Part shown: positions 1 to 27,612 of the stretch, piece by piece | How positions within the stretch are numbered: the first letter of the stretch is position 1 | How the letters are laid out: every line of letters starts with the position of its first letter | IMG/VR virus record: IMGVR_UViG_3300048548_000193 | Coordinates: 1 to 27,612 of that record | Length of the DNA: 27,612 nt | Origin: a virus | Direction: 5' to 3' (one strand) | The notes under the pieces: model-generated | Told to the model about the DNA's origin: nothing | Database searches by the model: none | The model's input: only the letters and a program-made list of their open reading frames with translations | Program-made: the position numbers and the translations under genes

Positions 1-114
1 AAAATTCATAACGCAATCGTTGATGCTATGGAAAATCATAATAAGGATCAGGATGCAGACATGCATTTTTTTAATAAGAACAAGAATAAAGTATCTGGAA
101 AGGAGATTGCGTAA
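1..114 (+). CDS. 3' end of an unidentified gene (partial)
   Basis: The frame starting at base 1 is open for 37 codons and closes with TAA at 112-114. That stop shares its last base with the ATG of the next gene (TAATG). The tail is polar and rich in Asn, Lys and Asp (NKDQDADMHFFNKNKNK) with no recognisable motif. The tight stop/start overlap suggests it belongs to the same operon as the recombination genes downstream. Its start lies outside the window unless the ATG at 28 or 61 is used. Function unknown. Confidence 0.55.
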   Translation, partial: KIHNAIVDAMENHNKDQDADMHFFNKNKNKVSGKEIA

Positions 115-755
115 TGGCTAATAAGAAAACATCAGTGTGGGAGACACTATCGACAATCAATGTTTCTGAACGTGTCGAAAAGAAATATTTTAAAAACAAA
201 AAAACTGGCAGAGAATATGGTCTGTCATATTTGTCGTGGGCTTGGGCTTGGGCCGAAGTTAAAAAGCGGTATCCAACTGCATCATATGAAATACACGACG
301 ATATATTTTTTCCTGACAATACTGTCGAAACCAGAGTAAGCGTCACCATTGAGGATCAGACCCACATGATGTGGCTACCCGTAATGGACTTTAAGAACGA
401 CGCCAAAGTTAACCCTACATCACGGGAAGTAAGTGACACCCGAATGCGTTGCCTGACTAAAGCTATCGCAATGCACGGGATGGGTCACTACATCTACGCG
501 GGTGAAGAGCTACCCGAAGGTCAATTAACCGAAGAAGAAGCTAAGACTAACGATCCAAACTTAAACATGAGCCATGAAGAAAAGGCTGAAGCTTGGCTGG
601 AGTTCTTTTACAACGATACAGTAGATGCAACTAAGTTTGCAGAGAACGATAAAAAATTTCAACGGTGGTTCACAAGGGCTGATGAACTAACCCAAGCGTT
701 ACGTGAACGCATCAATGAAGCCTATCTAACTAAAAAAACGGAGTTAATGTTATGA
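114..755 (+). CDS. Sak3/DUF1071-type single-strand annealing protein
   Basis: This 213-residue protein matches the DUF1071 (Sak3-like) family of phage recombinases, which anneal complementary single strands during recombination-dependent replication and repair. The N-terminal part shows the family's YLSWAWAWAEVKKRYP signature (about residues 39-54), and a second conserved block, DTRMRCLTKAIAMHGMG, lies near 107-123. The last 70 residues are charged and poorly conserved. An AAGGAG ribosome site lies about 8 bases before the ATG. The gene overlaps SSB by four bases, as expected for an annealase working with its SSB. Function is inferred from family signatures. Confidence 0.85.
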   Translation: MANKKTSVWETLSTINVSERVEKKYFKNKKTGREYGLSYLSWAWAWAEVKKRYPTASYEIHDDIFFPDNTVETRVSVTIEDQTHMMWLPVMDFKNDAKVNPTSREVSDTRMRCLTKAIAMHGMGHYIYAGEELPEGQLTEEEAKTNDPNLNMSHEEKAEAWLEFFYNDTVDATKFAENDKKFQRWFTRADELTQALRERINEAYLTKKTELML

Positions 756-1123
756 AAGCTATTAGTATCGCAGGGCGTACAACCAAGAACTGTGAAGTTC
801 AAACGTACGAAGGAAGGGAGTTTATTACCTTTTCTGTCGCGGTTGAAACGTATCAAAAAAAACAAAAGGGAGTAATGTTCTTTGAGTGTACTTACTACCG
901 TACGGGTCTAGCCCCCCATATGCCCAAAGGAACCCCTGTAGCTGTGTCTGGGGAGTTTGTTGCTGACGAATACAATGGAAAGACGTACCTGAAAGTTCGC
1001 GCATCAGAGGTCACCCTGTTGGGTTCTGCAAGGAAAGAAGAAACAGCGTCAAATCCTGAACCAGCCCCGCCACAGCATGAGAATACAACGTCCCAAGACA
1101 TGGACGATGAAATACCTTTCTGA
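752..1123 (+). CDS. ssb: Single-stranded DNA-binding protein (SSB)
   Basis: A 123-residue OB-fold SSB. The start (SIAGRTTKNCEVQTYEGREF) and the FSVAVETYQ strand are typical of bacterial and phage SSBs. A Pro/Glu-rich linker follows from about residue 92. The protein ends in the acidic tip DMDDEIPF, the standard docking peptide for replication and repair partners. It would coat single strands and load the adjacent annealing protein. The ATG overlaps the upstream stop (ATGA) and its own stop overlaps the next start (TGATG), so the genes are translationally coupled. Confidence 0.93.
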   Translation: MKAISIAGRTTKNCEVQTYEGREFITFSVAVETYQKKQKGVMFFECTYYRTGLAPHMPKGTPVAVSGEFVADEYNGKTYLKVRASEVTLLGSARKEETASNPEPAPPQHENTTSQDMDDEIPF

Positions 1124-1518
1124 TGGCTATCAATTTGCAAATGGAACTAAGTGATGGGCAGCTACAGCCCGTCACACGTTACGACGCTGAACGCATGGAA
1201 GAATATGCAAACGGTCAACTGTTTAATATTAAAGCAGCCGCTAAGAGATCGAACCCTCACCATAACCTGTACTGGTCCACGCTTCGAAATGTGGCCCGTG
1301 ATACAGGCAAGTGGCCCACAGAGCATCACCTACATGATGAACTAAAGATTGCTTGTGGCTACGTGCGTATCAAATTGTCGGGACTTAACGGGGAGCTAGT
1401 CAACATTCCTGACAGTATCCGTTTTGATAAAATGACCCAGAATGAATTTACGAAATACTTTGATCTTGCCATGCAGAAACTTGCAGAAGGAATTGGTTAT
1501 GACCCTTTACGTGAATAA
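1123..1518 (+). CDS. DUF1367/NinB-like recombination-associated protein
   Basis: 131 residues. The order of features (a beta-rich start with ELSDGQLQPV, a central NPHHNLYWSTLRNVA helix, then FDKMTQNEFTKYFDLAMQ near the C-terminus) resembles the DUF1367/NinB group of phage proteins found beside SSBs and nucleases. NinB of lambda (Orf) helps load recombination proteins on SSB-coated DNA, and its position right after ssb fits such a role. I see no catalytic motif. The assignment rests on pattern memory rather than a strong signature, so the family call is tentative. The gene is coupled to ssb through TGATG. Confidence 0.55.
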   Translation: MAINLQMELSDGQLQPVTRYDAERMEEYANGQLFNIKAAAKRSNPHHNLYWSTLRNVARDTGKWPTEHHLHDELKIACGYVRIKLSGLNGELVNIPDSIRFDKMTQNEFTKYFDLAMQKLAEGIGYDPLRE

Positions 1519-1987
1519 GAGTGATCAGGAACATGAGCATCGGGTATTAAATTTTTTAGAAAAGCGTTGGAAGTGTGACAGTGTCAGATCCTTAGAAAAG
1601 AAAGCAAGCTTCGATGGGTTCCTACATCGGGATGGTAAGCCCACAGCCCTAGTAGAAATACGTCGATTGAATTGCTACTCCAACAGTTATCCAGACGCTA
1701 TGATTAGCTACACCAAAATTCAAAACTGGCAGACGCTGTATCCTGTTTTAAATTTGCCGTGCTTGTTTGTCGTTAATTGGCTGGATCAAGTTCGATACGC
1801 CAACATCGAAGATATAGTTTCGCACAGAGACATTCGGGTTAGCCCAATAAGTAAAAATAGACGTAACCCAGAAGAGGACAGGGAGATTGTTTTTTATTAC
1901 CCAGTTCAAAAATTTAAATTGATCGCAATTGATTTAGAAGCAGAAATCATGCACGATCCAAACAAGGTAGATAAATATGACCCATAA
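1499..1987 (+). CDS. Putative PD-(D/E)XK-type nuclease
   Basis: 162 residues from the ATG at 1499. This start has an AGAAGGA ribosome site 8 bases upstream and overlaps the preceding gene by 20 bases; an ATG at 1442 in the same frame lacks such a site. The core reads like a restriction-endonuclease fold: an N-terminal Glu/His helix, SFDGFLHRDGKP, then TALVEIRRLN, a helix with SYTKIQNW, and a hydrophobic strand (LPCLFVVNWLD). The motif would be D...ExR instead of the usual D...ExK. It sits in a recombination operon between a NinB-like and a zinc-finger gene. Activity is an inference. Confidence 0.55.
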   Translation: MTLYVNKSDQEHEHRVLNFLEKRWKCDSVRSLEKKASFDGFLHRDGKPTALVEIRRLNCYSNSYPDAMISYTKIQNWQTLYPVLNLPCLFVVNWLDQVRYANIEDIVSHRDIRVSPISKNRRNPEEDREIVFYYPVQKFKLIAIDLEAEIMHDPNKVDKYDP

Positions 1988-2249
1988 GTTCAAATATACC
2001 GACGAACAAATTATGATAAGGGCTATGCCTTGCCCTAAGTGTTTTGCTAAACCTAGAGAGTTATGCAAAAGAAAACCAAAAGCAAATGGTATGGTTAGAA
2101 ACCACGAAGAACGAATGTTTTTATTTCACGATCACGTTATGGAATGTTCTTATGGTGCTATGTATTTTCAAACACACTCCGTTCCTACTACAAAGAAAGC
2201 TTCTGATGAGTTAGACGAATTTGAAAGTTTACTTGAACCATATGAGTAA
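1977..2249 (+). CDS. Small zinc-finger protein
   Basis: A 90-residue protein with a probable single zinc site made by C19, C22, C30 and H43 (CPKCFAKPRELC, then NHEERM). This resembles the CPxCxAxPGxxC...H..R zinc fingers common in phage genomes. The rest is charged with no recognised domain. It overlaps the upstream gene by 11 bases and the following HNH gene by 8 bases, so it is expressed within the recombination operon. A DNA-binding or nuclease-accessory role is plausible but not shown. Confidence 0.6.
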   Translation: MTHKFKYTDEQIMIRAMPCPKCFAKPRELCKRKPKANGMVRNHEERMFLFHDHVMECSYGAMYFQTHSVPTTKKASDELDEFESLLEPYE

Positions 2250-2586
2250 TCTAACAAACAGACCACCTTTAGGACTTAAAAAACCAAAAGATAAAAAAGA
2301 TGCAAAATTTTTACAGAAAATCCGTGAATTACCATGCTGCGTTTGCAAACGGTTTGGGCTGGTTCAACGATCCCCAACTACAGCGCATCACCCGATACAC
2401 GACAGGTTCTCAGCAAGAAAAGTTTCAGACCGACTTGCTATCCCGCTTTGCGACGATCACCACCAACAGCTTTGGGGAACCGACAAATCTAAACTGGCGA
2501 TACACAGAAGTCCTTTGAAATGGCGTGAAGCTTACGGCCCCGACTATTCTTATTCTTTTTCATCCGTCCAAGAAACCGACACGTAA
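2242..2586 (+). CDS. HNH nuclease-like protein (DUF968/Ref/NinG type)
   Basis: 114 residues from the ATG at 2242; an in-frame TTG at 2221 is less likely because no ribosome site precedes it. The protein has the arrangement of compact phage HNH nucleases: ELPCCVCKR (C32, C35), then TTAHHP (H49-H50), then SDRLAIPLCDDHHQQLW (C70, H73, H74). Ref of P1 and DUF968 proteins share this C..C-HH-C..HH layout and cut DNA during recombination. The 3' end overlaps the convergent rusA gene by 37 bases. Zinc and metal sites look intact. Target and activity are unknown. Confidence 0.7.
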   Translation: MSNLTNRPPLGLKKPKDKKDAKFLQKIRELPCCVCKRFGLVQRSPTTAHHPIHDRFSARKVSDRLAIPLCDDHHQQLWGTDKSKLAIHRSPLKWREAYGPDYSYSFSSVQETDT

Positions 2587-2996
2587 AGGGCTGGGCCGCG
2601 CTCTGGGTGACAGTAACGTTTCTGTGCCTTGATGGACACAATTTGCTTATCATCAGCATATACGGTGTGTATAAGCCCGTCTGCAACGCATTTGACGATG
2701 TTATCTAAGTCAGGGGTGGATGTGTGAGAGATAACCCCATATTCAGCTTCTAATCGTTTTACTTTGGGCCACGACTTGGGGATCTCCATGAATGCTACAA
2801 TCTCCAGCACCACGGGCCGTTTTGTTTGATCGACATTCTGCTTAACCATCTGACCCCAAGCAGCCGCGTGTAAACGACGTTCATAATCTCTGGTCTTGTT
2901 TGGGGTGTAAATGTGACCCGCTTTAGTGAACCGTGGACGCCCTTTACCAACAGGCTGACCCGACAATTCAATCTCTACTTTTGTTAGTTCGATCAC
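2550..2996 (-). CDS. rusA: RusA-type Holliday junction resolvase
   Basis: 148 residues. The GQPVGKGRPRFTKAGHIYTP start and the catalytic block STPDLDNIVKCVADGL...YADDKQIV match RusA, a dimeric endonuclease that cuts four-way DNA junctions. D96, D98 and D115/D116 correspond to the acidic residues needed for metal binding. The start is a GTG at 2996 with AAGGAG five bases upstream. It is the only leftward gene among the rightward early genes, and its last 37 bases overlap the end of the HNH gene. It would resolve branched intermediates produced by the annealing protein encoded upstream. Confidence 0.92.
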   Translation of the reverse strand: MIELTKVEIELSGQPVGKGRPRFTKAGHIYTPNKTRDYERRLHAAAWGQMVKQNVDQTKRPVVLEIVAFMEIPKSWPKVKRLEAEYGVISHTSTPDLDNIVKCVADGLIHTVYADDKQIVSIKAQKRYCHPERGPALYVSVSWTDEKE

Positions 2997-3035
2997 ACGA
3001 TCTCCTTAGATTTGTGTAAAAACTGCACCCAGTCG

Positions 3036-3068
3036 TTACATTTTTTTTCACTATTTACAATTTTTTTT
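3036..3068. repeat. Two phased T-tracts in the rusA/early-cassette divergent region
   Basis: Two runs of eight T, each preceded by TTACA or TTACAA, begin at 3041 and 3061. They are 20 bases apart, close to two helical turns. Such phased tracts bend DNA and can act as upstream elements. They lie between the rusA start at 2996 and the promoter-like element at 3080. A/T tracts also precede the other two copies of that element, at about 3893-3914 and 5159-5180. Confidence 0.4.
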
Positions 3069-3079
3069 GCATGACCCCC

Positions 3080-3120
3080 TTGTATGTCTGATAAAAATAA
3101 CTATATGTATATTATAAGAG
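3080..3120 (+). promoter_or_regulatory. Promoter/operator element, copy 1
   Basis: First of three related blocks (also at 3926 and 5191). It begins TTGTATG, continues with CTGATAAAA and contains CTATATGTATATTATAAG, a degenerate form of the palindrome that is perfect in copies 2 and 3. Possible sigma-70 boxes are TTGTAT with TATATG 16 bases later, or TATTAT further on; neither fits perfectly. The end of the palindrome is 22 bases before the ATG at 3141, with AAGGAAG between. It should drive the 3141 gene and perhaps the genes after it. Confidence 0.6.
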
Positions 3121-3140
3121 ACAAAAAGGAAGTTTTTAAA

Positions 3141-3356
3141 ATGGAAATTAAAATTCACAGCGACATGATCTGGTTAAAAGATAACTCAAAAGCACACGAA
3201 TATGAAGTTGAGGTTTGGACAGATCAAGGGGACACAGTTTTTGTTGGAGTAGATGCTACCAACAGAACCCAAGCAGTTTCTTTTGTAAGAAAGTTTGCTT
3301 TTAAGTGGATAGCTGGAACTGGTCACGTAACTGCATCATGTAACATGACTGCATAA
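3141..3356 (+). CDS. Small early protein, unknown function
   Basis: 71 residues from the ATG at 3141, which has an AAGGAAG site 8 bases upstream. An earlier in-frame ATG at 3084 lies inside the promoter-like element and lacks a ribosome site, so I do not use it. The protein alternates beta-like segments (HEYEVEVWTDQGDTVFVGVD) with a short helix (RTQAVSFVRKFAFKWI), suggesting one compact alpha/beta domain. No known family is recognised. It is the first gene behind promoter copy 1 and is followed by a G6/C6 hairpin. Confidence 0.65.
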   Translation: MEIKIHSDMIWLKDNSKAHEYEVEVWTDQGDTVFVGVDATNRTQAVSFVRKFAFKWIAGTGHVTASCNMTA

Positions 3357-3362
3357 TCAACA

Positions 3363-3380
3363 GGGGGGCCTAGTCCCCCC
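3363..3380 (+). promoter_or_regulatory. Intergenic G6/C6 hairpin before a ribosome site
   Basis: GGGGGG, a CCTAGT loop, then CCCCCC. The hairpin is followed at once by AGAAAGGAGA and the ATG of the next gene at 3397. There is no U-run, so it is not a standard intrinsic terminator. A role in mRNA processing, stability or partial attenuation is more likely. Similar elements are at 4329 and 5748. Confidence 0.5.
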
Positions 3381-3396
3381 AGAAAGGAGATCTCAA

Positions 3397-3726
3397 ATGA
3401 GATTATATACTAATAAATCTGGGGCATGGTTTGGGACACAAGCTGACGCCCGTCGTAGTTCACCCAGAAACTGGGTTGAGGTTGATGTGCCTACATCTAA
3501 ACAGGATCTCATCAACTGGTTGAATGCCAATCAAGTGGGCGGTGGTTATGACCAGCCCGTGAGCAATGAGCCAGCCATTGAGACTGAGCCATCACATGAA
3601 AAGCTTAATAAGCTGTCAGCAAGCTGGGTGTCATGGGCCTTAGATACTCTCATCAGAGGGGACAGGGCTGAAGCAATCGATATGCTCAAGCTTGGACTAA
3701 AAGCACAGAGGGGTGTGGGTCAATGA
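3397..3726 (+). CDS. Early cassette protein, unknown function
   Basis: 109 residues. An AAAGGAGA site lies just before the ATG. The N-terminal third has short hydrophobic and aromatic stretches (SGAWFGTQADARR, NWVEVDVP). A Pro/Glu-rich linker follows at about residues 53-68, and the C-terminal third is a predicted helical region (SWVSWALDTLIRGDRAEAIDMLK). This reads as two small domains joined by a flexible linker. The stop overlaps the next ATG (ATGA). No family recognised. Confidence 0.65.
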   Translation: MRLYTNKSGAWFGTQADARRSSPRNWVEVDVPTSKQDLINWLNANQVGGGYDQPVSNEPAIETEPSHEKLNKLSASWVSWALDTLIRGDRAEAIDMLKLGLKAQRGVGQ

Positions 3727-3929
3727 CCCGCGCTCAAATCATCGGGGCCATCGGTAACCCTCACCTACAATTGTACAGGGGGGACGGATACTTCTATTTC
3801 GTTTACGACGATGGCAAGGATCGATGGGAAGATCAGTCCGTGTACGTCTACAGATTAAATCATCTGTCATATGATCGATGGGTTGATGAGGGAAAAAGTT
3901 TTTTAAAAAAAGTTCTATCTGATACTTGA
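3723..3929 (+). CDS. Small early protein, unknown function
   Basis: 68 residues, coupled to the upstream gene by an ATGA overlap. It is rich in aromatic residues and beta-like strands (HLQLYRGDGYFYFVYDDGKD, SVYVYRLNHLSYDRWV), so it may be a small beta-sheet domain. Its end overlaps the start of promoter copy 2 by a few bases. No relative with known function comes to mind. Confidence 0.65.
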   Translation: MTRAQIIGAIGNPHLQLYRGDGYFYFVYDDGKDRWEDQSVYVYRLNHLSYDRWVDEGKSFLKKVLSDT

Positions 3930-3966
3930 ATGTCTGATAAAAGTACCTATATGTATATTATAGGAA
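3926..3966 (+). promoter_or_regulatory. Promoter/operator element, copy 2
   Basis: This block begins TTGAATG and shares most of its length with copy 1. It contains CCTATATGTATATTATAGG (3946-3964), a perfect inverted repeat with six-base arms CCTATA/TATAGG around a seven-base spacer. The palindrome ends 21 bases before the ATG at 3986, with AAAGGAA between. An A/T-tract stretch precedes it at 3893-3914. It could be a host-type promoter, a phage-polymerase promoter ending in TATAGGAAAC, or an operator overlapping a promoter. Confidence 0.65.
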
Positions 3967-3985
3967 ACAGAAAGGAAATTTTGAA

Positions 3986-4321
3986 ATGGGTTTAATAGTT
4001 CACATTTACAGAGACACTGGCATGGATTGCACAATGGACGGTATCTCAAAATTATTCGATTACTTAACAGTCGTAAATGTTGAGGGGCCATTTGAGCCAG
4101 AAGAAAAACGTCCAGCCGTTATGATCGTAGATGACAAGCCTTGTGGCAGACCATACCCCAAGCTAGTGCCAGCCACATGGAATGATGTGAAAGGTGAATG
4201 GGTTCGAAGTGAGGGCTGGTATATGGCTGGCGGTAACTATGGGGCAACCTCAGACAGTCGATTTAAAGCTGAAGGTATGGTCCACGATATTCTACCTATT
4301 CACGATAGAATTGAAAATTAA
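3986..4321 (+). CDS. Early cassette protein, unknown function
   Basis: 111 residues, first gene after promoter copy 2, with an AAAGGAA site 8 bases before the ATG. A short frame opening at 3930 inside the promoter is out of phase with it and ends at about 3995. The sequence mixes strands and turns (MGLIVHIYRDTGMDCTMDGI, PAVMIVDDKPCGRPYPKLVP, EGWYMAGGNYGATSDSRF) without a known motif. It is followed by a UUCG hairpin and the papain-like gene, probably in one transcript. Confidence 0.65.
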   Translation: MGLIVHIYRDTGMDCTMDGISKLFDYLTVVNVEGPFEPEEKRPAVMIVDDKPCGRPYPKLVPATWNDVKGEWVRSEGWYMAGGNYGATSDSRFKAEGMVHDILPIHDRIEN

Positions 4322-4328
4322 TATCACG

Positions 4329-4342
4329 GGGGCTTCGGCCCC
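4329..4342 (+). promoter_or_regulatory. Intergenic UUCG-loop hairpin
   Basis: GGGGC, TTCG, GCCCC: a very stable stem capped by a UUCG tetraloop. A C-rich spacer and GAGAAAGGAT then lead to the ATG at 4377. No U-run follows. It is of the same design as the element at 5748. Confidence 0.55.
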
Positions 4343-4376
4343 TACCCACCCAGCAAATTAGAGAAAGGATTTGCTT

Positions 4377-5138
4377 ATGAAAAACTTAAACATCAAACCA
4401 GTGCTTCACGTAAAAGGCGATAAGAACCGATACTGTGGCCCATCAGCAATTAGTGCTATCACTGGTATGAATACTGGCGAAGCTGCACGGATGATCCGTC
4501 ACGTTGGTGGACGCAAGTCAGTCAAAGGATCTTTCGATTGGGAAGTCCGTGAAGTTCTGGAGCGTTGCGGCATCAGAAGCGTCCGTGAAAATTTTGGTCT
4601 TAAACTTGGCAGATCAAAAGGACCAACACTAGCAGCTTGGCTTCGACACACTGTGAAGGAGCGCACAGCTAAACGTGTATTCCTGATCGTGGCTGGCTGG
4701 CACTACCAGTTAGTTCAAGGGCGTCGCATTGTGTGCGGGATACTTGGGGAGCCGAAATCGATCCGTGACAAAAAGGTTAAGCGTCGCGCCCGTGTAGCTG
4801 AAGTGTTTGAGCTTCACAGCATGGGTAAGATCTGCAAGCCACCTGAAGCTATAAAACCCAAGCGTCCAGTTAACTCTGATTACAGTACAGCCCAGCGCAT
4901 GGCTAAAGCTATGAACATCGACATCGACATCGATAAACTTAGCAATGGCGAAAGCCAAAAGTGGATTGGCGGTTACGACGATGTGGACGAAAACGGTGAG
5001 GACATCGACTTCACTGAGATTGGAGTGATTGAATACCATTGCTGTTATGATTGGTGGGAAGTCTGCGACACCCTTAATTCAATAGCCGAATACAGAAAGG
5101 AGCATGGCTACAATAGAGCAGTAACTATCCCCGCTTAA
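4377..5138 (+). CDS. Papain-like (C39-like fold) cysteine-peptidase-type protein
   Basis: 253 residues from the ATG at 4377, with AAAGGA seven bases upstream; a TTG two codons earlier is possible. The N-terminal domain has the hallmark NRYCGPSAISAITG with C20 as candidate nucleophile. A beta strand then carries the candidate histidine H109 (FLIVAGWHYQLVQG). In related folds the next strand gives Asp or Asn; here the equivalent position appears to be C120 (RRIVCGILGEP), so the triad may be incomplete. A basic stretch (KKVKRRARV) follows. The C-terminal 90 residues hold an Ile-Asp repeat and an acidic GGYDDVDENGEDIDF region. Target unknown. Confidence 0.6.
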   Translation: MKNLNIKPVLHVKGDKNRYCGPSAISAITGMNTGEAARMIRHVGGRKSVKGSFDWEVREVLERCGIRSVRENFGLKLGRSKGPTLAAWLRHTVKERTAKRVFLIVAGWHYQLVQGRRIVCGILGEPKSIRDKKVKRRARVAEVFELHSMGKICKPPEAIKPKRPVNSDYSTAQRMAKAMNIDIDIDKLSNGESQKWIGGYDDVDENGEDIDFTEIGVIEYHCCYDWWEVCDTLNSIAEYRKEHGYNRAVTIPA

Positions 5139-5146
5139 TTGCGGGG
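5129..5146 (+). promoter_or_regulatory. Hairpin over the stop codon of the papain-like gene
   Basis: CCCCGC, TTAATT, GCGGGG, with the TAA stop (5136-5138) in the loop. It is followed by CCCTCCCTG and a run of A, not T, so termination is unlikely to be of the simple intrinsic kind. It lies just upstream of promoter copy 3. Confidence 0.45.
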
Positions 5147-5190
5147 GTAACCCTCCCTGAAAAAAAATAAAATAATTTTCTTGACAACCC

Positions 5191-5230
5191 TTGCAATGTA
5201 TTACGAAAGCACCTATATGTATTATAGGTT
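5191..5230 (+). promoter_or_regulatory. Promoter/operator element, copy 3
   Basis: TTGCAATG, a divergent middle, then CCTATATGTATTATAGG (5212-5228), a perfect inverted repeat of CCTATA/TATAGG with a five-base spacer. TATATG lies 17 bases after TTGCAA, and an additional TTGACA is at 5181. The palindrome ends 21 bases before the ATG at 5250, the same distance as in copies 1 and 2. The A/T-rich stretch 5159-5180 precedes it. Confidence 0.65.
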
Positions 5231-5249
5231 AAAGAGAAAGGAACCTAAA

Positions 5250-5741
5250 ATGTTAGATCAAATTAATAATGCATTCGCAGAATTAGATGAAAAAATGCAC
5301 GTTGCTGCTATTGAATTTACAAAAGAAAAGAAAGCAAACTTTCAAAAAGAGTATATGAAAAAGCAAAACGAATACCGTGATTTAATTTCTAAAGGAGAAA
5401 TGAAAGGGGACCGTATTTATGGAGCTATGTTTTATTGGACTGTGAACTATTACGGCTCTAAAGCAATGATGAATTTAATTGATGGACATGGTTTACAAGA
5501 TGCTTTGGAAAATGTTGAAAAAAATGTCCAAGCAAAAATTGACCGACGTAATGCACAGATCATAAGGGCATTGAGAAAAAAAGAAGTTAATGAAATTCCA
5601 GAGTTTAAATTAGTTGAATATTCAAACGGTGTGGAAGGTTTCTTCGACGTAGCTGGTCACAAAGTACACATCAGAACAATCTTAGCTGGCGGTTACAATA
5701 TTCAATGCCTACACGCCAGAACTTTAATCAACATCAAGTAA
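5250..5741 (+). CDS. Helical early protein, unknown function
   Basis: 163 residues from the ATG at 5250, chosen because AAGGAA lies 6 bases upstream. The open frame extends back to 5181 but through the promoter element. The first 110 residues look largely helical and charged (AFAELDEKMHVAAIEFTKEK, NVEKNVQAKIDRRNAQIIRA). The last 45 are beta-like (FKLVEYSNGVEGFFDVAGHK). No family recognised. It is the first gene after promoter copy 3. Confidence 0.65.
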   Translation: MLDQINNAFAELDEKMHVAAIEFTKEKKANFQKEYMKKQNEYRDLISKGEMKGDRIYGAMFYWTVNYYGSKAMMNLIDGHGLQDALENVEKNVQAKIDRRNAQIIRALRKKEVNEIPEFKLVEYSNGVEGFFDVAGHKVHIRTILAGGYNIQCLHARTLINIK

Positions 5742-5747
5742 TTAATA

Positions 5748-5763
5748 GGGGGCTTCGGCCCCC
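5748..5763 (+). promoter_or_regulatory. Intergenic UUCG-loop hairpin before a ribosome site
   Basis: GGGGGC, TTCG, GCCCCC, followed at once by AGAAAGGACTTTCTC and the ATG at 5779. AGAAA and TTTCT flank the GGA, so the ribosome site itself could fold weakly. There is no U-run. Confidence 0.55.
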
Positions 5764-5778
5764 AGAAAGGACTTTCTC

Positions 5779-6042
5779 ATGGCAACTTTTTCTTCTGACG
5801 CAATGTTGGATTTCATGATTGAGGGTAACGTGGTTTCCCTTTTGGAAATGATGTCGATGTTTGGGGTTTGCAACCCAGCCGCTGAACTAACCAAGATCCG
5901 CAAGGATGGTTGGATTATCGAAAGTAGGCGTGTGCCTATGACTAAGATAATGGTACGCATGAATAAGGTCATGCAGTTCACACCACCCAAGCAACTCCCT
6001 CACAAGGAATGCTTGATGATGGAATACTGGATAAGCAAATGA
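5779..6042 (+). CDS. Small winged-helix (HTH_55-like) protein
   Basis: 87 residues. The segment SLLEMMSMFGVCNPAAELTK followed by IRKDGWIIESRRV matches the small phage winged-helix domain (HTH_55 type), in which a helix-turn-helix leads to a Gly-Trp wing. It could be a DNA-binding regulator of the cassette; the palindromes at the three promoter copies are candidate sites, but this link is speculation. The gene is preceded by a UUCG hairpin and overlaps the next ATG (ATGA at 6039). Confidence 0.6.
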   Translation: MATFSSDAMLDFMIEGNVVSLLEMMSMFGVCNPAAELTKIRKDGWIIESRRVPMTKIMVRMNKVMQFTPPKQLPHKECLMMEYWISK

Positions 6043-6323
6043 GTTACGCTTGTCCCATATGCCGCGACACTAAGCGGATTACGCACACCTTCAGGACTGA
6101 ATACTTTGGTCCTGAACATCGAATGACTGAGATTTGCAGATGCGATACCAGCATGACTGATTATGAGCTTGCCCTCATCACTGGGGAAATGGACGCCAAT
6201 TGTCTCAGCAATACGCCAAAACAAAACGAAGAACTATTGGATCGATTGTTTGATGGCAAATGTCAGACTACCAAATTGGAATATGGTAGACGTTACAACA
6301 TACCTGTTGAGAAAGGGATCTAA
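6039..6323 (+). CDS. Small zinc-knuckle protein
   Basis: 94 residues from the ATG at 6039, which overlaps the upstream stop (ATGA). An in-frame ATG at 6009 lacks a properly spaced ribosome site. The N-terminus has a CPICRD pair and then EICRCD, giving a likely CxxC...CxC zinc site within the first 40 residues. The remainder is acidic and helical with no motif. Function unknown; it may bind nucleic acid or a partner protein. Confidence 0.6.
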   Translation: MSYACPICRDTKRITHTFRTEYFGPEHRMTEICRCDTSMTDYELALITGEMDANCLSNTPKQNEELLDRLFDGKCQTTKLEYGRRYNIPVEKGI

Positions 6324-6324
6324 A

Positions 6325-6720
6325 ATGGGTGAAAAAAAATATACTTTTTACGATAGCTTTGAGAAAAGAAGTATCACTGATGTCGAAATCGAAGTCATGA
6401 ATAAAGCTAGGAAGGAACTCCACAAGCGTGGATACATTCCTATCGAATATGAGCTTGTGTTCTTATCAAGCTGGGGTGGGCCACGCATTCAGAAATTCAG
6501 CATCGTTGCTGACTGTGCTGGTGGTCCAGAACGTGGGCTGGATAGATTGTTCCGTATTTGGGTGGACTACAAAATTTCTCCAGTTTCAACAAAGTCTGTG
6601 CTAGATTTATTTCACGTAACAGAAAAGATTACGAATAAAGAAACGGGGCAAGTTTATTATAAGGATGAAAATAACACTTATAATGAAAAAGGTATAAGGA
6701 CTAAAGTTTATGAAGATTGA
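6325..6720 (+). CDS. Early cassette protein, unknown function
   Basis: 131 residues from the ATG at 6325, directly after the preceding stop and with GAAAGGG upstream. The frame is open further upstream but only inside the previous gene. The sequence has a helix (DVEIEVMNKARKELHKRGY), hydrophobic strands (IEYELVFLSSWGG, KFSIVADCAGG) and a hydrophilic tail (NKETGQVYYKDENNTY). No known family. Its 3' end holds the start and ribosome site of a 30-residue gene. Confidence 0.62.
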   Translation: MGEKKYTFYDSFEKRSITDVEIEVMNKARKELHKRGYIPIEYELVFLSSWGGPRIQKFSIVADCAGGPERGLDRLFRIWVDYKISPVSTKSVLDLFHVTEKITNKETGQVYYKDENNTYNEKGIRTKVYED

Positions 6721-6802
6721 TTGGGAAGATTTAACGATTGCAGCTATTGCAATTACAATGGTCACCGCTTGGATACTTGGCGTAAGCTGGGGGTACTTTT
6801 AA
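6710..6802 (+). CDS. 30-residue single-pass membrane peptide
   Basis: A short frame between two larger genes. Its ATG at 6710 has AAGGA at 6696-6700, and its TAA shares a base with the next ATG (TAATG at 6800-6804). The peptide starts with a charged MKIDWEDL and continues as one hydrophobic helix (TIAAIAITMVTAWILGVSWG) ending in YF. Placement, coupling at both ends and the clean membrane segment support a real gene. A role at the inner membrane is likely; nothing more can be said. Confidence 0.6.
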   Translation: MKIDWEDLTIAAIAITMVTAWILGVSWGYF

Positions 6803-6984
6803 TGATCGGGCTAAACCCAGAGCAACAACAGACGCTAAAATATTTGCGTCAACAGGTTGATCGATTGTCCGAAGAAAGATTTCGTAGGGACGCGCGTCGA
6901 ACAGTTAACTCAGAATATCATTACGCCAGATTAGAGCTAACACGTTATACTTCACAACTTAGGCAGAAAGGACACAATATATAA
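6802..6984 (+). CDS. Small charged helical protein
   Basis: 60 residues from the ATG at 6802, coupled to the membrane peptide through TAATG, with a GGGGGT stretch about 8 bases upstream. The frame is open back to a TTG at 6721, but that region encodes the membrane peptide in another frame. The protein is rich in Gln, Arg and Glu and looks like one long helix or coiled coil (NPEQQQTLKYLRQQVDRLSE). Its stop overlaps the next start (TAATG). Function unknown. Confidence 0.55.
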   Translation: MIGLNPEQQQTLKYLRQQVDRLSEERFRRDARRTVNSEYHYARLELTRYTSQLRQKGHNI

Positions 6985-7349
6985 TGGTACAAGTAATAGA
7001 TGTGGACGTATCATTTGACAATTTCAAAGAAACATTTGGACGTACTCCAACAGAAATAGAATTGTCGATGCTGATGAAACTTCAGGAAAAAAAAGACAAA
7101 GCTAAGAAAGAAATAGAACGACGTAGAGCTTTGGGTATGGGTTCAGAAAGAAAAGAGCCAATAAGAAAGCCCCTGATAGCAGTTTCCCCGCGTGGCATGA
7201 TGATAAACAAAATGTTGAAGTATGGCTTAGAGCCGATACAAATAGCTGATGTGCTTAACACTACTTTTGAAAAGGTCATAAACATGATGGCCCGATATAG
7301 GCTACCACGAAAAAATGTCAGGTTAGTTAAGCCTACTGACTACAAGTAA
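6984..7349 (+). CDS. Early protein with a possible helix-turn-helix C-terminus
   Basis: 121 residues, the last rightward gene. The N-terminus is an amphipathic region (FKETFGRTPTEIELSMLMKL) followed by a very basic helix (KDKAKKEIERRRALG). The C-terminal 50 residues (MINKMLKYGLEPIQIADVLN, then TTFEKVINMMARYRLPRKN) look like a helix-turn-helix with a basic end. A DNA-binding role is possible. It is coupled upstream through TAATG and downstream faces the leftward late genes. Confidence 0.58.
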   Translation: MVQVIDVDVSFDNFKETFGRTPTEIELSMLMKLQEKKDKAKKEIERRRALGMGSERKEPIRKPLIAVSPRGMMINKMLKYGLEPIQIADVLNTTFEKVINMMARYRLPRKNVRLVKPTDYK

Positions 7350-7354
7350 TCGTG

Positions 7355-7417
7355 CGGGTGGTACATACGGTGTTTAAAGTGAGAGCAAAAAACAAGACAT
7401 CAAAAAAATACCACCCG
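7355..7417. repeat. Long-range inverted repeat at the early/late convergence
   Basis: CGGGTGGTA (7355-7363) and its exact complement TACCACCCG (7409-7417) enclose 45 AT-rich bases. A competing pair, GCGGGT (7354) and ACCCGC (7423), is also present. No classic hairpin plus U-run is seen in either direction, although seven T follow the right arm when read leftward. It occupies the only gene-free stretch between the convergent blocks, so a shared stop signal or a small RNA are the main options. Confidence 0.4.
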
Positions 7418-7442
7418 ACACAACCCGCCTATCAGAAAAGTT

Positions 7443-7916
7443 CTAATCCATCAATTCAAAATGCGGTCCGTCAATAAAAGGACGCCTTGATTGAGAACGT
7501 CTTAAATCAATGTAAGCATTCATCGCTTCTTCCATTGTACCTTCCCACTTACGAATATCCATTGGATACTTAGCTTGAGGTGTACCCCATGCGGCTCCCC
7601 AACAAATAGCAACACCTAATTGTGTGGCTGCTTCCTTTATCGCGTCTGCAACATTATCATAAAGATTAAGCTCCCAAGATAATCTTCCATTTATAAACGC
7701 TCCCAGATCTACAGCTTTACCCTCTAAGTGTTTACTTTTTAAAGTTTGGCTGGCTCCAGATGCCACCAATTCTTTTTGCTGTTCCAAAGTTCTCATACCT
7801 TGTAAAATTCCAAAATCAATTGATGATAAAGTAATAGCCATTTTACAGACTTCTTGCAGACTTTCATCTACACCTTCTAGCCTATCAAGACTGCGTCTAC
7901 TTAATTTAAAACTCAT
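7443..7916 (-). CDS. M15-family peptidoglycan endopeptidase (endolysin)
   Basis: 157 residues. The zinc-peptidase signature of the M15/VanY group is clear: SKHLEGKAVDLGAF gives H63 and D70, and DGPHFEL near the C-terminus gives H152. These would hold the zinc that cleaves cell-wall cross-links at lysis. There is no signal peptide, so export would depend on the holin encoded directly upstream, whose stop overlaps this ATG (ATGA). It is the last gene of the leftward late block. A Trp-rich insert (KWEGTMEEAMNAYIDLRR) precedes the final motif, as in other phage relatives. Confidence 0.88.
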   Translation of the reverse strand: MSFKLSRRSLDRLEGVDESLQEVCKMAITLSSIDFGILQGMRTLEQQKELVASGASQTLKSKHLEGKAVDLGAFINGRLSWELNLYDNVADAIKEAATQLGVAICWGAAWGTPQAKYPMDIRKWEGTMEEAMNAYIDLRRSQSRRPFIDGPHFELMD

Positions 7917-8290
7917 TTTTTTGTATCCGTTTTGTTAAGTTTATCGAAACTTCTTGCGCCAGCCATTCCAAGCATTCCTAAAAGTAAAGGCATCATAACT
8001 GACATATCAGCTTGCGGAACAATGACACCAAACCCAGCGCATATTGGGCTGACAATGTAATTCACACCTAGCCCTATTCCCCCCAGCCATCCTATGAGTG
8101 GCCTCCAAGACGATTGGAACCAGTTGCCCTTGGCGTCATTTTTAAGTATTTCTAACTGAGCAAGTGCAAGCTCCTGAGAATGACGGTCTGCCATTGTAGC
8201 GACCTCATGGGCTAGTTTAGCAGCCTGATCCTTATCAGGGATCACCTTATCAATTATGGAACTTACAGGGCCTATCAGCTTGTCTAACAA
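7913..8290 (-). CDS. 3TM holin, GTA type
   Basis: 125 residues. A charged, helical N-terminus (KDQAAKLAHEVATMADRHSQ) is followed by NWFQSSWRPLIGWLGG and then two to three membrane segments, the pattern of the GTA_holin_3TM family. It should form the inner-membrane lesion that releases the M15 enzyme. The start is a TTG at 8290 right after the upstream stop, with AGGGAG 8 bases before it. The tail is basic (KLNKTDTKK). Overlap with the endolysin couples their expression. Confidence 0.85.
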   Translation of the reverse strand: MLDKLIGPVSSIIDKVIPDKDQAAKLAHEVATMADRHSQELALAQLEILKNDAKGNWFQSSWRPLIGWLGGIGLGVNYIVSPICAGFGVIVPQADMSVMMPLLLGMLGMAGARSFDKLNKTDTKK

Positions 8291-8638
8291 TTATTTGTCT
8301 CCCTCTATACTCATGGATGTTTTCTTATCCGACTTTGCAGAGTAAGCATTGAAGCCCATAAACGCAGCAACGACCCCACTAGCCGCAATCACGTATACAG
8401 AAGCTATGTCCGTAATCAACGAAGCTGCTTGATCAAAGCCCAGAACACTAGCCAATAATATAATAAATGGATAAATCAGCATCCCTGCTAATGCGAAGCC
8501 AGTATAGCGCCTTTCAGCATCCCTTTTTAAATCCCTATCATTTATCTCTAAACGTCTTTCTTCTAGGCGTAGCTTTTCCCATTCCAATGGCTGTATAACA
8601 CCATCGCCATTACTGTCAGCTTTGTCGAACTCTTTCAT
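8291..8638 (-). CDS. EF-hand membrane protein of the lysis cassette
   Basis: 115 residues. The start holds a textbook EF-hand calcium loop, DSNGDGVIQPLE (residues 8-19), with D1, N3, D5, G6, I8 and E12 all present. A charged helix follows (EKLRLEERRLEINDRDLKRD), then two membrane segments (about residues 46-66 and 80-97) and a basic tail. An AAGGGG site precedes the ATG. It lies directly before the holin. Calcium-linked control of a membrane event is an inference. No named family recognised. Confidence 0.7.
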   Translation of the reverse strand: MKEFDKADSNGDGVIQPLEWEKLRLEERRLEINDRDLKRDAERRYTGFALAGMLIYPFIILLASVLGFDQAASLITDIASVYVIAASGVVAAFMGFNAYSAKSDKKTSMSIEGDK

Positions 8639-8741
8639 TCAGAAAACCCCTTGCTACTCTAAGGTCACTTGTCTGTATAACAACTTTACCATTTTTTGTA
8701 TACACTACAAACCTATTTTGCTTCACCTCTACTATCGTCAT
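8616..8741 (-). CDS. 41-residue overlapping protein
   Basis: A short frame (MTIVEVKQNRFVVY..., ending RGFLNERVRQS) fills the gap between two larger genes. It overlaps the upstream gene by 29 bases and the downstream EF-hand gene by 23. It reads as two or three beta strands (FVVYTKNGKVVIQTSD) and a basic helix. No strong ribosome site precedes the ATG, so translation would depend on coupling. The gap and the protein-like composition support it; the missing ribosome site argues against. Confidence 0.45.
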   Translation of the reverse strand: MTIVEVKQNRFVVYTKNGKVVIQTSDLRVARGFLNERVRQS

Positions 8742-8952
8742 CTAATAATGCTATACATTCAATAATCATGTCGTTGGCTGTGACTAAGACACTAGCCTTG
8801 TCACGTTCTATTAAACAAATTTCTTTATCGGGGTAAGTATCCAATAAATAATATTGCAAATGATCCGTTCGCACAAAGTGAAACCAAACTAACGCATAAG
8901 CTACCAAGGCCAGTAATCCCAAATATTTACCCACCCCAGATGGTGCAGCCAT
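8713..8952 (-). CDS. Small membrane-anchored protein, lysis cassette
   Basis: 79 residues with one N-terminal membrane segment (GKYLGLLALVAYALVWFHFV, about residues 8-27) and a polar C-terminal domain (DTYPDKEICLIERDKASVLV). The topology suggests an anchor with the rest in the periplasm. No lipobox is seen. The first 52 bases overlap the end of the upstream gene in another frame, which is unusually long for this cassette. A spanin-like role is possible but unsupported by motifs. Confidence 0.6.
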   Translation of the reverse strand: MAAPSGVGKYLGLLALVAYALVWFHFVRTDHLQYYLLDTYPDKEICLIERDKASVLVTANDMIIECIALLDDDSRGEAK

Positions 8953-9362
8953 GCCGTAGCTCCAATAGCAGACGCTGTGAGTAGGAAAAAGATACCAGCT
9001 AGGGTAAGAGCTAGCTCTTGACGTTCTATGGCTTCACGCTTCGCTATACGCTCTGCCTCACGTTTTTCAACAAGTATTTCTTTTCTGATTTTTAATAGCT
9101 CTGTCCATTTTGACGGCCCAAGTTGTTCATCAATATATTTTTTTAAGGACGCTTCAGCTTCTTCATAAGCAAGCTTATCCGCAAAGGTTGAAAGAGCTTC
9201 TTGATTTACGCTTGTAAAGGACCGCTGCATTTTACGTGAATGATTTTTCTTTGCAGTATCAGCGCTATCAAAAAAATTGCCTATCTCTTTTGACAAACTT
9301 GCAAGTGTTCGCCCTGCTTTTATAGCACCAGTAATTGACGTAACGATTGAAACGGGGTCCAT
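8901..9362 (-). CDS. Tail-anchored membrane protein, lysis cassette
   Basis: 153 residues. The N-terminus (PVSIVTSITGAIKAGRTLAS) is mildly amphipathic, the middle is a long charged helix (ILVEKREAERIAKREAIERQ), and a membrane segment (LALTLAGIFFLLTASAIGAT) lies near the C-terminus, followed by a Trp-rich end (HHLGWVNIWDYWPW). It looks anchored by its tail. The ATG at 9362 follows the upstream stop closely. Function unknown; position implies lysis or envelope work. Confidence 0.62.
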   Translation of the reverse strand: MDPVSIVTSITGAIKAGRTLASLSKEIGNFFDSADTAKKNHSRKMQRSFTSVNQEALSTFADKLAYEEAEASLKKYIDEQLGPSKWTELLKIRKEILVEKREAERIAKREAIERQELALTLAGIFFLLTASAIGATAWLHHLGWVNIWDYWPW

Positions 9363-9364
9363 GA

Positions 9365-9760
9365 CTACATCCCATCACGGCGGCTAAACTCTACTGTCTT
9401 CTCTAATATTGCCACTCTGGATTGAAGCTTAATGATCTCCATCATATGAGCAGCCATCCCCCCAAGGTCCTCATTTATCATATCGATGTCATCCCAAATG
9501 GAATTATCACCATCTTCAATCTCTTCATAAACCTCTGACAATATATCAATAATCTCTTGCAGATGGTCAGTATTACGCTGCACATCTCTAATTAGATTAG
9601 TCTTATCGGTAGCGTTATTCTCAACAGTCAGAATGTTTACAGTTTCTTCAAGATTAGATATTGTACTAGCTTGCTGAGCCGTCCACCAGATGAAACCTCC
9701 GATTTGGGCTATCACAATCCCCACAACCGCAATGCTTACCTTTGGTAGTTTATCACTCAT
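9365..9760 (-). CDS. N-anchored coiled-coil protein (candidate i-spanin)
   Basis: 131 residues. One N-terminal membrane segment (VSIAVVGIVIAQIGGFIWWT, residues 8-27) is followed by a long predicted coiled coil (ISNLEETVNILTVENN, LQEIIDILSEVYEEIEDGD, KLQSRVAILEKTVEF). This is the topology of an inner-membrane spanin such as Rz. No partner lipoprotein with a lipobox was found in the cassette, so the call is tentative. It overlaps the upstream gene's stop by one base. Confidence 0.55.
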   Translation of the reverse strand: MSDKLPKVSIAVVGIVIAQIGGFIWWTAQQASTISNLEETVNILTVENNATDKTNLIRDVQRNTDHLQEIIDILSEVYEEIEDGDNSIWDDIDMINEDLGGMAAHMMEIIKLQSRVAILEKTVEFSRRDGM

Positions 9761-10035
9761 TAAAACCCGTTAGCTACTAACTTACTAAATTCACCAGACA
9801 TTAATTTTTTCTTGATGTATTCATTAAGTTCTTTGCTACCTAATTTTGCGCCACATTCTTTCATCCACATTTCTATAACGACAAAAGGAATAGACCCAGC
9901 CAGCCGCATATCTGCTTTACGATTGTGACCTTCGATGTTTCTCTCTTTATTAAAATCCAAAATATCCTGAATATCCTGAGATCTTTTAATAATTACTTTA
10001 CCATCTTCGTCAAAATACTGTGATTGAACACTCAT
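9760..10035 (-). CDS. Conserved-looking post-capsid protein, unknown function
   Basis: 91 residues. The segments IIKRSQDIQDILDFNKERN and ADMRLAGSIPFVVIEMWMKE resemble short proteins encoded after the capsid gene in many podoviruses; I recall the SIPxVVxExW pattern but cannot name a family. The C-terminus is a basic helix. It overlaps both neighbours by a few bases. A structural or assembly role is inferred from position only. Confidence 0.58.
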   Translation of the reverse strand: MSVQSQYFDEDGKVIIKRSQDIQDILDFNKERNIEGHNRKADMRLAGSIPFVVIEMWMKECGAKLGSKELNEYIKKKLMSGEFSKLVANGF

Positions 10036-10325
10036 TTCTTTTTTGGCCTCCCACGTTTTTTAGGAGCTACGCCACCTTCCCACGCCTCATTGACTTCAGG
10101 TGTGCTGGGATCATCAGCTTTCAAATGACCTTTTGCTGTCCTAGCCCTTTTGGGTTTTAAATCCATATCTTTAAGCTCTGAGGCTTTAATAAACGGATAC
10201 GCGATAGCCATGCCAGCATCTATCAAAGCTTTGGCTTCAGCGTCATCTAATTCTATTTCATCATCTTTTACACGTGGGCTACCATTAGCCCAAGGATTTC
10301 TATCTGAAGTTATTTTAATTTTCAT
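10032..10325 (-). CDS. Small post-capsid protein with AT-hook-like tail
   Basis: 97 residues. An acidic N-terminal half (DEIELDDAEAKALIDAGMAI) resembles short phage proteins encoded next to capsid genes. The C-terminus is strongly basic and ends in PKKRGRPKKK, which contains the RGRP core of an AT-hook, a minor-groove DNA-binding motif. Between them is a Pro/Asp-rich linker. GGGAGAG precedes the ATG, after a hairpin behind the capsid gene. DNA contact inside the head is a guess. Confidence 0.6.
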   Translation of the reverse strand: MKIKITSDRNPWANGSPRVKDDEIELDDAEAKALIDAGMAIAYPFIKASELKDMDLKPKRARTAKGHLKADDPSTPEVNEAWEGGVAPKKRGRPKKK

Positions 10326-10346
10326 ATTACTCTCCCATGAAGGTGA

Positions 10347-10364
10347 TGGGGCATTGCTGCCCCA
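10347..10364 (-). promoter_or_regulatory. Hairpin after the capsid gene
   Basis: Read leftward: TGGGGC, AGCAAT, GCCCCA, extendable by two more pairs across a mismatch. It lies between the capsid stop and the ribosome site of the next gene. There is no U-run, so it may stabilise the capsid mRNA end or limit downstream transcription in part rather than stop it. Confidence 0.5.
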
Positions 10365-10373
10365 CCAGTTATC

Positions 10374-11366
10374 TTATGCTGCGTTACAATCAGCCACAAT
10401 ACCGTGTGCCTTTTGAGAAGTAACCTGTAAGCCATATTCGCAAGAAATTAATCTACGATCTGACAGTCCAGCCTTACCTAACGCTTCCTGTTTTGCAGTC
10501 TGCAAGTAAGCAACTTCCGCATAGCTTGGATCAAGAACAAGAACGTCTGGAGTATGCACCACGCTTGACACTGTGCGTTTTCGCATGTGTCTTTGAGGCA
10601 CGATTTCCACGGTCCCAAAATCAGAAATATATACATCTACAGCCGCAGTTAAACGCTTCGCGTCCACATCTTGGAACTTAGTTGCGTTGCCTGTAAAGGT
10701 AGATATTTTCTGTTTTTGCTCTGGTCCACACATAACGATTGTTGGTTCAGCACCATTGTTCCAGCATGACTGTATGACCGTCTTCAAAAGTGCTTCCGTT
10801 ATGGGACGAAGCGTTCCATCAGTAGCCGCTGCGTTAACAAAGCCACTTTCACCAGCACCAGAAGTTGTACCATTAGCACCACCTGAACCCCGTGAAACGT
10901 TTGAGGTTAGGTATGCTGGTAAGCCAGCGGTCTGTCTTGCAGTACCAGATGAACCAGCCGCAGACGCTACGTTATCTAGAAGCATAGCTTCCATATCACG
11001 CTTTAGCTCAGAAAGTTTGTAAGCAACTTGCTTTGCTACAGTCTGTGCGTTTGCCACACCGTTCACCGCCTGATTGGTTGAACTCACTTCCACAGTTTTC
11101 GTGCTGATCTGGCTATACGATCCCTTACGAACTGCATTCGTGGGAGCTGTATTCGCTAATCCCGAATCGCCCTCAATCTGCCTATTTGCACCCGTTGCTG
11201 CCAAATCTATTTCAGCCCATTCAAAAAACGTATTGTCTATATTTTTAGAACCGATTGTACTCATCAGCAAAGTTTCAGTTGGAGTTATTGAGGTTAATGC
11301 TTCTTGCAAATCCTCCCGAATTGTTGTGACATCATATGTCTCATTTGTGTTAGCTGTTACAGCCAT
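10374..11366 (-). CDS. Major capsid protein (DUF5309/SU10 type)
   Basis: 330 residues. The order DLQEALTSITPTETLLMSTI, TFFEWAEIDLAATGANRQIE, then SYSQISTKTVEVSSTNQAVN and KLSELKRDMEAML matches the DUF5309/SU10-like major capsid family with the HK97 fold. The C-terminal part (VEIVPQRHMRKR, VLVLDPSYAEVAYLQ) is also typical. No protease lies next to it and the N-terminus is short, so it is probably used without a long delta domain. AAAGGAC precedes the ATG. It follows the scaffold gene, the usual podovirus order. Confidence 0.9.
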   Translation of the reverse strand: MAVTANTNETYDVTTIREDLQEALTSITPTETLLMSTIGSKNIDNTFFEWAEIDLAATGANRQIEGDSGLANTAPTNAVRKGSYSQISTKTVEVSSTNQAVNGVANAQTVAKQVAYKLSELKRDMEAMLLDNVASAAGSSGTARQTAGLPAYLTSNVSRGSGGANGTTSGAGESGFVNAAATDGTLRPITEALLKTVIQSCWNNGAEPTIVMCGPEQKQKISTFTGNATKFQDVDAKRLTAAVDVYISDFGTVEIVPQRHMRKRTVSSVVHTPDVLVLDPSYAEVAYLQTAKQEALGKAGLSDRRLISCEYGLQVTSQKAHGIVADCNAA

Positions 11367-11390
11367 GATTTTAGTCCTTTTGACAAAAGA

Positions 11391-12374
11391 TTAAGATGTA
11401 AGCCAGCTTGCAACATCATCGATGCTCCCTGACTTGCTCATTGCCGCCTTCTGTTTATTAGCATTTGAAGCTTTAGCTGCACCTTTGGCACGGGCTGCTG
11501 AAGGTTTAACTACGGGTCTAGCCCCCTCAGTCTTTTTATCGACTTTGGTTTTTTTGCTATCCTGTAGTTTTCTCCATTGGACAGCGTCATTTAAGATCAT
11601 AACCTCTTCCGCTGTTTTAACAGTGCCGATTTGATCATCGGTTAACTTGTAAAACTTTTTTGCGTTTTTGGACATATCTACCATGAAGTCAGCACGTTTC
11701 TTTTCGTCCCTATATTCGGGCATCCACTCAGAAAGCCGCATGGCTTGCTGTTCTAGATTTTGAACGTGGAGCCGTTCTTGCTCCGCTTTCTCCCGTTGTG
11801 CAACGATTTTAACTTGCTGTTCCCATTGTTGACGTTGTTCAACTGCACGACGATATTCTTCTGCCATCTGAGAATGCCTGAAAGGGTCACTCTGTTTGAG
11901 TTCCTCCGCTGGATACTCAGGTATCATAGGAATATTACCTTGCTGCATTTGCTGCATCATTTGCTGTAGCATTTGGCGTTCTTGGGACGTTTCGCTTGTT
12001 AGCCTATCAATTTCTTTTTTCTGAGAAGCTACGTCACTCATTCCCTTTTGGATATACTTTTGCCCTGAATAACCGCGTTTCAATTCATCCAAGGTGACTT
12101 CACGATCTTCGCCATCAATTTTGACTTGGTAAAGTTCTTGCTGAACAGTTGGCTCTTCTTCCTCAATATCCTCAGTATCAGGTATTTCTTGATCGATGTC
12201 TGATACATCATCGACATCAACATCTTCGGCAACCTCTTCTTCAGTTTCGGTTTCCGTGTCCAGAATTGCCTCAACCACTTCATCAGTTACTTCATCTTGA
12301 TTTTTAGGAGTTTCCATAATTAGGTTATCGACAACCTCCTGTACATTGTCACCTAATGGGTTAGTCGTTTCCAC
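11391..12374 (-). CDS. Capsid scaffold-like protein
   Basis: 327 residues. The first 80 are extremely acidic (runs of Glu and Asp such as ETETEEEVAEDVDVDDVSDI). Next comes a short conserved patch (QVKIDGEDREVTLDELKRGY), then a long Gln-rich helical region (RQMLQQMMQQMQQG, RRAVEQRQQWEQQVKIVAQR), and a basic Lys/Ala-rich tail. An acidic start, helical middle and basic end, plus a place between portal and capsid, are typical of podovirus scaffolds that guide shell assembly. The start overlaps the previous gene by 14 bases. Confidence 0.8.
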   Translation of the reverse strand: METTNPLGDNVQEVVDNLIMETPKNQDEVTDEVVEAILDTETETEEEVAEDVDVDDVSDIDQEIPDTEDIEEEEPTVQQELYQVKIDGEDREVTLDELKRGYSGQKYIQKGMSDVASQKKEIDRLTSETSQERQMLQQMMQQMQQGNIPMIPEYPAEELKQSDPFRHSQMAEEYRRAVEQRQQWEQQVKIVAQREKAEQERLHVQNLEQQAMRLSEWMPEYRDEKKRADFMVDMSKNAKKFYKLTDDQIGTVKTAEEVMILNDAVQWRKLQDSKKTKVDKKTEGARPVVKPSAARAKGAAKASNANKQKAAMSKSGSIDDVASWLTS

Positions 12375-12609
12375 GGTGCTTTCCCTTCCGTTCTATGAGC
12401 GTCATTGCATCTACATCAGCTTGCAACGAATACTCTATTGCGTTTAACGCCCTAAGTATGGCGTGAGCATCCTCACGTTGTTCCACCTCTGAGGCACTGC
12501 TATTTGCAAAGATACGAAGTTGTGTATCCCGCAAATTCTTTATGGTTTCCTTAAACCATTCGTTCTCTAGTAATGATTTGGAGCGTTTTGCGCTCTGTTC
12601 AATATCCAC
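12361..12609 (-). CDS. Small helical protein between portal and scaffold
   Basis: 82 residues, mostly helical and charged (SLLENEWFKETIKNLRDTQL, REDAHAILRALNAIEYSLQA). It overlaps the portal end by 11 bases and the scaffold start by 14, so it is expressed with both. Many podoviruses have a similar small gene at this position; its role is not known to me. It could assist portal or scaffold assembly. Confidence 0.62.
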   Translation of the reverse strand: MDIEQSAKRSKSLLENEWFKETIKNLRDTQLRIFANSSASEVEQREDAHAILRALNAIEYSLQADVDAMTLIERKGKHRGND

Positions 12610-14719
12610 TACCGTTCATTCCCATGTTTTTCATTTGTTCGTTATGCTGCCTTTCAGCATCCTGTTCTGCTTTGATTGACTGAGTATCAACCGCTGTTCC
12701 ATACTGACCAAGAACTTTAGCAACCTCTACCGCTAGATCTTGTACCATCTTATCACGGGCAAGATCATCATCCATACCCAACTTATGCATTTTGTATTGA
12801 TTATCAATTGCAGTCTTTTGCATTTGAACTTGTGCCTCTGTTTGGGTTTTCATTGCTTCAGCTTGCATAGCCATAGTCATTGGATCTGGCTGTCCTTGCT
12901 GTTGTTGCATCATCATCATTTGCTGTTGTTGCTGTTGTTGGATCATTTGCTGTTCCATTTCTGGCGTCATAGGTAGAAAATGCCTGTCAATATTTCTAAC
13001 GCCACCTATCGCCAGTATATCAGCCATTGTGTTTCTAAGCTGTGAAAGCGTTACAAGGCCGTTTGTAGGCCCGTAAGTCTGATATATCTGTTGCTGTATA
13101 CCAAAAGCCATTTGCAGTGATGCTAGACGCTCTGCTTCGCGCCCAGTGCCTATACCGACATTAACTATTAGATCCATTTCTGTATTCCATGCCATTGGAT
13201 CGACAGGAACAAATGAACCATTCATTCTCATAACTTCTTCATCTTCAGAATTTTTGACGTAAAGATCCAACATCAATTTAAACAATCGACGCATACCACC
13301 TTCAGCTAAGTTTCTGGCAATGACTTCAGCTTGTCCAGCTTGCCCTTCCATCGATGCCGCCACACTAGTGGCTGTAGCACTCTTTAAGACTTCTGGATCT
13401 AACCCTTGCGCCATTTTACTAACGCCAGTTTTGTTATCAACTAGCTGGTCAAAATATTGTAGGGCTGGCAGTGTCTGAGCCGCTGTGAACGGAACCGCCA
13501 TTTCGCCAATTGCGTTTAAATTTTTAACTCTGATAACGCGACCTATTTCATTTGAAAGTAAATCATCTACGGCAACCTGACCATCTACTATTTGCATGGC
13601 GGGATTGTTAACCAGCGCAGCGTTATCCAATATTCCACGAAGCATCGATGTGGCTGCGTCTTGGTCATTCATAACCAAGTCAACCAATGACGTTCCAAAC
13701 ATTGCATGAGGCTCTGGATCTACTTCAAACAATGCATATGGGGCATGATCAGCTTCATAAAAATTTAAAAGCTTGTAGTTTGCTCCAGCACAGATGAATT
13801 GGTAAAGCTGGGGAACACCAGTACCCTCAATATCCAATTCCATAAAAGCTTGCGTGACCGTTATTTTTTTAGAAGAAGTGCTTGAATTTTCATCTTCACT
13901 TTCATCAACAGCATATCCACGACGTTCAAATTCAGCCTCATCATCGGTTACAGAATAATCGCCACTATTTATGTCAGCTAAATCATCCATTGTGAAACCC
14001 ATAGCAAGCAAATCTGCTACACGCATTTCAGAGCTATGACCGACCACATAATAATCATCAATTGATCTGGCATTCCTATCGCAGAACCAATCCTCTGGCG
14101 GCACACTTTCGACGCACATTTTACCATCTGGTTTTTGCCGTGAAATCTTAACAGCGTGTTCTGGCATTTCCATTTCAGCACCATCTTCATCCACTTGGAT
14201 CTTCATAACTGCTTCATGTTCTAAAACTTCAACGTCATCATTACTGACCAGCAATGCATATTCATCATCACTTAAATTTCTGTAAGTATGAATTTCGCTT
14301 CTCATTGCGTCCATATAGTAGACGTAAGCAATACCCATTTTCTTAACCAACGCATCTTGAAAAACGTCGTTAATAATTCTGTACCCGTTCATCTGTTGGA
14401 ATTTATAATTAATAAACTGTGTCGCTTGCTCTGCCTGTTGTACGTCCTCTGGACCTCTGGGAACAAATTCTACTGGCTTATCACTAGCCAAGAATACACG
14501 CTGTAACGACGGCTTAATCCCGCGAACCACCTCACGACACTTGGTAGCTACGACACTTGATCGGCCCTCTTCGTGTTCCAGATCTGTTTCTAGATCAAAA
14601 TACTTTTGAGCTTTTGTCCTTTGAGGTGTAATTTCACCCGATATAAAATCTACCGCTTCCTCAATAGCATGAGAAACTATACCTTCAATTTGCGTTTGGT
14701 CTAATGGTTCTAATTCCAT
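12599..14719 (-). CDS. Portal protein
   Basis: 706 residues, the length and pattern of large podovirus portals. Recognisable parts are TPQRTKAQKYFDLETDLEHE and GRSSVVATKCREVVRGIKPS near the start, the QATQFINYKFQQMNGYRI block, GIAYVYYMDA, PPEDWFCDRNARSIDDYYVV, LVDLVMNDQDAATSMLRGIL, and NKTGVSKMAQGLDPEVLKSA. The protein forms the twelve-subunit ring through which DNA passes and to which tail parts attach. The C-terminal 130 residues are Gln/Met-rich with a poly-Gln tract and probably form the barrel. Confidence 0.9.
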   Translation of the reverse strand: MELEPLDQTQIEGIVSHAIEEAVDFISGEITPQRTKAQKYFDLETDLEHEEGRSSVVATKCREVVRGIKPSLQRVFLASDKPVEFVPRGPEDVQQAEQATQFINYKFQQMNGYRIINDVFQDALVKKMGIAYVYYMDAMRSEIHTYRNLSDDEYALLVSNDDVEVLEHEAVMKIQVDEDGAEMEMPEHAVKISRQKPDGKMCVESVPPEDWFCDRNARSIDDYYVVGHSSEMRVADLLAMGFTMDDLADINSGDYSVTDDEAEFERRGYAVDESEDENSSTSSKKITVTQAFMELDIEGTGVPQLYQFICAGANYKLLNFYEADHAPYALFEVDPEPHAMFGTSLVDLVMNDQDAATSMLRGILDNAALVNNPAMQIVDGQVAVDDLLSNEIGRVIRVKNLNAIGEMAVPFTAAQTLPALQYFDQLVDNKTGVSKMAQGLDPEVLKSATATSVAASMEGQAGQAEVIARNLAEGGMRRLFKLMLDLYVKNSEDEEVMRMNGSFVPVDPMAWNTEMDLIVNVGIGTGREAERLASLQMAFGIQQQIYQTYGPTNGLVTLSQLRNTMADILAIGGVRNIDRHFLPMTPEMEQQMIQQQQQQQMMMMQQQQGQPDPMTMAMQAEAMKTQTEAQVQMQKTAIDNQYKMHKLGMDDDLARDKMVQDLAVEVAKVLGQYGTAVDTQSIKAEQDAERQHNEQMKNMGMNGSGY
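12893..12957 (-). repeat. Poly-Gln/Met coding repeat in the portal gene
   Basis: A low-complexity stretch of TTG/CTG and CAT triplets on the plus strand, encoding runs of seven and four Gln around four Met near portal residues 590-610. Such repeats can slip in length during replication. The frame is intact here. Confidence 0.6.
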
Positions 14720-14728
14720 TTATTTCTC

Positions 14729-17107
14729 CTATGGTAGTATCGGTAGTAGCCCAAGACCGTATCTTGGAAAATTAGTTTCTTCTTTACGCCCAGCCGCTTC
14801 TGATATTTGTTGCTCAGTAGTTTTTTGATTTGCGCCCTGTAAGTAGAATGCTAATCTTGTAGCTGCAAATTGTCTATCTTCGTTACTTACTTCCAAGCCA
14901 CGTTGAACACGACTTAGAACTTCCAGAACTTCTGTGGCATCATCTGATCCACGCCTTGTTAAAGCTTCAGCTATTTCGTTAAAGATACTTTGCCGCTGTC
15001 GTTCACTGAACTCTTTTGTAAATCCTGTTAGCTCTTGAGTTAATTGCTGTGTAGCCTCTAACGGTTTACCTTCAAGAAAAGTTCGCACTGGACCAGCCGC
15101 TGTTAGATCGTCTACCATTTTCTGTGTGGATGCTCTGATTTGAGTTTTAGAATTTGCAGCTACAGAAGCCCTTGTACTTGCAGCGGTTTGAACTTGTTCG
15201 ATCTGTTTAATTAAAGCGTCAGCCCCGTCACCCATTACGGCTCTTATCTTTCTAATTGCGTTATTAGATCCAGTTGACTTCATAAATTGGGCTAGTTGCC
15301 TTGACGCCATGTCGGTGTCACTTGGAAGAATTTTAACATCATCTAGTGACTTTCTGATCATGGACTGTAAACCCATTCGTAAAGCCCCAAGCTGTGCAAC
15401 TGAGGGATCATCACCTATTGCTTCTAAAACATCTTCTAATTCTACTTTATCTTTTAATAAGTCACGGCCCATTTTAAATGCAGCTTCTTCTTGCAGTACG
15501 TCACCGCCAAATTGGGTAGCATTTTGATAAACACGGTTTCCATTTACATCTGTGATAGCGTCATTCATTGCGTTTCGAAGCCGCCTATAAAGATTAGAAT
15601 ATAATCGGGTATCGTCTGTTATTTTACCAAATTCACCCTTACTATCCTCTGCTAATCCACCCAACGCTTTCTTAATGTAATCTAATTGCATAACATTTGG
15701 CGGGTTGCTGAAAGTTATTTCACCGTCATCACCTATGGTAGCTTTGACTTGCATATTCTTTAATTTATCAGCCCTCATTCTGATGTTCGCTCTTCTGACG
15801 GCTGCTTCCATAATAGATGGATCTATCGTATCCAAGACTTCTTCTAAGGCTATACCAGCCTGACTACCGTAATTTACGGGGGTTTCATAAGCTATATTGT
15901 AAGCATCTGTTCTTTGAGTACCCTGACGATCTCTTATAATTTTCAATGCAGATTTAGGACCAAGAGTTGGCGACCCAAGATTTTCAACCAAAGTGTTATC
16001 TAAATTACCTATGACTTTATCAGCACGTTTAGAAATATTTGTTGCAACCGTTTCCGCTGCCTCTGGACCAGCCGCAGCCGCTGCATCGGTAAGTGCTTGA
16101 GCCGCCACACCAGCATCCGCAATCCTTCCCTCATCACCAGCCTTTGAAATATTCTGGAGCATTTTTCCCAAGTCTCCACCTTGAGTAATAGAGCTTTTGA
16201 TTACCATTGCCGCTGATCGGCTAATCCCTAGCGTTGACGCTATTTGAGCAATATCAGATTTCTTAATTACTTCGGCAACACGATTAAATCCATCACCAAT
16301 AAATGGCGTACCAGTACCAATAATACCACCAGTAGCAAGGCCAAGACCACCACCAATCATACCTTCTCTAAATCGATTTCCATCTTCCGCTTCCCCAGCC
16401 GCTTGTATACCCGATGTTATGCCAGCCGCTGTACCAGACGCTACACCAGACCTAACGGCTTGCGCTAGTTTACTTCCCCCCTGTACACCAGCACCAAAAA
16501 GTCGAAGAAGCTGTGGAAACGCTCCAACAATTGAAGCTGCTTCAACCGTAGTTACACCCGCCTGTATTAGAAATGTTTCCAGTGGTTTTTCTGCGTTCAT
16601 TGCTCTGACGTATGCGTCGTTAGCTTTTTTGTAATCACCGCCAAATAGATAATCAATGGCTTCGTCTGCAAAAGATCCAAGTCCACCGAACGCCACTTGG
16701 CGTCCAACGGCTGCACGGGCCGCGACGGGATTATTTTCTATAAGAGCTTTATTAACTTCGCTGGCATCCAGTTCTGATGAACTAACTTGGTCATTAATAA
16801 ATTTTTCTATATCAGCGGGATCGCTTGAAGAAAAAGATTGACCAGTTAAAAATCTTTGCCCTTGTGTACTTTCTAAAACAACATCACCTACATAACCACC
16901 TTTTTTTCCTTCACCTGTTTTTCTCCACAATCGTTTTCCATCTGGACCTTTAGCGACGTAAGTTGTTCTCTCAGGTTTTAAGTTATCCATTATTTTGTTT
17001 GCTTCTTCCTGAGAAGCCGCCTGTATCATTATCACACGATCACTATCAGGAGCGTTAAAGAAAAACTGTTCTCTAGTTTCTTTTATTCTAAATTTTTCTT
17101 CAGCCAT
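14729..17107 (-). CDS. Large ejection (internal virion) protein
   Basis: 792 residues. A polar N-terminus (FRIKETREQFFFNAPDSDRV) is followed at about residues 190-265 by Gly/Ala-rich hydrophobic stretches (SGVASGTAAGITSGIQAAGE, FREGMIGGGLGLATGGIIGT) that could insert in membranes, then a long helical region (TDAAAAAGPEAAETVATNIS onward). This pattern is typical of podovirus ejection proteins that leave the capsid and help DNA cross the cell envelope. It lies between the portal and the lysozyme-bearing virion protein. No enzymatic motif was seen. It ends without a special tail (FPRYGLGLLPILP). Confidence 0.7.
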   Translation of the reverse strand: MAEEKFRIKETREQFFFNAPDSDRVIMIQAASQEEANKIMDNLKPERTTYVAKGPDGKRLWRKTGEGKKGGYVGDVVLESTQGQRFLTGQSFSSSDPADIEKFINDQVSSSELDASEVNKALIENNPVAARAAVGRQVAFGGLGSFADEAIDYLFGGDYKKANDAYVRAMNAEKPLETFLIQAGVTTVEAASIVGAFPQLLRLFGAGVQGGSKLAQAVRSGVASGTAAGITSGIQAAGEAEDGNRFREGMIGGGLGLATGGIIGTGTPFIGDGFNRVAEVIKKSDIAQIASTLGISRSAAMVIKSSITQGGDLGKMLQNISKAGDEGRIADAGVAAQALTDAAAAAGPEAAETVATNISKRADKVIGNLDNTLVENLGSPTLGPKSALKIIRDRQGTQRTDAYNIAYETPVNYGSQAGIALEEVLDTIDPSIMEAAVRRANIRMRADKLKNMQVKATIGDDGEITFSNPPNVMQLDYIKKALGGLAEDSKGEFGKITDDTRLYSNLYRRLRNAMNDAITDVNGNRVYQNATQFGGDVLQEEAAFKMGRDLLKDKVELEDVLEAIGDDPSVAQLGALRMGLQSMIRKSLDDVKILPSDTDMASRQLAQFMKSTGSNNAIRKIRAVMGDGADALIKQIEQVQTAASTRASVAANSKTQIRASTQKMVDDLTAAGPVRTFLEGKPLEATQQLTQELTGFTKEFSERQRQSIFNEIAEALTRRGSDDATEVLEVLSRVQRGLEVSNEDRQFAATRLAFYLQGANQKTTEQQISEAAGRKEETNFPRYGLGLLPILP

Positions 17108-17116
17108 AATTTTTCC

Positions 17117-18646
17117 TTATTTAAACGTACTAGGATCAACAATATTATTTCCACCAGCGGTTTTGTTTTTATTACCGCCACTTTTTAATAATTCGCGTTC
17201 TTTCTTATACTCTTCTGTTCCAAATAACGGGTTAATCGATTTTGCTAATTCGTTAGCTTTCTGTTTTGCTAACTCACTTGCGTTTGGACCTGATGAAGCC
17301 AAAATCATGTCAATGGCAATCTGTCGTGCCGCCCTTTTTTGAGCTATAACTTCTGGTCCATCAAAAGGCTGGGGAAAGTATTGTTTGTTTGCACCCTCAA
17401 ATTCACTAGCTGCAATGGCAGCACCAGATTCCCGACGTAACACTGAGTTAATAAATTGCTCTCTAGCTTGATTGTATTGTTGAAACTCTGTGCTTACCAT
17501 TGCATTCCCAAAAACTGGTATTTTTGAAAAAAACGTTTGACCTAAATCAGCACCAATATCTTCTACCTGATTAATTGTCATATTGGCTAGTTCCATCCGC
17601 GCACCAAAATCCATGCCCTTGGCTTGAGCTTCACTTTGCTTACCAAGAGCTATTTTAGTTCCATCAGGTAATTCAATAGTACCTTGCGATTGGCCCCCAG
17701 TTTTGCCTTGATAAATTACCTTGCCTGTTTTTCTATCTACCAATGCATCACCAACAACAACGTAGTCACCCGCTTGGGCCTTTTGATAAGCTGTATACAC
17801 TTGGCCTATTGGCACACCCATTTCAAGCATTTCAGCATATAATGCTCCGTTAGGTTGACCTCTAAAAAATTCCGCTGTGAGATTGGTTTTATCTTGTGCC
17901 GCCTGACGTAGACCTTGCTCACGAATTGCTTCCCCCTGACCGTAGCCACGAAGGATCAAACTATCCATACCAGCCCCTAATGATTGAAATGGTGTCAGTC
18001 CAGTAGCTTGATTACGCTGATTGAAGAACTTATTCATGCCCGTCATTTCAGATCTATTTTCTTCTTCAGGGCGTCTGCCCATCAACATATCCATTAATGA
18101 AGCCATTCTGTTTTCTCCTGACGTTTCTTCTGAAGTTGTCCCTCTTACTATTGGACCTAAATTTTTATTTGCGTTTAATGGTGGTGCTGTATTCGGATAG
18201 TTCTTATTGAAGTTTACCAGATCTTCCAGCCTAGATCCACGCCATTGTGCAATACCGTATGCCCCCTGACCGCCACCCTTTGAATTGAAAGCATCTGGCA
18301 ACAATGTTTTATAGCTTTCAGCCATCAGGTTACCAATGATGCCAGCCTTTTGTGCATTGTTAAATCCTTTACTCCCTAGAAATTTAGAAGCTTCTAATGC
18401 ATTTTCGGACAAGTCAGGATTGTCTTTATTCAGTTCTGCAAAGACTTCATCAGCAAATCTTGTGCGACGCTCTATGTTTGAGCCATCTGACCTTTCATAT
18501 AAGTTTTCAAAGGCTACTGCATATTCTGTTGGGGTGGAAAAATTACCGCTTTTGAAAGCGTCTAAAGTTTTCTTTTCTTTACCTAAAAGCTCATCATAAA
18601 GAAACGCTAATTGCGTTCCAAAAGGTATATTAAATGTTTGAGCCAT
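17117..18646 (-). CDS. Virion protein with circularly permuted tail-lysozyme domain
   Basis: 509 residues. Residues 93-146 match the first half of the phage tail lysozyme domain: AQKAGIIGNLMAES with candidate catalytic E110, then GAYGIAQWRGSRLEDLVNF. Residues 10-71 match the second half of that domain (TQLAFLYDELLGKEKKTLDA, AVAFENLYERSDGSNIERRT), so the halves are in reversed order. The C-terminus carries the block QAREQFINSVLRRESGAAIA with KQYFPQPFDGP, common in ejection proteins. It probably opens peptidoglycan during infection. Confidence 0.72.
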   Translation of the reverse strand: MAQTFNIPFGTQLAFLYDELLGKEKKTLDAFKSGNFSTPTEYAVAFENLYERSDGSNIERRTRFADEVFAELNKDNPDLSENALEASKFLGSKGFNNAQKAGIIGNLMAESYKTLLPDAFNSKGGGQGAYGIAQWRGSRLEDLVNFNKNYPNTAPPLNANKNLGPIVRGTTSEETSGENRMASLMDMLMGRRPEEENRSEMTGMNKFFNQRNQATGLTPFQSLGAGMDSLILRGYGQGEAIREQGLRQAAQDKTNLTAEFFRGQPNGALYAEMLEMGVPIGQVYTAYQKAQAGDYVVVGDALVDRKTGKVIYQGKTGGQSQGTIELPDGTKIALGKQSEAQAKGMDFGARMELANMTINQVEDIGADLGQTFFSKIPVFGNAMVSTEFQQYNQAREQFINSVLRRESGAAIAASEFEGANKQYFPQPFDGPEVIAQKRAARQIAIDMILASSGPNASELAKQKANELAKSINPLFGTEEYKKERELLKSGGNKNKTAGGNNIVDPSTFK

Positions 18647-18654
18647 TCAGTCAT

Positions 18655-19284
18655 TTATCCCCTTGGCATACTGCTAAGTGTTTGAAAATAATTGAATAAT
18701 CCGGGTTGGAAGGACGAAGTTGAACCCGATAAAGTAGGTTGCGCTGAGATTGTTCCGATTAGATTATTTAGGTTTTGGGCTGGCTGACCAACGAACCCGC
18801 TAAACATTCCTTTGCCTGAATTAATCAGATCTTGCATCATCTGTTGTTGCAATGCTCCTTGCTGCATTTGCTGGTTCTGTATTGCTTGTCCATAACCAAA
18901 AGATTGTTGCCCAGCATTTTGCAAACCTTGTGCTGACCTGAATGCATCGTTCATCGATTGATTGTATCCTTGCTGATTTAAGGCTCCTACCTGATCTAAT
19001 GCTTGCTGGTTAAAACCCTTCAGTGCTTCAGCTTCTGCTATGCCTTGCCGTGAACCACCAAAAGCCCCAGCCCCTTGTGCTTGCGCTCCGATTTGATTTA
19101 ACCCCATCTGAGCCGCTGAACCAACGTCACGCAATGTCTTATCAACAACATTTTGTTGGTAAGGGTTCATCATGTTCATTGCAGTTGCACTTGGGTTTGC
19201 GTATGTTTGTAAGGCTTGCGATTGAGCCGCTGAAGCCTGTTGAAACGGATTGACCGTCATTGCTGGATTAGCTGAACCCGCCAT
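18655..19284 (-). CDS. Gln/Ala/Gly-rich virion protein (probable ejection protein)
   Basis: 209 residues, very rich in Gln, Ala, Gly, Asn and Met (QQASAAQSQALQTYANPSAT, GAQAQGAGAFGGSRQGIAEA, QNQQMQQGALQQQMMQD). Composition and place between two ejection-type proteins and a small virion gene match the internal virion proteins of podoviruses that travel with the DNA. The block MNPYQQNVVDKTLRDVGSAA is a helix often seen in this group. No enzymatic motif. Gene order supports the call more than sequence does. Confidence 0.65.
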   Translation of the reverse strand: MAGSANPAMTVNPFQQASAAQSQALQTYANPSATAMNMMNPYQQNVVDKTLRDVGSAAQMGLNQIGAQAQGAGAFGGSRQGIAEAEALKGFNQQALDQVGALNQQGYNQSMNDAFRSAQGLQNAGQQSFGYGQAIQNQQMQQGALQQQMMQDLINSGKGMFSGFVGQPAQNLNNLIGTISAQPTLSGSTSSFQPGLFNYFQTLSSMPRG

Positions 19285-19719
19285 TTACTTACCCCCTCTA
19301 CCGCGTGATTGCATTTCTAATGGCACTGGTAATTGACCAGTTGCCGAACGTGACCCTACCGTTCCAGTTGTGGGATCAATTCCAAAACTTGAATAAAAGT
19401 CTCTAACTGGAGCTTCTAAATTAGCTACTGCCTGATCGTATACGGGAGCCGCTGAATATCCGATTGCTCCACCCGCCTGAACAGGATCTGGCAAGTAATT
19501 AGCACCGCCTGTAGTGGGCATTCCGAATGCAGATGACATTTGGTCCGTCCCTTGAAAAGCTGCATTCTGGAGAGGACTGAAAGCCGCTACGTCAGGACCG
19601 CGATAAACAGCAAATGGAGCATCTGCCAAATCTGTACCCATACCAACACCTTGCTGGATAGCCGTTTCGAAAAATTTGGGCATAGTTGTGTCTTTACTTT
19701 CCCTACCGCCTTTAGCCAT
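19285..19719 (-). CDS. Small virion-region protein
   Basis: 144 residues from the ATG at 19719, chosen because AAGGAG lies seven bases upstream; an ATG at 19722 and a TTG at 19725 are alternatives. Polar and Gly/Ala/Pro-rich (ATAFQGT-like segments, GGANYLPDPVQAGGAIGYSA). It contains AVYRGPDVAAFSPLQNAAFQ and ends in a basic tail (MQSRGRGGK). It overlaps the upstream gene by 8 bases. An accessory of the ejection complex or tail is likely from position. No family named. Confidence 0.58.
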   Translation of the reverse strand: MAKGGRESKDTTMPKFFETAIQQGVGMGTDLADAPFAVYRGPDVAAFSPLQNAAFQGTDQMSSAFGMPTTGGANYLPDPVQAGGAIGYSAAPVYDQAVANLEAPVRDFYSSFGIDPTTGTVGSRSATGQLPVPLEMQSRGRGGK

Positions 19720-20098
19720 CATCAAACTCCTTCATAAAACATACCTGTTGTAGCTTCCAATTTAGCGGGGCAAGTGGTTTTTTCCAACCCATGCGTCCAG
19801 CCATCGTTGCAGCGGTACATCCGTTAGCTTCTGCCCAAGCTTTAACATCATCATTCATTTCTAATATTTGATCTAACTCACCACCAGCTAAAAAAATATT
19901 TAAAACTTTCTTTCTTGGATATACCACAATTTCAGTAACAATACACCCCCTTGGACTAGGCCACAACTGCATGGTCCCAAGTGCTATGTTTTTTACAATA
20001 TCATCGAAGTGATGTGTCCCACCCGTGTAGACTAATGCTGCTTCTATCCACGGTCTGCATCTTTCCAAATCATCTGATAAAATAAAATCTTTTGCCAT
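19712..20098 (-). CDS. GNAT-like phage protein
   Basis: 128 residues. Segments GTMQLWPSPRGCIVTEIVVY, then FLAGGELDQILEMNDDVKAW and NGCTAATMAGRMGWKKPLAP follow the layout of short GNAT-like acyltransferase-fold proteins encoded among podovirus tail genes (a strand pair ending VTEI..YPR, a helix, then GCxxxxxxGRxGW). The usual acetyl-CoA loop is not obvious, so enzyme activity is uncertain. It overlaps the next gene downstream by 8 bases. Confidence 0.6.
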   Translation of the reverse strand: MAKDFILSDDLERCRPWIEAALVYTGGTHHFDDIVKNIALGTMQLWPSPRGCIVTEIVVYPRKKVLNIFLAGGELDQILEMNDDVKAWAEANGCTAATMAGRMGWKKPLAPLNWKLQQVCFMKEFDDG

Positions 20099-20446
20099 TT
20101 AATATGTAGACAATGCTACCCTCTTCCAAATTGCTGTTGATCCATCATGTGCAGCGGTACAAATATAAATATAATTAGTATCCCAAGCTATCATGCCAGC
20201 GCCATCGCCAGCCGCACCGACACTTGAACTAGGTGTGGTTTGCTTCATAGCAACTTGCTTAAATGCGTTCTGCGCTGAAACGACAGGATAGTTGTTTTGC
20301 TCATCCCATAGAAAAATTCCATTATCGGCTGGCACATCATCAGACTGTTTAAAAAACAATTTACCTAAATTTCTGCTAAGAAAAAGATTAAGTTCTCTAC
20401 CCCATTGCCGAATATCGGTACCTATAACTGGTGGTGTAACTGGCAT
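20099..20446 (-). CDS. Small tail-associated structural protein
   Basis: 115 residues. An N-terminal helix (DIRQWGRELNLFLSRNLGKL) leads to a beta region with SSVGAAGDGAGMIAWDTNYI and ending in CTAAHDGSTAIWKRVALSTY. The AGDxAGMIAWDxNYIYxCTA...WKRVALS pattern is familiar from phage tail-fibre and appendage proteins. It abuts the large tail protein gene upstream, sharing one base. Likely a structural part of the tail. Confidence 0.6.
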   Translation of the reverse strand: MPVTPPVIGTDIRQWGRELNLFLSRNLGKLFFKQSDDVPADNGIFLWDEQNNYPVVSAQNAFKQVAMKQTTPSSSVGAAGDGAGMIAWDTNYIYICTAAHDGSTAIWKRVALSTY

Positions 20447-22272
20447 TATCTACGCCCTCCAGCTTTTGTTTCTAATCGCATAGTTCCTACACGCCAATTT
20501 GTTGCCTGATCACCTTCAACTCTCATTCGCATTTGTCTGCCAGTAAATCGCAATGAAGTTGGGTTGCTTGGATTAAATGGGCCATGCGTTGTTTCTGTAG
20601 CGTTAGGATAAAATCTTGTTTTAAATTTTAAATCAACATCACCTTGCGTTTTTTCGTCTGGTATAACCTCAGTAACTTTTGCAACTTGATCACCATTGCC
20701 AATTGATATTGGACCAGTTTCACAAAATACAGAACCGCTGTCGTAGTTTAAACCTTGCTCATGGTTATAAATTACCACTGGTTCGATTACATTTGCAGTT
20801 CCACCCATGCCTGAGTGGTTAACGCAATAATAATAAAGCGTTGACGGTGTGCTGTCTGAGACAACTATCTGAACATAACTCCCAGCACTGCCAGCCGTTC
20901 CTACTGATGTGACGCCCGAAGAATAAGCTGATCCACCGCCATGCGTTCCATCTGATGTTGTAGAAAACTGTATTGGATGATTTGTATTACTAGCTGCACT
21001 TTGGTCAAATATATAAGTGTTGCCTTTTTTAAGGTTAATTGTCGGCGCAGATCCAGAATAACCAGACAAGAAATATTTATTTCCGCTATCATTAGCCACA
21101 GTAACATCATAAGTAATAGTTTCGGCGCGTTCACCACCCATTAATGGCGTTCTAAAAACACCTCTAGGAACACCGCCTGTTCTTGATAAGTCACCAATCA
21201 GCCAGTGATTTTCTAATAAATCTAACGCAACATACCTGTCTATTTCTAAACTTCCAGCAGAAGGGTAAAACCACCAAACTTCACTAAACTCTGCATTGCT
21301 AAATCCCCAGATTTTTGATTGCTGGTTTACGTTAATATCGTCAAAAACATAGTCATGCACTTCACAAGACAATTCTTTTATAGAGTTACCATCGAAAGTA
21401 AAAAAGCCCTTCTGCCCCATCCAAAATGCACCCATGTCAGTATCTACAGCCGACATACGCGAAACAGCACCGCAAGAAGTTCCTACACGATCAAAACCAT
21501 AAACATACGGAGGCCCAATATATTTTGCAGCGAAAGCATCGCTATCTGTTATAATTAATGTTTGCCCTCTGGTTTTTAATCCCTGCATAATTTGACCAGT
21601 GGTCTGCAAATCAATATCACCAGCTTCATTCGTTGCCGCTGGCGTCCAAACGGTATTATTTTCTTTATCTGAGAAGGCCACTCTACGGGGATTTCCACCA
21701 GCCCCTAAAAGAAAAACAAACCGTTCCTCTGTCACAACCAATCCAAGATTGTTAATTGGTGCGTTAGCTACTGGCGCTGCTACAGCCGATGATCCTAACT
21801 GCCACTCCACTAAAGTTCCAGTGTCAAAATGAACCCCAAGCAAATACTGACCAAAGTTGTCTAATGACCACGATGTTGCCTCAGAATAAGTACCTGTCGC
21901 TGGTCTTTGTGTTCCATAATAACCAGTTCCGTAAAACCCACCGCCAAAACCCAAATTTAACGCAGCATCTTCACGACCAGCCGACATTGTTGACGGTGTG
22001 ATGGTGTAAACTGTTCCAGCCCCTGTCATTGCTTTTAATTCGTTATACGAACCAGCCGCAAAATAAGCAGTGCCACCGTTATCTTCCCAAGCGTGAGCGC
22101 CTCTAATCGGATTAGCGCAAAACCCACTTTTCATAGATTGCCAACCACCAATCGGACGCAACGAACCATCACGCCACCTAACCAAAGAACCATCGCGCCA
22201 TCGGTTTGATGCATCTAAGTCTGTACCGTTACGATAAAACCCAGCTTTTAAATCCAGTGGTATTAGAGGCAT
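20446..22272 (-). CDS. Tail structural protein with inserted cupredoxin domain
   Basis: 608 residues. The N-terminal DLKAGFYRNGTDLDASNRWR with repeated RWRDGSL and the C-terminal RFTGRQMRMRVEG...WRVGTMRLETKAGGRR fit podovirus tail proteins with a beta-propeller-like body. Residues 386-499 form a separate domain inserted after TPLMGGERAE. It has the cupredoxin pattern THPI-like TNHPIQFSTT (H432) and LYYYCVNHSGMGG (C483, H486, M489), the full ligand set of a type-1 copper site. Relatives of this domain occur in marine phage structural proteins. One base overlaps the next gene. Confidence 0.72.
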   Translation of the reverse strand: MPLIPLDLKAGFYRNGTDLDASNRWRDGSLVRWRDGSLRPIGGWQSMKSGFCANPIRGAHAWEDNGGTAYFAAGSYNELKAMTGAGTVYTITPSTMSAGREDAALNLGFGGGFYGTGYYGTQRPATGTYSEATSWSLDNFGQYLLGVHFDTGTLVEWQLGSSAVAAPVANAPINNLGLVVTEERFVFLLGAGGNPRRVAFSDKENNTVWTPAATNEAGDIDLQTTGQIMQGLKTRGQTLIITDSDAFAAKYIGPPYVYGFDRVGTSCGAVSRMSAVDTDMGAFWMGQKGFFTFDGNSIKELSCEVHDYVFDDINVNQQSKIWGFSNAEFSEVWWFYPSAGSLEIDRYVALDLLENHWLIGDLSRTGGVPRGVFRTPLMGGERAETITYDVTVANDSGNKYFLSGYSGSAPTINLKKGNTYIFDQSAASNTNHPIQFSTTSDGTHGGGSAYSSGVTSVGTAGSAGSYVQIVVSDSTPSTLYYYCVNHSGMGGTANVIEPVVIYNHEQGLNYDSGSVFCETGPISIGNGDQVAKVTEVIPDEKTQGDVDLKFKTRFYPNATETTHGPFNPSNPTSLRFTGRQMRMRVEGDQATNWRVGTMRLETKAGGRR

Positions 22273-23267
22273 TACGTTGTCGCTCCATAAATAGTTCCGC
22301 TATTACTTAATGTGTAAGTGTTTCCAGTATCTTCAATGGCCTTACCACCAGCACCGCCATTATTATCTGTGCCGTTACCACCAGCCGCACCCCAGCCACC
22401 ACCGCCGCCGCCTAATTCGTTGTTCGTAGAGTGTGCGCCAGCATTACCATTTGCACCGCCACCAACAGAACCACCTGTCGCGCCTGATCCAAGAATACGT
22501 CCACCTCCACCGCCTGATCTAAGACCATTAGCATCACCAGAATAGCCGCCGCCACCACCGCCAGCACCACCCCCAGTTCCACCTGAATAGCCAAACGCAG
22601 TAGAACTTGCACCATCTTCACCAACTGCATTTAAAACACCACCTGACGCCCTATTTGATGGGGGTGCTGGGTTGCTCAATTCTGGATTACCACCACCAGC
22701 ACCACCGCCACCAAATCCATTAATTGCTGTTCCATTTGTACCAGAACCACCGCCACCACCGCCGCCTCCAGCTATAAATGCGCCAGATGCATTTGTAATA
22801 ACAACACCACTAACCCCAGAGTTAATTTTTATAGCAGGGCCACCGTCTTGGGCATTGCCAGCGGAACCAAATGAACCATAGCCACCTTTTCCAATAATTT
22901 TACCTTCGTTTTGAATTTCACAACTTATATCAATTATTAATGCTGGCACTGCAACATCATCTGACCAGACCCAAAAACCTGACGGTATTCTCAATATGTT
23001 ACCAGCAGTTACAAAACTAGAAGCGGTTATTTGTTTTCTATTAGATTGCCCATTTATTATTGCCGAAGATGTTAACGTAGTTGTTGTTTGGGCAACCGTT
23101 CCATAAAAATCACTTATACTTATAGTTCCAGAAGTTGGAACAGTAGTGTTTTGTGGAGTAACTAAACCGCCATTTCTATAATATTCACTTAAACCATGCG
23201 GCGCAGAACCACCAAATTCGCCCACTATGTTATTTATGGTTAGAGTTCCGCTACTTGGTAAAGTCAT
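22272..23267 (-). CDS. Gly-rich tail fibre/adhesin (polyglycine helix type)
   Basis: 331 residues. The N-terminus has two related motifs, LPSSGTLTINNIVGEFGG and VPTSGTISISDFYGT, common at the start of marine phage tail fibres, with EYYRNGG between. Residues 60-150 are beta-rich. Residues 160-320 are dominated by GGG-rich segments (FIAGGGGGGGGSGTNGT, GGGAGGGGGGYSGD, ELGGGGGGWGAAGG) separated by short variable loops. That is the layout of polyglycine-II adhesins such as the T-even gp38 receptor-recognition protein. It probably binds the host surface. Confidence 0.72.
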   Translation of the reverse strand: MTLPSSGTLTINNIVGEFGGSAPHGLSEYYRNGGLVTPQNTTVPTSGTISISDFYGTVAQTTTTLTSSAIINGQSNRKQITASSFVTAGNILRIPSGFWVWSDDVAVPALIIDISCEIQNEGKIIGKGGYGSFGSAGNAQDGGPAIKINSGVSGVVITNASGAFIAGGGGGGGGSGTNGTAINGFGGGGAGGGNPELSNPAPPSNRASGGVLNAVGEDGASSTAFGYSGGTGGGAGGGGGGYSGDANGLRSGGGGGRILGSGATGGSVGGGANGNAGAHSTNNELGGGGGGWGAAGGNGTDNNGGAGGKAIEDTGNTYTLSNSGTIYGATT

Positions 23268-23269
23268 TA

Positions 23270-23683
23270 TTAAGCACTTCCGAAAGCAGTTACATCGTTT
23301 TCTACAGTTAATGCGCCAGTAGAACTTAATTTAAGTCTATCTGTGCCTTGATAAGCAAACTTTAAATCTGATCCAGATTGCGTGATCGTCCAATCACCTA
23401 GATCAACCGTTACGGCTTGCACCTCTCCAGCCGCACCGTAAACAACACCCTTACTATTAACTACTGTGTTTGCTACTGAACCATCTAATAAATTTAGTTC
23501 AGCCGCTGTAGAGGTTACATTTGCTCCGTTAATTGTAAGCGTTGAAAGATCAGGAGCAACCGTAGCTTTGCCAGTTCCCGAACCGTTCATAGTGCTTTCA
23601 ATAGCGGTTAATCCAGTATTAATGGTAGAACCCCAAGTTCCTTCTGAACCTCCGACTGTAGGTTTTGTTATAGTAATAGCCAT
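23270..23683 (-). CDS. Tail fibre-associated structural protein
   Basis: 137 residues. TWGSTINTGLTAIESTMNG and TSTAAELNLLDGS are motifs shared by many marine phage tail-fibre proteins. The end (SDLKFAYQGTDRLKLSSTGA) is a beta-strand repeat also typical of fibre shafts. It ends two bases before the Gly-rich fibre gene, and AGGAG precedes its ATG. It may be a short fibre segment or a connector for the adhesins. Confidence 0.65.
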   Translation of the reverse strand: MAITITKPTVGGSEGTWGSTINTGLTAIESTMNGSGTGKATVAPDLSTLTINGANVTSTAAELNLLDGSVANTVVNSKGVVYGAAGEVQAVTVDLGDWTITQSGSDLKFAYQGTDRLKLSSTGALTVENDVTAFGSA

Positions 23684-23714
23684 TTTAATCTCCTATTAAT
23701 AAAACAGTACCACG

Positions 23715-24341
23715 TTAAGCGGCATCCGTCCATATTGCTGGTGGAAGGGTAGGACTAAACCATCCTCTAAACTTAACGTCTTGCCCTTGATATGTGTATT
23801 CTTCCGCATTTGCGACTGATAGAACCCTGCCATGTCTTAGTGTTGCGGCAACGCCAGTTAAAGCAAAAGTTCCAACATCTGCGTCAATATCAAACCCAAA
23901 TATTACTGGTTGCCCAGAAAGCGTAAAAGTAGCGGCTGGTGGAATAATTGATATATGGATTTCATAACTTTGATCTTGACCAGTAAGTGTAAATGTTCCG
24001 ACTTGTGCATTTGGACTTAAATTTTTCTGAAAACTTACAGCATGGCCTGTTGTCGCAAAAGTTCCAATTGGCTCTAAAAATATACCCTTACCAAGACCTA
24101 TAGTTACATTGTTACCTGTTAAGCCAAAAGAACCGCTTTGAATTGCGTAGCTATACGCGACAGGATTTAATAATGGTTGACCGCTTAACGTAAACTGACC
24201 ACTTGGATATAAATCAGTAATAAGTTTACCAGCACCATGCATAGAAAGAGTGAACGTGCCATGCGTCACTGACATCGAATAGTTAGCACCACCGCTAGAC
24301 CCTATTGGGCCATTACCTATTGGGCCAGATGCAATAGTCAT
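23715..24341 (-). CDS. GTFxLTG-repeat structural protein
   Basis: 208 residues. The motif G(T/S/Q)FxLTG occurs seven times, at about residues 28, 48, 70, 93, 115, 137 and 157, with a period of 20-23. Each probably forms one turn or strand pair of a regular beta structure. The start is Gly-rich (GPIGNGPIGSSGGANYSMSV), and the end has a non-repeated cap (AEEYTYQGQDVKFRGWFSPT). Such repeats are known in phage structural genes of marine origin. A tail fibre or decoration role is likely. Confidence 0.62.
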   Translation of the reverse strand: MTIASGPIGNGPIGSSGGANYSMSVTHGTFTLSMHGAGKLITDLYPSGQFTLSGQPLLNPVAYSYAIQSGSFGLTGNNVTIGLGKGIFLEPIGTFATTGHAVSFQKNLSPNAQVGTFTLTGQDQSYEIHISIIPPAATFTLSGQPVIFGFDIDADVGTFALTGVAATLRHGRVLSVANAEEYTYQGQDVKFRGWFSPTLPPAIWTDAA

Positions 24342-24353
24342 GCTTTACTCTCC

Positions 24354-24668
24354 TTATTCAGTGTCTAAAGTTTCGTAATTTTCTAAATCAGTTACATAAC
24401 TTTCTAAGTTAACAAAAACCTCAAAAGAATTAACATTGTCACTCATTAACACTTCTTCATTTTTTACTTTATGAACAAAACTTTTAAAGTCTGTTTGCTC
24501 AATGTGCATTTCTTGCAGACCTTCTGATTGTATTGAAGAAAGCAAGCTGTTTAATTCATTTTGATGATCTACAGAAAATGCTGGATTTGTTACTTCACAA
24601 CTATATGTTTTTTGATCGTTTACGTTAAAAGTAAGATTGCCGTTTGATTTTATATTAAATACTTTCAT
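24354..24668 (-). CDS. Small protein of the AT-rich fibre-gene island
   Basis: 104 residues, acidic, with mixed strand and helix segments (NIKSNGNLTFNVNDQKTYSC, NELNSLLSSIQSEGLQEMHI, FEVFVNLESYVTDLENYETL). The gene is visibly more AT-rich than the tail genes around it. It overlaps the next upstream gene by 14 bases. No known family. It may be a chaperone or accessory of the neighbouring pair. Confidence 0.55.
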   Translation of the reverse strand: MKVFNIKSNGNLTFNVNDQKTYSCEVTNPAFSVDHQNELNSLLSSIQSEGLQEMHIEQTDFKSFVHKVKNEEVLMSDNVNSFEVFVNLESYVTDLENYETLDTE

Positions 24669-25368
24669 TTTTATGCTCCATTTTATGCCAGAAAAGACGT
24701 CTATATTTATTGGTAAAGAGTGTGTTTAATTGAAAATTATGTTTTTTTCTTTTTCGATCATCAATTAAACTAACCTCACTTTTAAATATTTCTCTTTTAA
24801 AAGGTATTACTTGAGCAAGGGGCGTTCCTTTTGGAATTAAAAATTCACCATCGCCTCCTGTCCATACAAACGGAAAATTTATATTATTGTAATAAGTGTC
24901 AGTATCAACAACACCATCAAAAAGTTTAAACCTTTTTTCCATTCTATTAAGGGGTGACATAAAATAACAACTATAACCTTTCGGAGTTTGTATTACCCAA
25001 GGATTATGAAACTTTAATGGTATGGTTCCAAAAGGCATATCTTGTAGCGGATACCCTTCTACCTGATCAATGTTATGTGGAGACATTCCAGAAGATAATT
25101 CTTTTTCTGCAAATTCAAATTCAATATTATCGTTTTCTGCTTTAACAAAAACATCACAAAAAAATGGTATAATATATCCTTGATTGCAAGCTTCTAAAAA
25201 TGGAACACATTTCTTTACAGAGCCACTTTCTGGATGTCTAGTAAGTGAAGGCGGTAAATTTTTAAACCAGTCTGGTAATGCCTTACTTGCTACGAAAGGA
25301 TGAGGATAAGCATCAAGTATTTCTTGAGGGGCTTGAAATTTTATTATATTTTTATTTTTTATTTTCAT
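24655..25368 (-). CDS. Unknown protein, paralog of the next upstream gene
   Basis: 237 residues. Notable segments are ALPDWFKNLPPSLTRHPESG, KKCVPFLEACNQGYIIPFFC, WVIQTPKGYSCYFMSPLNRM and FLIPKGTPLAQVIPFKRE. It may belong to the DUF6065-like group of marine phage proteins, from memory only. Its layout (a beta segment ending in GTPLAQVIP, preceded by a TP-GYS-SPLN strand) recurs in the gene at 25370-26050, so the two look like distant paralogs. The gene is AT-rich. Function unknown; position suggests a fibre or host-range accessory. Confidence 0.58.
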   Translation of the reverse strand: MKIKNKNIIKFQAPQEILDAYPHPFVASKALPDWFKNLPPSLTRHPESGSVKKCVPFLEACNQGYIIPFFCDVFVKAENDNIEFEFAEKELSSGMSPHNIDQVEGYPLQDMPFGTIPLKFHNPWVIQTPKGYSCYFMSPLNRMEKRFKLFDGVVDTDTYYNNINFPFVWTGGDGEFLIPKGTPLAQVIPFKREIFKSEVSLIDDRKRKKHNFQLNTLFTNKYRRLFWHKMEHKNESI

Positions 25369-25369
25369 A

Positions 25370-26050
25370 TTAAGTTTTCATCCAATTTACAGGCATTTTT
25401 TTTGCACCCATTTTATAAATACCATGTTTAAGGAAAAAATTAGGATAGTTTGTCATATACTTATAATATAAATCAGTGTCATAAGTGTGCTTCAATTTTA
25501 CTCTTCTATCTGAAATAGGAAAAATATTTAATAGCGGCTCTCCAAAATTCCATGAAATATTTCTATGCTCACCTTTAGGAACATACATGAAAATGTTAAG
25601 TGCTTGTTGATATTTAAATTGCACAATACCTGATGGAATTTGGAAATCTAAAAAGTTAAAGGGCGTCTGACAAACAACAAATTGCACATCTTCTTTACAC
25701 CTTATAAAAACTGGTGAAGTAATTTTAAAAATACTCATATTTTTTGATTTACAAAAATCTGGCGCATGTTTTGTATGAAGATCTAATTTTACTTGATCAT
25801 CTACAACAGTAGAAAATCTAAGTTCATCTGGCGTTAATGTAACCTCCATGTCAGTCCACGATTTTAAGGTTAAACTTTTTTTTTGGGTTTCTATCATGCC
25901 GTAACAGCTAGTGAAGTCTGGTCTATTATGTTTAGTAGGCCGCATACAATCCTTTTTATCTTTCCCAGTATGACAGAGAAGGTCTACACCATATAGATAT
26001 TCTGGCATGATTACTTCCAATCTTATCGGCCTTTTTATAATGCTTAACAT
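25370..26050 (-). CDS. Unknown protein, paralog of the next downstream gene
   Basis: 226 residues from the ATG at 26050, which overlaps the upstream stop (TAATG). An internal ATG at 26008 has a better ribosome site (GGAAG six bases before), so the true start is uncertain. It has the same layout as its neighbour: KITSPVFIRCKEDVQFVVCQ, TPFNFLDFQIPSGIVQFKYQ and NISWNFGEPLLNIFPISDRR. Cysteines occur near the start (LLCHTGKDKKDCMRPTKHNR), possibly a metal site. No named family. Confidence 0.56.
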   Translation of the reverse strand: MLSIIKRPIRLEVIMPEYLYGVDLLCHTGKDKKDCMRPTKHNRPDFTSCYGMIETQKKSLTLKSWTDMEVTLTPDELRFSTVVDDQVKLDLHTKHAPDFCKSKNMSIFKITSPVFIRCKEDVQFVVCQTPFNFLDFQIPSGIVQFKYQQALNIFMYVPKGEHRNISWNFGEPLLNIFPISDRRVKLKHTYDTDLYYKYMTNYPNFFLKHGIYKMGAKKMPVNWMKT

Positions 26051-27090
26051 TAAGATTTCATAATAAACGCCAAAGTAAAGAATACTGGTGTAGTTGTTAG
26101 CGCCGAACCGCTTCCAGTTGCTCCAGTGTTACCTGATATGTTGTGCGTGTGATTTCCAGAGTTACCAGTATTTCCACTAAAACTGTGACTATGGTTTCCA
26201 GTGTTGCTTGTATTGAAGTTGTGACTGTGGTTTCCAGTGTTATTTGTTTGTTGGTTGTTAGTTAGTCCTCTTGCGCTTTTGTTATTAAAAATCCAAGTTT
26301 CAATATGATAATAACTACCAAAATTGTTGCTATTGTTTTTATATAAATTATGACCATGACCACCAGTATTAGAAGTGCTTCCACTATGAGAGTGAGCGCC
26401 AGTGTTGCTAGTGTTTCCGCTGAAGCTATGAGAGTGATCACCGCCAGCCGCCGCCGCCAAATTGCCACTGTCATGCGTGTGACTTGGCAAGTTTCCTTCT
26501 GCTAGCGTAACAGTGTTCGATCCACCAGTGCTATTTGTATTAGTTGAACCCTCACGCCCTATAATAAATTTTTCTGTTAAATCTGGCGTACTGTTATTTC
26601 CATCGCATAAGTGCCAGCCTGACGGAATATTTCCATTTGTTCCTGACCACATTGCAATTAAACCTGACGGAATAGAAACAATACCTGTCAGCGCAGAACC
26701 GTCACCAGTTAAAGCTGTAGCCGCCAAAGTACCTGTTACTGTCGCACCTGTCGCTGATGCAGCAACTTTTGTAACGCCAGCGTGTTGCAATTCATTAAAG
26801 TCAGTATTGATGGCTGTCACTGATACTGTAGCAGTACCAGTTAAAGAAATAGCATTATCGCTGTTGCTACTTTCGCTGGGCGTTCTTGTAAGTGACGTTC
26901 CACTACTACTATACGTTCCAGTGCCTATCTCAAAATTAGCACCTTCCTCAATTACATATTGGACAACATCACTGTTACTTACCCCAGCGTCTGCAAAGCT
27001 TTGAAAGCCTACAGAAGCACTACCTAATGTAACCGTACCAGTTCCAGTAGTGCTAGTCGTCATTTTGGCTCTGTTAAAAAGTTTCGCCAT
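26050..27090 (-). CDS. Tail collar-domain fibre with HxH repeats
   Basis: 346 residues. The N-terminal third is a beta-rich shaft (TGTGTVTLGSASVGFQSFAD). The tail collar domain follows: IPSGLIAMWSGTNGNIPSGW, then HLCDGNNSTPDLTEKFIIG. After it, seven HxH motifs (SHTHD, DHSHS, AHSHS, GHGHN, NHSHN, NHSHS, NHTHN) lie in Gly/Asn/Ser-rich repeats. In T4 gp12-like fibres such motifs from a trimer bind metal ions and stabilise the tip. It ends in PVFFTLAFIMKS, the standard end of collar proteins. AGGAG lies before the ATG. Confidence 0.78.
   Translation of the reverse strand: MAKLFNRAKMTTSTTGTGTVTLGSASVGFQSFADAGVSNSDVVQYVIEEGANFEIGTGTYSSSGTSLTRTPSESSNSDNAISLTGTATVSVTAINTDFNELQHAGVTKVAASATGATVTGTLAATALTGDGSALTGIVSIPSGLIAMWSGTNGNIPSGWHLCDGNNSTPDLTEKFIIGREGSTNTNSTGGSNTVTLAEGNLPSHTHDSGNLAAAAGGDHSHSFSGNTSNTGAHSHSGSTSNTGGHGHNLYKNNSNNFGSYYHIETWIFNNKSARGLTNNQQTNNTGNHSHNFNTSNTGNHSHSFSGNTGNSGNHTHNISGNTGATGSGSALTTTPVFFTLAFIMKS
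26140..26490 (-). repeat. Tandem coding repeats for HxH motifs
   Basis: Imperfect direct repeats of roughly 30-40 bases encode the seven HxH segments of the collar fibre (unit close to GNHSHSFSGNTGN). Several units are nearly identical in DNA, so they could recombine and change fibre length. One stretch (about 26265-26350) breaks the pattern with a non-repeat insert. Confidence 0.55.
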
Positions 27091-27102
27091 GACGATCTCC
27101 TA

Positions 27103-27534
27103 TTATGTAAGTGTTAAGATACCGTTAGTTCCAATATCTACTGTGAAAGTATCACCATCATTTAGCGTAAGTGATGATCCGTAATCATAATAACCTATCA
27201 ATGGATCTGCTGGTGACGTCACTGTGTCATCATAGATAATCACATATCTAAAAGCTGCCACTGCACCACCTGATGCTGTCAAAACTAAGTCACTAGCTGA
27301 TAGCTTATAAGTGCCAGAAGTTTGTGTGCTTGTGACACTTGCTAATGTTCGTGACGATAGATTGGTGTAAGAAATCTCTGTAATATTTCCTAAAATACCA
27401 TTTCCATCGGCCGCTGCGTTTGTTCCAGCCGTAGGATCTGTGTTAGAAAGAGCCACTTTTAAAGTATCTCCATCTAGGTCCATTGTGTTAGCCAGATTGA
27501 CCACAAAGTCATTTACTTTAGTAAAACTTGCCAT
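27103..27534 (-). CDS. Tail-region structural protein
   Basis: 143 residues. The start (FTKVNDFVVNLANTMDLDGD, then TLKVALSNTDP) matches a family of small virion proteins with NxxDLDxDTLKVAL-type starts. The rest is beta-rich (ILGNITEISYTNLSSRTLAS, FRYVIIYDDTVTSPADPLIG, YYDYGSSLTLNDGDTFTVDI). It is likely an adaptor or fibre-base protein. AGGAG precedes the ATG, which directly follows the stop of the partial upstream gene. Confidence 0.68.
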   Translation of the reverse strand: MASFTKVNDFVVNLANTMDLDGDTLKVALSNTDPTAGTNAAADGNGILGNITEISYTNLSSRTLASVTSTQTSGTYKLSASDLVLTASGGAVAAFRYVIIYDDTVTSPADPLIGYYDYGSSLTLNDGDTFTVDIGTNGILTLT

Positions 27535-27612
27535 TTAGTAACTCCTAATTTTAATTCTACGCCCAGAACCTGACGATCTAGCACGTTCTCCTTCAAAATT
27601 TATAGCAGAAAT
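27535..27612 (-). CDS. 3' end of a tail fibre or structural gene (partial)
   Basis: Read leftward, the frame is open from the window edge for 25 codons and ends in TAA at 27535, directly before the next ATG. The visible end (NFEGERARSSGSGRRIKIRS) is basic and Gly/Ser/Arg-rich, like the C-terminal tails of phage structural proteins upstream of fibre genes. The start lies outside the window. Confidence 0.5.
   Translation of the reverse strand: MSAINFEGERARSSGSGRRIKIRSY

Follow-up and report, generated by a model that had tools for sequence, protein, structure and literature searches.

The window analysed here, a virus contig of 27,612 bases, carries in its early region three small cassettes of accessory genes on the plus strand, each preceded by one copy of a repeated sequence block. 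The first block (3080..3107) combines a -35-like hexamer TTGTAT (3080-3085), a 16-bp spacer and a -10-like hexamer TATATG (3102-3107), with a conserved spacer block, TGTCTGATAAAA, at 3085-3096. The second (3926..3953) consists of TTGAAT (3926-3931), a 16-bp spacer and TATATG (3948-3953), with the spacer block at 3931-3942, and the third (5191..5219) of TTGCAA (5191-5196), a 17-bp spacer and TATATG (5214-5219), with the spacer block TGTATTACGAAA at 5197-5208. Short leaders follow (3108..3140, 3954..3985 and 5220..5249, respectively), in which a purine-rich ribosome site can be read from the sequence at about 3126-3132, 3971-3978 and 5235-5243. These ribosome sites and the A/T tracts upstream, both described in the original prediction, were seen at all blocks.

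The first cassette starts with a gene for a 71 aa orphan protein (3141..3356), followed by genes for proteins of 109 aa and 68 aa (3397..3929). The second encodes a 111 aa protein of phrog_6045, the function of which is not known (3986..4321), and a 253 aa protein (4377..5138), while the third begins with a gene for a 163 aa protein of a widespread phage family with a confident predicted fold (5250..5741). Comparison of the latter protein with PDB gave no match, and nothing useful was found for the cassette proteins in a defence library and PDB. A GC-rich hairpin lies directly 3' of each first gene (3363..3380, with no T-run on the plus strand; 4328..4343; and 5748..5763), and the third of these is common, together with its gene, to another phage contig (L063). 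Further downstream, a winged-helix-like protein is encoded (5779..6042), which resembles HTH_39 with E=0.003, below the Pfam cut-off. The small genes behind the element are probably involved in host takeover.

The remainder of the genome was found in the IMG/VR contig G002, which is 99.99-100% identical to the window and circularly permuted: window positions 1-23249 correspond to G002 9971-33219 and positions 24760-27612 to G002 1-2853, and therefore G002 2854-9970 supplies the part missing from the window. The whole genome of about 34.7 kb encodes a terminase, virion proteins, a Sak single-strand annealing protein, SSB and RusA, as well as a small Cro/C1-like HTH protein transcribed in the direction away from the early operon. 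The nearest cultured relatives, CRP-901 and CRP-902, are phages of the Roseobacter strain FZCC0083, from which it is inferred that the phage of the window probably infects Rhodobacterales. Both isolates are reported to be strictly lytic and to carry no RNA polymerase gene (PMC10149686). Little has been described of how transcription is controlled in such Roseobacter phages: promoters are not mentioned in the paper on CRP-901/902 (PMC10149686), and no description of such promoters for these phages was found in the literature searched, the coverage of which was incomplete.

The three blocks are real and far beyond chance. They were present at 3080, 3926 and 5191 as originally claimed, and an unbiased repeat search returned them as a single family of three copies of 49 nt with 76-88% identity. 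The core of the block was contained in none of 100 shuffles, and the sequence TATATGTAT has three exact occurrences in the window, all within the blocks (0.21 expected; 0/100 shuffles reach three). All copies share the layout TTGnAw, 16/17 bp, TATATG, purine-rich ribosome site and ATG, with 59–61 bases from TTG to ATG, and have in common the spacer block TGTMTnAYRAAA and TATATGTAT. When up to three mismatches were allowed, three sites in G002 and no more matched the block pattern, each before early accessory genes and all on the same strand. Copies 1 and 2 are 87% identical across 62 nt, as might be expected if the blocks were non-functional recent duplications that carry the 5' flanks of duplicated genes; this explanation is barely credible, since the first downstream genes are unrelated, the similarity is confined to the block, the core is kept while five adjacent bases vary, and the element types are common to 26 gene families across phages.

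Further copies, predicted for related genomes, were looked for and are present, always just 5' of start codons, so that the reading of the blocks as a repeated regulatory element was not refuted. Nine distinct variants of the window-type element are distributed across five or six closely related contigs, one of which (G003) has four copies. All nine variants keep TTGnA and TGTMTnAYRAAA-N5-TATATGTAT, whereas the five intervening bases vary; the TTG of the -35 hexamer is thus present in all three copies of the window and in 9/9 lineage variants. The pattern was found in none of 394 SB2 family genomes, and when the window block was compared with the DNA of isolate phages, the matches were at chance level only.

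The geometry of the blocks suggests that they are most likely promoters. The original prediction had found no perfect sigma-70 spacing; this was wrong, as the gaps between TTGnAw and TATATG (16, 16 and 17 bp in copies 1, 2 and 3) are ordinary for sigma-70. This pair of hexamers escapes a generic consensus scan; TATATG matches TATAAT at 4/6 positions and has G at -7, which makes it weak by the E. coli consensus, although compatible with the sigma-70 promoters without -7T that account for more than 60% in several alphaproteobacteria and may depend on CarD (PMC8407463). The blocks resemble those promoters in the TTG-containing -35, the distance of 16-17 bp and the TATA-like -10 with a last base other than T, and differ from them in being phage-borne, nearly identical repeats with an additional conserved block or dyad in the spacer. 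On the plus strand of the 17 kb half of G002 with the early region, the motif TTGnA-N16/17-TATATG has four matches, where 0.19 would be expected. The three blocks account for three of these; the fourth, TTGTAT-N17-TATATG at 9815-9843, lies in the divergent control region that precedes the early operon, so that the main early promoter region would appear to share these hexamers.

Neither an RNA polymerase nor a sigma domain was detected by a Pfam scan of the proteins, which covered every large ORF of the window and of the 7 kb that it lacks, and in which a very divergent sigma factor could go undetected; a search with PF00940 was empty for the contigs and for the control genomes as well, and was given no weight as proof. 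This bears on the earlier proposal that the repeated element, well supported as a promoter by comparison, is phage-specific with a TATAGGAAA-like start, and would thus be read by a single-subunit RNA polymerase encoded by the phage. Four relatives of CRP-901 are reported to encode an RNA polymerase (PMC10149686), the absence of the blocks from the SB2 family genomes makes them phage-specific, and in copies 2 and 3 TATAGG is close to where transcription would be expected to start. However, the large proteins of this phage have no Pfam match to such an enzyme, the gene is lacking in CRP-901 and CRP-902 (PMC10149686), TATAGG is replaced by TATAAG, TATATG or TGTAGAG in relatives, and the elements occur only before early accessory genes. 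TATAGGAAA itself is found once in the window, its near-matches being at chance level. A dedicated polymerase is therefore highly improbable, and the hexamers and their spacing fit host sigma-70.

A phage sigma factor similar to gp36 of phiEco32, whose promoters have one element, tAATGTAtA, located 6-8 bp upstream of the start (PMC8948821), might also be considered, as the portal and major capsid proteins of the phage belong to SU10 Pfam families and ATGTATA in copies 1 and 2 represents seven bases of the gp36 consensus (PMC8948821). This possibility is very improbable in view of the lack of a sigma domain in the scanned proteins and of the fact that TAATGTATA, with up to one mismatch, is found at chance level and never within the blocks. 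The block element is not located at late genes, and the sister lineage has no TATGTATA.

Another part of the original prediction concerned an operator for a phage regulator; in this reading, the inverted repeat CCTATA..TATAGG would be the functional core of the block. The palindrome does end 22, 21 and 21 bases 5' of the ATGs at 3141, 3986 and 5250, and its 6-bp arms are perfect in copies 2 and 3. As a conserved feature it does not hold: copy 1 has no perfect dyad, only 2/7 lineage variants keep both outer pairs, and the gap between the arms shifts from 7 bp in copy 2 to 5 bp in copy 3. When each block was shuffled, 8-18% of the shuffles contained a dyad with perfect 6-bp arms by chance, and the inner TATA arms are part of the -10 region. 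These symmetry counts and the chance rate leave an operator at this site unsupported and improbable, and CCTATA..TATAGG is probably incidental to the AT-rich -10 region.

The constant distance to the start codon and the conserved leader could point to a translational or RNA leader element, SAS-like or riboswitch-like, in place of a promoter. In cluster K mycobacteriophages, SAS is a 13-bp element with a proposed role in translation, about half of the copies having an inverted repeat (ESAS) upstream (PMC3203893); as with the blocks, these elements are repeated at a fixed distance from the start codons of small genes. They differ from the blocks in sequence and position (PMC3203893), and the 13-bp SAS consensus GGGATAGGAGCCC, which lies just upstream of starts, has no matches in the window with two or fewer mismatches. 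The leaders of the three copies form no stable RNA fold (-0.9 to -4.0 kcal/mol) and have no Rfam match up to E=1, and the strongest conservation lies 30-60 bases 5' of the ATG. An RNA-level function in place of a promoter is thus extremely unlikely.

Comparison with sister lineages gives further indications of how the putative promoters are organised. At orthologous positions, CRP-901 and CRP-902 carry a different element, TTGTAATCTGTGACAnnTGTCA (C-type), in five and four copies, respectively, with none in 100 shuffles; it is also found in 35 further virus stretches, most of which have two or three copies, and is absent from the window. In all 71 distinct C-type copies a TAT/CAT hexamer is located 16 bp (39 copies) or 17 bp (32 copies) from TTGnnn, which places the perfect dyad GTGACA-nn-TGTCAC within the spacer; the C-type copies were collected with a pattern, and their conservation is therefore partly a result of selection. 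The elements of CRP-901/902 are similar to the window blocks in hexamer geometry and in orthologous cassette positions, but their spacer contains GTGACAnnTGTCAC instead of TGTMTnAYRAAA and their leader is GAGAGAGAGGAAA. The order promoter-gp25-gp26 and promoter-gp27-gp28 in CRP-901 corresponds to promoter-p3141-p3397 and promoter-p3986-p4377 in the window, where the second genes are about 60% identical (gp26 to p3397 and gp28 to p4377) and the first genes differ. The promoters thus stand at matching places, yet have different spacer sequences. In a third group the element is TTG..TGTTAACn5GTTAACA, and here the dyad covers the -10 position. Across phages and all promoter types, 77 distinct promoter-start pairs with TTG-to-start distances of 54-65 bases precede 26 unrelated families of small proteins.

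Taken as sequence evidence, this comparison describes host-type early promoters, one per accessory cassette, whose position is conserved and whose putative operator is rewired between lineages. For the window, there is good reason to think that each block is a promoter at which the sigma-70 RNA polymerase of the host transcribes a small cassette of early accessory genes of a lytic marine phage, with the spacer block as a regulator site. TTGnAw would serve as the -35 box and TATATG as the -10 box, at a distance of 16/17 bp, the absence of -7T being usual in alphaproteobacteria. Transcription might start approximately 6-9 bases 3' of the -10 box, giving a leader of 20-odd bases with the ribosome site. 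The spacer block TGTMTnAYRAAA would most likely bind a lineage-specific, probably phage-encoded regulator, and in sister phages it appears to be replaced at orthologous positions by GTGACAnnTGTCAC or TGTTAACn5GTTAACA dyads. It is plausible that the promoter spacer contains an operator, as is clear, at the level of sequence, in the sister lineage; in the window lineage the block is not a dyad, so its interpretation as a binding site rests on conservation among possibly recent duplicates. The putative regulator might switch the whole set of cassettes together, and repression seems more likely than activation because the putative site lies between or over the core boxes.

A candidate for this regulator is the Cro/C1-type HTH protein of the control region, represented in CRP-901 by gp12 and present in both main lineages with 34-42% identity. 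The HTH_39 protein at 5779 is a weak candidate: its occurrence coincides with that of the window-type promoter, but the contigs of this lineage are closely related and have most genes in common. The GTGACAnnTGTCAC dyad was found in 56/394 SB2 family genomes, somewhat more commonly than the reversed control, and a host regulator of the sister phages is thus a possibility. A large host regulon was rejected, since only 1-2 copies per genome were detected. In two Rhodobacteraceae assemblies, the sole copy of GTGACAnnTGTCAC is located in a contig also bearing the phage-type element.

Similar arrangements are known from viruses of archaea. Intergenic repeats of the halovirus HF2, which were identified as promoters by reporter assay, are likewise short, lie between virus genes and have positions conserved in the genus (PMC8707807), but belong to an archaeal virus and promoter type, while the blocks described here are bacterial, sigma-70-like, carry lineage-specific putative operators and are known from sequence. 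The regulatory sequences of archaeal virus early genes also represent one conserved promoter before many unrelated small genes, and were used to find anti-defence genes (PMC11065993); those promoters are archaeal-viral, and the cassette genes here are only putatively anti-host. Since the copies recur before small accessory genes, in relatives as well, the element may mark small genes that are switched on together. By means of a promoter that precedes 26 unrelated families, the accessory and probably host-directed genes of a group of marine phages could be listed from sequence.

The lineage comparison points to promoters that keep their positions while their operators change, and to genes that can pass from one lineage to another and leave their promoters behind. 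The gene at 5250 gives the clearest example. In one relative (L060), the region similar to the window extends to 89 bases before the ATG and takes in the promoter. In L063, DNA identity to the window is 94% for the gene together with its trailing hairpin, but the similar region extends to just 3 bases before the ATG; the sequence upstream is different and the window-type element is absent. It is possible, as a tentative model, that newly gained small genes receive a lineage-specific, operator-tagged host promoter, the gene and trailing hairpin being the exchangeable unit and the promoter of the recipient replacing that of the donor, so that the promoter type might serve a phage-encoded regulator as an address label, and could be used as bait in the search for anti-host genes of Roseobacter phages. 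Among homologs of gene 5250 in other phages, a sigma-70-like promoter was found at -75 to -45 in 20/41 distinct upstream regions, compared with 3.9 +- 1.8 in the shuffle control (maximum 9 in 200 shuffles).

GC-rich hairpins are located 3' of the first genes of cassettes 1, 2 and 3 (3363-3380, 4328-4343 and 5748-5763, respectively), between the first gene and the ribosome site of the following gene; two of the three carry a TTCG loop, and none is accompanied by a T-run on the plus strand. The third hairpin (5748-5763) and gene 5250 move together into another phage lineage (L063, a contig without the window-type promoter element). The 163-aa product of this gene (5250-5741) is a member of a protein family that has at least 141 matches among viruses and in which the motif AGGYNIQCLHxR, close to the C-terminus, is invariant. 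Its fold was predicted confidently (pLDDT 92), with no PDB match at E<0.001. The 253-aa protein encoded by the second gene of cassette 2 (4377-5138) had no Pfam match and only a single, insignificant PDB match; its CGPSA motif, followed further on by GWHYQ, is reminiscent of papain/C39-like cysteine peptidases.

The divergent control region (L187:9797-9865) lies upstream of where the window begins; there, the dyad TGTAT-ATAGG-ATACA overlaps TTGTAT-N17-TATATG and may be an autoregulatory site of the Cro/C1-like protein, a candidate regulator. Two copies of CCCCTTGATATATCTTGGGGTATCACTATATGTAT precede genes in the distant phage L095 (L095:7342 and L095:8030); they contain TTG-N16-TATATG and, over the -35, a different dyad, ATACCCC..GGGGTAT, possibly representing a fourth operator type. 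Another phage, L106, has two promoter-like repeats (TTGAAGTGGCCC..TATATAGGAT) upstream of genes, at L106:5117 and L106:5921, the spacer of which holds direct repeats.
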